Assembly (NCBI RefSeq): GCF_019239235.1
Contig: NZ_JAAZTS010000011.1
Location: 1-64,000 of the forward strand
Direction: 5' to 3'
DNA length: 64,000 nt
DNA from: Caecibacteroides pullorum
Lineage (GTDB): Bacteria > Bacteroidota > Bacteroidia > Bacteroidales > Bacteroidaceae
Shown: one piece after another, positions 1 through 64,000 of the stretch
How the letters are laid out: each line of letters starts with the position of its first letter
Position numbering within the stretch: the stretch's first letter is position 1
Program-made: the position numbers and the translations under genes
The notes under the pieces: generated by a model
Seen by the model: the letters and a program-made list of their open reading frames with translations, nothing else
Told to the model about the DNA's origin: nothing
The model's database searches: none

Positions 1-192
1 GACTGCAAAGTTGCAAAATCAAGTCCGTTTCATCTCAAGAAACCACGTAATTGACTATATTTCAATAATTTCAAAGAACTATTTATCAACTTTTACGGGA
101 CAGTAGTGAGGGCACTCTATTTTTAATAGCGTTATCCTCAGACTATAAACTCATTTTTACAGGAGCTGAGTTTGGATACTTTCTTTTTAGTT

Positions 193-1680
193 TTAGGGAC
201 GGGAAAAGACTGTATATGCAGGATCCTCTACATCCACCAGCATCTTAGTCAGTATCTTTTTGAGTTTACCTACCAGTTTCACTTCTTTGTCAGCTAGATT
301 ATTCATCTGATAAGGATCGTTTTTTCGATCAAAAAGATATTCTTCAGTAATGATTCCTTTCTTGAATTTGGCGGCGTATGTGTATTGTTTGTTACGTATA
401 CCTCTTGCGCCTGTATCTGGATTTTTCCCAGTTGAGTTTACTTGGTTATACCGCATATACAACTGATATTTCGGCATGTTTTTACGACTGCCCAGAATCT
501 GTTTGCTCAGATTACGGGTCTGGACAGAAGAAGGTATCTTGTCCTCCAATCCCATCAGAGACAAAATAGTCGGGCAGAAATCCTCCACAGAAAGCAATAA
601 GTCCTGATCTACCCTTGGCGAGAGTTTGTCTCCCCAGGAAATCATAAAAGGAACTCTCATTGCTTCTTCATAGAAGATATTTTTCCCGATATTCTCATGC
701 ATTCCCATGGAATCCCCATGATCAGAAACAAAGACAACAATTGTATGATCAAACATACCGTTTCGTTTGAGCGCTTCAATGATCCGTCCAAACTGTTCAT
801 CTACTCCCGATATGCAGGCATAATAATCAGGCAGACTTTTCTTGAAATAATCAACATACTTCTGATCTGCATTTCGGAGATGCGGCATTGCGGCTACAAC
901 CGAATCAACATTCAATCCTTTATAAAGTTCCTTATAATTGTCGGGTACCAGTTCATAACCCGTATGAGGAGGATTCATGGATACCATCATGGCAAAAGGC
1001 TGGTCTGATCCCTTGATACTATCCAGATACTGAATGGCAAGATCGGCCTCATATTCAGGCCCCCACTGATTCACATAATAAAAATCCTCGCGCCCGGCCT
1101 GAGAATTCCAGTACATGGGTTTCAGATGCCAGTCGTATGTACCATAAGCCACCCAATAGTCAAAGCCATGTCTTCTGTGAGGAGGACACCATTCATTCCA
1201 GGCCATTTCCCCCTTATTGTTGTAGCAGTCGATAAAAGGCTTCACAGGTTTGTCCAAATGCCATTTCCCGATGTATGCAGTATGGTAACCTTCCGAGTGA
1301 AGTACATCCGACCAGCAAGTCAGGTCTTCCCGCAATTCAACATCCTGTACGGCTGACTCCGACTGACAGTTGGTAATAACTCCATTCTTGTGCGGATAAG
1401 CTCCCGAAAGGAACATACCTCTGGCCGGAGATGATACAGGATACCCGCTGACAGCCTGGGTACACACGACTGCTTCTCTGGCAAAAGAATCAAAATGCGG
1501 AGTTTTTACCGCTTCCTTTCCTCTGAAACTGAAGGCATCTCCACGAAACTGGTCAGCCATTATGACCAGAAGATTAGGACGTTCATTACCGGAATTATCC
1601 GATACGGCAGTTGCCTGGACAGGAAGTTGATACAAAGTGGATGCAATAGCAGCAAAACAGAAATTCGCGTAATTTTTCAT
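193..1680 (-). CDS. Secreted S-type sulfatase (formylglycine-dependent)
   Basis: Exported sulfatase of the alkaline-phosphatase superfamily, expected to remove sulfate esters from glycans. The N-terminus (about 23 residues) looks like a signal peptide. The maturation motif reads S83-S-P-A-R, the serine variant of C/S-x-P-x-R, so it needs an anaerobic sulfatase-maturating enzyme to convert Ser83 to formylglycine; no such enzyme lies in this window. The early metal-binding stretch NLLVIMADQFRGD and the later VSDHGDSMG segment fit the family. Length (495 aa) is typical. It is read away from the M60 protease operon, with its own consensus promoter upstream. The sulfated substrate cannot be told from sequence alone; the neighbouring mucinase-like protease suggests host glycan. 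Confidence 0.93.
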   Translation of the reverse strand: MKNYANFCFAAIASTLYQLPVQATAVSDNSGNERPNLLVIMADQFRGDAFSFRGKEAVKTPHFDSFAREAVVCTQAVSGYPVSSPARGMFLSGAYPHKNGVITNCQSESAVQDVELREDLTCWSDVLHSEGYHTAYIGKWHLDKPVKPFIDCYNNKGEMAWNEWCPPHRRHGFDYWVAYGTYDWHLKPMYWNSQAGREDFYYVNQWGPEYEADLAIQYLDSIKGSDQPFAMMVSMNPPHTGYELVPDNYKELYKGLNVDSVVAAMPHLRNADQKYVDYFKKSLPDYYACISGVDEQFGRIIEALKRNGMFDHTIVVFVSDHGDSMGMHENIGKNIFYEEAMRVPFMISWGDKLSPRVDQDLLLSVEDFCPTILSLMGLEDKIPSSVQTRNLSKQILGSRKNMPKYQLYMRYNQVNSTGKNPDTGARGIRNKQYTYAAKFKKGIITEEYLFDRKNDPYQMNNLADKEVKLVGKLKKILTKMLVDVEDPAYTVFSRP

Positions 1681-1701
1681 GGTATCTAAGTTTTATTTCA
1701 G

Positions 1702-1731
1702 CAAATGTAGCTATTTGAACGATAATACAAA
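1702..1731 (-). promoter_or_regulatory. Bacteroides-type promoter of the sulfatase gene
   Basis: On the minus strand a TTTG (-33 element) is followed after 18 bases by TACATTTG, matching the Bacteroides primary-sigma pattern TTTG-N19-TAnnTTTG. The -7 element ends about 20 bases before the sulfatase ATG, giving a short leader. Confidence 0.65.
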
Positions 1732-1816
1732 AAATCAAATTGCTTTTTTATCGGGGTTCTACCATACTCCAGATAGTTAATTTTCACAAAAAACAAGAAG
1801 GGTGAGAAACTTTTGC

Positions 1817-1824
1817 TAATTTTG
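1817..1824 (+). promoter_or_regulatory. Possible -7 element for the M60 operon
   Basis: TAATTTTG matches TAnnTTTG on the plus strand, about 135 bases before the M60 gene. No TTTG sits at the expected upstream distance, so this is tentative. The rest of 1732-1959 shows no other recognisable feature. Confidence 0.3.
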
Positions 1825-1959
1825 TAAAACGTCTGAAAATACAGAAAACTGACCGGTATTGTTATCCCGACCATAACGCCGGAATGTATCTGATCTTTCC
1901 AGATAATGGGGTATGAAAAACTATATGTACAAATCTATTAAATTTATAAACCGAAGTCT

Positions 1960-3663
1960 ATGAAAAAAATCAGTTTCTTATTGTGCCTTAGCATGACTTT
2001 CAATAATCTTGCAATAGAACAAGCATCAGCTAAAGAAGCAAACAGCTATGAAACATGTTTTGTCTATGAAAACATGGATGAAAACAAGGTCAGTCTTGAA
2101 GAAATCGCCAAGGAATTATTCGCCGATCCTCTGTGTACGACACTGAACAAAAAAGTCGGAAAAAGAAAAATCAAGTCTTGCAAAAGCGAAGAGTTAAGAA
2201 ATCTGGCCACAGCCCTGTATAACAAACAATATGACACTCAATTTCGTGTAAACTCCTTTAAACCGGTCTACAGTCCGGAAGCACTGGGAAAACTGTTGCA
2301 TATCGGAGACGGTTACAGCACCTACCAGCATATTACAGGTATCGTACTCAAGCCCGGAAAACACATCATCGTTGTCGACGGTCTGAAAGAAGGCAGCAAA
2401 CTCGGCGTGAAAGTAGCGGATTTGTATGCTCCCAATCAGGGAGACGAAGACTGGAGCCTTCATTTTGAAAGATTCGAACTCAAAAATGGAATTAACGTCA
2501 TTGAGAAAACTTCCGAATGGACAGGACTTGCCTATATGGATTACTACTTCGACAACCCGGAAAAAGAAAATACGGTTAAGGTACATTTCATCACCGGAGA
2601 AGTCAACGGATATTTCGATGCATCCGTAAATACCAACGAAGACTGGGACAGAATGCTTGCCAACGCTGTCTATCCGGTTTTCGATGCAACAGGAAGCAAC
2701 ATACACCTGGCTTACCCGGTAGAGGATCTGAAAAAATATGCACCCGGCCAGGGTAAGGAACTGATTGATGTTTACGAACAGCTGGTGTCCAAGCAACATG
2801 AAATCATTGGCTGGAAAAAATACAATCACATCACAAACAATAAAATCTTTGCCCGCGTCAACTACGGATACTACATGTTCCGCGACGGTGATGGCGTAGC
2901 CTTCAAGTTCGATACCATGAAACGTGTGGCCGATCCTGTTCACATGCGGACAAAAGACGAAGATGCCTGCTGGGGATTCAGCCATGAAGTGGGACACGTA
3001 CATCAGCTGCAAACCTATCTCTCATGGGGAGGATTGGGTGAAACCAGCAATAATATCTGTACCAGATATTGTACGCAGGCTTTCGGATACAAGAACAGAC
3101 TTTCCTCAGCTTTTGCCAATGCTGAAAAGAGTTTCCTGGAAGACAGCAAGGCCGGTGCGGTCAGCCCTTCCCGGAAAGCCGGAGAAATGAACGACTCCAT
3201 CATCTCCTCCTGCAAGGAAAATCCGGACAAGGCAATCAGCTATCTGGAAACAGATGTATTTGAAAGACTGGTTCCGTTCTGGAAGCTGCAATGCTACTTC
3301 ACTCAAAACGGCTACCCTGACTTTTATCCGGACTTATACGAAAAAATGAGAAACTCCGAAAAAGAACATCCGGAACTGAAAGATCTGGACAGAAGCAGCA
3401 ACGTCGTTCCATTCCAGCTGAACTTCATACGGGGAGCTTCCTTACTGGCAGGAAAGAATCTTTATCCTTATTTTGAAAAGTTCGGTTTCTTCCGTATCCT
3501 GAAACTTTCATACGATGATTACGGAAATTATACCTACGAAATGACAACCGAAATGAGAGACCGCTTCAAGAAAGAAATGGAAGAGCTGGAAAAACAGCAA
3601 TTGATCAAGCCGCTCACTCCGGAAGAACTCAACGCACTGATTTATGCTAAAGAAAAAGAGTAA
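1960..3663 (+). CDS. M60-like zinc metalloprotease (mucinase-type), secreted
   Basis: Predicted gluzincin of the M60/enhancin family, whose gut members cleave mucins and other O-glycosylated host proteins. The zinc motif is H342-E-x-x-H346 (SHEVGHVHQ), with a likely third ligand Glu361 in GGLGETSNN, which fits the family pattern HExxHx(8-28)E. A signal peptide of about 24 residues precedes the N-terminal domain; a beta-rich stretch lies before the catalytic domain, and the last residues are charged helix. It is first in a three-gene operon, 25 bases before the glycoside-hydrolase-like gene. Together with the divergent sulfatase this suggests breakdown of sulfated host glycoprotein (inference). 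Confidence 0.88.
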   Translation: MKKISFLLCLSMTFNNLAIEQASAKEANSYETCFVYENMDENKVSLEEIAKELFADPLCTTLNKKVGKRKIKSCKSEELRNLATALYNKQYDTQFRVNSFKPVYSPEALGKLLHIGDGYSTYQHITGIVLKPGKHIIVVDGLKEGSKLGVKVADLYAPNQGDEDWSLHFERFELKNGINVIEKTSEWTGLAYMDYYFDNPEKENTVKVHFITGEVNGYFDASVNTNEDWDRMLANAVYPVFDATGSNIHLAYPVEDLKKYAPGQGKELIDVYEQLVSKQHEIIGWKKYNHITNNKIFARVNYGYYMFRDGDGVAFKFDTMKRVADPVHMRTKDEDACWGFSHEVGHVHQLQTYLSWGGLGETSNNICTRYCTQAFGYKNRLSSAFANAEKSFLEDSKAGAVSPSRKAGEMNDSIISSCKENPDKAISYLETDVFERLVPFWKLQCYFTQNGYPDFYPDLYEKMRNSEKEHPELKDLDRSSNVVPFQLNFIRGASLLAGKNLYPYFEKFGFFRILKLSYDDYGNYTYEMTTEMRDRFKKEMEELEKQQLIKPLTPEELNALIYAKEKE

Positions 3664-3688
3664 CTCAAAGTCTAAATACCAATAAACT

Positions 3689-6679
3689 ATGAAACGAATT
3701 TTTCCTCTTTTATTGGGAGGCCTGCTGCTGGCTGTTCCCCTTCAGGGACAGGAGAAACCCCTGCCAGCCTTATACGGCACAGGCACCTGGAATGCTGATT
3801 CACTCGGCAATCACAGAGTGGTGGTTTCCGTTGACCAGCCCTCAGATGCAGTTCTGGCTCTCATCCAATGGCGACGGAAAGATTTCAATCCGGAAAACAA
3901 GGATCTGATTGTCATTGATGCCAAGACCGGAAAGCGTATCACCAACGTATGCCGCTTTCAGATCAACCGGGAAAAAGGTGAGGTGGCCTTCCAGCCGCAG
4001 ACCGTTCCGGGAGACTATTACATCTACTACCTGAAAAACATTTCTACAGGAAGCAAATATTATCCGACCGTAACTTATCCGGGATTTGAAGAAACAGCAT
4101 CTGCCGAATGGAAAAAGGCCAACCGCCTGACAGGAAAAAAGGCTCCCGAACTACCGCAGGCTACCGTCAAGCAATTCCAGGCCATCAATGAATTCCATTC
4201 TTTCTACCCGATGGAAGTGATCGCCACTGCCAAAGAAAAAGACGACTTGCTGAAATCCCAACCAGAGGATCCCTATATTCTGTTTACGGAAGACCGGCGT
4301 TACCCGATCCGCATGACAACGGATCTGCCCTATAAATGGATAGAGGACAACCGCCATGATTCTTTTGAGGGAACGGCAGACAAGGGAGAATATTACACCT
4401 TCCAAATTGGTCTTTGGGCGGCCCGCAAGGATGTCAACCACCTGAAGCTTACCTATTCTGCTCTGGTTAATTCACAAACCGGCGAATCAATCCCCGCTTC
4501 TGCATTCACCTGTTTCAACACAGGAGGTGTAGATGTCACCGGAAGTGTGTTTGAAAAAGACTGTTCCGTCCCCAAAGGAAAAGTACAGGCCCTGTGGGTA
4601 GGAACGATGGTTCCCGAACAGCTGACAGCCGGACAGTATACAGGAACAGTAACCGTTCAGGCTGCAGGAATGAAACCCAAACAGGTAAAAGTGACCCTGA
4701 ATGTCACTGACAACCTGATTGCCAACCATGGAGACAATGAACCCTGGAGACATTCGCGCCTGCGCTGGCTGAACTCCCAGATCGGCTTTGATGACGAAGT
4801 AATCGCTCCCTATATTCCTCTGAATGTACAGGACAAGACCATTTCACTGCTGGGACGCAAAGTGACTCTTCAGCCCAACGGATTCCCGGCACAGATCACT
4901 TCTTATTTCAAGGAAACACTCACCGAAATAGGAACAGAAGGACTGGATATCCTGTCCAGACCGATGGAACTCACAACCGGAGAAAACTGGGAGAACCTGG
5001 ACTTCACCTATACCAAACGTAAGGCCGGTGCTCTGGGATGGCATGCCACCAATCAGAACAATCAGTTCATTATGAACCTGGACGCCCAGATCGAGTCTGA
5101 CGGAAACATGGAATACAAGGTAGTGCTTATTGCCCGCAAGGATGGTGAAATAAATGACATTGCACTCCGTACCGAACTGGCCCCCAACATTGCACAATAT
5201 ATGATGGGATTGGGAGAAAAAGGCGGCTACTGCCCCCAGAATCTGGACTGGAAATGGGGCGTTGAAAAAAATCAGGATGCCCTGTGGACCGGCAGTGTCA
5301 ATGGAGGACTGCAACTCCGATTCTATGACGACAAATACGAACGTCCGCTGAATACGAACTTCTACCACGAGAAACCGCTGCACATGCCGGTTTCGTGGTG
5401 TAACAACGGCAATGGAGGTATCAAGCTGAGTGCAGCAGGAAAAAACACCCTGATCAATGCTTATTCAGGAAAACGTACAGTCAAAAAAGGTGACCGCCTG
5501 TGCTTCTACTTCAACGTGCTGATCACTCCGTTCCGTACCATCAATCCCGACAAGCAATGGCAGGACCGCTATTATCACGGATATGACTTCATCGACAAGA
5601 CTCATGAATTCGGAGCGACCGTAGTCAATATTCATCACGCCAATGCCATCAATCCGTTTATCAACTATCCTTTCCTGCGCACCAGAGAGATGAAAGCTTA
5701 TATTGACGGAGCTCATGCAAAGAATATGAAAGTGAAGATCTACAATACGGTACGTGAACTTTCAAACAGCTGTACCGAGATCTTTGCCTTGAGAAGCCTC
5801 AACGGAGAAATTTTCTCCAAAGGTAAGGGAGGCGGATATTCCTGGCTTCAGGAACACTACGACCAGGATTACATCGCTGCCTGGTTTGCCTATAATGTAC
5901 AGGATGCTGCGATTGTAAATACCGGAGTATCCCGCTGGCACAATTACTATATGGAAGGACTGGACTGGCTCGTCAAGAATGTCGGCATCGACGGACTGTA
6001 CATTGACGACCTGGCTTTCGACCGCATGTCCATGAAACGTGTACGCAAGATTCTGAACCGTACCAACCCTGGTGCCATGATCGACTTGCATTCAGCCAAC
6101 CAGTTTAACGACAAAGACGGCTTTGCCAACAGTGCAAACCTGTATCTGGAACACTTCCCCTACCTGGACCGCCTGTGGTTCGGCGAATATTTCGACTACG
6201 ACATGCCGCCCGAGTTCTGGATGGTGGAAGTATCTGGTATCCCCTACGGACTGATGGGAGAAATGCTGTGGGAAGGTGGAAACAAATGGCGCGGAATGCT
6301 GTATGGCATGACCGGACGTAACCCGGGATATGGGGTGGACAACCGTCCTCTTTGGAAATTCTGGGATGAGTTTGGAATGAAAGGCAGTGAAATGATCGGT
6401 TACTGGGTGAAGGATAACCCGGTCAAGACCGGCAGAGAAAAAACCCTCGCCACCATCTACCGTAAAACCGGAACCAAGACACTGGTCTCACTGGCAACCT
6501 GGGAAGACCATGATGTAGATGTTACCCTGCAAATTGACTGGGCTAAACTGGGCCTGGATCCGGCCAAGGTATCTCTGCATGCCCCGGCTATTGAGAACTT
6601 CCAACCCGAAAAGACCTGGAAACCGGGAGACACCGTAACCGTTCCGAAAGGAAAAGGATGGCTTATCGTGATTGAATAA
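3689..6679 (+). CDS. Secreted glycoside-hydrolase-like protein (DUF6067/GH123-like)
   Basis: A 996-residue exported protein with a signal peptide ending near residue 20. The first half is beta-rich. The second half looks like a TIM-barrel hydrolase: a segment with GIDGLYIDDLAFDR near residue 770 holds an acidic pair in a strand-end position typical of carbohydrate-active enzymes, and the C-terminus is a small beta domain. The overall layout resembles the DUF6067 family, related to GH123 hexosaminidases, but I assign this from memory and the substrate is unknown. It sits 25 bases after the M60 gene and 33 bases before the DUF5107 gene, so the three are probably co-transcribed. Confidence 0.6.
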   Translation: MKRIFPLLLGGLLLAVPLQGQEKPLPALYGTGTWNADSLGNHRVVVSVDQPSDAVLALIQWRRKDFNPENKDLIVIDAKTGKRITNVCRFQINREKGEVAFQPQTVPGDYYIYYLKNISTGSKYYPTVTYPGFEETASAEWKKANRLTGKKAPELPQATVKQFQAINEFHSFYPMEVIATAKEKDDLLKSQPEDPYILFTEDRRYPIRMTTDLPYKWIEDNRHDSFEGTADKGEYYTFQIGLWAARKDVNHLKLTYSALVNSQTGESIPASAFTCFNTGGVDVTGSVFEKDCSVPKGKVQALWVGTMVPEQLTAGQYTGTVTVQAAGMKPKQVKVTLNVTDNLIANHGDNEPWRHSRLRWLNSQIGFDDEVIAPYIPLNVQDKTISLLGRKVTLQPNGFPAQITSYFKETLTEIGTEGLDILSRPMELTTGENWENLDFTYTKRKAGALGWHATNQNNQFIMNLDAQIESDGNMEYKVVLIARKDGEINDIALRTELAPNIAQYMMGLGEKGGYCPQNLDWKWGVEKNQDALWTGSVNGGLQLRFYDDKYERPLNTNFYHEKPLHMPVSWCNNGNGGIKLSAAGKNTLINAYSGKRTVKKGDRLCFYFNVLITPFRTINPDKQWQDRYYHGYDFIDKTHEFGATVVNIHHANAINPFINYPFLRTREMKAYIDGAHAKNMKVKIYNTVRELSNSCTEIFALRSLNGEIFSKGKGGGYSWLQEHYDQDYIAAWFAYNVQDAAIVNTGVSRWHNYYMEGLDWLVKNVGIDGLYIDDLAFDRMSMKRVRKILNRTNPGAMIDLHSANQFNDKDGFANSANLYLEHFPYLDRLWFGEYFDYDMPPEFWMVEVSGIPYGLMGEMLWEGGNKWRGMLYGMTGRNPGYGVDNRPLWKFWDEFGMKGSEMIGYWVKDNPVKTGREKTLATIYRKTGTKTLVSLATWEDHDVDVTLQIDWAKLGLDPAKVSLHAPAIENFQPEKTWKPGDTVTVPKGKGWLIVIE

Positions 6680-6712
6680 CCGAAGGATTCCATCGAATAA
6701 AAACCATTTCAC

Positions 6713-9700
6713 ATGAAAAACAGAATACTAACCCTGACAACCTGTGTCTTCTGCCTGGCTCCGCAAGGATTTGCCCAGCATGTATCCGTTCAGGAACAGA
6801 CAGAGACCCTGAAAACCTATAAATTCTCTGATCCGAATCCGGTAGCAACTCCTTCCAACCTGTTCTATCCCTACTTCCGGTTTGACGGATTTACAGCCAA
6901 AGGTGAAAACCGGGAATGGAAAACAGTTGAACTGGAGAATGATTACATCAAAGTTACCCTCTTTCCGGAAGTAGGCGGAAAGATATGGGGAGCCGTGGAC
7001 AAAACCACCGGTAAAGACTTTATCTACAAGAACGGAGTAGCCAAATTCCGTGATATCGCCATGAGAGGTCCCTGGACCTCCGGCGGTATCGAGTTCAATT
7101 TCGGTATCATCGGACACGCTCCCACCTCCAGCACTCCTGTGGATTATCTGGTCAGACAAAAAGATGACGGCAGTGTAAGCTGCTACCTGTTCTCCTACGA
7201 ATGGCTGACACGCACGGCCTGGACTGTGGAAGTCAATCTGCCTAAGGACAAAGCTTACTTTACAACCCACACCACCTGGTACAACCAGTCCGATGTTGAT
7301 CAGCCTTATTACCAGTGGATGAATGCCGGATACCGGGTCGGCCAGAAAGCTGAGTTCTGTTATCCGGGCGACCATCTCATCGGACACGGGGGTGAGGTTT
7401 CCTCGTTCCCGGTAGATGAAAACAACCGGAACATCGGATGGTATGACTCCAATAATTTCGGCAATTCCAAGTCTTACCACGTTCTGGGATATTACAATGA
7501 CTATTACGGCATCTACTGGCACGGAGAAGATTTCGGGTCCATCCATCATTCCAATTTTGATGAGAAACTGGGTATGAAAATCTTCCTATGGGGACAGTCC
7601 CGTGAAGGAGGTATCTGGGAAGACCTGCTGACCGACCAGAACGGCCAGTACATCGAGCTGCAGTCCGGCCGAATGTTCAACCAGCCGGCTTCCAACAGTG
7701 CCTACACCCCTTACAAACATCATTCGTTCGCACCTCAGATGACGGATGCATGGACCGAATACTGGTATCCCGTCAAAGGAATCAAAGGAGTGTCCAAGGC
7801 CAGCACCATCGGAGCCTTGCACGTAATGCGTGAGGCTGACGGACTGAAACTGGCCTTTTCACCGCTGGAAAAACTGTCAACCGATCTCAAGATCTACAAA
7901 GACCAGCAGCTGGTGGAAACACTGTCTCTGACTACCAACGTCATGGAACCGGTCACCCTGACTTCCCTGAAAGGAAAAGACATCCCCGAAGGCCACCTGA
8001 AAGTAGTCATCGGAGACAATCTCCTGATCTACTCGGATAATCCGGAAAACTTCGACCTGAAGCGCCCCATGACCCTTCCCGAAGATTTCAACTGGAATTC
8101 TGCTTTCGGACTTTATACCCAGGGAGAACAATGGTTGAACCAAAAAGTATGGGACAAGGCAGAAAGCTACCTGAAGAAATCCCTGGAACAGGATGCCAAC
8201 TTCTCACCGGCTCTGGTACGCCTTTCCTCCCTCTATTACCGGGAAGGCAGATATCAGGAAATGATTCCCCTGCTGGAACGGGCTTTGGGGCTGAATACCT
8301 ATGACGGAGAAGCCAACTACCTGTACGGACTGGCCAACCGCATGCTGGGCAATGCAACAGAAGCGAAGGCTGCTTTTGCTATCGCTACTTTTTCAGCTTC
8401 AGTGCGCACTGCCGCTTACGAACAGCTGGGCGAAATGTATGCTTGCGACCGGAACTGGACCAAAGCCGAACAATATGCAAAGAAGAGTCTGACTTACAAT
8501 GCCATGAACCTTCATGCCCGTCAGTTGCTGACAATGATTTACAGAAAGACTGGCAGAACAGAGCTGGCGAAAGAACAGATCAGCCAGGTGCTGGATCAGC
8601 TGCCTTTGTATCATGGTCTCCGCTTTGAAGAAGCCTGGCTGTCCGGAAACCATACTCCGGAACAACTTGCTTCATTCGCTTCCCAGATCCGTAATGAACT
8701 GCCGGCCGAAACTTATCTGGAACTGGCCGAATGGTATGAAAGAACCGGATGTGAGGAAGAAGCCATCGCCCTGCTCACCTGTGCCGGAAATCATCCGATA
8801 GTCCTGTATCAGAAAGCCTGGCTGCAGAGCAGACAAGGAGCAGCTCGGGAAGCCCGGGAAACACTGGAACTGGCCAATGCCCAGTCACCGGATTATATCT
8901 TCCCCTTCCGTCCGGAAACCCTGAAATACCTGGATTGGGCCGAATCGCAGTCAGCCAACTGGAAAATCAACTATTACCAGGGACTGATATACTGGACCAA
9001 CCAGCAGAAGGACAAGGCACTCCAGGAAATGAACCTGTGTGACAATGCAGGCTATGCACCTCTGTATCTGTCGCGCGCACAGCTCAAGGAAGGCGAAGCC
9101 AGACTGGCAGACCTGATGAAAGCCGAGCAGGCAGATCCTTCATGGAGAGCCGGCATGGCCTTGCTGAACTATTATATTGCAGAAAGTAACTGGGACAAGG
9201 TAGTAGAAACAGGCAAAAAGTACATCCAGAAATATCCGGACAACTATTACATTGGACTGAAATATGCCAACGGTCTGTGCGAAACCAGACAGTATGGTTC
9301 CTGCATTTCCCTGTTGAGCAAAATGCAAGTGTTACCGAACGAAGGTTCCTATGCCGGCAGAGCCGTATACCGTGCTGCCAACCTCTACCAGGCAATGGAT
9401 CAGTTCAGCAAACACCGGTATGATGCAGCCCTGAAATCCATAAAAGCCTCCGAAGAATGGCCGGAAAACCTGGGTGTAGGAAAACCTTACGACGATCAGA
9501 TAGACAAACGGCTGGAAGATTATCTGGAAGCCAAGGTATATGAAAAGAAAGGAGAAACGGCAAAAGCCCAAACCCTGCTGGACAAAGTATCTTCCCATCC
9601 TACTTCCACCCGCAATTTCGAATCAGCGCATTTGCTGACGGCACTGGCTTTGCGTGACACAGGCAAACAGGCAGAAGCCGACAAGCTGGTTGCCTCCTGG

Positions 9701-9886
9701 AAAAAGGATTTCCCGGAAAGCAAACCGGCACAATGGTGTACTGCCGTTTATCATGGAAACATGGACCAGGCTAGAGAACTGTTGAGCAGCAGATATGCTT
9801 CCAACGAGACTACTCCCTGGGAAACCGGCTACCGGGATACAAACTTTGACCTGATTGCAAGATTATTCTCGGGAGTACCCAAGTGA
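6713..9886 (+). CDS. DUF5107 domain protein with C-terminal TPR repeats
   Basis: Exported 1057-residue protein (signal peptide ending near AQ at residue 22). The N-terminal 380 residues resemble the DUF5107 fold, a galactose-mutarotase-like beta-sandwich; the stretch around residues 75-150, including LFPEVGGKIWGAVDK, is characteristic. From about residue 480 onward it is alpha-helical with tetratricopeptide-like repeats (for example WDKAESYLKKSLEQDANFSP). Family members occur in polysaccharide-utilisation regions and are suspected of binding or processing carbohydrate; no catalytic residue can be named here. Last gene of the operon with the M60 protease. Confidence 0.75.
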   Translation: MKNRILTLTTCVFCLAPQGFAQHVSVQEQTETLKTYKFSDPNPVATPSNLFYPYFRFDGFTAKGENREWKTVELENDYIKVTLFPEVGGKIWGAVDKTTGKDFIYKNGVAKFRDIAMRGPWTSGGIEFNFGIIGHAPTSSTPVDYLVRQKDDGSVSCYLFSYEWLTRTAWTVEVNLPKDKAYFTTHTTWYNQSDVDQPYYQWMNAGYRVGQKAEFCYPGDHLIGHGGEVSSFPVDENNRNIGWYDSNNFGNSKSYHVLGYYNDYYGIYWHGEDFGSIHHSNFDEKLGMKIFLWGQSREGGIWEDLLTDQNGQYIELQSGRMFNQPASNSAYTPYKHHSFAPQMTDAWTEYWYPVKGIKGVSKASTIGALHVMREADGLKLAFSPLEKLSTDLKIYKDQQLVETLSLTTNVMEPVTLTSLKGKDIPEGHLKVVIGDNLLIYSDNPENFDLKRPMTLPEDFNWNSAFGLYTQGEQWLNQKVWDKAESYLKKSLEQDANFSPALVRLSSLYYREGRYQEMIPLLERALGLNTYDGEANYLYGLANRMLGNATEAKAAFAIATFSASVRTAAYEQLGEMYACDRNWTKAEQYAKKSLTYNAMNLHARQLLTMIYRKTGRTELAKEQISQVLDQLPLYHGLRFEEAWLSGNHTPEQLASFASQIRNELPAETYLELAEWYERTGCEEEAIALLTCAGNHPIVLYQKAWLQSRQGAAREARETLELANAQSPDYIFPFRPETLKYLDWAESQSANWKINYYQGLIYWTNQQKDKALQEMNLCDNAGYAPLYLSRAQLKEGEARLADLMKAEQADPSWRAGMALLNYYIAESNWDKVVETGKKYIQKYPDNYYIGLKYANGLCETRQYGSCISLLSKMQVLPNEGSYAGRAVYRAANLYQAMDQFSKHRYDAALKSIKASEEWPENLGVGKPYDDQIDKRLEDYLEAKVYEKKGETAKAQTLLDKVSSHPTSTRNFESAHLLTALALRDTGKQAEADKLVASWKKDFPESKPAQWCTAVYHGNMDQARELLSSRYASNETTPWETGYRDTNFDLIARLFSGVPK

Positions 9887-9897
9887 CACTTTACGCT

Positions 9898-9960
9898 GCT
9901 AAAGTAGGTGTTTAGCGGGCTAAAGTGCATGTTTAGCGCGCCAAAGTAGGTGTTTAGGAA
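9898..9960. repeat. Three tandem 21-bp repeats
   Basis: Three 21-base units start at 9898, 9919 and 9940. The first two begin GCTAAAGT and end TTTAGCG, so each can fold on itself (GCTAAA with TTTAGC); the third is diverged (GCCAAAGT...TTTAGG). They lie between the convergent DUF5107 gene and the dihydroorotate dehydrogenase-like gene. Similar 21-22 bp groups occur at 22544, 34474 and 52028. The 309-base gap holds this array, a second element at 10033 and a terminator. Confidence 0.85.
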
Positions 9961-10032
9961 ACGCAAAGAGGGACATGTGAAACTTCGGTTTTGCTTTCAC
10001 ACCGCCCGTTTTTTGAGAGACTATCCGTAAAG

Positions 10033-10086
10033 CCTTCACGCTTTCACATTATTGTAAGTTCTTGTTTTCAAGTATTTTATGGTGAA
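10033..10086 (+). repeat. 54-bp intergenic element, copy 1
   Basis: Starts CCTTCACGC, then TTCAC, and ends TTATGGTGAA. Another copy of exactly the same length lies at 52174-52227. The ends are well conserved, including inverted TTCAC/GTGAA, while the centre varies. More TTCAC/GTGAA words flank it on both sides (9976-10122). Function unknown. Confidence 0.6.
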
Positions 10087-10134
10087 GGATAGATTTCACA
10101 GGGAAGATAGTTGGTTTCACGGATGTTTTGGAAA

Positions 10135-10175
10135 AGAGAAAGAGGATAAAACCAACGGCTTTATCCTCTTTCTCT
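10135..10175 (-). terminator. Terminator after the dihydroorotate dehydrogenase-like gene
   Basis: Perfect 16-bp inverted repeat (AGAGAAAGAGGATAAA and its complement) with a 9-base loop. On the minus strand it follows the stop codon at 10196 by about 20 bases and leads into a T-rich stretch. It closes the DUF4494-yggS-dihydroorotate dehydrogenase operon. Confidence 0.8.
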
Positions 10176-10195
10176 ATATTGTCGCTAGATAATAC

Positions 10196-11176
10196 TTATT
10201 CGTGCTGTGCGAAATACTTCAGGAATTGCGTGCGTTCGAAAGTATTCACACCCTTTACGTCGCCTACGTTCAGTTTACCCTTGAACTGGGCGATGTTTTC
10301 CATGCCCTTGCTTGCCATCCATTCGGCCACGAACTTGTTGTATTCGTTAATGACGGCAGATGATTCTTTGTAAAGAACACTGCAAATTTCTACGGCGGAG
10401 GCTCCTGCCAGAATGGATTTTACAATGCCTTCAGCTGAGTGGATGCCACCTGAAATGGCATAATCTATCTTATTGACTGCTGCCGAAGCAATACCGGTCC
10501 AGCGAAGCGAGTTGGAGAGGTCGGCCTCATTGCTGAATACATCACCTGCCACCTGCGTCATCTTGTCGATATTGATATCCGGCTGGTAGAAGCGGTTGAA
10601 CAATACGACGGCCGCAGCTCCGTTGGCGTAAAGCTGGTCGATGAGGGCTACGGGATTCGTCAGATTGCTGCCCAGTTTCATGATAACGGGGATTTTGACC
10701 GTTTTCTTGATGTGACGCAGGATGTCAATGTGGCGCTGTTCAAAGCTACCATAGGTGTATTGTACATCAGTTTGTAAAGCTAGAATATTGATCTCCAGTG
10801 CGTCGGCTCCGGCTTCTTCGATCTGCTTGGCGAAGTCTGCCCATACGTCATCTTTATAGCAGTTGATGCTGGCGATAACGGGGATGTCGCACACCTTCTT
10901 GCTTTCACGTATCAGGTTGAGATATTCACCTAGTTTGTGGTGGAGGATGTAGACAGACAGTTTGTCTGCAGCTTCGGGTGACATGGAAGGATCGTCGTGT
11001 TGGTAGACTTCCATCATGATCTGCTCTTCAAAGAGAGACTTCAGTACGATAGCTCCTGCTCCTGCTTCGCAGAGTTTCTGGTTCTTGGCTGCGCTGTCTG
11101 TCAGACCTGAACTGCTGACGATAATGGGATTTCTAAGGGAAAGCCCGGCAAATGTTGTTTGTAACGTTGTTGCCAT
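10196..11176 (-). CDS. Dihydroorotate dehydrogenase-like flavoprotein
   Basis: A 326-residue TIM-barrel FMN protein of the dihydroorotate/dihydropyrimidine dehydrogenase superfamily. The start TTFAGLSLRNPIIVSSSGLT and the segment around IASINCYKDD are typical, as is a C-terminal phosphate-binding region with SGGIHSAEG. Whether it is the true pyrimidine-pathway PyrD is uncertain: no pyrimidine gene is nearby and family members of this kind are usually annotated only as PyrD-like. It ends a three-gene operon, 18 bases after the YggS gene. Cytoplasmic. Confidence 0.85.
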   Translation of the reverse strand: MATTLQTTFAGLSLRNPIIVSSSGLTDSAAKNQKLCEAGAGAIVLKSLFEEQIMMEVYQHDDPSMSPEAADKLSVYILHHKLGEYLNLIRESKKVCDIPVIASINCYKDDVWADFAKQIEEAGADALEINILALQTDVQYTYGSFEQRHIDILRHIKKTVKIPVIMKLGSNLTNPVALIDQLYANGAAAVVLFNRFYQPDINIDKMTQVAGDVFSNEADLSNSLRWTGIASAAVNKIDYAISGGIHSAEGIVKSILAGASAVEICSVLYKESSAVINEYNKFVAEWMASKGMENIAQFKGKLNVGDVKGVNTFERTQFLKYFAQHE

Positions 11177-11194
11177 GATGTTTTATTTTTTAGA

Positions 11195-11860
11195 TTAATA
11201 AATTCGTTCTCCGAAAATTTTGCTTCCTACACGTACCAGTGTGCTTCCTTCGGCAATGGCTTCGTGGTAGTCGTGAGACATGCCCATCGAAAGTTCGCAA
11301 AAAGCATCGTCGTCGGCAAACCATGTGGATTTTACTTCACGGAAGAAGTTGCTTAAGGAACGGAATTCCTCCTTGATTTGTTCGACGTTGTCCGTGTTGG
11401 TGGCCATGCCCATGAGCCCGCACAGACGGATGTGCTGCAACTGACGCCACTGGCCTTCGGCCAGCATCTGGCGGCATTCGTCGAAGCTGAAGCCGAATTT
11501 GGTCTCTTCGCGGGCGATGTGCAGTTGGAGCAGGCAGTTCACCCTGCGTCCGGCTTTGGCTGCTTGTTTGTCTACTTCTGCCAGGAGCTTGTAGGAGTCG
11601 ATGCCGTGAATCAGTGCTACGTAGGGCACGATGTATTTCACTTTGTTGGTCTGCAGGTGGCCGATGAAATGCCATTCAATGTCTTTCGGCAGACTTTCAT
11701 ATTTGGCCGTCATTTCCTGTACCTTGCTTTCGCCGAAGATACGTTGTCCTGCCCGATAAGCTTCTTCGATGGCTTCGTTCGGGTGGAACTTCGATACGGC
11801 TACCAGCCGTACGCCTTCGGGCAGTTCGTTCCGTATTTCTTTGATGCGTTCTCCAATCAT
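11195..11860 (-). CDS. YggS family pyridoxal-phosphate homeostasis protein
   Basis: Cytoplasmic PLP-binding protein of the YggS/PROSC family, which buffers pyridoxal phosphate and affects amino-acid pools and has no known catalysis. Lys24 in LVAVSKFHP is the expected Schiff-base lysine. The signatures WHFIGHLQTNK and the C-terminal LSMGMSHDYHEAIAEGST are hallmark motifs. Length (221 aa) is normal. It sits between the DUF4494 gene (15-base gap) and the dihydroorotate dehydrogenase-like gene (18-base gap), consistent with a single transcript. Confidence 0.95.
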   Translation of the reverse strand: MIGERIKEIRNELPEGVRLVAVSKFHPNEAIEEAYRAGQRIFGESKVQEMTAKYESLPKDIEWHFIGHLQTNKVKYIVPYVALIHGIDSYKLLAEVDKQAAKAGRRVNCLLQLHIAREETKFGFSFDECRQMLAEGQWRQLQHIRLCGLMGMATNTDNVEQIKEEFRSLSNFFREVKSTWFADDDAFCELSMGMSHDYHEAIAEGSTLVRVGSKIFGERIY

Positions 11861-11875
11861 ATTTTCTCTTGTTTT

Positions 11876-12340
11876 TTATACTTCCGGCTTGTCGTCGGGC
11901 TCAGCGCTGTAAGGATACACGTCCATAAGTGGCGTTTCGGCCACAGAGGCTATCTGATAATCGGCCATGGTGCCCTTCATCCCTTCATCCAGTTTCTTTA
12001 CGGCATCGCGCAAATCGGCGGCTTGTACCAATACTTGCGTAGATGTTTTTTTCTCTGCACCGCTCTTTTCATCGAGTGTGATAAAAATGAGCTTGCATTT
12101 GAACCAGCGGTCGGCAGCTTCTTCATCGCAGGGGAAAAGTTCGCTATAGTTGGCACGCTTGATGTCGGCTACAGTGAACTCACCACTGATGAAAGGAGTA
12201 ATCTCTTCGATGATACGTGCTTCGGCTTCGGTAAAGCTGAGTGCATCTACCAGATAGGGCTCCGTAACCTTCTTGTTCATGCCGTTTTCCATTGTTTTTT
12301 CATATCGAATCTTGCATTCGAACCATGTATGCATTGCCAT
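11876..12340 (-). CDS. DUF4494 family protein
   Basis: Small (154 aa) cytoplasmic protein with no signal peptide, of a Bacteroidota family with no assigned role. It begins with a WFECKIRYEK segment, and a similar WFKCKLIFIT segment recurs near residue 80, suggesting an internal duplication of a small beta-alpha unit. It is the first gene of an operon with yggS and a dihydroorotate dehydrogenase-like gene, and diverges from tpx. The family name is recalled from sequence look and I cannot give a function. Confidence 0.75.
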   Translation of the reverse strand: MAMHTWFECKIRYEKTMENGMNKKVTEPYLVDALSFTEAEARIIEEITPFISGEFTVADIKRANYSELFPCDEEAADRWFKCKLIFITLDEKSGAEKKTSTQVLVQAADLRDAVKKLDEGMKGTMADYQIASVAETPLMDVYPYSAEPDDKPEV

Positions 12341-12552
12341 AATTTTCAGTCTTTTAGTTTTCTATCAATAAAAATTGGTCGGTTAATTCCCCACAAAGAT
12401 AAAACTTTTCAAATGAAGAATGCAAGATAAGGTTTAAGATTTGCGCAGAGTGTCTGATTTTCTGTTATAGTTATTGTTGTGGACGGGTGGAATAAGAACG
12501 GGACGAAACATTCTTTTAACATGATTGAAATAGGTGCTTCCAAACTTTTTCT

Positions 12553-12560
12553 TACTTTTG
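12553..12560 (+). promoter_or_regulatory. -7 element of the tpx promoter
   Basis: TACTTTTG fits TAnnTTTG, 37 bases before the tpx ATG. A TTG at 12525 is the nearest -33-like word but stands 25 bases away, which is longer than usual. Confidence 0.5.
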
Positions 12561-12597
12561 TTTGTTATCAAGAAGAATTTTAAAGGAAAAGAAAATT

Positions 12598-13098
12598 ATG
12601 GCAACAACAAATTTCAAAGGACAGCCGGTGAGATTGATCGGTGAGTTTATACAGGTGGGCACTGTAGCCCCCGATTTCGGATTAGTAAAAACGGACTTGT
12701 CAACTTTCTCGTTAAAAGATTTGAGTGGTAAGAATGTGGTATTGAATATTTTTCCAAGTCTTGATACGGCAGTTTGCGCAACTTCAGTTCGTAAGTTTAA
12801 TAAATTAGCAGCTTCTTTGCCCGATACGATTGTATTGGCTATTTCGAAAGATCTGCCTTTTGCACATGCACGTTTTTGTACAACGGAAGGCATTGAACAT
12901 GTCATTCCATTGTCCGATTTCCGTATTTCCGATTTTGATGAGAATTATGGTGTATGTATGGCCGATGGTCCGTTAGCCGGATTGTTGGCACGTGCTGTCG
13001 TTATTATAGGTAAGGACGGTCGGGTGGCTTATACGGAGCTGGTACCTGAAATTACACAGGAACCTGATTATGACAAAGCTTTGGAAGTTTTGAAGTAA
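12598..13098 (+). CDS. tpx: Thiol peroxidase Tpx (atypical 2-Cys peroxiredoxin)
   Basis: Reduces hydrogen and alkyl peroxides in the cytoplasm, using thioredoxin as reductant. The peroxidatic Cys60 lies in SLDTAVCATSVRKF and the resolving Cys94 in ARFCTTEG, the spacing expected of Tpx (61/95 in E. coli). Length of 166 residues is normal. I chose the ATG at 12598 rather than the upstream in-frame TTG at 12562: the ATG gives the conserved MATTNFKGQPV start and the usual length, and the -7 promoter element lies directly upstream. Single-gene unit closed by a strong terminator. Confidence 0.96.
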   Translation: MATTNFKGQPVRLIGEFIQVGTVAPDFGLVKTDLSTFSLKDLSGKNVVLNIFPSLDTAVCATSVRKFNKLAASLPDTIVLAISKDLPFAHARFCTTEGIEHVIPLSDFRISDFDENYGVCMADGPLAGLLARAVVIIGKDGRVAYTELVPEITQEPDYDKALEVLK

Positions 13099-13113
13099 TT
13101 TTTCTAAAAAAAC

Positions 13114-13165
13114 AGGGTGTATCCTTTTCCAAGAAGGTTGAGACTTCTTGATAGAGATACACCCT
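13114..13165. terminator. Bidirectional terminator between tpx and the DUF368 gene
   Basis: Outer stem AGGGTGTATC with its exact complement, and an inner CAAGAAG/CTTCTTG stem. T-rich on the right for tpx and A-rich on the left, so it serves both convergent genes. Confidence 0.85.
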
Positions 13166-13203
13166 TTATTTTGTGGAATAAATGCGAAAAGGTTCGTTTT
13201 TCT

Positions 13204-14094
13204 TTATTGATCAGCTTTTTTAGATAGTTTTTCAAGGAAGTAGACCATGAGGAAGCCTACTACCATCAGTGCTATTGCCTCGCCAATGTAGGCATTGGGC
13301 AAGATGTTGGTTTCGATAGGCATGCCATGAGTGTTGTCGGCTATTTCTTTCCATGGCCATACTTTGTTGAGTGAACCCAGCATGAAGCCTGTCAGAACGG
13401 CTAAGGTGATGTTGCGGAAATGCTTCAAGGCAAACGATAACAGACGTGAGAAACTGGTGATACCGATGAATGCACCTGCTGCAAAAATGGCCAAGGTCGT
13501 GATATTGAGCGTCTTTACCGCTTCCATTATATAGAAATATTTACCTAACAACACCAGAATGAAACTTCCTGAAATGCCTGGAAGAATCATGGCGCAGATA
13601 GCAATAGCTCCACACAGGAAGATGAACAGCGGATGGGTCGACGTTTCTGCGGGAGTAGCAACGGTTATGTAGTAAGCTACAATGGCACCAATGATGAATC
13701 CGATGACAGTTTTCCAATTCCACCCTTTGATGTCTTTCCCTACGAACCAAGTAGATGCCAGTACCAGGCCGAAGAAAAATGCCCATACCAAAATGGGATG
13801 GGTAGTGAGTAGCCAAGTTATGACTTTTGCGAGCGAAAAGACGCTAATGCCAATTCCCAGCAGAAGTGAGAACAGAAAATTCCCATTGATTTTCTTCCAA
13901 AACTGTCCCCATTTTCCTGTAAAAAACAGGCGGAGACTTTCCATATTAATACTCTTGATCGTTTCTATCAGTTCATCGTAGATGCCTACAATAAAGGCGA
14001 TGGTACCGCCTGAGACACCCGGTACAACATCGGCAGCTCCCATGCCCATACCTTTTAGTGCGATGAATGCGTAGTCTTTCAGTTTTCTTTTCAT
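13204..14094 (-). CDS. DUF368 family polytopic membrane protein (putative undecaprenyl-phosphate translocase)
   Basis: A 296-residue inner-membrane protein with about eight hydrophobic segments. The opening motif GMGMGAADVVPGVSGGTIAF and the internal MILPGISGSFILVLLGKY form the two inverted PGxSGG/PGISGS signatures of DUF368. Family members have been shown in other bacteria to return undecaprenyl phosphate across the membrane for reuse in wall and glycan synthesis; transfer of that role here is by homology. Third gene of glnS-TPR-DUF368, 40 bases after the TPR gene. Confidence 0.88.
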   Translation of the reverse strand: MKRKLKDYAFIALKGMGMGAADVVPGVSGGTIAFIVGIYDELIETIKSINMESLRLFFTGKWGQFWKKINGNFLFSLLLGIGISVFSLAKVITWLLTTHPILVWAFFFGLVLASTWFVGKDIKGWNWKTVIGFIIGAIVAYYITVATPAETSTHPLFIFLCGAIAICAMILPGISGSFILVLLGKYFYIMEAVKTLNITTLAIFAAGAFIGITSFSRLLSFALKHFRNITLAVLTGFMLGSLNKVWPWKEIADNTHGMPIETNILPNAYIGEAIALMVVGFLMVYFLEKLSKKADQ

Positions 14095-14134
14095 ATTGCT
14101 TGTAATTTTATTTTGTAGAGTCTTTTTGTAAAAA

Positions 14135-15574
14135 TTATCCTTTTCTTCGTCGGATAGGTTCTGTCAGGTAGGTTTTCATTACCTGCATGGCCTCTCCATC
14201 AGGCATTGTCTCCACCTGTGTTTGCAGATTTTCCATGTATTTTTCGTTCATGGGGCTTTCTGTCTGTTGGTTGTAGTGTCGGGCCTTCTCTGTTTCGCCA
14301 GACAGGATACATGACATGGTAAGTCGCTGGTACAGGTTCGGATAGTCAGGTTTCCACTGTTCGATATGTTCCAGAGCGCTGACAGAATAGCGGTACATAC
14401 CTGCTTCGGTGCTATAAGCGGCTATTTCTGACCATGTATCGGCTGTATTGTCATAGCTGCCTATTTCTTCCCACATGTCAACGGCTTTTTGCCTTTCGCC
14501 ACGTTGTGCATAGATTAGGCCTCCCAACAAATGGGCGTCTACATTGAGGTAATCGATGTCAATGGCTTTGTGGCAGTAATCGAGTGCCTGTCCTTCGTAC
14601 TTTTCGTTGCCAAGTTTATAAATGCAGATGGCCATGCCGGCGTAGAGGGATGAACGTGTAATAGGGTCTTTCAAGTCCTCTTCCTGTTGCAGGGCAAGAT
14701 CCAGTTCGTTATAGGCTTTTTCCCATTCTTCTTTTTCCAGCTTGATCTGCCCTACCATTGAGTTCAGATAGGCAGGAGCGATACTGTGGAACTTGACGGC
14801 CTGTTCATAGCACTTGACGGCTTCTTCGTCGTTGCCAAGCTCCAGAAAGCAGTAACCCTTAATGACGTAAGCTTCTCCCAGTTCGTCATCAGCCAGCAGG
14901 GCATAGTCGCAGGCGTCAATGGCTTTTCCAAATTCCTGCATGCCCATATAGCAACGTGCCGCTGCCATCCAGTATTGTGGATGATAGGGATCATTGTCTA
15001 TCAGCTTATTATAGTAAGTCAGAGCTTCTGCATAGTTTTTCCGGTCGAGCAGGCTGTCAGCCATGATACAGCAGTATTCTGTATCTTCTTTGTCCCATCG
15101 CCAGTGCGAAAGCCATTCCGTTGCCTGGTCGTACTGATAGGCTCCAAGGTACATGTAAGCCACATCGATGATGTTTTCCTTGCTGTATTTGTCTTCCAGC
15201 ATGTCCAGTTGCAGTTCGGCGTCCTCTATGCGTCCTTCTTCCACCAACAGTCTGGCGCGTAGGATGGTGACGTCGGGGCGTTCTTCGGTTATTTCTGCGG
15301 CAGCCTGCTTTGCGTCTTCCAGCTCGTACAGATCCAGATGTAAGTAGCTGCGCTCCACCAGCAACGAGGTGTTGCCAGGGTGGAGCTTCAGCCCATACGC
15401 GATGACTTCGGCTGCGTCGTCGAACTTACTGTTGCGGTCGTACCATTCGGCAATATCGGCCAGGTCTTCTGCATCCATGTAGATGGAGATGTGCTGGTCG
15501 CGTGCCGTTTCGTAGCTTTCCACCAGTTCAGCCAATGCCTTGTCTTTGCCCGACAGCAGGTTCTTGTTACTCAT
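14135..15574 (-). CDS. Tetratricopeptide repeat protein
   Basis: A 479-residue soluble protein made almost wholly of TPR-like helical pairs (for example YAEALTYYNKLIDNDPYHPQ and the units around residues 215-260). No signal peptide or catalytic domain is visible. TPR proteins act as scaffolds; the partner is unknown. Located between glnS (21-base gap) and the DUF368 gene, so it is probably co-transcribed with both. Confidence 0.85.
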   Translation of the reverse strand: MSNKNLLSGKDKALAELVESYETARDQHISIYMDAEDLADIAEWYDRNSKFDDAAEVIAYGLKLHPGNTSLLVERSYLHLDLYELEDAKQAAAEITEERPDVTILRARLLVEEGRIEDAELQLDMLEDKYSKENIIDVAYMYLGAYQYDQATEWLSHWRWDKEDTEYCCIMADSLLDRKNYAEALTYYNKLIDNDPYHPQYWMAAARCYMGMQEFGKAIDACDYALLADDELGEAYVIKGYCFLELGNDEEAVKCYEQAVKFHSIAPAYLNSMVGQIKLEKEEWEKAYNELDLALQQEEDLKDPITRSSLYAGMAICIYKLGNEKYEGQALDYCHKAIDIDYLNVDAHLLGGLIYAQRGERQKAVDMWEEIGSYDNTADTWSEIAAYSTEAGMYRYSVSALEHIEQWKPDYPNLYQRLTMSCILSGETEKARHYNQQTESPMNEKYMENLQTQVETMPDGEAMQVMKTYLTEPIRRRKG

Positions 15575-15595
15575 CGTATGTGTGTATCAGTTTTT

Positions 15596-17335
15596 TTATT
15601 TGTTTATTTTGCCCCAAGTGTCTTTCAGGCCTACTGTGCGGTTGAAGACCATCTTTTCTGCTGTAGAATCCTTGTCGACGTTGAAGTAGCCGATGCGTTG
15701 GAATTGCAGATAAGTGAGGGGCTTCATGCCGGCAGCAAACTTTTCGACATAACAGCAGGGCAATACCTTCAGCGAATCGGGGTTGATGATTTCCTTCATG
15801 GCTGTCAGGGCGTCGCAGTTCTTGGCTTCGCGGATGGCAGCCAGCTCGTCGCGAGGATTTTCCACTTTCCACAGACGGTCGTACAGGCGTACTTCAGCTT
15901 CCAGGCAGTGGGCACAGCTCACCCAATGCAGGGTGCCTTTCACCTTGCGGTTGGCGCCTGGCATACCGCTCTTTGAGTCAGGGTCGTATTCGCAGTAGAC
16001 TTCCACCACTTCGCCTGCCTCGTTCTTCTTGCAACCTGTGCACTTCACGATGTAGGCATTCTTCAAGCGTACTTCCTGGCCGGGGGTCATGCGGAAATAT
16101 TTCTTCGGGGCGTCCTCCATGAAATCTTCGCGCTCCATCCACAGCTCACGGCTGAATTCGATGGTATGGCTGCCTTCTTCAGGACGTTCGGGGTTGTTGA
16201 TGGCTTCCAGTTCCTCCACCTGTCCTTCGGGATAGTTGGTGATAACCAACTTCACAGGATTCAGTACGGCTGAAATACGAGTGGCACGTTCGTTCAGGTC
16301 TTCGCGAACGGCACTTTCCAGCAGGGCGAACTCGTTGAGAGCGTCGTAAGTGGTGTAACCGATCTTGTCGATGAACTTATGGATAGACTCTGGCGAATAG
16401 CCACGACGGCGGAAACCACAGATGGTCGGCATGCGGGGATCGTCCCAGCCGTTCACCAGGCCTTCCTTGACGAGCGTCAGCAGGTTGCGCTTGCTCATCA
16501 GCGTGTAGCTCAGGTTCAGTTTGTTGAATTCGTACTGGCGCGGGCGGTTGTCGTCCAGATCCTTGCCTTCTTTCAGCCAATCGACGAAGAGGTCGTAGAG
16601 CGGGCGGTGTACCACAAATTCCAATGTACAGAGCGAGTGGGTCACGCCTTCGAAGAAGTCACTCTGGCCGTGGGCGAAGTCATACATGGGATAGGCTTTC
16701 CATTTCGTACCCGTGCGGTGGTGCGGATGTTTCACTACACGATAGATGATGGGGTCGCGGAAGTGCATGTTGGGGTTGGCCATGTCTATCTTGGCGCGCA
16801 GCACCATGGCACCTTCTTCTACCTCGCCACTGTTCATCTTTTGGAACAGCTCCAGATTTTCTTCAATAGGGCGGTTGCGGTAAGGACTTTCCGTACCCGG
16901 CTGGGTCGGTGTACCTTTCTGTGCCGCTATTTCTTCAGACGACTGTTCGTCGATGTAAGCCTTGCCTTCCTTGATGAGGCGGATGGCGAAGTCCCACAGC
17001 TGCTGGAAGTAGTCGGAGGCATAGTATTCGTGTCCCCACTGGTAGCCCAGCCAGCGTATGTCTTCCTTGATGGCCTCGACGTATTCCACGTCCTCCTTGG
17101 TGGGGTTGGTGTCGTCGAAGCGCAGGTTGCATACGCCTCCGTGAGCGGCTGCGATGCCGAAATCAAGGCAGATGGCCTTGGCATGTCCGATGTGCAGGTA
17201 TCCGTTAGGCTCCGGCGGGAAGCGTGTCTGCACTCTGCCTCCATTTTTACCGTTGCTCAAGTCGTTTTCTACAATTTGCTCAATGAAGTTCAAGCTTTTC
17301 TTTTCGCTTGTTTCTTCGTTTTTCAGTTCTGCCAT
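15596..17335 (-). CDS. glnS: Glutaminyl-tRNA synthetase
   Basis: Class I aminoacyl-tRNA synthetase charging tRNA-Gln. The HIGH motif is at residues 48-51 in PEPNGYLHIGHAK and the KMSKS counterpart is LMSKRNLL near residue 280. The C-terminal beta-barrel anticodon-binding region is present. I set the start at 17335 (MAELKNEET); the longer in-frame reading to 17395 adds 20 residues with no similarity to the family and runs toward the promoter. The resulting 579 aa is near the usual length. First gene of an operon with the TPR and DUF368 genes. Confidence 0.96.
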   Translation of the reverse strand: MAELKNEETSEKKSLNFIEQIVENDLSNGKNGGRVQTRFPPEPNGYLHIGHAKAICLDFGIAAAHGGVCNLRFDDTNPTKEDVEYVEAIKEDIRWLGYQWGHEYYASDYFQQLWDFAIRLIKEGKAYIDEQSSEEIAAQKGTPTQPGTESPYRNRPIEENLELFQKMNSGEVEEGAMVLRAKIDMANPNMHFRDPIIYRVVKHPHHRTGTKWKAYPMYDFAHGQSDFFEGVTHSLCTLEFVVHRPLYDLFVDWLKEGKDLDDNRPRQYEFNKLNLSYTLMSKRNLLTLVKEGLVNGWDDPRMPTICGFRRRGYSPESIHKFIDKIGYTTYDALNEFALLESAVREDLNERATRISAVLNPVKLVITNYPEGQVEELEAINNPERPEEGSHTIEFSRELWMEREDFMEDAPKKYFRMTPGQEVRLKNAYIVKCTGCKKNEAGEVVEVYCEYDPDSKSGMPGANRKVKGTLHWVSCAHCLEAEVRLYDRLWKVENPRDELAAIREAKNCDALTAMKEIINPDSLKVLPCCYVEKFAAGMKPLTYLQFQRIGYFNVDKDSTAEKMVFNRTVGLKDTWGKINK

Positions 17336-17392
17336 AGTGTTATAATATATAATATGGTGTAATTTCCCGTAGGGATATGATAAAACATGTGG

Positions 17393-17400
17393 CAAAAGTA
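17393..17400 (-). promoter_or_regulatory. -7 element of the glnS promoter
   Basis: Minus-strand TACTTTTG fits TAnnTTTG and lies 57 bases before the glnS ATG. No clear TTTG upstream. Confidence 0.4.
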
Positions 17401-17459
17401 CGACTTTTACATGACGTGGGGAAACATATTCTTTTATTTTTTAGGAGAAGTCCGTCCGC

Positions 17460-17618
17460 ACGTTTGTCTTGCTAAAATAGCCGGAACATTGAAGCTCTTA
17501 TGTTTGAAGTATTCGGGTCTTATAGACGTTGTCTGAGCCTCTTTCCGGTGGCCCGGAAACCTACTCATCTACTTAAATGCCTGATAATGGCCCATGAAGG
17601 TAGATGTGTGACAAGCGT
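17460..17618 (+). ncRNA. Candidate structured RNA, 6S-like
   Basis: A non-coding stretch with a long-range closing stem, ACGTTTGTC (17460-17468) with GACAAGCGT (17610-17618), and a strong hairpin near the centre, TTTCCGG-TGGC-CCGGAAA (17542-17559). The right arm can form CATCTAC/GTAGATG (17566-17572 with 17600-17606). The left arm contains TATGTTTG (17499-17506), the Bacteroides -7 word. A closed rod with an apical hairpin and a promoter-like internal loop is the architecture of 6S RNA. The plus strand is favoured because the one imperfect closing pair is U-G there but C-A on the other strand. No clear promoter or terminator was found, so the ends are approximate. Bases 17630-17780 show nothing recognisable. 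Confidence 0.4.
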
Positions 17619-17784
17619 TTGGTAAACATTATGCGTGAAAAAATAAATAAATGCCCTGCCTTAAAGGTTGCCTATCTTAGAATGTTTATACAGCCTCTTG
17701 CTGCATTTACCCAATTTATTGAAAATGTACTGTTTACTCCTGCAAGTTTCAAAATGCTCTTTATGTTCATGTATCATTTTAACC

Positions 17785-17861
17785 GTCATCCCGGCCTTGA
17801 GCCGGGATCCAGGAACACACAGGCGATGATGATATGGATCCCGCATCGAGTGCGGGATGAC
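17785..17861. repeat. REP-like paired inverted repeat
   Basis: Two GC-rich hairpins face each other: CCCGGCCTTGAGCCGGG on the left and CCCGCATCGAGTGCGGG on the right. The outer ends GTCATCCCG and CGGGATGAC are exact complements, and GGATCC words lie inside. This is the look of a REP pair or small palindromic mobile element. It lies 16 bases past the pstS stop codon and may also act as its transcription end. Confidence 0.75.
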
Positions 17862-17877
17862 AGAAACCGGATAGCGT

Positions 17878-18699
17878 TTATGGCTTGACGGGAATATATT
17901 CGCCGCCTTTGATGATGGCCTGCCCGTTGGACGAAAGAATATAATCCAGTAGCGGGGCAACGCGGTCGGCATTCTTCTGTTCGTAATAGTAGTAGAGTGG
18001 GCGGACGATGGGGTAAGTGCCGTTGGTGGCGTTTTGCGGGGTGGGTTGTGCATACTCGCCTCCTTCGTAGGCCACGGCAAGCGGCTTCACTCGGTGGGAG
18101 ACGTAGGCCAGTCCCACGTAGCCGATGGCACCACGGGTCTGGCTGACCGACTGGATGACGGCGCCCGTGGCGGGCATGGAAAGGCTGCCAGCCATGTAGT
18201 TCTTATTTTTCAGCACGCTCTCTTTGAAGAATTCATACGTGCCGGAGGACGTCTCGCGCGAATAAACGACAATCTTGCGGTCTTCTCCTCCCACTTCTTT
18301 CCAGTTGGTAATCTTTCCGCGGAAAATATCTTCCAGTTGCTGGCGGGTCAGCCGGTCGACCGGATTGTCAGGATGGACCACCACGGCAAGGGCGTCTCCA
18401 GCGATGATGGTTTCGCGGATGTCTTTGCCTGCCGCCTTAGCTCTCATCTTTTCGCTGAACTTGATGGAGCGCGAAGCCATGGCCAAATCGGCCGTGCCGT
18501 CCAGCAATGCGGAAATTCCTACGCCGCTACCTCCGCCGGTGACGGTGACGCGGGCTTCGGGGTGGATTTTCATGAATTCTTCGGCTGTCTGTTGGGCGAT
18601 GGGCAATACTGTGTCGCTGCCCTTGATGCGTTGGGCGTAGAGGTTGCCGAAGGAAAGAAACCATGCGGCCAGAACAAGAAAAATCTGTATAGTCTTCAT
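17878..18699 (-). CDS. pstS: Phosphate ABC transporter substrate-binding protein PstS
   Basis: Periplasmic phosphate-binding protein of the Pst high-affinity uptake system. Signal peptide of about 22 residues ending LYAQ. The mature start RIKGSDTVLPIAQ and the motif SRETSSGTYEFF supply phosphate-contacting serines and threonines of the PstS fold. I start it at 18699; the longer frame to 18840 would place a non-signal extension ahead of the signal peptide and overlap the Pho-box region. Length (273 aa) matches short PstS forms. Unusually it is divergent from pstCAB-phoU instead of leading that operon. Confidence 0.93.
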   Translation of the reverse strand: MKTIQIFLVLAAWFLSFGNLYAQRIKGSDTVLPIAQQTAEEFMKIHPEARVTVTGGGSGVGISALLDGTADLAMASRSIKFSEKMRAKAAGKDIRETIIAGDALAVVVHPDNPVDRLTRQQLEDIFRGKITNWKEVGGEDRKIVVYSRETSSGTYEFFKESVLKNKNYMAGSLSMPATGAVIQSVSQTRGAIGYVGLAYVSHRVKPLAVAYEGGEYAQPTPQNATNGTYPIVRPLYYYYEQKNADRVAPLLDYILSSNGQAIIKGGEYIPVKP

Positions 18700-18740
18700 T
18701 TTAATTATTGTTTTTATGGGCACAAATAACGGAAACAGAT

Positions 18741-18758
18741 GTTTCATGGATGTTACAA
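18741..18758 (-). promoter_or_regulatory. Pho-box-like site for pstS
   Basis: Minus strand reads TTGTAAC, 4 bases, ATGAAAC: two 7-base half sites with the 11-base period of PhoB boxes. About 10 bases beyond it GTTATTTG (18723-18730) stands where a -7 element would be expected, as in PhoB-activated promoters. Confidence 0.6.
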
Positions 18759-18776
18759 AACGGGTGTCCTCGGGAT

Positions 18777-18805
18777 TTGTAACGAAAATGTAATACATAT
18801 GAAAC
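18777..18805 (+). promoter_or_regulatory. Pho-box-like site for pstCAB-phoU
   Basis: Three tandem half sites, TTGTAAC, ATGTAAT and ATGAAAC, start at 18777, 18788 and 18799, each separated by 4 bases and so repeating every 11 bases. This is the spacing of PhoB-type boxes and faces the pstC gene. Confidence 0.65.
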
Positions 18806-18892
18806 CGTTTTTTCAAGAGAAAGACACGTTTTCTTAGCATTTCCGCTGTTTCTTTGCGGCGGAAAATTATAGGTACAGAAATTTATTATGCA

Positions 18893-20074
18893 ATGAAGCG
18901 GATATTTGAAAAAATTGTAGAAGGACTGCTGGCCTGTAGCGGTTTTGTGACAAGCATCACAATTGTTTTGATTGTGCTCTTCCTCTTTTCGGAAGCGGCG
19001 GGGCTGTTTGGTGACAAGGTCATAGAAGAAGGTTACGTGCTGGCGGTTCATCAAGGTACCGGAGTGGACGAGCTGACTCCCGAGGAGATTAAGGATGTGT
19101 TTGACGGCGAGATTACCAATTGGAAGGATGTAGGGGGAGAGGATGTCCCCATCCGCCTGTTTCGTCTGGAGGACGCTGAGCGGTATTTCACGGAAGAGCA
19201 GTTGGGAGCGTCTTACGAGAATGCGGGCGCATGTATCACAGGGTTGGTAGCCCGTACGCCTGGTATGGTGGCTTTTGTTCCCGAACAGTTTGTGGAGCAC
19301 AATGACTCAGTGTATTTGATGAAAGATAACACCATCTCGGCGAAGGACGTGTTTGCCGGTGCGGAATGGTTTCCGACTGCTACGCCCGCACCCTTGTTCG
19401 GTTTCTTGCCCTTGATAACGGGTACGCTTTGGGTCAGCCTATTTGCCATTCTGATAGCTTTACCCTTCGGACTGTCCGTGGCCATCTATATGTCTGAAGT
19501 GGCCCATCCTAAAATCCGTAACGTCTTGAAGCCGGTCATCGAGCTGTTGAGCGGTATTCCATCTGTAGTTTATGGCTTCTTCGGCCTGATAGTCATCGTG
19601 CCTTTGCTTCAACAAGTGTTCAACCTACCTGTGGGTGAAAGTGGCTTGGCGGGAAGTATCGTGCTGGCCATCATGGCCTTGCCTACGATAATCACCGTGA
19701 CGGAAGATGCCATGCGTAACTGTCCCCGGGCTATGCGCGAGGCCAGTCTGGCGCTGGGCGCATCGCAATGGCAGACTATTTATAGAGTGGTGATACCTTA
19801 CTCCATATCGGGTATTACGTCGGGTGTCGTGTTGGGCATCGGACGCGCTGTGGGCGAGACGATGGCCGTGTTGATGGTGACAGGCAATGCGGCCGTGATA
19901 CCGTCTTCCATCCTTGAACCGCTTCGCACCATTCCCGCTACGATTGCTGCCGAACTGGGTGAGGCTCCCGCGGGGGGGGCACATTACGCGTCGTTGTTCC
20001 TCTTGGGCGTGGTGCTGTTTTTCATTAGTCTGCTGATTAACTTTACGGTGGAGGCGGTGTCGAAGAGAAAGTAA
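18893..20074 (+). CDS. pstC: Phosphate ABC permease PstC with an inserted PstS-like lobe
   Basis: Inner-membrane permease of the Pst system. After the first membrane helix (about residues 16-35) there is a periplasmic insert of some 110 residues (about 48-160) that resembles PstS: LTPEEIKDVFDGEITNWKDV matches LTRQQLEDIFRGKITNWKEV in the pstS product of this window, followed in both by GGED. The remaining part is a normal permease with five or so helices and the EAA loop (REASLALGASQWQTIYRVV). I start at the ATG 18893; the upstream TTG (18854) is less likely. Followed by pstA after 24 bases. Confidence 0.92.
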   Translation: MKRIFEKIVEGLLACSGFVTSITIVLIVLFLFSEAAGLFGDKVIEEGYVLAVHQGTGVDELTPEEIKDVFDGEITNWKDVGGEDVPIRLFRLEDAERYFTEEQLGASYENAGACITGLVARTPGMVAFVPEQFVEHNDSVYLMKDNTISAKDVFAGAEWFPTATPAPLFGFLPLITGTLWVSLFAILIALPFGLSVAIYMSEVAHPKIRNVLKPVIELLSGIPSVVYGFFGLIVIVPLLQQVFNLPVGESGLAGSIVLAIMALPTIITVTEDAMRNCPRAMREASLALGASQWQTIYRVVIPYSISGITSGVVLGIGRAVGETMAVLMVTGNAAVIPSSILEPLRTIPATIAAELGEAPAGGAHYASLFLLGVVLFFISLLINFTVEAVSKRK

Positions 20075-20098
20075 GGATTTAAATATAGAAATAAGATT

Positions 20099-20965
20099 AT
20101 GTCAGTCAATCGAAAACGTGTTTCGCAAGGTATAGCTTTCGGTTTGTTCCGTTTGCTGAGTCTGAGTGTCGTGTTGGTGCTCTTTGCTATTCTGTTCTTT
20201 ATTATATATAAAGGTATAGGGGTCATTAGTTGGGACTTCTTGACGACGGCTCCGGCCGACGGTATGACGGCAGGCGGTATCTGGCCGGCCATTGTAGGTA
20301 CGTTTTATCTCATGGTGGGTAGTGCGCTGTTCGCTTTCCCTGTAGGAGTGATGAGCGGCATTTATATGAATGAGTATGCTCCCAAACGGGGGTGGGTGGT
20401 TCGCTTCATCCGGATGATGACCAATAACCTGAGCGGCATCCCGTCCATTGTGTTTGGCTTGTTCGGTATGGCCTTGTTTGTCAACTGGCTCGATTTTGGT
20501 GACAGCATCCTGGCCGGTTCGCTCACGTTGGGCCTGCTCAGCTTACCGTTGGTTATCCGTACTACTGAGGAAGCTTTGAAGGCGATACCCGACAGCATGC
20601 GTGAGGGAAGCCGGGCCTTGGGCGCCACGAAGTTGCAGACCATCTGGCATGTCATCTTGCCGATGGGTATGCCTAACATCATTACCGGCCTTATTCTGGC
20701 TTTGGGGCGTGTGTCGGGCGAGACGGCGCCTATTCTGTTTACTTGTGCCGCTTACTTCCTGCCTCGGTTGCCACAAAGCATTTTTGACCAGTGTATGGCA
20801 TTGCCCTATCACCTGTATGTGATTTCGACCAGTGGTACGGACATCGATGCCCAGCTGCCCATTGCCTATGGCACGGCCTTGGTGCTCATTGTCATCATCT
20901 TGTTTGTTAACCTGTTGGCCAATGCTCTGCGCAAGTATTTTGAGAAGAAAGTAAAATCAAATTAG
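20099..20965 (+). CDS. pstA: Phosphate ABC permease PstA
   Basis: Second inner-membrane permease subunit of the Pst phosphate importer, 288 residues with six predicted membrane helices. The EAA loop that contacts PstB is [21 protein letters not shown], followed by [22 protein letters not shown], typical of PstA. Unlike PstC it carries no periplasmic insert. It lies between pstC and pstB in the same operon. Confidence 0.95.
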
Positions 20966-21002
20966 AAAATGGAAATTTATCGATAATCAAATATCCAAAT
21001 AT

Positions 21003-21758
21003 ATGAAGAATATCATTGAAACCCGTGACGTGAACTTCTGGTATGGCGATTTTCATGCGTTGAAAAATATCAGCATGGATATAGAGGAAAAATCCGTGGT
21101 GGCTTTCATCGGCCCGTCGGGATGTGGCAAGTCTACCTTCCTTCGTCTGTTGAACCGGATGAATGACCTGATACCCGATACGCGTCTGACCGGAAGCGTT
21201 CAAATCAACGGGCAAGACATCTACGGCAAAGGGGTGAATGTGGATGAGTTGCGTAAGGACGTTGGCATGGTTTTTCAGCGTCCCAACCCGTTTCCCAAGA
21301 GTATATTCGAGAATGTAGCCTATGGCCTGCGCGTGAATGGGGTGACCGATACCCAATTCATTCGTCAGCGTGTGGAGGAAAGCTTGCGTGGTGCCGCCTT
21401 GTGGGATGAGGTGAAAGACAAGTTGAAAGAGTCGGCGTATGCTCTTTCGGGTGGTCAGCAGCAGCGTTTGTGCATAGCTCGGGCCATGGCAGTATCCCCC
21501 TCGGTGCTTCTTATGGACGAACCGGCTTCGGCGCTCGACCCCATCTCGACAACCAAGGTAGAGGAGTTGATACACGAGCTGAAGCACGACTACACCATTG
21601 TTATCGTGACTCATAACATGCAGCAGGCCGCCCGTGTAAGCGATAAGACGGCTTTCTTCTACATGGGGCAGATGGTGGAGTATGGCGACACGAAGACCAT
21701 CTTTATCAGCCCGAAAAAAGAGCAGACGCAGAATTATATCACAGGACGTTTCGGTTAA
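21003..21758 (+). CDS. pstB: Phosphate ABC transporter ATPase PstB
   Basis: ATP-binding subunit powering phosphate import. Walker [10 protein letters not shown] is at residues 37-45, the signature LSGGQQQR and Walker [13 protein letters not shown] follow in the right order, and the switch histidine is in [10 protein letters not shown]. Length (251 aa) is normal. Lies 37 bases after pstA and 65 bases before phoU. Confidence 0.97.
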
Positions 21759-21823
21759 TGGGGATTTTGCTTAACTTTGAGGCAATTTTAAAAACGAATT
21801 AGTAACTAAAACAGAATAGTATT

Positions 21824-22516
21824 ATGGTAAAATTCATCGAAAGTGAACTGGTTTTGTTGAAGAAAGAGATAGACGAAATGTGGACGTTGGTTTACAACCA
21901 ACTGGATCGTGCCGGCGAATCGGTACTTACGCTGGACAAGGAGTTGGCTCAGCAGGTGCTTGTGCATGAACGTCGGGTCAATGCCTTTGAGCTGAAGATA
22001 GACAGCGATGTGGAGGACATCATTGCGCTTTATACGCCGGTAGCCATCGATTTACGATTTGTATTGGCCATGCTGAAAATCAATACCAATCTGGAGCGTC
22101 TGGGCGATTTTGCCGAGAGCGTTGCCCGCTTTGCTCTCGAAGAGAAAGAGCTGACACTCGATGCCGACCTCGTGAAGCGTCTTCGTCTGCAGGAGATGAT
22201 CGATCAGGTTCTCTCCATGCTCGAACTGGCAAAGCGTGCTTTGCAGGAAGAAAGCCAGGAGTTGGCTACATCAGTTTTCGCGAAAGACAATGTGCTGGAT
22301 GAAATCAATGCCAACGCTTCTACCTTGTTGGCAGAATATATCCAGCAACATCCTGAAAGCGCTTTGTCCTGCATCAATTTGGCAAGCGTTTTCCGCAAGT
22401 TGGAGCGTGCCGGCGACCACATCACGAACATAGCAGAAGAGATTGTCTTCTTCATCGACGCCAAGGTATTGAAGCATCACGATACGGCAGAAGAGGGATA
22501 CGGACAAGAGAAGTAG
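21824..22516 (+). CDS. phoU: Phosphate signalling regulator PhoU
   Basis: All-helical protein of 230 residues that couples Pst transporter state to the phosphate two-component system and tunes uptake. Two PhoU helical repeats are visible, each with an acidic metal-binding motif: LKIDSDVEDIIALYTPVAID in the first and the ERAGDHITNIAEEIVFF end in the second. Last gene of pstCAB-phoU; the transcript probably ends in the repeat array just downstream. Confidence 0.94.
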   Translation: MVKFIESELVLLKKEIDEMWTLVYNQLDRAGESVLTLDKELAQQVLVHERRVNAFELKIDSDVEDIIALYTPVAIDLRFVLAMLKINTNLERLGDFAESVARFALEEKELTLDADLVKRLRLQEMIDQVLSMLELAKRALQEESQELATSVFAKDNVLDEINANASTLLAEYIQQHPESALSCINLASVFRKLERAGDHITNIAEEIVFFIDAKVLKHHDTAEEGYGQEK

Positions 22517-22543
22517 TCAGAGAAGCCTCTTCTTAATAAAGAA

Positions 22544-22609
22544 TAAAGCATTGTTTTCTGCCTCACAAAGCATTGTTTTTCGAGGTGGAAAGCAATGCTT
22601 TCTTTTTGC
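22544..22609. repeat. Three tandem 22-bp repeats, also the terminator region of phoU
   Basis: Units begin at 22544, 22566 and 22588, each reading NAAAGCA(T/A)TG followed by a T-rich part. The third unit holds the palindrome GAAAGCAATGCTTTC followed by T5, a plausible phoU terminator. The units resemble those at 52089-52154 (GAAAGCAATG) in both sequence and period. They lie between convergent genes. Confidence 0.8.
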
Positions 22610-22611
22610 AT

Positions 22612-25386
22612 TTATTCTCCATTCTTTCGTTTCAAGAAATCGGTGGGGTTTTCGCCGAAATATTCTTTGTAGCATTTGGTGAAGTAGGAGGGCGAACTGA
22701 AACCTACCTCGTAAGTGATTTCAGCTACCGTCTTTTCGGTGGAAGCCAATAGCGAAGATGCACGTTTCAGGCGTGCGATGCGCAGCAGTTCGTTGGGGGC
22801 ATGGCCACAGAGTGCCTTCGTTTTGCGATAAAGCTGTACGCGGCTCAAACCTATTTCTTCCCCCAAATCCTCTATGCTTAGGTTAGGATCGGACAGGCGG
22901 TCGTTGATGAGGCGATGGAGCTTTTCCATGAAACCTTTATCCAGCTCGGCCACGGGGGCCTTTTGCGTGGGTGCTTTCACGCCGTCCGAGAAGAAATTTT
23001 GTAAACGTTGGCGGTTTTCGATGAGGTTGCGCAGGCGGACGGTAAGTAGCTGGGCACTGAAAGGTTTGGATATGTAGGAATCTGCTCCACACTCGTATCC
23101 CTTTATCTTCTGTTCGTCTACGGCATAGGCCGTAAGCATCATCACAGGGATATGCGATGTCTGCAATTCCGACTTCAGGCGGCGGCAGCACTCCATGCCG
23201 TCCATGACGGGCATCATCACGTCGCAGATGATGGCGTCGGGCACGTACTTCATGGCTTGTTGAACGCCCTCTTGTCCATTGGCAGCCTCAATGACGTTGT
23301 ATTTTTCCTGAAGGACGGAGCGGACATAGTCGCGTATGTCCTGATTGTCGTCTATTACGAGAATGGTTTCTTTGTCTTCGGGTTTTGTGTCGTGATCGGC
23401 CACTTGTATTGTTTCCTGGTCGGCGGCCAGTACGGCGCCTTCTTTCAGGTTGGCTAACATGGCGCTACGAGTAGTGTTACTGTCTAATGCACCTGTTTGA
23501 TGAGCTGGCATCTCAATGCAGAAGCGGGTACCTTGTCCTTCAGCGCTGTCCACGTGGATGGTGCCTCCGTGCATCTCTACAAATGCTTTCACCAAGGCGA
23601 GGCCAATGCCCGATCCTGCATGGTGGACATCTATCTGGTAGAAGCTTTCGAATATGTGCTGTATGTGGTCGGCAGACATGCCTACTCCAGTATCTGTTAC
23701 TTGCAGGCGCATCCAACGGATATTTTCCTTATTGAAAAATTCGAGACTGACGTGGACGCTTCCGTTTTCGGGAGTAAACTTGAAGGCGTTGGACAGGAGA
23801 TTGTACAAGATACGTTCTATTTTTTCGGCATCGGCGGTGATGACGCTTTCTTCGTTGTCTTTACCTTCAGGCTCAGGGGTATCGATGCTGAAGCGGATAT
23901 GCTTTCGATAGGCCAAAGTACGGAAGGCGTCTGTCCATTCGTGTAGCGAGGCAGCCAGATCAAATCGAGAGAGATGCATATCCAGTTTCCCTTCTTCGAA
24001 TTTGCGGAAGTCGAGTATCTGGTTGACGAGGCGTAGCAGTACAGCTACGTTCTTATGGATAATATTCAGCAGAAAGCGTTCCTGCTCGTTCAGGTTGTGA
24101 CTTTGCTGAAGTTGGTCGACGGGGTCGGCGATGAGGGTGAGGGGAGTACGGAAGTCGTGGGATACGTTGGTGAAGAAAGCCAGTTTGGCATGCGTAGCCT
24201 CTTCTAGTTGCCTCGATAGTATGATGAGTTGGTCACGTTGTTCCTCCAGCTGCTTTTTCTGTTGGGACAGTTCGGCATTCAAGCGGTTTTTGGTCCAAAA
24301 AGCACGTACTACGAAGACCAGTAATGCCCCTACCAGCAGGATAATGATGATGCAGGCGTAGAGGAACATGCGTTGGGCGGAATAGCGGAGCAGGAAGGCA
24401 TCCAACTGGCTGTTGAGCTTCTCGATTTTTCCGTCCAGTGTGGCGATGTGATCCGTTTGCATCTGCATTACGTGGGCGTTTTGTCGGTTGACAGGAGCGG
24501 TGGAAAGCAGATTCTCGCGTTGATATTTCTTCCCTTCCAGAATGCTCATGGCTACTTGTATTACGCGGTCGCCTCCCGTGGGATAAATGAAAGTTCCGTC
24601 CAATATGCCATTGGCTACCAATTCTACTCCCAAGCCTTTGCCAGGCAAGGCATCTACACCGACGAAGAGCATTTTGTTTGCGCGTCCATGCCGAAGGGCT
24701 GCTGTGTGTGCTCCTGCTGCCATGCGATCGTTATGAGCAAATACCAGATCGATTTTCGGCTGACAGGTCAGGATGGAGTCAAATGCTTGTTCTGCTGATT
24801 TTTGGAACCACCCGGCATCGGCACTGGCCACTATCTGTATGCCAGGTGTACGAGATAGTACGTCCATCAATCCTCGATGGCGATCGGCTGCAGGTGTGGA
24901 ACCTTTTAAGCCTGTCAGTTCTACAACGTTGCCTTTGCCTTCCAAACGTGTAGTAATGTAGTGGCCTATCTGTCGGCCCATTTCGTAGTTGTCTGCTCCT
25001 ACATAAGCAGTATACTGGTCGGAGTTAATCCGTCTGTCAACCAGTACGACCGGGATTCCCTTGGCATATGCTTTTTCTATCACAGGAGTGATGGCTTCTG
25101 CTTCGTTGGGAGCTACAACAATCAGATCTACTTTTCGGCGGATAAATCGTTCGATATCTTCTGTTTGTTTCCGATTATCGTCGTTTGCCGAACGGATATC
25201 TACTTCCACGCCAGGATAGAAGAGTGCTTCGCGGCGGATTTCCTTGTTCATTTGTGTGCGCCATTCGTCATCACTGCATTGTGACACGCCGATAACGTAA
25301 CGGTTTTTCTCTTGGCTGCATGAACTAAATAGCAGTAGATAGAGTGTACAAAGGATGGTTACAAGAAAGACAAAATGGCGTTTCAT
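22612..25386 (-). CDS. Hybrid two-component sensor-regulator with periplasmic sugar-binding sensor (BT1754-like)
   Basis: One-protein signalling system of 924 residues. Order: signal/lipobox-like start (Cys23), periplasmic-binding-protein fold (about 30-310), membrane helix (340-361), histidine kinase with His410 in FFTNVSHDFRTPL and ATP-binding region to about 628, receiver domain (674-790) with Asp722 in IICDVMMP, and a C-terminal AraC-type DNA-binding domain (about 820-924). The layout is that of BT1754 of B. thetaiotaomicron, which binds fructose directly and turns on fructan genes. Neighbouring fructokinase, MFS importer and GH32 fit that ligand. Start set at 25386; the 13 extra residues upstream are not needed. 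A minus-strand TATCTTTG at 25414-25421 is a possible -7 element. Confidence 0.93.
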   Translation of the reverse strand: MKRHFVFLVTILCTLYLLLFSSCSQEKNRYVIGVSQCSDDEWRTQMNKEIRREALFYPGVEVDIRSANDDNRKQTEDIERFIRRKVDLIVVAPNEAEAITPVIEKAYAKGIPVVLVDRRINSDQYTAYVGADNYEMGRQIGHYITTRLEGKGNVVELTGLKGSTPAADRHRGLMDVLSRTPGIQIVASADAGWFQKSAEQAFDSILTCQPKIDLVFAHNDRMAAGAHTAALRHGRANKMLFVGVDALPGKGLGVELVANGILDGTFIYPTGGDRVIQVAMSILEGKKYQRENLLSTAPVNRQNAHVMQMQTDHIATLDGKIEKLNSQLDAFLLRYSAQRMFLYACIIIILLVGALLVFVVRAFWTKNRLNAELSQQKKQLEEQRDQLIILSRQLEEATHAKLAFFTNVSHDFRTPLTLIADPVDQLQQSHNLNEQERFLLNIIHKNVAVLLRLVNQILDFRKFEEGKLDMHLSRFDLAASLHEWTDAFRTLAYRKHIRFSIDTPEPEGKDNEESVITADAEKIERILYNLLSNAFKFTPENGSVHVSLEFFNKENIRWMRLQVTDTGVGMSADHIQHIFESFYQIDVHHAGSGIGLALVKAFVEMHGGTIHVDSAEGQGTRFCIEMPAHQTGALDSNTTRSAMLANLKEGAVLAADQETIQVADHDTKPEDKETILVIDDNQDIRDYVRSVLQEKYNVIEAANGQEGVQQAMKYVPDAIICDVMMPVMDGMECCRRLKSELQTSHIPVMMLTAYAVDEQKIKGYECGADSYISKPFSAQLLTVRLRNLIENRQRLQNFFSDGVKAPTQKAPVAELDKGFMEKLHRLINDRLSDPNLSIEDLGEEIGLSRVQLYRKTKALCGHAPNELLRIARLKRASSLLASTEKTVAEITYEVGFSSPSYFTKCYKEYFGENPTDFLKRKNGE

Positions 25387-25446
25387 GGATTTTTGTTCTT
25401 TGGTTATGGATACAAAGATAGACAAAAATCCATGAAACTATCATCT

Positions 25447-26340
25447 CTATGCCAGTCTTTCCGTCAGCGATTGAGGTAATACGGGCATAGCTCCTTGTTG
25501 CGTACAAACATAAGCCGAAGTTTCTACGGCCAGTTGATGGGCTTCTGCTACTGGATGTCCCTTAAGGATAGCGGCCGTAAAGGCTGCTGTGAAAGAGTCG
25601 CCTGCACCTACAGTGTCAGCAACCTGCACCTTAGGAGTTTCTACAAATGATACGTGGCCGGGAGTAAAGACATAACTGCCGTTTACACCACAAGTCAGAA
25701 TCAGCATTTTCAGATTATATTTGGCCAGCAGAATCCAGCATTTGTCCTGAAGGTCGATACCCGGATAACCGAACATTCGGCTTACGGTAACCAGCTCTTC
25801 ATCGTTAATCTTCAGTACGTTGCAACGACGAAACGAATCACACAGAATTTCTTTCGTATAAAATCCTTGACGCAGGTTGATGTCAAAAATGCGGAGTGTA
25901 TCTTCGTTTTCCGGCATTGCGTCGAGAAAATGGTGAATGGTTTCGCGTGATACGATGCTGCGTTGTGCCAATGAACCGAAACAGACTGCGCATGTCTGAT
26001 GGGCCAGTCCCTCAAGAGCTTGTGTGTAGGGAATGTTGTCCCAAGCTACACCTTCTTTTATGTCATAGCAAGGAACCCCTTCAGCATCCAATTCTACTTG
26101 AACCGTTCCTGTGGGATAAGGTACTGTTTCTATCAGTCCGTATAATTGTTTTTCGCGGAAGTTATCCAAAATTTCTGAACCCAGTTTGTCCTGTCCTACG
26201 GCACTTACTATGCGGCTTTCCAATCCGAACTGCGATACGTGATAGGCAAAATTGGCTGGTGCTCCACCCAGTTTTTTCCCTTCGGGCAGCACGTCCCAAA
26301 GTGCTTCGCCCATTCCGACTACGATTGATTGATTATTCAT
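25447..26340 (-). CDS. PfkB-family fructokinase
   Basis: Cytoplasmic sugar kinase of the ribokinase/PfkB family, expected to phosphorylate fructose released by the GH32 enzyme. The glycine-rich sugar-binding stretch KLGGAPANFAYHV lies near residue 25 and the catalytic motif DTVGAGDSFTAAF near residue 245, with the base aspartate in GAGD. Length (297 aa) is normal. Its start overlaps the end of the MFS transporter gene by 8 bases, implying translational coupling. Confidence 0.92.
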   Translation of the reverse strand: MNNQSIVVGMGEALWDVLPEGKKLGGAPANFAYHVSQFGLESRIVSAVGQDKLGSEILDNFREKQLYGLIETVPYPTGTVQVELDAEGVPCYDIKEGVAWDNIPYTQALEGLAHQTCAVCFGSLAQRSIVSRETIHHFLDAMPENEDTLRIFDINLRQGFYTKEILCDSFRRCNVLKINDEELVTVSRMFGYPGIDLQDKCWILLAKYNLKMLILTCGVNGSYVFTPGHVSFVETPKVQVADTVGAGDSFTAAFTAAILKGHPVAEAHQLAVETSAYVCTQQGAMPVLPQSLTERLA

Positions 26341-27517
26341 GGCTATTGTTTTTTTGTGATTTCATTTTCAAAGTGTAGGCAATCAGATAGAGTACGCCGA
26401 TCGTCATTACAGCGACAGCGCCGCTTTGTCCAACAGCGTCACTGGCCATACCCATCAGCAGCGGGAAGATTGTACCTCCGAAAAGACCCATAATCATCAG
26501 TCCCGAAACCTCGTTCTTTTTGTCGGGTACAGCAGTGAGGGCTTGTGCAAAGATGATAGGAAAGACATTGGAGTTGCCGAATCCGATGAGGGCGATGCAG
26601 ACGTAGATGACATGATGTGCGTCGGACACCAGCAGGCCAGCCATGGCTACCAGCATACACGCTACGCTGATGCCCAGAAAGCGGCGTGCAGACAAATGCT
26701 GCAGGATGAACGTGCCCAACAGGCAGCCCGCCGTACGGAAGATGAAGTAGAGGCTCGTGGCAAAACCAGCTTCGTCGAGTGTCAAGCCTACACGCTCCAT
26801 CAGTAGCTTGGGTGCAGTTGTGTTGGTTCCTACATCGATACCTACGTGGCAGACAATACCCAAAAAACAAAGCAGGATAAACGGTTGTCCTAACAGACGC
26901 AGGCAGTCTGCAAAGCCTGATGCCTGATCGGGCTTTTCTTCTTCAATAGGGGTAGATGAGAGCCACAGGATGGCGATGACAGCCACTATCATGTAGACGG
27001 GGAACAGCACACGCCAGCCCAATCCGAAAGTAGGCATGGCCTGCGTAGCACCCCACATGGCGATGTAGGGAGCCAGGAACGAAGCGATGGCTTTGACAAA
27101 CTGCCCGAAAGTAAGCGAACTGGCCAGACGGTCGCCCGAAATAATGTTGCTCAATAGTGGATTGAGCGAAGTTTGCATCAGGGCATTGCCGATACCCAGC
27201 AGCGAGAAGGAGCAGAGCATCAGTCCGTAACCATCCCCAAAGAAAGGCAATAGGAGTGACAGAGCTGTTACGAAGAGGCTCAGCAGTACCGTGTTTTTTC
27301 GTCCGATACGATTCATCAGCATTCCTGTGGGTACAGAGAAAATGAGAAACCAGAAGAAGACAAGCGACGGAAAAATGTTGGCCTGCGAGTCCGTCAGTCC
27401 AAGGTCAGCCTTTACGTAATTGGAAGCGATACCTACCAGGTCGACAAAGCCCATGGCGAAGAAGCAGAGCATGACGGGTATCAGCCTTCCGTATTTCATT
27501 TGTTGTTTTGCGGTCAT
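26333..27517 (-). CDS. MFS sugar transporter
   Basis: Inner-membrane major facilitator of 394 residues with about twelve membrane helices and the loop motif MLMNRIGRKNTVL after the second helix. It resembles the glucose/galactose/fucose-type (FHS) and BT1758-like monosaccharide importers of Bacteroides fructan loci. Given the adjacent kinase and glycosidases it probably brings in fructose or another hexose made in the periplasm. Overlaps the fructokinase gene and follows the alpha-galactosidase gene by 37 bases. Confidence 0.9.
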   Translation of the reverse strand: MTAKQQMKYGRLIPVMLCFFAMGFVDLVGIASNYVKADLGLTDSQANIFPSLVFFWFLIFSVPTGMLMNRIGRKNTVLLSLFVTALSLLLPFFGDGYGLMLCSFSLLGIGNALMQTSLNPLLSNIISGDRLASSLTFGQFVKAIASFLAPYIAMWGATQAMPTFGLGWRVLFPVYMIVAVIAILWLSSTPIEEEKPDQASGFADCLRLLGQPFILLCFLGIVCHVGIDVGTNTTAPKLLMERVGLTLDEAGFATSLYFIFRTAGCLLGTFILQHLSARRFLGISVACMLVAMAGLLVSDAHHVIYVCIALIGFGNSNVFPIIFAQALTAVPDKKNEVSGLMIMGLFGGTIFPLLMGMASDAVGQSGAVAVMTIGVLYLIAYTLKMKSQKNNSHE

Positions 27518-27554
27518 TGTTTTTAAGAATTTAAAGAAGTTTGAGAAGTGATAT

Positions 27555-29750
27555 TCATTCTACCTCCGTCAGTTCCACCACATGACTTTGCATCGGGCGG
27601 AAACCAAAGATATCGAGACCGATTTTCATCAGATAGTCACCTGAAAGAATGCGGCCGTTAGATGGAAGTGAAGATTGGGCCTCGGGCATCAGGTTGATTT
27701 CCGCTACCTTGTAGTGCTTCGTCGGGTCAAGTCCCTGCAAGCGGACGGGCAGCAGTTTCTCCTGATAACGCGGATAGACATCGTAAGCAAAGAGTACGGC
27801 CTTGCGGCTGTCTGTGCTCACGTAGTTCACCGCCATGTGGTTACTTTCGTAAGGCGATACCAGACGGTATTGGTTACCGTCCAGGATGATGGATTGCAGA
27901 CGCTTCCAGTTGGCTACGGCCGTCTGGCAGTAGAGCAGTTCCTCGGCACTCAGTTCTTTCAGTCCCAGGTCGAAACCCAGCTTACACATCGAAGCCACAT
28001 CGGTGCGGAACTTGAGGGAAGCTGCCTTGTTCCAGCTCGTCACATGGGCGCACATGGCCTTGGCCGGGAAGAACTGCGAGAAGCCCCATTGGATGTAGAT
28101 GCGCTCCACAGGATCGGTATTGTCGCTACACCAGAATTCGGTGAAATACTTCAGCGCCTCGTAGTCGCAACGTGCACCGCCGCCCGAGCAGAGCATCATG
28201 GGCACGTCGGGATAGTTGTCCTTCACCCGTTTCATCACGTTATAGACGCCGCGGACATGGTCGATGTACAGTTGTCCCTGTTCAGCTTTGAGGTAGGGCG
28301 AATAGATGTTGGTGATAGGGCTGTTGCAGTCCCACTTGAAGTAAGCGATGTCAGGATTCTCCTTCAGCAGCTTGTCCACAATGCTGTAGACATAGTCCTG
28401 CACGGCCGGGTTGCTCAGGTCGAGCACCAGCTGGTTGCGGTAGTAATACGTCTCGCGATTGGGATAATGGATGGCCCAGTCGGGGTGCTGCTCGAAGAGT
28501 TCGCTTTTGGGATTCACCATTTCCGGCTCTATCCATAGTCCGAACTTCACGCCCGCCTCTTTGGCAGCGTCGGTCAGGGCACGGATGCCGCCGGGCAGCT
28601 TGTCGTGCGTCACTTCCCAGTCGCCCAGTCCTGCACGGTCGTCTTTGCGCGGATATTTGTTGCCAAACCATCCGTCGTCCAGCAGAAACATGTCTACACC
28701 CAGGTCTTTGGCTTCCTTCATCAGTTCGGCCAGGATGTCCTGATCGAAGTCGAAGGCTGTGTTTTCCCAGTTGTTGAGCAGGGTCAGGCGTGTACCTTTG
28801 CCGTCCTTCAGCTGATAGTTGCGTGCCCAGGCCTGCAGGTTGCGGCTGCCCTGGCCGGTACCTTCAGTGCTCAGTGTAAAGATGAATTCGGGGGTAGTGA
28901 AGACCTCATCGCGATTCAACCGATAGGCCGACGCATACGGATTGATGCCGGGAATGATGCGCAGGTTGCCCACATTGTCCACCTCGAAGGTGAAGCGGAA
29001 ATTGCCTGTCCACGCCAGTGTGCCCATCAGCACTTCGCCCTGCCGTTCCTGGGCGGGCTGGTCCAGTCCCACGATGAAGAAGGGATGCGTGTGCATGGCG
29101 GCGCGGCTGCCCAGCTTGGTGTCGATCACCTTCTTGCCGAAAAGCAGGGGCTGCGTGCTCATCTGCGCTTCCTTGGCCCAGTCGCTGCTGAACTCCGTCA
29201 GGTAGTAAGCCGGACGGCTGAAGTAAAGCATGGTCGAGGCATAGGCCGACAAAGTAACGGGCTTCTTCTCCTGATGGCGGATTTCGCTCCACGTCTTGAT
29301 GACGTTCTCCTTCGGATAGGCCACGTAGTGCAGCGTCACGTCGACGGGATACTTGTCGTCGCGCAGCTGGATGTCGGTCTGCACGCCTCCCTCCACGGGG
29401 TGCGAGGAGGAAGAAACGTAGTAGAGCCATGTGGAAGGATTTCCGTCGTTGTGGGTGACGGCCAGGGCGGGTTCGAAGAAGTCTTCGTTGCCCGAACCGC
29501 TGTACACCTCCCACCCGCGGCGGCTGACACTGCCGTCCGAGGCGGGGTGTACGCTCCACCCCAGCTCTTTCAGGTCGGACTCGTTCAGCAGCCGTTCACC
29601 AAAGTAGCTCTGGTAGAGGCGGCCGTTGTCGCCCACCTGCAGCACCAGGTCGGTGCGGTCAGTGGAAATGCGTATCTGTTTCATGTCACTGGCATTCAGT
29701 GTAGTGGTGGCGAGCAGTGCAAGTGCCGCCGTTGCGATGAGGTGTTTCAT
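27555..29750 (-). CDS. Secreted alpha-galactosidase, GH36
   Basis: A 731-residue GH36 enzyme releasing terminal alpha-galactose, for example from raffinose, stachyose or melibiose. Signal peptide of about 20 residues. The barrel motif FLLDDGWFG, the nucleophile Asp474 in YFKWDCN and the acid/base Asp543 in WCSDNTDP are in the order and spacing of the family; the CSGGGARCD loop lies between them. Length and the N-terminal beta-sandwich are standard. It follows the GH32 gene by 21 bases. Removing galactose from raffinose yields sucrose, the likely substrate of the neighbour. Confidence 0.95.
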   Translation of the reverse strand: MKHLIATAALALLATTTLNASDMKQIRISTDRTDLVLQVGDNGRLYQSYFGERLLNESDLKELGWSVHPASDGSVSRRGWEVYSGSGNEDFFEPALAVTHNDGNPSTWLYYVSSSSHPVEGGVQTDIQLRDDKYPVDVTLHYVAYPKENVIKTWSEIRHQEKKPVTLSAYASTMLYFSRPAYYLTEFSSDWAKEAQMSTQPLLFGKKVIDTKLGSRAAMHTHPFFIVGLDQPAQERQGEVLMGTLAWTGNFRFTFEVDNVGNLRIIPGINPYASAYRLNRDEVFTTPEFIFTLSTEGTGQGSRNLQAWARNYQLKDGKGTRLTLLNNWENTAFDFDQDILAELMKEAKDLGVDMFLLDDGWFGNKYPRKDDRAGLGDWEVTHDKLPGGIRALTDAAKEAGVKFGLWIEPEMVNPKSELFEQHPDWAIHYPNRETYYYRNQLVLDLSNPAVQDYVYSIVDKLLKENPDIAYFKWDCNSPITNIYSPYLKAEQGQLYIDHVRGVYNVMKRVKDNYPDVPMMLCSGGGARCDYEALKYFTEFWCSDNTDPVERIYIQWGFSQFFPAKAMCAHVTSWNKAASLKFRTDVASMCKLGFDLGLKELSAEELLYCQTAVANWKRLQSIILDGNQYRLVSPYESNHMAVNYVSTDSRKAVLFAYDVYPRYQEKLLPVRLQGLDPTKHYKVAEINLMPEAQSSLPSNGRILSGDYLMKIGLDIFGFRPMQSHVVELTEVE

Positions 29751-29771
29751 GGGATATAAGGGCTTTTAGTG

Positions 29772-31643
29772 TTACAATCCTAACTGATGTACTTTCAGGT
29801 TCTTCACTTCGGCCTCACCTCCCTGGGTATAGAAACGCAGAGTGTTGTAGGGCTGGGTGGGGAACACGAGGTTGGTCATGGCGATGCGGCCACCGTCTAC
29901 GAAGATTTCGACAGAGCACTTGTCTACAAACACATCAAGGTGATATGTCTTGCCTTCGCACAGAGAGAGCGGTGCCCAGGTGCCCAGAGCGAAATCGTTG
30001 ATGTAGTTCACTGATTCGGTCTTGCGGTGGTCGTCGGTTTCTTTGGCGTGAGGTTCTGCTTTCTCGCCGAAAGCGGTCAGTCCGCTTTGGGTACGATCCA
30101 TGACGAGACGACCGGCCTTCATGTCGAGGTAGATGTCTACCTTTTCGCCCTTGTCGTTCAGCAGTTGGAAGCCTGTGGCTTGTGCTTTGCCCGGGGTGAT
30201 GTCCATTTCCAGTTCGCAAGCGCCTTCGGCACCGGTAGCCAGCGGGCTGACCAGATGTTCGTCGGCCAGGGTGAAGTCGTTGACGGGGGTAGTGCCTTTG
30301 CGCAGGCCTTCGGTCTCCTTCACGGCATTGGCGGCCATGTAGATTTCACCGTTCTTGGTATAGAGTGAAAGCTCGCGAGGCAGGGCGTTGGCACCGCGGT
30401 ACTGGCGGATGGGGGTTACGTTGGCATACTGCCAGTTGCTCATCCAGGGAACTGCGATGGTGCGGTCGCCGGTGTTCGAGAAGCAGACAGTAGCGTAGTG
30501 GTCCTTACCGAAGTCGAGCCACTTGGTAACGCTCTTGTCCGTGTCGCACTTGAATTCCTTGCCGTCGAATTCACCTACGAAATATTCCGTAGCACTACCG
30601 CCGAAGGGGCAGCCGGGGTTGATGTTGACAATCATCACCCACTTCATGTTGTCCTTGTTGCCGTCGACAGGCAGCTGTACGAAGTCGGGACACTCAAACT
30701 GGTTGGGTTGTACGCCGTAACCTTCGCCAAACTGGCTGAGGTATTCCCAGTTCTTCATGTCGGTGGACGAGTAGAAACGCATGTTTTTGTCGGCGGAAAC
30801 AATCATGTACCACTTCTGTGCGGGTTCGTACCAGAAGACTTTCGGGTCGCGGAAGTCCTTCAGTCCGTCGAACGGCGTCAGGATGGGGTTCTTTTCGTAT
30901 TTGGTATAGGTGCGGCCGTTGTCGTTGCTGTAGGCCATGCACTGTATCTGTCCGTGCTCGTCGCTGGCCGAGGTGTAGAAAGCAATCATGGCGTCCTTGC
31001 CGTAGCCGGCGCTGTTGTTCTTGTCGATAACGGAACTACCCGAGAAGATGTGTCCCAGCGTGTCGCGGGCAATAGCCGGATCAAGGTGTTCCCAGTGGAT
31101 GAGGTCGCGGCTGACGGAGTGTCCCCAGTGCATGTTGCCCCACTTCGATCCGTAGGGGTTGTACTGGAAATACAGGTGATATTCGCCGTCTTTGTAGACC
31201 AGACCGTTGGCGTCGTTCATCCAGCCATAGAGCGGCGTGTGGTGATAGACGGGACGGTAATAGTCGGTATTGGTGGTGTCGAAGGTGTCGGCCAGGCGGA
31301 TGCTGTCCCAGCAGATGGCGTTAGCAGCCACACGACCGATGGTCACCGTGGCTTCCTTCGCTCCCTGCGGCAGGGCGAAGGGCACGTAATATTCTACGCT
31401 ATCGACTGCCAGACGTACGTCCATGGCCATGTCGGCGGGGCTGCCCGTGATGAGTTTCACCTTGCCTTCGTTGCAAGACTCCTGGATGGGGAGGATGAGG
31501 TATCGGGTTGGGTTTGTGATGTGAACGATGGTGAGCGTGTCGCCTTGGTGTTCCAGGCGGATGCCGTTGCTCTGCGGCTGGCAGGCTGTCAGTGCGGCAG
31601 CTGTTGCCAAAGTCATTGTCAGGTGATTGAAAATCCTTTTCAT
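29772..31643 (-). CDS. GH32 lipoprotein (sucrose/fructan hydrolase)
   Basis: Beta-fructosidase of 623 residues. A lipobox with Cys21 (ALTAC) predicts a lipid anchor. The catalytic five-bladed propeller has the nucleophile motif WMNDANG (family WMNDPNG, with Ala for Pro) near residue 141, the RDP motif near 265 and the acid/base glutamate in FECPDF near 318; a C-terminal beta-sandwich follows. It probably splits sucrose, raffinose or short fructans and frees fructose for the fructokinase. Upstream lies the 42-bp repeat array, then the TonB-dependent receptor gene. Confidence 0.94.
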   Translation of the reverse strand: MKRIFNHLTMTLATAAALTACQPQSNGIRLEHQGDTLTIVHITNPTRYLILPIQESCNEGKVKLITGSPADMAMDVRLAVDSVEYYVPFALPQGAKEATVTIGRVAANAICWDSIRLADTFDTTNTDYYRPVYHHTPLYGWMNDANGLVYKDGEYHLYFQYNPYGSKWGNMHWGHSVSRDLIHWEHLDPAIARDTLGHIFSGSSVIDKNNSAGYGKDAMIAFYTSASDEHGQIQCMAYSNDNGRTYTKYEKNPILTPFDGLKDFRDPKVFWYEPAQKWYMIVSADKNMRFYSSTDMKNWEYLSQFGEGYGVQPNQFECPDFVQLPVDGNKDNMKWVMIVNINPGCPFGGSATEYFVGEFDGKEFKCDTDKSVTKWLDFGKDHYATVCFSNTGDRTIAVPWMSNWQYANVTPIRQYRGANALPRELSLYTKNGEIYMAANAVKETEGLRKGTTPVNDFTLADEHLVSPLATGAEGACELEMDITPGKAQATGFQLLNDKGEKVDIYLDMKAGRLVMDRTQSGLTAFGEKAEPHAKETDDHRKTESVNYINDFALGTWAPLSLCEGKTYHLDVFVDKCSVEIFVDGGRIAMTNLVFPTQPYNTLRFYTQGGEAEVKNLKVHQLGL

Positions 31644-31691
31644 GGTTCTATTGTTTTTGAGCGTTTAAATGTACAGATTATTTTTGAATTA

Positions 31692-31925
31692 GCCTCACCG
31701 GTGTGGCGGGTTTCCGCAGGGCTTCGGCGACGAGCCTCACCGGTGCGGCGGGTCTCCGACGGGCTTCGGCAGTGTGCCTCACCGGTGTGGCGGGTCTCCG
31801 ACGGGCTTCGGCGACGAGCCTCACCGGTGCGGCGGGTCTCCGACGGGCTTCGCCGTTGAGCCTCACCGGTGTGGCAGGTTTCCGCAGGGCTTCGGCGTCG
31901 TGCCTCACCGGTGTGGCCGGCCGGG
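31692..31925. repeat. 42-bp tandem repeat array (5 full units plus a partial one)
   Basis: Units start at 31692, 31734, 31776, 31818, 31860 and 31902. Each opens GCCTCACCGGTG and contains GGGCTTCGGC (once GGGCTTCGCC). CACCGGTG is a perfect palindrome. The period is 14 codons, so reading frames stay open through the array on both strands: on the minus strand 31678-31908 encodes 76 residues of a 14-residue repeat rich in Arg, Ala and Pro. It starts only 5 bases past the receptor stop codon and is GC-rich. I see it as non-coding by default; translation is possible. Confidence 0.9.
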
Positions 31926-31929
31926 AGGA

Positions 31930-34296
31930 TCAGAATTTCAGGCTGGCGCTGAATTCGACGGTGAACGGACGGATGTAGCTACCCGCCATGACGTGTCCGG
32001 CATACTGTCCGGCGTCTTCCTTTTCGATCAGTTCGGCACCGGCGATGCTGCCTTTGGCGCCTGTCTGGTTCAGGAAGTTCACGACGGTGCAGCCCAGGGC
32101 AAGTTTCTTGTTCACCTGCCAGTTCAGTCCGCCGAAGGTCTCCCAGCGGCCGTTGAAGTAGTAGGCGTCGTTGATGTTGGCGTAGGTCTTGCTGAAGTAG
32201 CGGAAGCTGGTCCAGATCTTCAGGTCCTTGGTGATCATGTAGCTGGGGTCTATTTCGACGATGACCTGCGGGATTTCGGCTACGATGTTGCCCGTGGCGT
32301 TGATTTCGCCCACGTATCCGTCGGAGAAGGTGACAGAGGTCTCATACTTCTTGTAAGTCGGCTTCTGGTAGGTGAAGAGGAAGTGCAGGTCGAATCCCTT
32401 GAAGGGGCGGGTAACGACGTCGGTGGTCCAACCCAGCGTCTGGATGTCGTAGGTCAGCGGGGCGGCCATGATTTCCGTCTGTCCGGCAGCGGTCTTGTGC
32501 TGCAGGTTCAGGGTAGAGTTGTTGTTCGTCTTCGAGATATAGGAGAAGAGCGAGGTCAGACTCAACCATTCGTTGTTGTAGTAGATTCCGGCACGTCCCA
32601 GGGGTACGGAGATCTTGTCCGTGTTGGGCAGGGTGGCAGGAGCGAAGTTTTCGATTTTCGGATGCTGGGTGATGTAGGTGAAGTCGCCGGTGAAGCCGAA
32701 TGACTTGGTCAGCTTGTAGGTGGCGGCAGCGGTCAGAGCGTAGTTCAGCCAGTCGTAGCTCATTGCAGTGGGGGCAATCTGAGTACCGTCGGGAGCCGTA
32801 GCACCCAAGTAGTAGTTGGCAAAGCGGCCTACGTATTCGCCGTTGGCGTTCTTTACGGCTGCGTTGTCGCCGCGCAGGGCTTGGTATTCCAGGCGGGCAC
32901 CGTAGTAGAGGTTCAGCTTGTCGGTTACGTCCCAGTCGTGGGTGAAGTAGAGGGCCAGCTTGTTCTCGTGTCCCTTGTAGTATTCCGAAGCGTTCTTGTT
33001 GAAGTCATAGTAGTATCCGTTCCCGGCGTAGGTGCGTCCGGCATAGGTGGCGTAGTCTGCGTTGTAGAGGCGCACGGGGTAACTGCCGTCGGTGGGAACG
33101 GACTGGTCGTACATGGTGGTGGCCGATGCGTAGTCGATATCATAGTACCATTCGTTCAGGCCAAGGCGCCAGGTGCTGTTGCCTGTGTGGCGTGACAGTT
33201 CGGTGGTGAACATGAACGAATCGATAAATCCGCGGTTGAGGCACGACATGCGGCTCTGCACGTATTCGCCCGTGTAGGGCTTCATGCTGCCGTCAGCGGC
33301 TTCGTAGAGATAGTTGATGCCGGCTTCATTCTGGTCGAGCGACATCGGGGTCTGGTAAACGCACGAGCCGGTGGAGTGGTCATATTTCATGATGGTGCGC
33401 CAGTTCAGTCCGTTGTCCCAAGTGTAGTTGTTCATCAGGGTGAACTCGCTGCCCTTGTTCTGCACGGCGTCGTAGAGGTTAGTCTTCTTTACTTCGCCCG
33501 TGCGCATGTCGCGATACATCATTTCGTTGTCCATTGGCAGGTAGGAAGTAGTTCCGAGGGCGAACTGGCCGAACTCTTTCACGCTTCCGTCGCCCACGTA
33601 GACGAACGGGGCTGATTGTGTGGCATACATGTAGACTGGATGGCTGTTGCTGTAGTGATAGATGGCGGTCAGTTCGCCACGGTTATCGTTGTATTTCTTC
33701 GTCAGGGCGAATTTATAGATCTGCGTGCGGTCCTGGAAGGGAGTCGATTTGATTTTGAACGTTCCCGGGTCGAAGTCCTGGTAGATGCTTCCGCTGTAAT
33801 ACCAGTCACGGGCGATGTCGCCGTTCACGTTGAGCGAGAACTCCTGCATGCCGAAGTGGTTGCTCTTGTAGTTCAGGGTGCCGTGAAAGCCTTTCTGCCC
33901 CAGCTGGGTGAAGGAGTTGACGGCGTATCCGATGTTTCCGGTAGTGATGGCTGTCTCCGAAATTTTCAGCAGTCCCACGTGGTTCAGGCTGGCGTCGGCA
34001 CGCCAAAGGGAGTTGACTGAATGAGGATTGGTAGCGTAAGTGACGGGGATGCCGTTTTCCAATACATTGACGTCGGCCGAGGGTAGTCCGATCTGGATTT
34101 CACGTGGACCGTTGGCACTGGCGGCGTTCAGCATCACGTTACGGTTTTCCTCCTCTTTACTGGAGCTTTCCGTTTGTGGCTGTTCCGATGATTTCTTTTC
34201 TTCTTGTGCGAAAATGTTTCCACAAGTCAATCCGAGCAACAAAAAAGCTGCTGCGGCGCGATAGCATACTGCATGTCTTTTCATACCTGTTTTCAT
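31930..34296 (-). CDS. TonB-dependent receptor-like outer-membrane protein
   Basis: A 788-residue predicted outer-membrane beta-barrel. The signal peptide ends near FAQ (about residue 31); then comes a polar Gln/Glu/Ser-rich linker and a plug-like region (about 60-160, with IQIGLPSADVNVLENGIP). The rest alternates Tyr/Trp-rich strands and ends in SASLKF, a typical outer-membrane C-terminus. It lacks the extra N-terminal carboxypeptidase-like domain of SusC proteins, and no SusD gene follows. Its place ahead of GH32 and GH36 suggests uptake of a raffinose- or sucrose-type sugar (inference). M5 is an alternative start. A minus-strand TACATTTG at 34370-34377 may be its -7 element. Confidence 0.8.
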   Translation of the reverse strand: MKTGMKRHAVCYRAAAAFLLLGLTCGNIFAQEEKKSSEQPQTESSSKEEENRNVMLNAASANGPREIQIGLPSADVNVLENGIPVTYATNPHSVNSLWRADASLNHVGLLKISETAITTGNIGYAVNSFTQLGQKGFHGTLNYKSNHFGMQEFSLNVNGDIARDWYYSGSIYQDFDPGTFKIKSTPFQDRTQIYKFALTKKYNDNRGELTAIYHYSNSHPVYMYATQSAPFVYVGDGSVKEFGQFALGTTSYLPMDNEMMYRDMRTGEVKKTNLYDAVQNKGSEFTLMNNYTWDNGLNWRTIMKYDHSTGSCVYQTPMSLDQNEAGINYLYEAADGSMKPYTGEYVQSRMSCLNRGFIDSFMFTTELSRHTGNSTWRLGLNEWYYDIDYASATTMYDQSVPTDGSYPVRLYNADYATYAGRTYAGNGYYYDFNKNASEYYKGHENKLALYFTHDWDVTDKLNLYYGARLEYQALRGDNAAVKNANGEYVGRFANYYLGATAPDGTQIAPTAMSYDWLNYALTAAATYKLTKSFGFTGDFTYITQHPKIENFAPATLPNTDKISVPLGRAGIYYNNEWLSLTSLFSYISKTNNNSTLNLQHKTAAGQTEIMAAPLTYDIQTLGWTTDVVTRPFKGFDLHFLFTYQKPTYKKYETSVTFSDGYVGEINATGNIVAEIPQVIVEIDPSYMITKDLKIWTSFRYFSKTYANINDAYYFNGRWETFGGLNWQVNKKLALGCTVVNFLNQTGAKGSIAGAELIEKEDAGQYAGHVMAGSYIRPFTVEFSASLKF

Positions 34297-34402
34297 GGTA
34301 CGTTATTTAATAAGTTAATAATTGAAGTTTCGCTTTTCGGTCATCGGGCGTTTTGCCTGAAGGCCTGTGCAAATGTATGCAGTCGTTCGCAGGAAGGATA
34401 AA

Positions 34403-34447
34403 AAAAATGTTTCATTCCCTGTCATCAGGGTTACATGAAACATTTTT
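34403..34447 (-). terminator. Terminator of the polygalacturonase operon
   Basis: Stem AAAAATGTTTCAT with its exact complement and an inner CCCT/AGGG pair, followed on the minus strand by a T run. Lies about 110 bases after the GH28 stop and before the receptor gene. Confidence 0.8.
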
Positions 34448-34473
34448 GATAAGGAATGTAACAAAATGGATAG

Positions 34474-34536
34474 ACGTCAGCTTCAGCGACTTAAACGTCA
34501 GCTTGGGTTCGCTAACCCTCAGCTTGACGTTTTCCG
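34474..34536. repeat. Three 21-bp repeats after the polygalacturonase gene
   Basis: Units start at 34474, 34495 and 34516, each holding TCAGCTT at the same place; the first two begin ACGTCAGCTT. The sequence core differs from the other 21-22 bp groups but the period and number are the same. Units two and three together fold: AACGTCA with TGACGTT and GGGTT with AACCC. Confidence 0.75.
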
Positions 34537-34553
34537 TGTGGAGGCCGGTTGGC

Positions 34554-35972
34554 TCAGGGCTTGTAGACTTTTCCGTCCGACGTGATGTTGCGGTAGGTGA
34601 TGCCGGTAGCGTCGTCCGTGACCATCAGTGGCCGGCCGTCGGGCTGCTCGTAGTGGAAGTGTACATTGTCCAGCCGGATGTTGCGGGCATGGCGGATGTA
34701 GAAGCCTTTGGCAGGAACGGTGCCGAATATCCATGGTTCGGGATATACTTTCTCTTGTTCGGGCGGCGTACGCTGTCCGTCGGCTTCGGTGTAGCCGCCT
34801 TGGTGATAAATATGGATGTTGCTCAGGCTGACATCTTCAATGATGGCTCCGGGTATGCCGCTGATGATGGACGAATAGCGCGAGTCGGCGTTGAACACGT
34901 TGACGTTGCTGATGAGGATGCGCTTCATGCTGCCCACGGGTGTCCCCTCAGGACTGCGCATACGTGCGCCTAGGCGAAGGAAGATGGGGGAGTTGACGAT
35001 GTCGCGCATGGTGATGTTGCTGATAACAATGTCTTCCAGGCGTCCGCCATCCACTGTTTCGAGTGCCAGACCGCGGCAACGCTCAAAGATGCAGTTGGTG
35101 ATGGCGATGTTCTTGAATCCGCCGCTCGACTCGGTGCCCAGTTTGATGCGTCCTGTCACAAAACCATGGTCGGGGGCTTGCGGCTCGTCGCGTTGCCATG
35201 TGCAGTCCAGCACACTGCCGCGGTCGTATCCGCTGACCAAACAGTCGGAGATGGTGACGTCTTCCGTGTCTTTGAAGTAGCCTAAAGCGTAAGACGATTT
35301 CAGGACGATGGCATCATCCCACGGGCTGTTGACTGTGCACTGGCTGATGCGTACGTTCTTACAACAGTCTATGTCGAATCCGTCGCGGTTGGTGTCCACC
35401 TTCAGGTTCAGGATGGTCAGGTTGTCCACACCCGTGGCCAGCAGACCGAAGTGGCCGCAGCGCAGCATGGAGAAATCTTTCAGCGTGACGTTCTTGCAGA
35501 GCTTCAGGCTGATGGCCTTGTTGCCTACGCCTGGCAGTCGGCTTTCTTCTCGTGTCAGCCCGTGACCGTCAATCAGTCCCGGGCCGCTGATGGTGATGTC
35601 TTCCAGTCCGATGCCCCAGATGAGCGAGTTCTTCCAGTGGCTGTGGCCGAAATCCTGGTAGCGGTTGTGTTCGTTGGCTTCCGCTTCGTCATAGCCATCG
35701 GTAGCGGAAGGGAAGGCGGCTGTAATCACGGTGCCTTGTTCCATCAGCAGATGGACGTGGCTGGCCAGTCGGATGGAGTAGCAGGCATAGTTGCCAGCGG
35801 GCAAGTAGACGGTACCTCCGCCATTGGCGGCTGCTTCCTGGATGGCACGGTTGATAGCGGGGCTGTCTATAGTCTTTCCGTCGGCTTTGGCACCGTAGTC
35901 TTTTACATTATATACGTCGGCTTGGATTGCTGCCGTGCAGAGGCAGAGCAGCAGGAACAATATCTTTTTCAT
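34554..35972 (-). CDS. GH28 polygalacturonase-type hydrolase, secreted
   Basis: A right-handed beta-helix glycosidase of 472 residues with a signal peptide ending near IQA (residue 18). Family motifs are present: NRDGFDID (usual NTDGxD), SPWDDAIVLKS with the paired catalytic aspartates, and GRIKLG (the RIK substrate-binding motif). The repeated INV/ISNV/ITN turns match the helix coils. Probably acts on galacturonan or a related pectic chain. Last gene of a three-gene operon; its ATG overlaps the preceding stop codon by one base (TAATG). Confidence 0.92.
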   Translation of the reverse strand: MKKILFLLLCLCTAAIQADVYNVKDYGAKADGKTIDSPAINRAIQEAAANGGGTVYLPAGNYACYSIRLASHVHLLMEQGTVITAAFPSATDGYDEAEANEHNRYQDFGHSHWKNSLIWGIGLEDITISGPGLIDGHGLTREESRLPGVGNKAISLKLCKNVTLKDFSMLRCGHFGLLATGVDNLTILNLKVDTNRDGFDIDCCKNVRISQCTVNSPWDDAIVLKSSYALGYFKDTEDVTISDCLVSGYDRGSVLDCTWQRDEPQAPDHGFVTGRIKLGTESSGGFKNIAITNCIFERCRGLALETVDGGRLEDIVISNITMRDIVNSPIFLRLGARMRSPEGTPVGSMKRILISNVNVFNADSRYSSIISGIPGAIIEDVSLSNIHIYHQGGYTEADGQRTPPEQEKVYPEPWIFGTVPAKGFYIRHARNIRLDNVHFHYEQPDGRPLMVTDDATGITYRNITSDGKVYKP

Positions 35973-36778
35973 TATTGTAGGGGCATTAAGGTAAATCGTT
36001 TCAAGTAAGAGGCATTTCCGTACATGGTGTGCTCGTCGGACAGATTCCAGAAACCGTCTTTCGAAGTGGGGTTGGCATCCCAGTCGATTACAGCCCAGCA
36101 GAGACCTATTTCATTGCCTTCTTTGAGGACGGTTGGACGGGAGAATTCCGGCCCGTCGGCATCGGCATGGTCGAAGGGAGTGATGTAGAACTCCAGCGTC
36201 AGTTTGCCGGCTTCGCCTTCACGAAAGTCATAGTGGTAGGCGTAGTCGGCGTAGGGTTTCTGCTTCAGCCACACTTGTGGTCCCCAAAGCATGCACCAGT
36301 CGCGTCCGTGGGGTGGTGTGAAGATGTGGTAGTTCTGTGCGTGGCAGCCATGAAACTTGAACCAGGCCTGCCAGACATCTTTAGGAGCAGTTGGGTGGAA
36401 GCGGTCGATGAACGGGCCTCCTGAGCAGTCACCGTCCACTACTACTTCGAAAATGTCCGTATTCAGCGAGTTTTCATTGAAGCGCCAGTAGTTGTCCCAG
36501 GCTTCGTAGAGAAAATACAATTTCTGGGTTTCGGCACACCAACCTACCTTTACGCTGATCTGCAAGGTTTCGGTGTTTGGAGCGGCATGCTTACCTTCGT
36601 CTTCTTTCATTGCGGCTTCAGTTATGGTATAGCTGTCGGGTACACAGGACCAGTCGCGGGTATCACCGTCCAGGACGGGGACTTCATCGGCTGCAAACTG
36701 GTAGACTTTGTAATCCTGCGCGTTGGCTGGCAGATACGTCAGCAGCAGGAACAGGGAAAGATACAAATGTTTCATCAT
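35972..36778 (-). CDS. Carbohydrate-binding family 9-like protein, secreted
   Basis: A 268-residue protein with a signal peptide (ending near NAQ) and a single beta-sandwich resembling CBM9-like sugar-binding domains: the DGDTRDW start, a central LYFLYEAWDN and NTDIFEVVVDGD strand pair, and a late LTLEFYITPFD. No catalytic residues are evident. Its stop overlaps the GH28 start by one base and its ATG overlaps the upstream gene stop by four bases (ATGA), so all three are translated as one unit. It may bind the pectic substrate or its products. Confidence 0.75.
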   Translation of the reverse strand: MMKHLYLSLFLLLTYLPANAQDYKVYQFAADEVPVLDGDTRDWSCVPDSYTITEAAMKEDEGKHAAPNTETLQISVKVGWCAETQKLYFLYEAWDNYWRFNENSLNTDIFEVVVDGDCSGGPFIDRFHPTAPKDVWQAWFKFHGCHAQNYHIFTPPHGRDWCMLWGPQVWLKQKPYADYAYHYDFREGEAGKLTLEFYITPFDHADADGPEFSRPTVLKEGNEIGLCWAVIDWDANPTSKDGFWNLSDEHTMYGNASYLKRFTLMPLQ

Positions 36779-37458
36779 GGGTTGTTTTTGATTTCTTTGT
36801 CAAAAAGGGCTGGTAGCATAAAGCGGTTATAGTCGGCTTTGGCGTTTTGTTTGTACAGGCAAAAGTAGAGAGTCTCTCCTTCTTGCCAGGTGCGTAGGGC
36901 AGCGATTACGGGAGCATCTGTCTTTTTGCCTGAACGGTAGAGTGTCAGGGGATTGTTCTGCTGATGGGCATCGCAGAGGATGGGTTCGGGACCGTCGGGC
37001 ATCACACCGTGTACAGTTCTCAGTCTCATCACCTCACCGTAGTAGACGGTAAATGCATTTCCTTCGGTACAGAACACATTGTCGTGACAGGCGTCTGTGG
37101 GGATTGCATCGTTTTGTTCCGTCTTTACAACTTTGTCATCACAAGCACCGAAAGCCCAGCACAGGCGAGCGTCAGATGGTAGATTTTCGGCTGTGGCCTT
37201 CAGAATGATTCCTTGTGTGTCGGTCAGTGAACAGATGGTTAGTTCTACTTTACCTCCTTTCCACAGTTTGTCTTTTACCGTGTAATGTTTTCCTTTGTTT
37301 TTCACTTTGCATTGGTCTAGCCATCGGCTTTCCTCACCGCAGACCACTCCCAACCGTAAGGTTCCTGCTCCTTCTGGAAGTTGCAGAGGGGGGAGGGTTT
37401 GAGCTTGGATGGTTGCTGTCCATAAAAATAGTAGCAGCAGTAACAGTTTGTTTTTCAT
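36775..37458 (-). CDS. Small secreted protein resembling a lone DUF4450-type N-terminal module
   Basis: A 227-residue protein with a signal peptide (about 19 residues) and a beta-rich body. The stretch around residues 65-130 (including LKATAENLPSDARLCWAFGACDD) and the closing YNRFMLPALFDKEI remind me of the DUF4450 module that normally sits at the N-terminus of very large pectin-degrading enzymes. Here it stops after that module with KNNP and overlaps the next start codon by four bases. It could be a natural stand-alone form or a remnant of a larger gene. First gene of the GH28 operon. Confidence 0.5.
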   Translation of the reverse strand: MKNKLLLLLLFLWTATIQAQTLPPLQLPEGAGTLRLGVVCGEESRWLDQCKVKNKGKHYTVKDKLWKGGKVELTICSLTDTQGIILKATAENLPSDARLCWAFGACDDKVVKTEQNDAIPTDACHDNVFCTEGNAFTVYYGEVMRLRTVHGVMPDGPEPILCDAHQQNNPLTLYRSGKKTDAPVIAALRTWQEGETLYFCLYKQNAKADYNRFMLPALFDKEIKNNP

Positions 37459-37487
37459 TGTAGGTCTAATCTTGATTATTTATGCGG

Positions 37488-37518
37488 CTAAGTTACGTCC
37501 TTCCGAGGTTTGAGCAAA
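37488..37518 (-). promoter_or_regulatory. Promoter of the GH28 operon
   Basis: Minus strand: TTTG, 19 bases, TAACTTAG, which differs from TAnnTTTG at one position. It lies 30 bases before the first gene. Confidence 0.45.
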
Positions 37519-37556
37519 TGGAAATAAGTACAATAGGATGGAATATTGTATAAAGA

Positions 37557-37588
37557 AAAAGCGGAAGGCATCGCTGCCTCCCGCTTTT
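37557..37588 (-). terminator. gdhA terminator
   Basis: Inverted repeat AAAAGCGG-AGGCA with one G-U pair on the minus strand, followed there by TTTTTCTTT. Lies about 50 bases after the gdhA stop. Confidence 0.85.
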
Positions 37589-37635
37589 CTCCTTGTTTAA
37601 GTTGTATGTTGTAACTATGGCTTGTTTATTTCGCA

Positions 37636-38973
37636 TCATACAATTCCTTGAGCCATCATGGCATTTGCCACTTTCATGAAACCGGCAATGTTGGCACCCT
37701 TTACATAATTTACGTATCCGTCGGGTTCCGTGCCATACTTCACGCAGTTTTCGTGGATGTTTTCCATGATGTAATGCAGTTTTGCATCTACCTCTTCAGC
37801 ACTCCATGACAGGCGTTCAGAGTTCTGAGTCATTTCGAGACCCGATACCGATACACCACCTGCATTGGCAGCCTTACCCGGAGCGTAGAGGATCTTGGCT
37901 TCTTGGAAAACGCGGATTGCTTCCGGTGTAGAAGGCATGTTGGCTCCTTCGGATACTGCAATCACACCATTGGCGATCAACTTCTTGGCATCGTCTCCGT
38001 TGATTTCATTCTGCGTGGCAGATGGAAGTGCAATATCAGCTTTCTCACCCCAAGGACGAGCTCCTTCTACGTATTTCACGCCAGGATATTGTTCTGCATA
38101 TTCACGGATACGACCACGGTACAGATTTTTCAGTTCCATGATGTAGTCCAGTTTTTCGCGGTCGATACCTTCGGGGTCGTAAACGTAACCGTCGGAGTCG
38201 GACATGGTCAATACCTTACCGCCCAGTTGCAATACCTTTTCAGCTGTATATTGGGCTACGTTACCTGATCCTGAGATAAGTACTGTCTTACCTTTCAGAT
38301 CCATTCCTTTGGTCTTCAGCATTTCCATCAGGAAGTATACATTACCATAACCCGTAGCTTCGGGACGGATTAGTGAACCACCAAATTCACGGCCTTTACC
38401 GGTCAACACGCCACTGAATTCGCGGGTCAGCTTCTTATACATGCCGAACATAAAACCAACCTCACGGCCACCTACACCTATATCACCAGCAGGTACATCT
38501 ACATCCGGACCAATGTGGCGCCACAGTTCCAGCATGAAAGCCTGGCAGAAACGCATCACTTCAGCATTGCTCTTGCCACGCGGAGAGAAATCTGAACCAC
38601 CTTTTCCACCACCCATCGGAAGGGTAGTCAGTGAGTTTTTGAAAGTCTGCTCGAAAGCCAGGAACTTCAGAATGCCCAGGTTTACAGATGAGTGGAAACG
38701 GATACCACCTTTGTACGGGCCGATGGCATTGTTATGTTGTACACGGTAGCCCATATTGGTTTGTACGTTGCCTTTATCATCAACCCAAGTGACGCGGAAC
38801 TGGTATACACGATCAGGAATACACAGACGTTCAATCAGGTTAGCTTTCTCGAATTCGGGGTGTTTGTTGTACTCTTCTTCGATTGTACCTAATACCTCTT
38901 CTACGGCTTGATGATACTCAGGTTCATTGGGAAACCGTCTTTTTAAATCTTCTAATACCTTAGCTGCATTCAT
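37636..38973 (-). CDS. gdhA: NADP-type glutamate dehydrogenase
   Basis: Cytoplasmic hexameric enzyme making glutamate from 2-oxoglutarate and ammonia. The glycine-rich catalytic stretch LPMGGGKGGSDF holds the active lysine; the nucleotide-binding motif VLISGSGNVAQY begins the Rossmann domain; length of 445 residues is normal for the bacterial assimilatory form. I chose the ATG at 38973 (MNAAKVLEDL); the longer frame to 39045 would run over the promoter at 39012-39042. Monocistronic, with its own promoter and terminator. Confidence 0.96.
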   Translation of the reverse strand: MNAAKVLEDLKRRFPNEPEYHQAVEEVLGTIEEEYNKHPEFEKANLIERLCIPDRVYQFRVTWVDDKGNVQTNMGYRVQHNNAIGPYKGGIRFHSSVNLGILKFLAFEQTFKNSLTTLPMGGGKGGSDFSPRGKSNAEVMRFCQAFMLELWRHIGPDVDVPAGDIGVGGREVGFMFGMYKKLTREFSGVLTGKGREFGGSLIRPEATGYGNVYFLMEMLKTKGMDLKGKTVLISGSGNVAQYTAEKVLQLGGKVLTMSDSDGYVYDPEGIDREKLDYIMELKNLYRGRIREYAEQYPGVKYVEGARPWGEKADIALPSATQNEINGDDAKKLIANGVIAVSEGANMPSTPEAIRVFQEAKILYAPGKAANAGGVSVSGLEMTQNSERLSWSAEEVDAKLHYIMENIHENCVKYGTEPDGYVNYVKGANIAGFMKVANAMMAQGIV

Positions 38974-39011
38974 AATCTTTGTTTTATTAGTTGTTTTATT
39001 ACTTGCGGTTG

Positions 39012-39042
39012 CAAATGTATATATAAAAATGATAAGTGCAAA
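39012..39042 (-). promoter_or_regulatory. gdhA promoter
   Basis: Minus strand: TTTG, exactly 19 bases, TACATTTG, a full match to the Bacteroides consensus, ending 39 bases before the ATG. It begins just after the upstream terminator. Confidence 0.75.
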
Positions 39043-39058
39043 CAATTTATAAATAAAA

Positions 39059-39096
39059 AGCGAGATAAAACGTCATTTTTTTTGTTTTATCTCGCT
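39059..39096 (-). terminator. Terminator of the metY-malic enzyme-small protein operon
   Basis: Perfect 13-bp stem (AGCGAGATAAAAC and complement) with T5 following on the minus strand, 24 bases after the small protein gene stop. Confidence 0.88.
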
Positions 39097-39119
39097 TTTA
39101 GTAGAAAAACGATATGTTT

Positions 39120-39293
39120 TTACCGCTTCTTCAGTGACTGGATGACAGGAATGAACACCAATGCTGCCGAAATGAGTATCATTAGGATGACAGGACCGTC
39201 AATTCGTTCGCTGTATACTAATACATAGTAGCAAAGTAACGCCCAAAGAAGCGTGATGCAAACTATTTGTGATTTAGAAAGCGGTTTTCTCAT
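39120..39293 (-). CDS. 57-residue membrane protein, coupled to the malic enzyme gene
   Basis: A short open frame starting [12 protein letters not shown] and ending IQSLKKR. It has two hydrophobic stretches (about residues 10-27 and 34-51) separated by a short polar loop, YSERIDG, so a two-helix inner-membrane hairpin is likely. Its ATG overlaps the malic enzyme stop as ATGA, and a strong terminator follows 24 bases after its stop, which together support real translation. I do not recognise a family or function. Confidence 0.75.
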   Translation of the reverse strand: MRKPLSKSQIVCITLLWALLCYYVLVYSERIDGPVILMILISAALVFIPVIQSLKKR

Positions 39294-41578
39294 TGTTTCG
39301 CTTTCTTTTTGTCGACAATGGCGTCGATGACAGCCACGGCAGTAATGTTCACAATGTCACGTACCGAACTTTCGAAGTCTGTAAAGTGGATAGGCTTGTT
39401 CAGACCCATTTGTATCGGACCGATGAGTTCGGCGTCTGTATCCATTGCCTGCAGTAGTTTGTATGCTGAATTGGCTGAACTCAAGTTGGGGAATACCAAC
39501 GTATTGACATCCTTGCCAAAAAGACGGGTAAAAGGATACTTTTTGTCACGCATTTCGCGATTCATGGCAAAGTTCACCTGCATTTCGCCATCGATAGCCA
39601 GTTCGGGATAGTGCTGTTGCATGTAGTCTACGGCCTCGTGTACCTTGACAGGACTTCCTTCCGTGTCGGCACCGAAGTTGGAGTAGCTCAGCATGGCCAT
39701 CACCGGAGTATGGTTGAAGAAACGTACAGTGTGTTCCGACAACTTGGCGATGTCAATCAGCGTATCCGTGTCGGGATGACGGTTGATGAGCGTGTCGGCC
39801 AGGAAGTAGGTACCCTTCTTGGAATTGAGGATGTGCATGGTACCGAAATGTTTGTATTCGGGACGGATGCCGATTACTTCCTTAGCTACCTTGATGGTGT
39901 TGCTGTATTTGGTGTAGAGTCCGGTGATGAAAGCATCTGCCTCACCTGTCTCGACCATCATCATGCCGAAGTAGTTGCGTTCGAACATTTTATCGTTAGC
40001 TTCCTCGTAGGTCGCACCTTCGCGGGCACGCTTTTCAGACAGGATGCGGGCATAACGTTCACGGCGCGGAGCTTCATCGGGGTGACGCAGGTTGACAATT
40101 TCAATACCTTCTAGGCTGAGATCCAGTTCCTTGGCCAGTTTCATGATGGCTTCGTCATTGCCCAGCAGAATAGGATGACAGATACCTTCGGCTTTAGCTT
40201 CAACAGCAGCTTTCAACATATTGGGGTGGATACCTTCTGCAAAAACTACGCGTTGTGGATTGCGGCGTGCCGTGTCGTAGAGCTGGCGGGTGAGTTTGCT
40301 TTCGTAACCCATCAGTTCACGCAACTGTAGGCAGTAGGCATCCCAGTCTTCGATATTCTTGCGGGCTACTCCACTCTCCATGGCGGCACGGGCCACGGCG
40401 CACGACACTTCTGTAATGAGACGTGGGTCGACGGGTTTCGGGATGAAGTATTCGGGACCAAAAGTGAAATTATTCACATGGTAGGCTTCGTTTACTACGT
40501 CGGGTACGGGTTGCTTGGCCAGGTCGGCAATAGCGTGTACGGCAGCAATTTTCATTTCTTCGTTGATAGCACTGGCGTGTGTGTCCAATGCACCACGGAA
40601 AATGTAGGGGAAGCCGATGACGTTGTTGATCTGGTTGGGATAGTCTGAGCGGCCAGTCGACATCAGCACATCAGGCCGGGCAGCCATAGCGTCTTCGTAA
40701 GAGATTTCCGGTGTGGGGTTGGCCAGGGCGAAGACGATAGGATGGTCTGCCATCGAGCGTACCATGTCCTGTGTTAGCACATTGCCTTTGGACAAACCGA
40801 GGAAAACGTCGGCTCCTTTAATGGCTTCTTCCAGTGTGTGTACATCGCGGCGGTCCGTAGCAAAGAAGCGTTTTTGTTCAGTCAGATTTTCACGATCGCT
40901 TGTAATGACTCCTTTGCTGTCCAGCATCAGGATGTTTTCGCGGCGGGCGCCTAACGAAACATACAGTTTGGTGCACGAAATGGCTGATGCTCCGGCACCG
41001 TTTACTACGATGCGTACGTCTTCAATCCGTTTGCCAGCTACTTCGAGTGCATTCAACAGTCCTGCACTTGAGATGATGGCTGTTCCGTGCTGGTCATCAT
41101 GCATTACGGGAATATCCAATTCTTCTTTCAGTCGGCGTTCTATTTCGAAGCATTCAGGTGCCTTGATATCTTCCAGATTGATTCCTCCAAAAGTAGGGGC
41201 AATAGCCTTTACGGCTTGGATGAATTTCTCGGGGTCCTTTTCATTTACTTCGATGTCGAATACATCAATACCTGCATAGATTTTGAAGAGCAATCCTTTG
41301 CCTTCCATTACGGGTTTACCGCTCAGGGCGCCGATGTCTCCCAGCCCGAGTACGGCAGTACCGTTAGAAATAACGGCTACCAGATTTCCTTTGGCTGTGT
41401 ATTTGTAGGCATCCTGCGGATTTTTCTCTATTTCCAGACAGGGTTCGGCTACGCCGGGTGAATAAGCCAGCGAGAGGTCGGTTTGTGTGGTATAAGGCTT
41501 GGTGGGCACCACTTCAATTTTTCCCGGTTTGCCCATTGAATGATAGAGCAAAGCGGCTTCTTTCGTAATCTTTCCCAT
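39290..41578 (-). CDS. maeB: NADP-dependent malic enzyme with phosphotransacetylase-like domain
   Basis: A 762-residue two-part enzyme. Residues 1-420 form the malic enzyme, converting malate to pyruvate and CO2: [12 protein letters not shown], the active-site stretch [10 protein letters not shown] and the Rossmann part [11 protein letters not shown] are clear. Residues about 430-762 resemble phosphate acetyltransferase, which in MaeB proteins is regulatory, sensing acetyl-CoA, and not catalytic. It follows metY by 28 bases and overlaps the small membrane protein gene. Confidence 0.94.
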
Positions 41579-41606
41579 ATTCGTTTTTAGTATTTGTTCT
41601 ATGATT

Positions 41607-42887
41607 CTATGCGTTTAATGCTTGCTCGATGTCAGCAATAATATCTTCGGCATTTTCGATACCGACAGAAAATCGGATAAGGTCTGGACGTACACCGGCT
41701 TCCATCAGTTGCTCGTCTGTTAATTGACGGTGTGTATGACTGGCTGGATGGAGTACGCAGGTGCGGGCGTCGGCTACATGGGTAACGATGGCTGCCAATT
41801 TTAGTGAGTCCATAAATTTGATAGCAACGTCGCGTCCGCCTTTTAATCCAAAAGTTACCACACCACATGATCCGTTTGGCATGTATTTTTGTGCCAGTGA
41901 ATAATATTTATCACCTGGTAGGCCGCTGTAGTTTACCCACGCTACTTTGTTATTCTTAGACAGGTATTCGGCTACGGCTTGCGCATTTTTGCAATGTTGT
42001 GGCATGCGCAGGTGCAGTGTTTCCAGTCCGAGGTTTAGCAGAAAGGCGTTCTGCGGTGATTGGATGCTGCCTAAATCACGCATTAATTGGGCTGTAGCTT
42101 TGGTTATGTAGGCCATTTTACCGAAAGCTTTTGTATAGGTCAGTCCATGGTATGATTCATCAGGAGTGCAGAGACCGGGGAATTTGTCGGCATGGGCATC
42201 CCAGTCGAAGTTACCGCTGTCTACGATACATCCGCCTACGCTTGTGGCATGTCCGTCCATGTACTTCGTTGTGGAGTGTACTACGATGTCGGCTCCCCAT
42301 TCAAACGGACGGCAATTAATAGGGGTAGGGAAGGTGTTGTCTACAATCAGAGGAACTCCATGTTTATGAGCAATGCGGGCAAACTTTTCGATGTCAAGAA
42401 CCTCGAGTGTGGGATTCGAAATGGTTTCGCCAAACAGTGCCTTGGTGTTGGGGCGGAAAGCGGCAGAGATCTCTTCTTCCGATGCATCGGGATTGATGAA
42501 AGTCACGTCAATGCCCAGCTTTTTCATTGTTACACCGAAAAGATTGAATGTCCCACCATAAATACATGATGAGCATACAAAGTGGTCGCCTGCCTGGCAA
42601 ATGTTGAAGACGGCATAGAAGTTGGCAGCTTGTCCACTTGAAGTCAGCATGGCAGCTACGCCACCTTCCAATGCTGCGATTTTAGCAGCTACTGCATCAT
42701 TTGTAGGGTTCTGAAGGCGGGTATAAAAGTATCCGCTGTCTTCCAGGTCGAAGAGGCGAGCCATCTGTTCGCTGGTATCGTATTTGAAAGTTGTACTCTG
42801 ATAGATGGGGAGTACGCGGGGTTCTCCTTTTTTGGGAGACCAGCCGGCCTGTACGCACAGGGTTTCGGGTTTGAATCGCTTGGTCAT
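41607..42887 (-). CDS. metY: O-acetylhomoserine sulfhydrylase
   Basis: PLP-dependent enzyme of the Cys/Met metabolism family (426 residues) that joins sulfide to O-acetylhomoserine to make homocysteine. The PLP lysine is about Lys208 in VHSTTKYMDGHAT. The long C-terminal part with HPASHTHRQL and SVGIENAEDII separates MetY-like from shorter MetB/MetC enzymes. Start set at 42887 (MTKRFKPETLCVQAG), since the extra 13 residues upstream run into the likely promoter. No SAM riboswitch is seen upstream. Confidence 0.93.
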   Translation of the reverse strand: MTKRFKPETLCVQAGWSPKKGEPRVLPIYQSTTFKYDTSEQMARLFDLEDSGYFYTRLQNPTNDAVAAKIAALEGGVAAMLTSSGQAANFYAVFNICQAGDHFVCSSCIYGGTFNLFGVTMKKLGIDVTFINPDASEEEISAAFRPNTKALFGETISNPTLEVLDIEKFARIAHKHGVPLIVDNTFPTPINCRPFEWGADIVVHSTTKYMDGHATSVGGCIVDSGNFDWDAHADKFPGLCTPDESYHGLTYTKAFGKMAYITKATAQLMRDLGSIQSPQNAFLLNLGLETLHLRMPQHCKNAQAVAEYLSKNNKVAWVNYSGLPGDKYYSLAQKYMPNGSCGVVTFGLKGGRDVAIKFMDSLKLAAIVTHVADARTCVLHPASHTHRQLTDEQLMEAGVRPDLIRFSVGIENAEDIIADIEQALNA

Positions 42888-42936
42888 AATCGAATAATTG
42901 TATAGTTTTGGGTTATTTATATGCACTTATTTCTCG

Positions 42937-42964
42937 CAAAAGTACGGAAAATACTGTAAATTTG
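42937..42964. promoter_or_regulatory. Back-to-back -7 elements of metY and the amidase gene
   Basis: Minus-strand TACTTTTG (42937-42944) precedes metY by 50 bases; plus-strand TAAATTTG (42957-42964) precedes the amidase gene by 35 bases. Neither has a clear TTTG partner. Confidence 0.35.
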
Positions 42965-42999
42965 TCGGCTGAAACCGGATTTTTAGTGGATTTAATAGA

Positions 43000-44001
43000 A
43001 TGAGACATATTTTACTTCCTTTGATATTGGCCCTATTCACCCTTTCTGCAGTGGCCCAGCAGACCACCGATACTCCTCGCAGAGGCGAGGGAATCTCTTC
43101 ATTTTTGCAGCGTAATCATCGTTCCGGACAGGCTTATTACCGTGAATTCCTGCGGCTGAATGAAAAGAAACTGAAAGGCAAGAAAGAACTGATATTGGGA
43201 GTACGTTATGTGCTTCCTCCGTTGAAAGAGGGAGGAAAACAGTCTGTTACTGCTAAAAAGCGGCAAATTAAGGAACCCTTGTTCGGCAAGAAACTTTCGC
43301 ATGTCGATGTGACGGGCAGTAGCTTGGACGGTGCTTGCTTTTACATTGTCAGTGGACATGGTGGTCCCGATCCAGGGGCTATAGGGCGTCTGAATGGCCA
43401 TGAGTTGCATGAAGATGAGTATGCCTATGATGTAGCCCTGCGCTTGGCGCGTAATCTGATGCAGGAAGGTGCCGAAGTACATATTATCATCCAAGATAAG
43501 AAAGACGGTATCCGTAATGATAATTATCTGAAGAATAGCAAACGGGAGACATGTATGGGCGATCCTATTCCACTCAATCAAGTCGAACGTCTGAAACAGC
43601 GTTGTGTGAAAATCAATGAACTCTATCGCAAAGACCGACAGAAATACAAGTATTGTCGTTCGGTATTTCTCCATGTGGATAGCCGTAGTAAGCGGGCTCA
43701 GACCGATGTATTTTTTTATCATGCTCCAGGTAGCAAATATGGCGAGCAATTGGCTCGCGGCATGAAGAATACGTTCGAGCGTAAGTATGACCGCCATCAA
43801 CCCAATCGTGGTTTCGAAGGGACGGTGAGCAGTCGTAATCTCTATGTATTGCTTAATTCTACTCCTCCTGCATTATTTGTAGAGTTGGGAAATATTCAGA
43901 ATAGCTTTGACCAGCGCCGTTTTGTCATCAGTGACAACCGTCAGGCACTGGCCAATTGGATGCGTGAGGGATTGATTGCTGATTTTAAGAAATGCAAATG
44001 A
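43000..44001 (+). CDS. N-acetylmuramoyl-L-alanine amidase (Amidase_3)
   Basis: Exported zinc amidase that cuts the bond between MurNAc and the stem peptide of peptidoglycan. Signal peptide of about 20 residues ending VAQ. A short segment at about 47-75 (FLRLNEKKLKGKKELILG) resembles a LysM-like wall-binding piece. The amidase core has the first zinc histidine His120 in VSGHGGPDPGAIG, a HVDS motif further on, and the catalytic glutamate in LFVELGN. Length (333 aa) is ordinary. Its end faces the NlpC/P60 gene, with one base between the stop codons. Confidence 0.92.
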   Translation: MRHILLPLILALFTLSAVAQQTTDTPRRGEGISSFLQRNHRSGQAYYREFLRLNEKKLKGKKELILGVRYVLPPLKEGGKQSVTAKKRQIKEPLFGKKLSHVDVTGSSLDGACFYIVSGHGGPDPGAIGRLNGHELHEDEYAYDVALRLARNLMQEGAEVHIIIQDKKDGIRNDNYLKNSKRETCMGDPIPLNQVERLKQRCVKINELYRKDRQKYKYCRSVFLHVDSRSKRAQTDVFFYHAPGSKYGEQLARGMKNTFERKYDRHQPNRGFEGTVSSRNLYVLLNSTPPALFVELGNIQNSFDQRRFVISDNRQALANWMREGLIADFKKCK

Positions 44002-44002
44002 T

Positions 44003-44509
44003 TCAGGGGCGTCCGCCGCGTAGCCAGCAGCGGCGGTAATAGGCCTCGTCAAGGTGGCTGACAATGACTCCCCGGCTGGTACTAGCATGTACAAAGTATC
44101 CGTCTTTCAGATAGATGCCTACGTGGGTAACTTTTTTTCGTGATTTTCCATTGTGGAAGAATACGAGATCACCTTCTTTCAATTCCCGACGCGAGACTTT
44201 TCGGCAGGCTTTCATTTGCTCACTGGTGCTGCGTGGAAGACGCATATGGTATACTTTCCGATAGATTTCTCCAGTCATACCCGAGCAATCTGTTCCTTTT
44301 TGAGTGTGCCCGCCGCTACGGTAGGGGGTCCCTATCCATTCGGCGGCGGTGAGATACAGGTGATGGTTATCCTTGGGGCCGATGTCTATACCCAGCTTTA
44401 CTGAGGCACGAGCTAAGGCCCGATAGTCTAGTCGAGGAGTCGATGTATGGCAGGCACTTAGACAGAGCAGCAGTATTGCAGGGAGTAATAGTCTGTGCAG
44501 GCATTTCAT
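44003..44509 (-). CDS. NlpC/P60 cysteine peptidase lipoprotein
   Basis: A 168-residue lipoprotein (lipobox Cys20 in LCLSAC) of the C40 family, which cuts gamma-D-glutamyl bonds in wall peptides. The triad is Cys75 (TDCSGM), His129 (THVGIY) and His141 (FVHAST). It faces an amidase gene, the other half of a wall-remodelling pair, though on the opposite strand. Its ATG overlaps the ABC ATPase stop codon by one base (TAATG), so it is co-translated with the exporter. Confidence 0.93.
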   Translation of the reverse strand: MKCLHRLLLPAILLLCLSACHTSTPRLDYRALARASVKLGIDIGPKDNHHLYLTAAEWIGTPYRSGGHTQKGTDCSGMTGEIYRKVYHMRLPRSTSEQMKACRKVSRRELKEGDLVFFHNGKSRKKVTHVGIYLKDGYFVHASTSRGVIVSHLDEAYYRRCWLRGGRP

Positions 44510-45312
44510 TATGCTTTCGCCTCCTCGTCTTTTTGTACTTCTTGTACTTCCGGTTCGTCAGTTGTTGATAATGGTTGTACCTCCTCTTCTTCGGCCAGTT
44601 CTTCTTCTTTGACACCTACGTTGAAGTAATCTTCCAGTTCTTTTTCTGCTGAACCGTTGGCATTGTCAATGTCACGGATGATGATGCCGTGTTCCAGCAG
44701 GGCGATGCGGGGGCAGATGTCTACCGTGTGGTTCAGGTTGTGGCTTGAGATAAGAACAGTAGCGTTATGCTCTTCATTGTAGCGTTTCAGCAAGTGCTTG
44801 ATGATGGCTTGTGATGAGGGATCCAGGAAATTGAACGGTTCGTCCAAAATGAGTAGGCGTGGATGGGGAAGCATAGCCGAGATGATGCCTATTTTCTGCT
44901 TGTTGCCCATGGAGTAGTTGCGGATAAATTTCTTCTGTCCCATTACTTCGCCGTTCATGAAACGTTCGAAGGGCAGGAGGCGTTCGTCTACCTCTTCCTT
45001 TTTCAGCCCGTACATACGGCCGATGAAGTAGAAGTATTCTTCGGGTGTCAGGTAGTCAATGAGGAAGCCGTCGTCGATGAAGGCACCTGTAAAGGTTTTC
45101 CAGTCTTCACTCTTGCTGACGTCGGTTCCGTCAATGCAGACGTTGCCGCGGTCGGCTTGCAGCAAGTCCAGAATAAGGCGGAAGAGAGTCGTCTTTCCTG
45201 CGCCGTTGTTGCCCACAAGCCCGAGCATTTCGCCCTGGTTGATTGTATAGTTTTCTATGTCGACGGCTTTTTTTTCACCGAATAATTTCTGTAATGAGTT
45301 AATCTGTATCAT
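44509..45312 (-). CDS. ABC exporter ATP-binding protein with acidic tail
   Basis: Cytoplasmic ATPase of a two-part ABC exporter. Walker A GNNGAGKTT (about residue 36), a signature with NYSMGNKQKIG and Walker B LLILDEPFNFLDP are intact. The last 40 residues form a strongly acidic tail (EEELAEEEEV onward) not needed for ATPase function and unusual in the family. It follows its membrane partner by 66 bases and overlaps the NlpC/P60 gene. Substrate unknown. Confidence 0.92.
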   Translation of the reverse strand: MIQINSLQKLFGEKKAVDIENYTINQGEMLGLVGNNGAGKTTLFRLILDLLQADRGNVCIDGTDVSKSEDWKTFTGAFIDDGFLIDYLTPEEYFYFIGRMYGLKKEEVDERLLPFERFMNGEVMGQKKFIRNYSMGNKQKIGIISAMLPHPRLLILDEPFNFLDPSSQAIIKHLLKRYNEEHNATVLISSHNLNHTVDICPRIALLEHGIIIRDIDNANGSAEKELEDYFNVGVKEEELAEEEEVQPLSTTDEPEVQEVQKDEEAKA

Positions 45313-45378
45313 AGTGTAAAGAACAATGTAAAGCTCAATATTTAGTAATTAATATTTTATATTTCTGATATTTGTCTT

Positions 45379-46875
45379 TTATCGCTGTCGGCTATCACGA
45401 AATCCTTCCAGGTTTTTATAACGTCGTTTCATGAAGCGATGATAGATATTTTTCAACCAGAAGCGCGAGGTGAGGATGAAGCCCAGTCCTACGACAATCA
45501 GGATGATATTAGTGGTATTTTCGCCCAGCCATATTTTGAGAACGAAATTTAGCAATAAAGGTAAGCCGAAGGCTGCAAACGAAATGAGGTTCTGCAGTCC
45601 TGTTCCCATATTCTGGCGATTGGTCAGTTTGGTGTTCAAGTCCAGCGTGCGGTTGTTGTATACGGCCAACTGGAACAGGCAGAAATAGATGGCTCCGGCG
45701 GTAAACAGTGCCCAAGCCAGGCAACTGACAACGGTCAGCTTGCCTGTCACCATAGCAGGTGTCATCAGCAGGAAGGGAATCAGAATAGCTACGCTATAAA
45801 GGATGTACTTGGCACGCAGCAGCGAGTAGATAGATTCCTTGCGGCTCATCAGTCCATCAATGTAGTTACCTTCGTAACTCATGATACTGAGCAGGAACAT
45901 GATGCCGAAGATGACGTAGTTGTACACCATGATGAAGTTTTTCATGCCGTCAGAGTCGTAGATATCCGAAAAGCTGAGGATACCGCTGAACATCAGTACG
46001 ATGATAACAATGGAACGTAGTGAGGCTTTGCATACTTTGTTGCGTAGCAGCAGCTTCAGCTCCAGGCGCATGTATTCTCCTATTTCGCCGTAGCGGTCCA
46101 GGAAGCGGTATTCCGACACGCTGCGCACCTTCACTGTCGTGTCTTCTACTTTGTTTAGTTCGCTGTACACCAGCCCCTGCATCACTTTGCGGTTAACGAA
46201 CCATAGAGCAATGATGACGACTATCACGCTGAGAAAGCTGAATGCATTGCCTGTAATGAAGCCTTCGCCTAATGTTACGGCCCAGTCGAACAAAGGGCTG
46301 TCGTCAGGAATGAACAGGGCACAACCGATAGCGCCATAAACGGCAAGCGGAAGGAAAGTCCACCAGATGCGTTCGTTCATCAACGTGCGACACAGCAAGA
46401 ACCAGTAGTTGTTCATTACCATCATCAGCCAGATGCCGATACTGTAGGTAACAACGCCTGTCACGCCATAGAAACGCGTTACGGTGATGATAGCCAACGG
46501 TACAAAGAAGAACAGCCAGAAGAGGTTGAACGTACTCAGCCCAGAACGAAGTAGAAGACAATCTATCAGCCTGTTGCGTTTAATGGGAAGCAACAGGTAG
46601 GGTTTCATTTCCTGCGTAGGTGTTTTTTGGAAAGGAAAACGGATGAGGAAGTCGAGCGCCAGGATGATGATGAGTCCCCCGTTGATGATCTGGTAGGGCT
46701 CGCGCGACTCTTCACTCAGGGCAAAAGCAAAAGTTGTGCCGAAGAATATCAGATACCCGGCCCAGAAGGCGGCCATGAGGTACATCCAAAAACGGCCGAA
46801 TTTGTTTTTGTCGTACATGGGATGGCGTTTGTCGGCCAGCTTGCCATGTCGGCGTAGTTCGAGAAACAAGTTCAT
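45379..46875 (-). CDS. DUF5687 family ABC permease
   Basis: A 498-residue inner-membrane protein with about 11-12 hydrophobic segments and an N-terminal cytoplasmic helix (MNLFLELRRHGKLADKRHP). It resembles the DUF5687 family, Bacteroidota membrane partners of single ABC ATPases. It is the permease of the exporter whose ATPase gene follows. No substrate can be assigned. Confidence 0.82.
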   Translation of the reverse strand: MNLFLELRRHGKLADKRHPMYDKNKFGRFWMYLMAAFWAGYLIFFGTTFAFALSEESREPYQIINGGLIIILALDFLIRFPFQKTPTQEMKPYLLLPIKRNRLIDCLLLRSGLSTFNLFWLFFFVPLAIITVTRFYGVTGVVTYSIGIWLMMVMNNYWFLLCRTLMNERIWWTFLPLAVYGAIGCALFIPDDSPLFDWAVTLGEGFITGNAFSFLSVIVVIIALWFVNRKVMQGLVYSELNKVEDTTVKVRSVSEYRFLDRYGEIGEYMRLELKLLLRNKVCKASLRSIVIIVLMFSGILSFSDIYDSDGMKNFIMVYNYVIFGIMFLLSIMSYEGNYIDGLMSRKESIYSLLRAKYILYSVAILIPFLLMTPAMVTGKLTVVSCLAWALFTAGAIYFCLFQLAVYNNRTLDLNTKLTNRQNMGTGLQNLISFAAFGLPLLLNFVLKIWLGENTTNIILIVVGLGFILTSRFWLKNIYHRFMKRRYKNLEGFRDSRQR

Positions 46876-46904
46876 GATTGCATGTAAATGTTTGGTATGA
46901 AAAA

Positions 46905-46973
46905 AGGCACGGATAACTCGGATTTTACGGATTTGCTATGCCATTCCGTTGTCTTTCCGTGTCATCCGTGCCT
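46905..46973 (-). terminator. Terminator of the M16 peptidase gene
   Basis: AGGCACGGAT and its exact complement bracket a second ACGGA-rich fold; on the minus strand a run of T follows. Lies 30 bases after the peptidase stop. Confidence 0.75.
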
Positions 46974-47003
46974 GTTATTTTATGTAGGGCTTTCCTTTTA
47001 ATA

Positions 47004-49847
47004 TTACTTCTTGTCGGGTACGGTCATCACCACTGTAATCTTGTTGCCCTGTTTTTGCAGGTCGGCAGCAAACTTTTGTACGTCTGCTTTGCTGATGGCA
47101 TTGATCGTTTCTACGTAGTCTTTGGTATTGTCCACACCGTTGCAGAAATATTCTTTCAGATTGTTTACCCAGTAGCTGTTTTCTTTCTGGTTGTCGTTAT
47201 ACTTTTTCAGCATATACTCCTTGATTTTCTGCATGTGTTCGTCGCTCGGACCTTCGGTAGCCATTTCTTTCATTTCGCGATCGATGATGGAATTCAGCTT
47301 TTCGAATTTGTCAGGGTCTGTCTGATATACAATCTGCATCATCATGTCTTCCGTCGGGTATTTGTTCAGCCCTCCGTAGCAGCTGACGCCGTATGTACCG
47401 CCTTCTTTTTCGCGGATTTCCTCCGTGTAAACCATGTCGAGTGCCTGTGTCAGGAAGCTCATCAGCAGATTGTTCTTCAGGTCATATTTGCAGTCACCGC
47501 TGTAGAGCATGAAGACAGTGGCCATCGGTGTTTGCTGTTCTTTGGCATATGTCTTGTTCAGAATGCCCTTGGCGATGTCCATGTGGTTGTCGCGTACGGT
47601 TTCTTTAGCACCTGTAGAGGGCAGAGCGCCGAGGTATTGCTCGATGAGCGGCTTCATTTGTTCCAGATCGATGTTACCAACGAGGAAGAAGGTGAAGTCG
47701 CCTGCATTGGCGAAACGTTCCTTGTAGATTTGCAGAACGCGGTCGTAGTCGATCTGGTCGATCAGTTCGGGCTTCAGCGAGAGATAGCGCGGATGGTTGC
47801 CGTACATCATCGAGGTGATGGTGTCGTTGATGCTCGACAGCGGGTTGGCTGCTGCATTTTCCAGCTGTGCTTTCAGACGTGTCTTGAAAGAGGCAAAAGC
47901 TTCCATATCCTTGCGTGGAGCTGTGAAGCTCAGGTAAGTGAGCTGCATCATCGTTTCAAAATCTTTGGGTGAGCAGTTGCCGTGTACGTATTCTTGTGTA
48001 CCGCCTACACCTGCGTCTACCGATACTTTCTTGCCGGCCAGCATCTTCGTCAGTTCCACGTTGCTGAAGTCACCCAGTCCGCCGGCAGAGATTACGCCGT
48101 TCAGAATGCCTTGGTTGAAGTTCAGCTTGTCACTGTCGGGCAGCAGACTTGTTCCACCCAGACTGAAAGCGCTCATGCGGATTTCGTCAGCCTTGAAGTC
48201 TGTCTTCTTCACGTAAACCTTCACACCGTTCGACAGGGTCAGTTCCGTTGTGCCATAGATGGCGTCAGCCTTTTCCGATACGATCTTGCCGCCTTTGGGA
48301 GCTTCTTTCATCAGCGGTTCGTTGCTTACCTTGTCTTCGTAGGGTTTTACGTCGAGCTGTTTCATGCCGTTCAGCTGTGCCAGCACTTCTTCCTTAGTGG
48401 GGATTACTTCGCCTTCTTTGTCGGGGGCGGAGATGATGACCACCTCGTTGTTGTCAGGAATCAGTTCGCTTTGTACAATCTGGTTTACCAGAGCCACGGG
48501 GATGTTGGGGGCTATCTGGTTGAAGACTGTATATTCGTATTCGATGCCTGGCATAGGCTCAGCGTCGAGGAAGTGCTGGATGCACTCGTTCACGTACGAA
48601 TCATTCTTCGTGTTGGCACGTTCGTTATAGGAAGACTCAATACGTTGCAGGATGTTTGCACGGGCACGTGCATATTCCGATTCCGTGAATCCATAGCGGC
48701 GCATGCGTTCTACTTCCGTCAGCAGAGCGGTCAAAGTTTCCTTCAGACCGTTGTCTTTGGCCGTACCAGAGATGTTGAAGGCTTCTTTGGTCTTGGATAG
48801 GAAGAAGTTGCCATAATAACTGCCGGCATTTACGTAGGGCGGGTTGGCGCTCTGTGCCAGTTCGCTCAGACGCTCATTCAGCATCATGGTGATGGTGCTC
48901 ATCAGGTAGTCCTGCACCAGGTAGGCCATAGTACCCTTGATGGAGTCGGGCGTGGCATCGTGCTTGAAGTAAATGTCGATGCTCGGACTGTCTATCTCCT
49001 TGTCCTTACCTATATATATAAGGGGTTCGGCATTATCGGGTACGGGATAGTAGACACGTTCGGCTGGGTTGACGGGCTTCTTCACGTCAGCAAATACCGA
49101 CTTGATTTTGGCTTCCATCTGGTCTACGTCAATGTCACCCACGATGATGATACCCTGCAGATCGGGACGATACCATTTGGCGTAGTAGTCGCGGATGTCC
49201 TGATAGGGGAAGTTGTTGATGACGTCGATGCTGCCGATGGGCATACAGTCGCTGTACTTGGAGTCGGGGTAGATGACGGGTTGCGCTTCGGTGTAGAGGC
49301 GGAGCATGCCGCTGTTGCGGCTGCGCCACTCTTCGCGGATGACGCCGCGTTCCTTGTCTATCTCCTTGTCGGCCAGCAGGATGGCGTTGCTCCAGTCGTG
49401 CAGGATGAGCAGGCAGGAGTCTACTACGGATGCATCTGTACTGGGGACATTGCTGATGCGGTAAACAGTTTCATCCACCGAGGTATAGGCGTTGAGGTTC
49501 ACACCGAATTTGATACCTTTCGTTTCGCACCATTGTACGATACCCAGGCCACGTTCGTCGCCGGGGAAGTTTTTCGTACCGTTGAAGGCCATGTGCTCCA
49601 GGAAGTGTGCCAGTCCGCGTTGTTGTGGCTCTTCGAGGATAGAACCTACTTTCTGTGCGATATGAAATTCAACACGGTTTTCGGGTTTTTCGTTGTGACG
49701 GATGTAATAGGTCAGTCCGTTGTCCAACTTGCCCACGCGTACCTGTGCGTCCATGGGGACGGGTGGCATCTGCTGGGCGAAAAGGATTCCCATGTTACCG
49801 CAGACGATGACTGCGGCCAGGATGGTTTTCTTGAATAAATGTCTCAT
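47004..49847 (-). CDS. M16 family zinc peptidase (insulinase-like), exported
   Basis: A 947-residue two-lobed peptidase of the pitrilysin type, probably periplasmic, degrading peptides. Signal peptide of about 25 residues ending FAQ. The inverted zinc motif HFLEH is at residues 81-85 with Glu84 catalytic; the third ligand is expected about 75 residues on, in the ERGVIREEWR stretch. The second lobe (about 510-947) repeats the fold without a zinc motif, as in the family. A monocistronic gene ended by its own terminator. Confidence 0.94.
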   Translation of the reverse strand: MRHLFKKTILAAVIVCGNMGILFAQQMPPVPMDAQVRVGKLDNGLTYYIRHNEKPENRVEFHIAQKVGSILEEPQQRGLAHFLEHMAFNGTKNFPGDERGLGIVQWCETKGIKFGVNLNAYTSVDETVYRISNVPSTDASVVDSCLLILHDWSNAILLADKEIDKERGVIREEWRSRNSGMLRLYTEAQPVIYPDSKYSDCMPIGSIDVINNFPYQDIRDYYAKWYRPDLQGIIIVGDIDVDQMEAKIKSVFADVKKPVNPAERVYYPVPDNAEPLIYIGKDKEIDSPSIDIYFKHDATPDSIKGTMAYLVQDYLMSTITMMLNERLSELAQSANPPYVNAGSYYGNFFLSKTKEAFNISGTAKDNGLKETLTALLTEVERMRRYGFTESEYARARANILQRIESSYNERANTKNDSYVNECIQHFLDAEPMPGIEYEYTVFNQIAPNIPVALVNQIVQSELIPDNNEVVIISAPDKEGEVIPTKEEVLAQLNGMKQLDVKPYEDKVSNEPLMKEAPKGGKIVSEKADAIYGTTELTLSNGVKVYVKKTDFKADEIRMSAFSLGGTSLLPDSDKLNFNQGILNGVISAGGLGDFSNVELTKMLAGKKVSVDAGVGGTQEYVHGNCSPKDFETMMQLTYLSFTAPRKDMEAFASFKTRLKAQLENAAANPLSSINDTITSMMYGNHPRYLSLKPELIDQIDYDRVLQIYKERFANAGDFTFFLVGNIDLEQMKPLIEQYLGALPSTGAKETVRDNHMDIAKGILNKTYAKEQQTPMATVFMLYSGDCKYDLKNNLLMSFLTQALDMVYTEEIREKEGGTYGVSCYGGLNKYPTEDMMMQIVYQTDPDKFEKLNSIIDREMKEMATEGPSDEHMQKIKEYMLKKYNDNQKENSYWVNNLKEYFCNGVDNTKDYVETINAISKADVQKFAADLQKQGNKITVVMTVPDKK

Positions 49848-49950
49848 AACTCAATTTTTAAGTTTTTCTGTATGTATCAGTCGAAGGCGGTGGCCGAAAG
49901 TCACACGCCAGAGAGATTTTTTTAGTGATTATCGGCTTGTAATTCGTCTC

Positions 49951-50877
49951 TTATTCGGGTATAATCAGCGTAATGGCTTCGTGCAGGATACCGATTTCCA
50001 GCGGGAAGTGGCGGTCAAGAATACGTCCGTCCAGGTCGACTTCCGCATTCTGCGCACGAAGCACTTTGACGTGTTGAGTACGATAGGGGTGAACTACCTT
50101 GTGGTTCAGGATACGTCCTTGTATCAGCATCCACAGGCCACTGAGCAGCTGGCGAAGTTCGGGACGGTAGATGACAGAAACGTCCAGCCAACCGTTGTAG
50201 GGGACGGCACTCGGCACTTGTCCATAACCACGTGCACTGCCGATACAAACCGTCATGATACGTCCGCGGATGTGTTCGCCGTTTATCTTCAGATGCATGC
50301 GATGAAGCTTGCGTTCGAAAATGAGCGACAGCAAGGCCATGAAATATGACAATGGCTTTACGCCCCAGAATCGTTTGCACTGGTCGGTAACCTTTACGAT
50401 GCGTGCTCCCAGGCCAATGTTGATGGCGTTCAGGAAATAGCGTGTCAGGTGTTTCTGTCCGTCGTAATAGTAGCATGTACCTACGTCGATCCGTCTGCGC
50501 CGCCCGTGAATGATGCAGTCTACAGCCTCTTTATAGTCATCGCTCATGTCCCAGTAGTTGGCAAAGTCATTGCCGATGCCGTTGGGGATGATGCCCAGGC
50601 TGATGTTTTCCTTGTCGGGAGCATCGGAGTTCATGATACCGTTGATGGCATCGTTCAGGGCGCCGTCGCCACCCACGATGACGATGGTATGGTAACCGTT
50701 GTTGGCCAGAATGCCGGCCAAACGTTCCACCGAGCCGAACCCTTCGGATTGTACGTAGTCATAAGCCACGTTTCGGCTGTCCATGTATTCCTTGATTTCT
50801 TTCCACCGTTTCTGCACTTTGCGTGTGCCGGCTTTGGGGTTGTATATCACCCCCCATTTTTCGGGTGATTTCGTCAT
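49951..50877 (-). CDS. Diacylglycerol kinase family lipid kinase (YegS/DgkB-like)
   Basis: Soluble lipid kinase of 308 residues. The nucleotide-binding GGDGALNDAINGI motif is at residues 69-81, preceded by YNPKAGTRK near residue 12, both family hallmarks. The C-terminal beta-sandwich carries the lipid site. It phosphorylates a diacylglycerol or a sphingoid-type lipid; which one cannot be told, but Bacteroidaceae make sphingolipids. Lies 72 bases after miaA. Confidence 0.9.
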   Translation of the reverse strand: MTKSPEKWGVIYNPKAGTRKVQKRWKEIKEYMDSRNVAYDYVQSEGFGSVERLAGILANNGYHTIVIVGGDGALNDAINGIMNSDAPDKENISLGIIPNGIGNDFANYWDMSDDYKEAVDCIIHGRRRRIDVGTCYYYDGQKHLTRYFLNAINIGLGARIVKVTDQCKRFWGVKPLSYFMALLSLIFERKLHRMHLKINGEHIRGRIMTVCIGSARGYGQVPSAVPYNGWLDVSVIYRPELRQLLSGLWMLIQGRILNHKVVHPYRTQHVKVLRAQNAEVDLDGRILDRHFPLEIGILHEAITLIIPE

Positions 50878-50949
50878 AGCTTCTTTGTCCTTATTGTTTG
50901 GCAGTGGGAGAGGAAGGAAGCCTCTTTTCTGCCGTTGTCACTTGCAAAT

Positions 50950-51873
50950 TTACAAATTCTCTGTGAGTTTTCCTTTGACAAACGCAATCTTTTCTTCCAT
51001 GGGCAGGCGTGCGTCCATCCAGTGGATGGTAAAGCCGCGCCGTTCCATGCCTCTGAACCATGTCATTTGCCGCTTGGCAAACTGATGGATGGCGGTTTCC
51101 AGTCCGTGGAACATCTCGTCGTAAGTCAGCCGGCCGGTGACGTAGAGGGTCAGGTATTTGTATTCCAGTCCGTAATAGATGAGGTCTTCTGCTGCGATAC
51201 CTCGTTCCAGCAAGCGGCGTACTTCGTCCACCATACCTTCGTCCAGTCGCTGCTTCAGGCGGCGGGTTATCTTTTCGCGGCGCAGGTCGCGGTCGATGTC
51301 CACGCCGATGATAAGGCTTTTCAGCTGTGGAAACGAACGCTCGTCCACGGGGGTGTGCAGGTAGTATTCTTCTATTTCGATGGCTCGGATGGCTCGTTTG
51401 GCTGTGTCCACGTCCGTTGTGTTGTGCAAGGTCTTGTAGGTTTTCAGCAGTTCAGTCAGTTCTTCCAGCGATTTGTCTGCCAGGCGGGCGCGCAGCTCAG
51501 GGTTCTCGGGTACGGGCAGCAGGCGGTAGCCTTTCAGCACAGCTTCCAGATAGAGCCCCGTCCCTCCGCAGGCGATGGGTATCATACCCCTGTGGCGGAT
51601 ATCTTCGTAAGCCGTCAGGAAGTCGCGCTGGTACTCGAAGACGTTGTACTTGTAGCCCGGCTCGGCGATGTCTATAAGGTGGTAGGGGATGGCTTGTCCG
51701 TTTACGTTGTAGTCGGCCAGGTCCTTCCCTGTACCCAGATCCATGCCGCGGTACACCTGTCGGGAGTCGGCACTGATGATTTCCGTTTTCAATTCAGCTG
51801 CCAGAGCTGCTGCAAAAGGTGTCTTTCCCGAAGCTGTAGGACCCAGTATGGCGATTAAATCATAGTTTGGCAT
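50950..51873 (-). CDS. miaA: tRNA dimethylallyltransferase MiaA
   Basis: Adds the isopentenyl group to A37 of tRNAs reading UNN codons. The P-loop GPTASGKT is at residues 11-18, followed by SADSRQVYRGMDLGTGKD, a signature stretch, and a C-terminal IHQFAKRQMTWFRGM tRNA-binding region. Length (307 aa) is normal. It is the last conserved core gene before the AT-rich accessory region. Confidence 0.96.
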   Translation of the reverse strand: MPNYDLIAILGPTASGKTPFAAALAAELKTEIISADSRQVYRGMDLGTGKDLADYNVNGQAIPYHLIDIAEPGYKYNVFEYQRDFLTAYEDIRHRGMIPIACGGTGLYLEAVLKGYRLLPVPENPELRARLADKSLEELTELLKTYKTLHNTTDVDTAKRAIRAIEIEEYYLHTPVDERSFPQLKSLIIGVDIDRDLRREKITRRLKQRLDEGMVDEVRRLLERGIAAEDLIYYGLEYKYLTLYVTGRLTYDEMFHGLETAIHQFAKRQMTWFRGMERRGFTIHWMDARLPMEEKIAFVKGKLTENL

Positions 51874-51943
51874 ACACTTGCAATTTACGTTCGGGCAAAC
51901 TTACGGATTTTCTGTGGAATATACTAATGAAAGACTGGTTCTA

Positions 51944-51987
51944 TTTTTCTCCAGTTGAGAAAAACTTTTTTCCCAACTGGAGAAAAA
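51944..51987. repeat. 44-bp near-perfect palindrome
   Basis: Arms TTTTTCTCCAGTTG and CAACTGGAGAAAAA pair exactly (14 bp); the centre also folds (GAAAAA with TTTTTC). It lies 70 bases upstream of miaA. It is not a normal terminator for either neighbour, since both lead away from it. Confidence 0.75.
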
Positions 51988-52027
51988 ACAGTGGCTGCTT
52001 GGTGTTTCCAACTGCCTACATTAGCGT

Positions 52028-52154
52028 CGTAAAGTGCCACTTTAGCGTGCTAAAGAGGGACTTTACGGAAGCCAAGTGCCTCATGGTAGAAAGCAGTGCT
52101 TTTCGGGTGTGAAAGCAATGTTTTAAAGGGAAGAAAGCATCGTCTTCTTGTGAA
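52028..52154. repeat. Six tandem 21-22 bp repeats
   Basis: Units start at 52028, 52049, 52070, 52089, 52111 and 52133. The first two match the AAAG...CTTTA type at 9898; the fourth to sixth begin GAAAGCA like the third unit at 22588. So the array joins two variants of the family, with the third unit the least alike and overlapping the fourth by two bases. Lies in the 528-base gap between divergent miaA and the helicase gene. Confidence 0.78.
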
Positions 52155-52173
52155 AATTATGTTTTTGTTTTAT

Positions 52174-52227
52174 CCTTCACGCCTTCACTTCATTTCAAAA
52201 CGTTGGAATATAGCTTGTTATGGTGAA
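52174..52227 (+). repeat. 54-bp intergenic element, copy 2
   Basis: Same length and ends as the element at 10033-10086: starts CCTTCACGCCTTCAC and ends TTATGGTGAA, about 60% identical by eye. In both places it follows the 21-22 bp repeats. Nothing else is recognised in 52228-52345. Confidence 0.6.
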
Positions 52228-52349
52228 ATATGTGTTTTGTTTGCTTTCACATCTTTAGGTATGTGTGTGGCGTTTTAGATAATCAGATTGTAATAGATAT
52301 GAACACTTAATTTTTTTCAAATGTGCAGAAAGTTTGCATACTTGCTATG

Positions 52350-52357
52350 TATTTTTG
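52350..52357 (+). promoter_or_regulatory. -7 element of the helicase gene
   Basis: TATTTTTG fits TAnnTTTG, 44 bases before the ATG. No TTTG at the usual distance. Confidence 0.4.
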
Positions 52358-52401
52358 TAGCATAAATAATAATTTTATCTAGTAACTAATTTTATTTGCT
52401 T

Positions 52402-55400
52402 ATGCTAACTCCTTTTGCGAATAGACTGGAATCTATTATCAATGAAAAACGGAATGTGATTGAACGTCCTATTTTTGTATTCGTAGGTTTAACACCTTAT
52501 GTGGATTTCACTCCCTATAAAGACAACATTGTGCATGTTGAAACCTTTGATAAGGAAGGGAATACATCGTTATTCAACGAGAAATGGTTTACAAAAGTAT
52601 TTATAAAATTATCGCAATCAACGGATTTTTGTATTTTATCACATCAGCAATATTCATATCTGATAGAATACCTAAACCCAGACTTGTATAAGGATAGATT
52701 GGTTGTGGTTTATGACAATCTGCGTTCATTATTGCCCATCTCAAAAGAGTTATATATGGAAGAGAATTCTGGCGATGGATTGGAGGTCCGTTCAGACGAA
52801 ATGCCAGTATATCATGCGGAACAGTTTAAGATTGGAGAGAATTATTTCTATTCTTTGAAAGGATTTGATGAAGAAAATATGACCGTTCCCTTTTTTACAG
52901 AAGTGAAAAAGCTTGATCCTTCACCCTATTCGTATTCAAGTGAAGAAGTGATAGATATTGCATCCAATCCTTATTCATTGGATTTCTTTGTCAATGAATG
53001 TATCAGGACATCCAATTTCAAAAAAAGAATGGTGGTAAAACTTTCAGCCAAGAATGTGTTGGGCACCGCTATAGAAAGAAATATGGAGTATCTGAATGCT
53101 CTATTATCAGTTTATGGTGGAGGTATATATAGAGCATCATTGGAGAATGTTACTAAGGACTATGCTCCGTCTAATGAAGCGATTACTTTATTGAAAAAAT
53201 ATTGGGGAGAGTCTGCATCGTTCCGCAATATAAATGTGTATGAAAATCCAGAGATGGGAAAAGCTACAATGCCTATATCACAGGGGCTTATAATAGATAC
53301 CATCATTAATGAGTACAAGACAGCAAAAAGTGGTAATATACCTCGTGACATATTCATCACCGCACCAACCGGGGCTGGTAAGTCACTTATTTTTCAGATA
53401 CCTGCATTCTATGCAGCAGAACAGGGAGATGTAACTATCGTTGTATCCCCACTCAAGGCTCTTATGAATGATCAGGTTATGAATCTGAAGAATGAAAGAG
53501 AGTATTCAAGGGTAGAGTTTATCAACAGCGATCTTAATCTGATGGATCGTGACAGGATTATAGACAGGTGCAAAAGGAGGGAAATAGATATCTTATATTT
53601 ATCACCGGAATTATTACTCTCATACGCATTGAGTTATTTTATTGGAGATAGAAGATTAGGCCTTCTTATCATAGACGAAGCTCATCTTATCACTACATGG
53701 GGCAGGGACTTTAGAGTAGATTATTGGTTTCTTGGAAATTATCTGAATAAGATTCGCAAGTATTCAGCTTCCTCATTCCCTTTGGTCGCATTAACGGCTA
53801 CTGCAGTATATGGCGGTGTTAATGATATGGTGTTTGACAGTATAAACTCGTTAAACATGCATGACCCGCATAAATTCATAGGTGAGGTTCGTAGGACAGA
53901 TATAGAATTTGTGATTGACACTCATGACAATTATAGAGATGGTTCATTCGAGAATAACAAGATTGAAGAAACTGGTAATTTCATAAAAGGAGTTCGTAAG
54001 CTTGATTTGAAGACAATTGTCTATGCTCCCTATACACGTCATATAGCTAAGATAGAAGATAAGGTAGCTGAGATGGGGATTGATGGGGTAGTTTCGTTTC
54101 ATGGCTCAATGATAAATGACAACCAGAGAGCTGCCTATGAGAGATTTAAGAATAATCAGGCTAAAGTAATGGTTGCAACCAAAGCTTTTGGGATGGGGGT
54201 GGATATTCCGGATATTCAGGTTGTATATCATCATGCCCCTTCCGGTTTGTTACCGGACTATGTACAGGAGATAGGGCGTGTCGCTCGTAAAAAAGGGATG
54301 AAGGGATACGCAGCACTAACATTTTCACCTTCTGATCTGAGGTATAGCAAGCAGTTATTTGGCATGTCTTCCATAAAGACTTTTCAGTTGCAGGAGGTTC
54401 TCAAAAAAATAATGCGTCATTTTATGACAAACGGTAGAAAAAGAAATATGCTTTTGTCTTCAAATGACTTTGGATATATTTTTGAAACAGGCGACGGACT
54501 TGATCAAAAGGTTTCTACCGCATTGATGATGATAGAGAAGGACTATCTGCTTAAAACACGTTTTAATGTTTTGATAGCAAGGCCCAAAAGGGTGTTTACC
54601 TGCGTCTATGCACGTACAAACGAGGTCGGAATACAGAGACTTAAAGAGAGATATGGAGATTGTTTCAGTGTGATAAGTAGATCTGAAAAGACAGATTCAT
54701 ACAATATTGAGCTGAACCTCGATAAAATCTGGTCGTCACATTTTAACGAATACAGTTTCCCTCAGATAAAAAGAGATTTTTATAATAAGAGGTTTCTTGA
54801 ATCGGAAGGAATAAGCCTATCTCCTCTTATAAAAGTAACGCACAGGATCAACACAGAGTTTACTGTTGTGCTCAATACGATAAATGAAGTTATTTCTGCT
54901 ATTAAAGCAGCTTTTGTCCAGTTAAGACAAAGAGGTGGATTCTTTACAGAGCAGGAATTCAGAAGTATAGTAAAGTCTCTTTTGCTCTCAAAATATGACA
55001 TAGACAAAATAATATCATTTATTCTATCAACATATTCGGGAAGACTTATCGGTTGCAATACATTGGAAGCCGACTCTTTCCTGCAGAGAAGGGTTGTCGG
55101 GTTCAACGAAGAATATCAGGTGTTTTCGACAAACTATGAATCTCAATTTGCCACATTAATCAAGATTCTAACCTCTATGTTTGATGAGAATGCATCGAAA
55201 AGGGCAATCAGATATGTTTCTGCTGGTGAAGTTATGCTTAAAAACCATATCAGACTCGGTTCATTGATTGAGATACTCGGAATAGGCAGTTTTGAAACAC
55301 AAGGCGGTGATGAACCTAAAATCTTCGTTCGTATAAACGATCCACGGAGGATAAAAAAAGATTCTGAAAGTAAGATTTACACTAATTTCATTCTTGAGGG

Positions 55401-56070
55401 TGTTAAGAACAGACATAAAACAAGTTGTGATATATATGAGCATTTTTTCCTTAACTATCTGAGTAATGAACGAAGATGGGATTTTATAGAGGATTTCTTC
55501 TTGGGTGCATCATACGAGGAACTTATAGAACGTTATCCTGGAGGTACGCAGAATCACATAGATATCCTCTCGTATTTGGAAGAAAACGCAATAGTAGCAG
55601 ATGGAGAGAATGTCGTATCGCCGAATAATAATTCGATAATAGACGGTTTTTTACCGAGAAAAGGAGGATATTATATGCCAGACAGTCTTCTTACAATCGG
55701 TAACAAGACAATGAAGATTAAGAAGTGGATAACAGAGAATCCTGTGTCATTGCATAGGACTGTGGTGGAATATGAGTTGATGATAGACAAATCATATTAT
55801 AAGGTTCTTATGTCGAGATTGCAAAACTGTCATTTTGCATATTACAGAGATTTTATGGGACTGAAGTTACTTATTGACTATCCGGGATATGATGGACGAG
55901 TGCAAGCCTCCGTTCCTTACAATGATGACCCTGTCAAGTTTTATAAGTGGTGGAAGAAGAATTCAGATAGAGTTACACTTAGCTATAAGGACCAGTTGCT
56001 GTTATTTATGGCTGTAGATAAAAAGGCTCCTAAAGCTCTGACCAAATTGCATAAAGCGATGATAGCATGA
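52402..56070 (+). CDS. Large RecQ-type DEAH helicase, probable defence protein
   Basis: A 1222-residue cytoplasmic protein. A RecQ-like helicase core lies in the middle: Walker A APTGAGKSLIF near 322, IIDEAHLITTWGRDFR near 424-440, ALTATA near 472, and a helicase C domain (about 530-645) with ATKAFGMGVDIPD and the arginine-finger motif QEIGRVARK. The first 300 residues and the last 575 match nothing I recognise. Ordinary RecQ is about 600 residues with a zinc domain and HRDC, which I do not see. I start at ATG 52402, not the TTG at 52396. AT-rich codon use like the adjacent type I restriction genes, to which it is convergent. Confidence 0.8.
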   Translation: MLTPFANRLESIINEKRNVIERPIFVFVGLTPYVDFTPYKDNIVHVETFDKEGNTSLFNEKWFTKVFIKLSQSTDFCILSHQQYSYLIEYLNPDLYKDRLVVVYDNLRSLLPISKELYMEENSGDGLEVRSDEMPVYHAEQFKIGENYFYSLKGFDEENMTVPFFTEVKKLDPSPYSYSSEEVIDIASNPYSLDFFVNECIRTSNFKKRMVVKLSAKNVLGTAIERNMEYLNALLSVYGGGIYRASLENVTKDYAPSNEAITLLKKYWGESASFRNINVYENPEMGKATMPISQGLIIDTIINEYKTAKSGNIPRDIFITAPTGAGKSLIFQIPAFYAAEQGDVTIVVSPLKALMNDQVMNLKNEREYSRVEFINSDLNLMDRDRIIDRCKRREIDILYLSPELLLSYALSYFIGDRRLGLLIIDEAHLITTWGRDFRVDYWFLGNYLNKIRKYSASSFPLVALTATAVYGGVNDMVFDSINSLNMHDPHKFIGEVRRTDIEFVIDTHDNYRDGSFENNKIEETGNFIKGVRKLDLKTIVYAPYTRHIAKIEDKVAEMGIDGVVSFHGSMINDNQRAAYERFKNNQAKVMVATKAFGMGVDIPDIQVVYHHAPSGLLPDYVQEIGRVARKKGMKGYAALTFSPSDLRYSKQLFGMSSIKTFQLQEVLKKIMRHFMTNGRKRNMLLSSNDFGYIFETGDGLDQKVSTALMMIEKDYLLKTRFNVLIARPKRVFTCVYARTNEVGIQRLKERYGDCFSVISRSEKTDSYNIELNLDKIWSSHFNEYSFPQIKRDFYNKRFLESEGISLSPLIKVTHRINTEFTVVLNTINEVISAIKAAFVQLRQRGGFFTEQEFRSIVKSLLLSKYDIDKIISFILSTYSGRLIGCNTLEADSFLQRRVVGFNEEYQVFSTNYESQFATLIKILTSMFDENASKRAIRYVSAGEVMLKNHIRLGSLIEILGIGSFETQGGDEPKIFVRINDPRRIKKDSESKIYTNFILEGVKNRHKTSCDIYEHFFLNYLSNERRWDFIEDFFLGASYEELIERYPGGTQNHIDILSYLEENAIVADGENVVSPNNNSIIDGFLPRKGGYYMPDSLLTIGNKTMKIKKWITENPVSLHRTVVEYELMIDKSYYKVLMSRLQNCHFAYYRDFMGLKLLIDYPGYDGRVQASVPYNDDPVKFYKWWKKNSDRVTLSYKDQLLLFMAVDKKAPKALTKLHKAMIA

Positions 56071-56075
56071 TAAAG

Positions 56076-56119
56076 TTCAGGTCTGTTATTGGTGGTAACC
56101 AAAAAATAACAGACCTGAA
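56076..56119. terminator. Bidirectional terminator between the helicase gene and hsdR
   Basis: Perfect 14-bp stem (TTCAGGTCTGTTAT and complement), with TTTTGTTGTTGTTTT on the right side. Convergent genes meet here. Confidence 0.88.
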
Positions 56120-56158
56120 TTTTGTTGTTGTTTTATCAGGATATTAAAGACATATACC

Positions 56159-59100
56159 TTAAGCTACAATAATAGCATCATGTAGATCCTCCACATATTT
56201 CTTAACACCTATGAAATCCTGTCCAAAAACGTCGGACCATTCAAATTCATCGAATGGAGGTTCATTAACAAGAGTTTCAAAGCTGATATCGCCATGGTCA
56301 GAAACATAGGTAATAATAGTTTTCAGGTATTCCTCCTGTAGTGAAGTAAAGTTGTTATCTGAAAAGAACTGTGACAGTTTCGCCATTGCAGCTTTCCTGT
56401 CTATACCAATTTGGGAGCGTATAAAGGCTGCTACATTTCTATTGAATGACATTTTGCAGTTCTGTAGATAGTTTATGTATTCATCTTCAGTGCCAAGATC
56501 AGTCCACAATATTCTCTCCAATTCACTAATGTCTTTTTGGTTGAGCTGTTCAATATTCCTTATTTTAACGAGTACGGGTAATTCAGCATTCTGGTTTAAA
56601 AACTCCTCTACTCTTTGTTTATAAGAGGCTCTGTATGGTTGGATATTAACAGAAGATTTTTCTTCTATTATATCCTTTATATTCAATATAAAATCACGGC
56701 TTTCACTATCGATGATAAATTGTACCAGGTCTCTTATTTCCTTTCGGACGTATTCAAGTCTGTTTAAGGTAATATCATTCCAGAAAGCAGGTACAGAAAT
56801 TTCTTTAATCAGATCCATCTTAACCTGAACTTGTGGTATGGCAGCTTTCTCCTGAAGACTGATACATATATTTTGAACCTTTCTTATATAATTACCTGCA
56901 TTTATTGTAGAATCAAGCATAGATAACTGAATATAGAGCATGATGGCATCAAACTTTTTGGCAGTTTCATTGTCTTTTTCAGGTATAACAAGAGGAGCTA
57001 CTTTATCCTTCAAGTCCAATACATCAGTAGCAGAAAGAACTATCCAATTCTCTTTTTTCATGAATTTATCCACCACATCAATATTTTGTCTGACAGATAT
57101 ATGCTTCGTATTCAATTTGCCAACTTGAGAAATGAGAATATCCTTTATTTCATCATGAAGTTTCTTTGCCCCCTCGTCACTTTGATAGTTGACATGTTGG
57201 AGAGCGAAAGCTATATCAACCCTCAGTCCAAAGAGTTTTTCAGATAACGTAACCTGTGGTAGGGCTTCGTTTCCTCTTGGATTCTCGTCAAAGTATTCAA
57301 AGTTTCCGCACCAGTCGAAAATATAGAAGGTTTTCTTATCCTCACCGATGTCGAAAATATCCTTACTCAGTCTTGTTCCTCTACCTATCATCTGCCAGAA
57401 CTTGATATAAGAATAAACTTTCTTGAAAAACACAAGGTTGAGTATATCAGGAACATCGATGCCAGTGTCAAGCATATCTACACTGACCGCAATCTGAGGC
57501 ATTTTGTTCCTTTCCTCAAAGCAGTTTATCAGGGTCTGTGAGTAGTTTACTGTATTATCTATGAGTACACAGAAGTCCGGACCAAGTTCAGGATATAAAA
57601 CATTAAATCTTTTCACTATCTGAATGGCATGTTTATGGTTATAGGCAAAGATTATGGTTTTACCTATAACATCTCCACTTTGTACCTTCAGACCATTATT
57701 CATAAGATCTTGAAGCACCTTATCAATGGTATCTATGTTAAAGATATATTTGAAAATCTCATTGCTGTTTATATCCCGATGATAATCTGAGTCTGGATTA
57801 AGGTCATTTTTTGCTTTCTCATATTCCCAGACTTCTTCCAGCTGCTTTTTTTCCTCATTAGACAGACTGTTATATTTGATGCCTTCCCTAAGTCTTTGTG
57901 TGGTTCTGGAAATAGTAGTATAATCCACAAGGAAACCATCATTTACTGCTTCCTTAAGTTCATACGAGAAATTGGGTTCTCCGGTTTCAAGGTCAAAGAC
58001 ATCGTATGTACTTTTATCAACCTGATCTCTCGGTGTTGCAGTCAGACCAACAAGAAGAGAATCAAAGTAGTCAAAGATAGCCGTATATTTACCAAAAATA
58101 GAACGGTGTGCTTCGTCTATGATGATAAGGTCAAAACGTCCTATAGAAAACAGTTTTGATTCCGTATCGATGTAGTTTATCATAGTTTGGTAAGTACTGA
58201 ACATGATACGAGCATTCATGTCTGGCTCCTTATTCTCACTAAGTACTGTGACTGTAGCTGAAGGAAGGAGTTTGGTATAGTTCTTAGCAGCCTGATTAAC
58301 CAAAGCTGTTCTGTCTGCCAAGAAAAGGATATTCTTTACCCATCCATTCTTCATCAGGACATCAGAAAGTGATATGGAAACTCTTGTCTTTCCTGTTCCG
58401 GTGGCCATGACAAGCAAACCTTTTCGATGGAAGGTATTGAAGTGTTCGCATATAGCCTTTATCCCTCGTTTCTGATATTCACGGTCGGTTATATTCTCAT
58501 TTACCGAGAGGTCTGTTATTTTACCTCTTCCTCTTCTCTGAATAAGAAGTTCCAGTTCACTCTCTGTATGAAATCCAAGAAGTTCCCTGTCAGGATAACC
58601 AAGACCGTCAATAATGAAAGTCTTATAACCGTTGGAATAGTAGATGACTGGTTTTACACCATATTGTTTTTCAAGACATCCGGCATAAAGAATCGCCTGT
58701 TGTCTTCCTACTTTCGGATCTTTTGTAGTCCTCTTGGCTTCAATCACAGCAAGCGGTTTACCATTATTACCGAAAAGTACATAATCCACATATCCTTTGT
58801 TCTGAGAGTTTGGCATTCCCTGAACCTCTGTTTCTATACATGCTTTACTTGAAACTATAGCACCTTTCTTATCCAATACTTCCCAGCCAGCTTCTTCAAG
58901 CATTATATCTATGAAGTATTTTCTTGTTTCAGCCTCAGACAAAGAAGATTCCATGTTTACATCAACAGGATTACTTACTTTCTCTGGAGCAATATCCTCT
59001 ATTATCTTATCTGGGATCTCTGTTTCGGTCGGAGTGGAAACAAAGAGTTCATGTTTGTCCGGTATGAGGTCTCTATTGAATGGTGCTAGTTCTTTCAGTA

Positions 59101-59476
59101 TCCCCAACCTAAGAAGGATGAAACCTACAACATTGTAAAGATTAAGAAGAGCAAAGAATGATTCTCCACCCTTCACATTTCCTGTATGAGCACTTTTATT
59201 ACCAACCTTTCGGATATAGTGAGCAGCCATCATAATCCTGTCATTCTCTATGAAATCCGTAAAAGGTTGTCCGGTCATTAGTTCATAAAGAGTGTCGGTT
59301 TTCTTAAGTTCTATACCTTTAAGCTTGTATATAGCTTTTACAATCCATTCCAGACCTCTTCTACAATTTATTGCAGAATTATTGCGGTCTGTTTTCTGGG
59401 TATCTTCAGCAACCTTACAAAACCTGTATAAGTTACTCAAGGCTTCTATATCTTTAAGGTAATCAAAATTGCTCAT
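56159..59476 (-). CDS. hsdR: Type I restriction enzyme R subunit HsdR
   Basis: Motor-nuclease subunit of a type I restriction system (1105 residues). The N-terminal 130 residues are a helical DUF4145-like domain. The PD-(D/E)xK nuclease follows: VDYVLFGNNGKPLAVIEAKR (about 228-247). The helicase has Walker A ATGTGKTRVS near 355, IIDEAHRS near 450, GLTATPRD and a C-terminal motor half with IGRGTRLSKD. The tail (about 760-1105) is the EcoEI-type helical HsdM-docking region. It is 12 bases after hsdS. Confidence 0.95.
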   Translation of the reverse strand: MSNFDYLKDIEALSNLYRFCKVAEDTQKTDRNNSAINCRRGLEWIVKAIYKLKGIELKKTDTLYELMTGQPFTDFIENDRIMMAAHYIRKVGNKSAHTGNVKGGESFFALLNLYNVVGFILLRLGILKELAPFNRDLIPDKHELFVSTPTETEIPDKIIEDIAPEKVSNPVDVNMESSLSEAETRKYFIDIMLEEAGWEVLDKKGAIVSSKACIETEVQGMPNSQNKGYVDYVLFGNNGKPLAVIEAKRTTKDPKVGRQQAILYAGCLEKQYGVKPVIYYSNGYKTFIIDGLGYPDRELLGFHTESELELLIQRRGRGKITDLSVNENITDREYQKRGIKAICEHFNTFHRKGLLVMATGTGKTRVSISLSDVLMKNGWVKNILFLADRTALVNQAAKNYTKLLPSATVTVLSENKEPDMNARIMFSTYQTMINYIDTESKLFSIGRFDLIIIDEAHRSIFGKYTAIFDYFDSLLVGLTATPRDQVDKSTYDVFDLETGEPNFSYELKEAVNDGFLVDYTTISRTTQRLREGIKYNSLSNEEKKQLEEVWEYEKAKNDLNPDSDYHRDINSNEIFKYIFNIDTIDKVLQDLMNNGLKVQSGDVIGKTIIFAYNHKHAIQIVKRFNVLYPELGPDFCVLIDNTVNYSQTLINCFEERNKMPQIAVSVDMLDTGIDVPDILNLVFFKKVYSYIKFWQMIGRGTRLSKDIFDIGEDKKTFYIFDWCGNFEYFDENPRGNEALPQVTLSEKLFGLRVDIAFALQHVNYQSDEGAKKLHDEIKDILISQVGKLNTKHISVRQNIDVVDKFMKKENWIVLSATDVLDLKDKVAPLVIPEKDNETAKKFDAIMLYIQLSMLDSTINAGNYIRKVQNICISLQEKAAIPQVQVKMDLIKEISVPAFWNDITLNRLEYVRKEIRDLVQFIIDSESRDFILNIKDIIEEKSSVNIQPYRASYKQRVEEFLNQNAELPVLVKIRNIEQLNQKDISELERILWTDLGTEDEYINYLQNCKMSFNRNVAAFIRSQIGIDRKAAMAKLSQFFSDNNFTSLQEEYLKTIITYVSDHGDISFETLVNEPPFDEFEWSDVFGQDFIGVKKYVEDLHDAIIVA

Positions 59477-59488
59477 ATCTTGTTTTTC

Positions 59489-60622
59489 TTAGTTAAAGTA
59501 ATAATCCATTCTACTATTGAACAGGTCTTCCGTTTCTTTTATGGATTTTTTTATAAGCTCCTTCTGCTTTTCTATTGCTTCTATCTTTGATGCAAACTCT
59601 TGTTGGAGAGAGAGAGGTGGAAGAGTTATAAATGTATTACGTATAATACTTTGTGATATGTTAGGTTGTCCACCTCCTATAGCAGCAGATAAAAAAACAT
59701 TCCTATGTTCCTTCAGGTTATAATATAAATATATTTCTGACAAGACTTTGTCGTTTATAAAAATACCGCATACAGCTTGATTTGTAGCCATTTCATTCTT
59801 TATAATACCAACTTGTCCAACAGTAGCACCATACATAGCTATCACTACTGTATTAACAGGAAAAATCTTAGCATTTGAATTATTTAAAGCAGAATCGGAT
59901 ATTTTAATTTCGGTATCGTATAAATACATATCTTTAATTTCTCCACTTCTTAACCATAATATATTACCACTAAAATATTCCTTAACACTCTTAGGTGGTG
60001 TTCCGCCAGAGCTTGTCTTACATATATCACCAAGTTTCTTCACATTCCACCCCTTTTCATTCTCTATCGGATCTCCAAACATATCATAGAAAATGGACTG
60101 TGCCAGATTATCCAGTTCATTAAGCTGTTTTTTCTGTTTCTCAATGATAGAGGTAAGACAGTTAAGCTCTTCCACGATTTGTCCTTGGGTTTGGAGAGGG
60201 GGATAATATATTTTAGTATTATCAAAATCCTTTTTTACTATATGTTTCATAGTTGCACCATGAGCATTTCTAACCATATGGTCAATTTTACTACTCACTG
60301 CATACTTGAAATAGTATTTGCTTATCTCCAATTTATCAAAAACAACTTTAAATATATGCTGATTAAGATAAGCTGTATTTTTCAACCATTCATAAACACC
60401 CAAGCTGGCAGACCAGGATATAAGAATATCCCCATTATTTACCAAATATTTACTCGGTATATTATCATTATTACAATAATTATATTGAGCATCATCATCA
60501 TTCAAATTCTGAATGCGAATAATTGGTATTCCTGTATCGCTCCATTGATTAGGCTTAAAAGCATAGCCATTAATATATGTCGCAACATCACCCAACTTCT
60601 TAACTTCCCAATCCTTCCTCAT
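59489..60622 (-). CDS. hsdS: Type I restriction specificity subunit HsdS
   Basis: DNA-recognition subunit of 377 residues with two target-recognition halves, each opening with a like phrase (WEVKKLGDV at residue 5; WNVKKLGDI near 193), and two long conserved helices, one central (IEKQKKQLNELDNLAQ) and one at the C-terminus. Both half-sites should be present, giving a bipartite target. The ATG follows the hsdM stop by one base. No second hsdS copy or recombinase is in view, so phase-variation by inversion is not supported here. Confidence 0.94.
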   Translation of the reverse strand: MRKDWEVKKLGDVATYINGYAFKPNQWSDTGIPIIRIQNLNDDDAQYNYCNNDNIPSKYLVNNGDILISWSASLGVYEWLKNTAYLNQHIFKVVFDKLEISKYYFKYAVSSKIDHMVRNAHGATMKHIVKKDFDNTKIYYPPLQTQGQIVEELNCLTSIIEKQKKQLNELDNLAQSIFYDMFGDPIENEKGWNVKKLGDICKTSSGGTPPKSVKEYFSGNILWLRSGEIKDMYLYDTEIKISDSALNNSNAKIFPVNTVVIAMYGATVGQVGIIKNEMATNQAVCGIFINDKVLSEIYLYYNLKEHRNVFLSAAIGGGQPNISQSIIRNTFITLPPLSLQQEFASKIEAIEKQKELIKKSIKETEDLFNSRMDYYFN

Positions 60623-60623
60623 A

Positions 60624-62117
60624 CTACATAAATTTAGAACGAAACTCTGTCATGGCTTCATTAATTTCAGACTGTAGCTTTTCTATTCTCTCAAAGATAA
60701 CTTCTGGGGCATCATACTCCACCTTAACACGTTCTATCTCCTTGTACTTGTTGATAGAAAGGTCATAGTCATTATCCCTAATTTCCTCAACAGGAACCAA
60801 GAATGATTTATCCTTTCTTGTTCTGCTTTCTTCTGCCTCTAAGTTCTTGAATCTTGCTATAATGTCAGGGATATCATTTTCTTCAACTACATTTCTCTTC
60901 TGGTCAAGAGAATATCCGTCAGCAGTCATATCATAGAACCAAACCTTATCTGTTCCCCCTGCTCCTGTCTTTGTGAAGATAAGGATAGCAGTAGAAACTC
61001 CTGAATATGGTTGGAATACACCTGAAGGCATAGATATAACAGCTTGAAGTCTATGTTTTTCAACCAGTTCTTTTCTGATAGCCTTATGAGCCGTTGAATT
61101 TCCGAACAATACACCATCTGGTACAATACTTGCACATCTTCCCCCAAGTTGCAGTATTCTTGTAAACAGGGAAACAAACAAAAGCTCTGTCTTCTTAGTC
61201 TTAGTAATAGCAAGAAGAGATTTGCTTGTATCATCATAATCTATACTACCAGCAAAAGGAGGATTTGCAAGACAAAGGGTATATTTATTTTCATCCGTAT
61301 TACTTGAAGAAAGACTGTCCTGATATTTCACATTAGGGGCATCAACACCATGAAGCATTAAGTTCATAGCACCGATTCTTAACATGGTAGCATCAGTATC
61401 AAAACCATTGAACATTGTAGTTTTGTAATGTTCCTGATTCTCCTTCTTTACAAGTTCATCCTTATAGTTTTCTGTAATATACTTCGCACTCTCGACAATA
61501 AAGCCAGCACTACCCATGGCAGGGTCACATATCGTATCTTTCAGAGTTGGTTCCATAAGTTCAACCATCATTCTGATAATATGTCTCGGAGTTCTGAACT
61601 GACCATTTGTACCTGAAGCAGCCATTTTACCAAGGATATATTCATAAGTATCTCCCATGGTGTCACGGTTATTCATATCAAGTCCTTCTACACCATCCAC
61701 TACCTTGGTGAGAGTTCTCTCATTCTGAATCAGGAATACAGCATTCTCCATAAAGCGGCTATAGGCAGAAGACTTACCGCTATTGAGGTTCTTTATAAAT
61801 GGAAATACATCATTCCTGATTGTATTATACATTCTGGTAGCATCATAGTTCTTGAATACTGACCATCGTAAAGATTCGAAGGGTACATCCTTATCTGTTT
61901 CAGGATTATGCCATGAGCCTTCACCAAAAACAGGGTCTTTGACCCTTACACCTAGAAGGGCAGCATTCGCCTCTTTTACCAACTGTGCATCGTCTAGCAT
62001 TTTCATAAAGAACAGATAAGTCATCTGTTCAAGGATTGTTATAGAATTTGTGATACCTCCAGTCCAGAAAGTATCCCAAATATTGTCTATCTGAGTCTTA
62101 ATTTCTCCAGTAATCAT
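60624..62117 (-). CDS. hsdM: Type I DNA methyltransferase HsdM
   Basis: Adenine N6 methyltransferase (497 residues) protecting host DNA. The N-terminal helical domain (about 1-140) is of the HsdM type; the catalytic part has the AdoMet motif DPAMGSAGF (near 196) and the NPPF motif (near 283), the mark of adenine methylases. First gene of the hsdM-hsdS-hsdR operon. Confidence 0.96.
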   Translation of the reverse strand: MITGEIKTQIDNIWDTFWTGGITNSITILEQMTYLFFMKMLDDAQLVKEANAALLGVRVKDPVFGEGSWHNPETDKDVPFESLRWSVFKNYDATRMYNTIRNDVFPFIKNLNSGKSSAYSRFMENAVFLIQNERTLTKVVDGVEGLDMNNRDTMGDTYEYILGKMAASGTNGQFRTPRHIIRMMVELMEPTLKDTICDPAMGSAGFIVESAKYITENYKDELVKKENQEHYKTTMFNGFDTDATMLRIGAMNLMLHGVDAPNVKYQDSLSSSNTDENKYTLCLANPPFAGSIDYDDTSKSLLAITKTKKTELLFVSLFTRILQLGGRCASIVPDGVLFGNSTAHKAIRKELVEKHRLQAVISMPSGVFQPYSGVSTAILIFTKTGAGGTDKVWFYDMTADGYSLDQKRNVVEENDIPDIIARFKNLEAEESRTRKDKSFLVPVEEIRDNDYDLSINKYKEIERVKVEYDAPEVIFERIEKLQSEINEAMTEFRSKFM

Positions 62118-62137
62118 AGCTGTTGTTTTTAATGAAA

Positions 62138-62145
62138 CAAAATTA
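62138..62145 (-). promoter_or_regulatory. -7 element of the hsdM operon
   Basis: Minus-strand TAATTTTG fits TAnnTTTG, 20 bases before hsdM. No TTTG at the expected distance. Confidence 0.4.
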
Positions 62146-62247
62146 TAAAATAATTATAAGGTCTGTCTGTTTTCTACTAATAAATTTGAATGATATAATT
62201 CGACCAATATTATTTCTTGATATAATCTTCAATGAGAGTTCTTTGTT

Positions 62248-63309
62248 TTATTGCTTCCGTTTCCGCATAGTGGAACTCAAATCCTCCTGTACCTCTTTCA
62301 AACTATTTCCAATGCCATAATGCGTACCGTTTTTCACTACATAAAACTGGTATTCACTATCTATGCTATCAGAGTCAGTTATCTCCCGATACACGTCGAG
62401 GATTGGTGAAATAACAATCCAATAATCGTCGTGCAACTCAATCACTTTATACAAATTGTCCTTGACATACATGTATCCGCTGTCCTTCCAAATTAGATGG
62501 GGTAGGTCGGCCGGAAGCTCTGTTTTTACATTCGAAGCGTTTGCCTGATTTTCATCCATCATAATCTTTCCTCCTACAATCAGGTTGTCGGGAAGTTCTT
62601 GAATAGGGGTGGACCTGATATCTATATTTCCGCCAACGATCAATTTGTCAGGAAGTTCTGTCAGGCCCGACTCACTCAAGTCCAGATCTCCATTGACGAC
62701 CAGACCCTCAGGCAAAGATTTCAGATTCTTACAATTGGATAAATATATATTTCCGCCAATGCGGATATTTTTCGGCAACGTTTCTATGTCGCTGCAATAT
62801 GCTTCCAAATCATTTCCTATGATGATGTTTTCCGGCAATTGACGTATGGCTGTCTTTGCTATATTCAGATTGCCATAAACGGACTTAATGTCGGGAAGTG
62901 ATTCAAGATTCTTACAGCCCTCCAGGAATAAATCTCCTGCAAAGACCGTACAGGCATCTGGAATTTTCTTTATATTGGGACAATCTATCAATACTAATTC
63001 TTTCCAGCAAGATGAATGAACGGGTAAAGTGTCTATTTCCGACTGGAATAGATATAATTGCTCCAGTTGAAGCGATTCCGGCAAACGGACTATGTTGGGG
63101 CATTGCTGTATGGAAAGAAATTTGATGTCCAGATCCTCTGGTAATGATTTAAGTGAAAAGCAATCTTTTAAAGTCAGTCCATATAGTTTGAGTTGAGATG
63201 GCAAACTGTCTGTAACATCACCATTCAGGGTAATACACTCCATACCATTGTCAAGCATTGTACTTGAAACGCCGGCTATACTGTATAAATCTTCTTTCGT
63301 TATCATCAT
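62248..63309 (-). CDS. Bacterial leucine-rich-repeat protein
   Basis: A 353-residue protein with no signal peptide. From about residue 30 to 270 it is made of LRR-like units of roughly 20-23 residues (such as GDLDLSESGLTELPDKLIVG and GNIDIRSTPIQELPDNLIVG), which should stack as a solenoid for protein binding. The last 80 residues form a separate mixed domain with a YQFYVVKNGTHYGIG segment. M2 is an alternative start. It lies 11 bases after the preceding 193-residue gene, probably in the same transcript. Role unknown; similar proteins occur in Bacteroides mobile regions. Confidence 0.8.
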   Translation of the reverse strand: MMITKEDLYSIAGVSSTMLDNGMECITLNGDVTDSLPSQLKLYGLTLKDCFSLKSLPEDLDIKFLSIQQCPNIVRLPESLQLEQLYLFQSEIDTLPVHSSCWKELVLIDCPNIKKIPDACTVFAGDLFLEGCKNLESLPDIKSVYGNLNIAKTAIRQLPENIIIGNDLEAYCSDIETLPKNIRIGGNIYLSNCKNLKSLPEGLVVNGDLDLSESGLTELPDKLIVGGNIDIRSTPIQELPDNLIVGGKIMMDENQANASNVKTELPADLPHLIWKDSGYMYVKDNLYKVIELHDDYWIVISPILDVYREITDSDSIDSEYQFYVVKNGTHYGIGNSLKEVQEDLSSTMRKRKQ

Positions 63310-63320
63310 TCGCTATTTGG

Positions 63321-63902
63321 TTAACACATCGATTTTCCTGCTATAATTTCCCGAATCTTCTCTTTTATTTTGCTTTCTGTTGAATTTGGCGGTAAGTAGT
63401 CGGCCAACTTGATATATACGGTATTGATCACATCCTTAATGCGATTTTCCGCTTCTTCAATTTGAGGTTTAAGCCCCCAATAATCTATAATCTGTTCGTT
63501 GATGTTAGGCCAGTCAACCCTCGTTATTTCGCCTGGTGTGTAGAACAGTGACAAGGGGACATTTATGTCGGCGGTTGTATATTCTACTTTAATGGTAGCG
63601 GTATTGTTCAAACATAAGGATCCGCCATTGACCGCCATACAGATTTGCTTCATTTTGCAGTCCTTTACAAACAATCTGAACCACCTGTAGGAAACGGAGA
63701 AACTGCCAGTACCCTCTGTTTCGGCTTCAAACGAGTATTCTCCTCCAAGGACTCTCGCTGTGACAAGACCCGGAGTTGCGACGCTTAAAGATAGTTTGTA
63801 AGCGTCCGAGTACTTTGCATGTTTCTTATATCCTGCAAATAATGCCTTTACTGCGGTGCTAAGAGATTTTTTGGTTGCTCTTATGGTAATAGTGTCATTC
63901 AT
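63321..63902 (-). CDS. Unrecognised 193-residue protein, possible sliding-clamp-like domain
   Basis: I do not recognise the family. Residues about 5-112 have a helix (KKSLSTAVKALFAG) followed by alternating strands, with GTGSFSVSYRWFRLFVKDC then ICMAVNGGSLCL, an order and spacing that recalls one domain of the bacterial beta clamp. The C-terminal 60 residues are helical and charged. No signal peptide or membrane helix. It starts just before the LRR gene and shares its AT-richer codon use. Confidence 0.65.
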   Translation of the reverse strand: MNDTITIRATKKSLSTAVKALFAGYKKHAKYSDAYKLSLSVATPGLVTARVLGGEYSFEAETEGTGSFSVSYRWFRLFVKDCKMKQICMAVNGGSLCLNNTATIKVEYTTADINVPLSLFYTPGEITRVDWPNINEQIIDYWGLKPQIEEAENRIKDVINTVYIKLADYLPPNSTESKIKEKIREIIAGKSMC

Positions 63903-63938
63903 AATACAATGTGAAATGTGTATAAAGGATTAACGGTA

Positions 63939-64000
63939 CTATTTCTGTGCGTACTTCATATACATATTTTCGACCTTCTTCCTCATTTCTTCTCTGAGGT
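63939..64000 (-). CDS. C-terminal end of a gene cut by the window edge
   Basis: An open frame enters from the right edge and ends at TAG; it reads LREEMRKKVENMYMKYAQK, a charged helix. It lies 36 bases upstream of the 193-residue gene on the same strand. Too short to assign. Confidence 0.4.
   Translation of the reverse strand, partial: LREEMRKKVENMYMKYAQK

Follow-up and report, generated by a model that had tools for sequence, protein, structure and literature searches.

The window, by which is meant the whole 64,000-nucleotide stretch of Caecibacteroides pullorum DNA analysed here, contains an open reading frame that starts with ATG (a TTG lies 6 nt upstream), encodes 1222 amino acids without an internal stop, and faces an opposite strand full of stops; the reading frame is real. 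The GC content drops from 0.45–0.53 at 38–52 kb to 0.35–0.39, and the helicase gene opens the low-GC segment. The AT-rich accessory segment between miaA and hsdMSR described in the first-pass annotation was borne out by this fall, and by the confirmed identities of MiaA on one flank and of HsdR, HsdS and HsdM on the other. The helicase gene and hsdR converge, and the long hairpin between them is likely to be a two-way terminator. Because of the convergent orientation and the strong hairpin, the helicase is placed outside the hsd operon; judged from sequence, the layout of the gene is that of an independent transcription unit, and the gene product is probably not a subunit of the neighbouring restriction enzyme. 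Coordinates are collected in Table 1.

Table 1. The helicase gene, its predicted parts and its surroundings in the window
Feature	Position	Strand	Evidence
RecQ-clade helicase of 1222 aa; C3a193 family, long form with 'tail'	52402..56070	+	ORF, Pfam, PADLOC
N-terminal domain, residues 1-257, predicted alpha/beta fold, without Walker A	52402..53172	+	AlphaFold2, conservation, genome search
RecQ-type SF2 helicase core, residues 315-650	53344..54351	+	Pfam, NCBIfam, solved structures, motifs
C-terminal region (residues 636-1045), predicted to contain two winged helices	54307..55536	+	AlphaFold2, VIA-align, cysteine check
C-terminal tail, residues 1046-1222 (177 aa)	55537..56067	+	observed only within one Bacteroidota clade
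Left edge of accessory segment	52250..52402		homology to the miaA flank of relative L179 stops at 52250
Long hairpin between convergent helicase and hsdR genes	56066..56130		-32.7 kcal/mol, z -8.1
hsdR, type I restriction subunit, neighbour	56159..59476	-	PADLOC, NCBIfam
hsdS, specificity subunit, neighbour	59489..60622	-	PADLOC, NCBIfam
hsdM, methyltransferase subunit, neighbour	60624..62117	-	PADLOC, NCBIfam

The RecQ-type core recognised at first reading was upheld by Pfam (DEAD at residues 315–468, Helicase_C at 533–630), by solved structures, the closest of which over residues 315–653 are RecQ proteins, and by the presence of SF2 core motifs 0–VI. K327, the Walker lysine, is invariant in 40 of 40 aligned family rows, as are D425, E426, H428, Q622, R626 and R629, and the motor motifs of the core read as intact. 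The protein resembles RecQ (E. coli RecQ, RECQL1/5, BLM, WRN) in this core and its motifs, but its flanking domains are different. That the usual RecQ tail domains are missing was confirmed: a Pfam listing at E ≤ 1, for which the filters discard most matches above 0.1, contained nothing beyond about residues 294–631, no RecQ zinc, RQC or HRDC domain and no nuclease domain, the Cas3 HD nuclease domain included. The four RecQ zinc cysteines are absent from all 40 family rows in aligned columns 630–759; all three true RecQs of the window's genome possess them. The NCBIfam RecQ cut-offs are also unmet (216.1 against 640.2 bits, and 197 against 219.8 bits). By these comparisons the protein is a member of the RecQ clade without the RecQ zinc and HRDC parts.

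The view that its flanks belong to no known family held for Pfam and failed for PADLOC, since profile PDLC01089 (C3a193, 'poss. alt. Cas3') covers residues 51–1037 with positions 33–982 of its 983, at 9.9e-160. The family is therefore already represented in PADLOC, under a CRISPR label. The profile also matches the relative L026 (1.9e-174) and the short paralogue (2.6e-137), whereas the tail of the window helicase lies outside it. The C3a names in PADLOC may go back to Shah et al. 2019, a survey of genes accessory to type III CRISPR systems.

Structure prediction of both flanks, which had been proposed earlier, was run and gave an alpha/beta N-terminal part and two predicted winged helices in the C-terminal part. 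The AlphaFold2 model of residues 1–262 has pLDDT 81 and pTM 0.81. Only G29 and P112 attain 90% identity in this domain among 36 long forms, and matches to it occur in three of 218 genomes, every one within a C3a193-family helicase; a family-specific alpha/beta domain is predicted. Structure comparison gave a best Z of 6.0, with several SF2 helicase domains in the top rows and a weak likeness to RecA-like domains. Profile comparison with the protein's own RecA domains gave under 1% probability and lends no support to an internal duplication. Against PDB profiles the best E was 0.5, and Foldseek at E ≤ 0.001 returned no match for either the N-domain or the C-terminal model. The last 575 residues, first taken as one block, fall into two parts, a common region to about residue 1045, present also in the 809-aa paralogue of the same genome, and the tail. 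In the AlphaFold2 model of residues 636–1222 (pLDDT 83, pTM 0.58), VIA-align located winged-helix pieces within 656–992 and at 816–928, and the two winged helices are predicted to stand where a RecQ protein has its zinc and HRDC parts. The polar residues D645, K713, D714, H1005 and E1030 are kept in the C-terminal region of the 36 long forms, so an unrecognised active site is possible. Tail matches occur in two of 218 genomes, both from C3a193-family genes; two matches of the tail to PDB profiles of repeat proteins, at about 0.001 over 24 residues, were set aside; taken singly, no stretch passed.

Sporadic in its distribution, the long form was found in two of 301 genomes drawn from the window's taxonomic family; the 809-aa paralogue type, made up of the common core and the C-terminal region, was found in 13 of the 301, and the paralogue occupies an ordinary-looking chromosomal site. 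The nearest relative of the window helicase (51% identity) belongs to another taxonomic family, and the copy from the window's own taxonomic family branches outside the clade's other ten (support 82). As reconstructed from sequence, the tree of the long forms disagrees with taxonomy, and the best reading would be that the helicase moves between genomes as defence-island cargo. A profile scan of genome contigs gave, among the 80 matches listed, at least 13 members, and 67 RecQ-core matches that served as controls. From eight plasmid records, H1, H3, H4 and H8 were taken as members and H5–H7, with a match like that of H4, were left out; H2 is a short form. Viral contigs yielded no match to the window helicase alone; with family alignments as query they yielded ten loci, three of them true members (L117–L119) and seven dropped with a match confined to the helicase core. 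Phage records contained no match to the window helicase at 1e-30, and five Listeria phage records match a Bacillota member over 29% of the query. Among the open-access papers searched, none was found that describes the helicase family by its title or the start of its abstract.

Restriction genes recur around these relatives. Seven of 36 family loci have hsd genes, against none of 67 RecQ control loci, controls taken from the matches listed and containing no Bacillota; within Bacteroidota the comparison is 3/18 against 0/40 (P 0.026, window counted). When placement was set against each genome's own hsdM count, five of 29 loci were observed where 0.28 were expected, and four of 28 where 0.27 were expected once the window was removed (P 1.3e-4); restricted to Bacteroidota and without the window, the result was weaker (2/17, P 0.01). 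The restriction neighbourhood takes six changes on the helicase tree. At L113 the helicase gene lies within an hsd operon, 3 nt from hsdR and with ZorA and ZorB beyond, an order that would fit co-transcription with the hsd genes; at L023 and L146 it points the same way as the hsd genes. Other neighbours are AbiL (L027), a NERD-helicase (L118), PDC-S41 (L140), PDC-S06 with type IIG (L025), and a type IV restriction gene at L037, where a match to the HsdR query proved to be of this type and was dropped. PADLOC, applied at 1e-30 to the proteins directly flanking the genes (61 at family loci and 116 at control loci, with one edge fragment left out), returned type I restriction among the best 25 of 53 families for the helicase loci, and none among the best 25 of 33 for the controls. 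The control families listed comprise dGTPase, DNA methyltransferases (one member each), ShosA, NERD+UvrD and PsyrA; therefore RecQ controls also carry some database matches. Homologues near defence genes, a count suggested in the first-pass annotation, came to 13 of 36 loci at which the DNA retrieved holds a defence gene, known or candidate, among the selected neighbours that were scanned. The part of the neighbours scanned held no recognised defence gene at 23 of the 36, and many homologues (for example L026, L031, L032 and L142–L144) stand, by eye, among ordinary-looking chromosomal genes. These counts neither establish nor exclude a mainly core-genome setting for full-length homologues, the finding that had been named as telling against a defence role.

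We tentatively favour, at somewhat less than an even chance, a nuclease-less, ATP-driven DNA helicase that would serve defence as island cargo, a role we infer from the neighbourhood alone. The earlier idea of a single-gene defence system or an accessory of the restriction system is partly borne out: it is strengthened by the sporadic, island-borne distribution, by the enrichment of type I genes over chance and by the other defence genes at related loci, and weakened by the existing PADLOC profile with its CRISPR label, by the position of the gene outside the window's hsd operon and by the many homologues in ordinary-looking chromosomal settings. Shared islands show that their genes reside together, not that they cooperate.

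The main rival to defence is a helicase for DNA repair or recombination that travels in islands as a passenger and near restriction genes may help the host to survive self-inflicted breaks or stalled forks. The RecQ core fits such a role, and many long-form loci are without a recognised defence neighbour. The short paralogue looks chromosomally settled in part of the genus and family, its ordinary-looking site and its spread (13/301) suiting repair as well as defence. We nevertheless regard repair as unlikely, though deserving of serious weight, given that the genome already has three true RecQs, that the long form is sporadic with a tree at odds with taxonomy, and that restriction genes are enriched around family loci.

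In one Bacillota branch an RpoD-like sigma gene adjoins the helicase gene at 11 of 11 loci, which raises the idea of a helicase coupled to transcription, acting on RNA polymerase or on invader promoter DNA. At ten loci the sigma gene is upstream on the same strand, with an overlap of up to 26 nt or a gap of at most 20 nt; at L022 it is divergent and spans the start of the circular record. Nine partners checked by Pfam match in regions 2 and 4, the L032 sigma is 71% identical to that of L031, one partner has RpoD genes near the top of its matches, and the 11 sigma-paired rows form one branch (SH-aLRT 99). The abstract of PMC12262184 offers a precedent in human RECQL5, which acts on Pol II. We hold this reading improbable, since at 1e-3 the 6.4 kb upstream of the window helicase gene held no sigma match, and neither did 17 further Bacteroidota loci or the upstream DNA of L025, L029, L030 and L117–L119, some of these stretches being short. 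These sigma factors do not seem to be a lineage reserved for the helicase: the plasmid record L193 holds one close full-length sigma match between primase-like and RpoB-like frames, as judged by eye. The best PADLOC match of the eight Bacillota partners tested was MzaA, the sigma protein of mzaABCDE, called a sigma factor in a passage of PMC9523054; the window helicase differs in having no such partner. A bolder proposal makes the family a transcription-linked immune helicase, in which a Bacillota two-gene module of RpoD-derived sigma factor and helicase would recruit or divert RNA polymerase on the DNA of invaders and the Bacteroidota tail would replace sigma, giving a one-gene version beside restriction; this we consider quite improbable.

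A CRISPR accessory or alternative Cas3, the role named in the label of the matched profile, is very improbable here. L036 does adjoin Cas13d, Cas1 and an 11-copy array, but only one of the 35 other loci has a clear array, a 3-copy call at L025 being doubtful. A crude detector called no array anywhere in the window or between contig positions 50900 and 90700, and the protein differs from Cas3 in having no Pfam HD nuclease domain. The PADLOC rows listed for the five downstream proteins hold only weak cas matches (Cas4 at 5.7e-4 in HsdR, CARF at 0.038) and no Dpd match. DpdF, of the Dpd 7-deazaguanine system, shares a RecQ-like core (150.8 bits), but the match is to the core only and misses the 550-bit cut-off. 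A toxin of a toxin-antitoxin pair, after the RecQ-type PsyrT (a passage of PMC8790059 gives RecQ as the toxin of PsyrTA), is suggested by a match at 2.3e-50 to this toxin-antitoxin and defence entry, but can hardly be credited when that match is confined to the helicase core and no PsyrA was found on either flank, among the 15 families listed for HsdR or at 1e-30 for MiaA.

On the favoured reading of a defence helicase carried in islands, a family-specific N-terminal alpha/beta platform and two winged-helix modules, with the tail added in one clade, would frame a RecQ-clade motor. The helicase would most likely engage invading DNA at single-strand gaps or broken ends and, translocating 3'-to-5', unwind or strip it. 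Cutting would fall to other nucleases, in this case HsdR or exonucleases of the host, so that the helicase would strengthen defence while making no cut of its own; the DNA substrate, polarity, anti-phage action and cooperation with restriction are all presumed. RecQ-type motors recur in bacterial immunity, and the recognisable architecture of this family, its settled-looking chromosomal paralogue and its sigma-paired Bacillota branch provide material for direct comparison. They raise the question of whether the added N-domain and tail, or the sigma partner, may make a defence protein of what would otherwise be a helicase of housekeeping type.

The gene (first row of the table) comprises 1222 open codons from an ATG, with a TTG 6 nt upstream, and the reverse strand over the same interval contains many stops. 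The Pfam domains matched are DEAD (residues 315-468) and Helicase_C (533-630); weaker helicase/ATPase matches overlap them, and there is nothing beyond these. The protein's closest solved relatives, over 315-653, are RecQ proteins; the clear helicase core reported in the first-pass annotation is thereby borne out. The accompanying statement that the flanking parts match no known family holds for Pfam, which recognises the core only, but not for PADLOC: residues 51-1037 align almost end to end with its profile C3a193 (PDLC01089, 'poss. alt. Cas3') at 9.9e-160. In an alignment of 40 rows (36 long forms, bearing the N-terminal domain, and four short forms of about 810 residues that lack it) almost every catalytic residue in motifs 0, I, II, III, V and VI is identical, and identity extends to 9 of the 13 positions of W433-G445, the aromatic-rich stretch of RecQ helicases; given this conservation the motor should be active. 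At columns 630-759 the window genome's own three true RecQs carry four zinc cysteines; these are found there in 0/40 family rows, in line with the earlier remark that the usual RecQ tail domains are missing.

The N-terminal domain (residues 1-262) has an alpha/beta fold predicted with fair confidence (pLDDT 81, pTM 0.81), whose nearest solved folds include, at weak scores (Z <=6.0), RecA-like pieces of SF2 helicases, among them HsdR and HamB. Only G29 and P112 in this domain reach 90% identity among the 36 long forms, which makes a catalytic site here unlikely. In the C-terminal region 21 positions do so, some of them polar (D645, K713, D714, H1005 and E1030), and these conserved positions fit no recognised nuclease pattern. 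The predicted structure of region 636-1222 (pLDDT 83, pTM 0.58) contains two winged helices. One is of CRP type and is assembled from non-contiguous pieces of model 21-357 (Z 9.2 over 79 residues, rmsd 2.6); the other, at model about 181-293, scores Z 6-7, a level that perhaps reflects no more than a common arrangement. The tail, 1046-1222, is common to 11 rows constituting one branch (SH-aLRT 100, quick tree); at locus L110 it sits in another frame, and in genome G336 (L111) the gene is broken across the ends of two contigs, the second of which carries the tail. Profiles of the N-terminal domain and the tail matched in 3/218 and 2/218 genomes respectively, each time in a gene of this helicase family. 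The anatomy of the family is that of a motor with likely DNA-binding modules, and no nuclease domain was recognised.

The window's genome also encodes a paralogue of 809 aa that shares the core and C-terminal region, has neither N-domain nor tail, and is 32% identical to the long protein over 258-1045. Fourteen of 301 genomes drawn from the bacterial family match at 1e-60: two have the long form (the window's genome, with both forms, and G037) and 12 the short form alone. The short form (L002, L010-L021) is thus seen in 13/301, two with stops inside the match. One such locus from a genome of the bacterial family (L017) starts nearly as does that on a Phocaeicola record (L194), which suggests Bacteroidaceae, and Bacteroidota as phylum. 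Overlapping draws from phylum, class and order gave matches at 1e-90 in 5/395, 9/395 and 4/393 genomes, own included. Because the short paralogue appears settled in the chromosome, the main rival to a role in defence is a DNA-repair helicase carried in islands, which we consider rather unlikely. On the tree the window protein's partner is L138 (51% identity, support 99), which comes from another family of the same order; the copy from the window's own family (L114) falls outside the remaining ten members of the clade (support 82). Taken with the drop in GC and with the point where homology to a relative stops, this placement speaks for an acquired gene that lies where an accessory segment begins on its left; the first reading had likewise put the gene at the edge of an AT-rich accessory segment. 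In another relative (L178) the sequence beside miaA matches 85111-90695 of the window's own contig, so the region has also been rearranged.

In the window the helicase gene runs toward hsdR. Because the two are separated by a hairpin (-32.7 kcal/mol, z -8.1), the helicase gene appears to form a transcription unit of its own; a place in the restriction operon does not suit this convergent layout. Profile search found hsd genes in 7/36 long-form loci (the window, L023, L035, L038, L113, L117 and L146; a shortened hsdM only in L038, a partial hsdR only in L117) and in 0/67 control loci of similar length matching the RecQ core only, the profiles having been built in part from the loci scanned. These controls lack Bacillota, and the fair contrast is the Bacteroidota part, with 3/18 family loci against 0/40 controls (P 0.026, window counted). 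With each genome's own hsdM count as control and random placement assumed, hsdM lay in the stretch at 5 of 29 loci in whole genomes, against 0.28 expected (P 7e-6); without the window the figures were 4/28 against 0.27 (P 1.3e-4), for Bacteroidota without the window 2/17 (P 0.01), and for Bacillota 2/10 (P 0.005). Island-dwelling genes will, however, meet each other anyway. The restriction neighbourhood needs six changes on the tree and has therefore been gained or lost repeatedly.

Some single loci make a stronger case. At L113 the helicase lies between hsdS (a 97-aa frame intervening) and hsdR, 3 nt before the latter, with ZorA and ZorB 4 kb further on; at L146 a gap of 154 nt separates the end of the helicase gene from hsdM, which follows on the same strand; and L023 reads hsdM, hsdS, hsdS (reverse), recombinase, hsdS, hsdR, sigma, helicase. 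Elsewhere family members have nearby AbiLi and AbiLii (L027), a NERD helicase (L118), PDC-S41 (L140), Cas13d, Cas1 and a CRISPR array (L036), a type IV restriction protein (L037), or PDC-S06 and a type IIG enzyme (L025). With the hsd loci, this gives a known or candidate defence gene in the stretch at no fewer than 13/36 loci, the neighbours scanned being chosen by eye and the controls having no equal scan. WYL proteins, one of which is encoded at the window's right end, often control defence loci. By its distribution the family looks like mobile cargo that leans to defence neighbourhoods.

Coordinates of the helicase gene, its surroundings and selected loci of relatives
Feature	Record	Position	Strand	Remarks
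Helicase gene	window	52402-56070	+	
End of homology to a relative	window	52250		
Gene upstream of hsdM	window	62248-63309	as hsdM	no Pfam match at 0.01; in NCBIfam, leucine-rich-repeat effectors match weakly, far under cut-offs
Gene upstream of hsdM	window	63321-63902	as hsdM	no Pfam match at 0.01
WYL/WCX regulator gene	contig (L116)	63939-64943 (39-1043)	as hsd genes	
tRNA-Ser	contig	67499-67584		past WYL and DUF2130 genes
Match to miaA flank of L178	contig	85111-90695		
ZorA, ZorB	L113	2160-4438		Zorya type II profiles; downstream of hsd operon containing family member
Exiguobacterium plasmid member	L022; L191	2-984; 9-167		sigma gene divergent, spans record start, absent from plasmid gene table; HNH endonuclease gene follows helicase (L022)
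Oscillospiraceae MAG locus	L036	191-11691		sigma and RecQ-like helicase pair, ahead of two weak WYL/WCX-match proteins, Cas13d, Cas1, 11-copy CRISPR array
Environmental viral contig	L119	6543-12394		family member follows a tail gene that by eye resembles a tape-measure gene, suggestive of prophage cargo

In one Bacillota branch (11 loci, SH-aLRT 99) a sigma-70 gene stands beside the helicase in 11/11, directly upstream on the same strand in ten, with an overlap of up to 26 nt or a gap of <=20 nt; at L022 it is on the opposite strand and crosses the start of a circular record. All nine partners tested against Pfam matched sigma regions 2 and 4; that of L032 is 71% identical to that of L031. For the eight tested in PADLOC the best match was the C-terminal part of MzaA, termed a sigma factor in a passage of PMC9523054. 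At 1e-3 no sigma match was found in the 6.4 kb preceding the window gene, at 17 further Bacteroidota loci, or upstream of L025, L029, L030 and L117-L119 (some flanks short). This pairing would favour a transcription-coupled role, for which human RECQL5, which binds Pol II (PMC12262184), is a precedent; we regard such a role as improbable. A CRISPR accessory and a toxin are both very improbable.

The anatomy (a motor, likely DNA-binding modules and no recognised nuclease) and the distribution (mobile, near defence) together lead us to favour, tentatively, a defence helper: the helicase would act on foreign DNA jointly with nucleases encoded separately.
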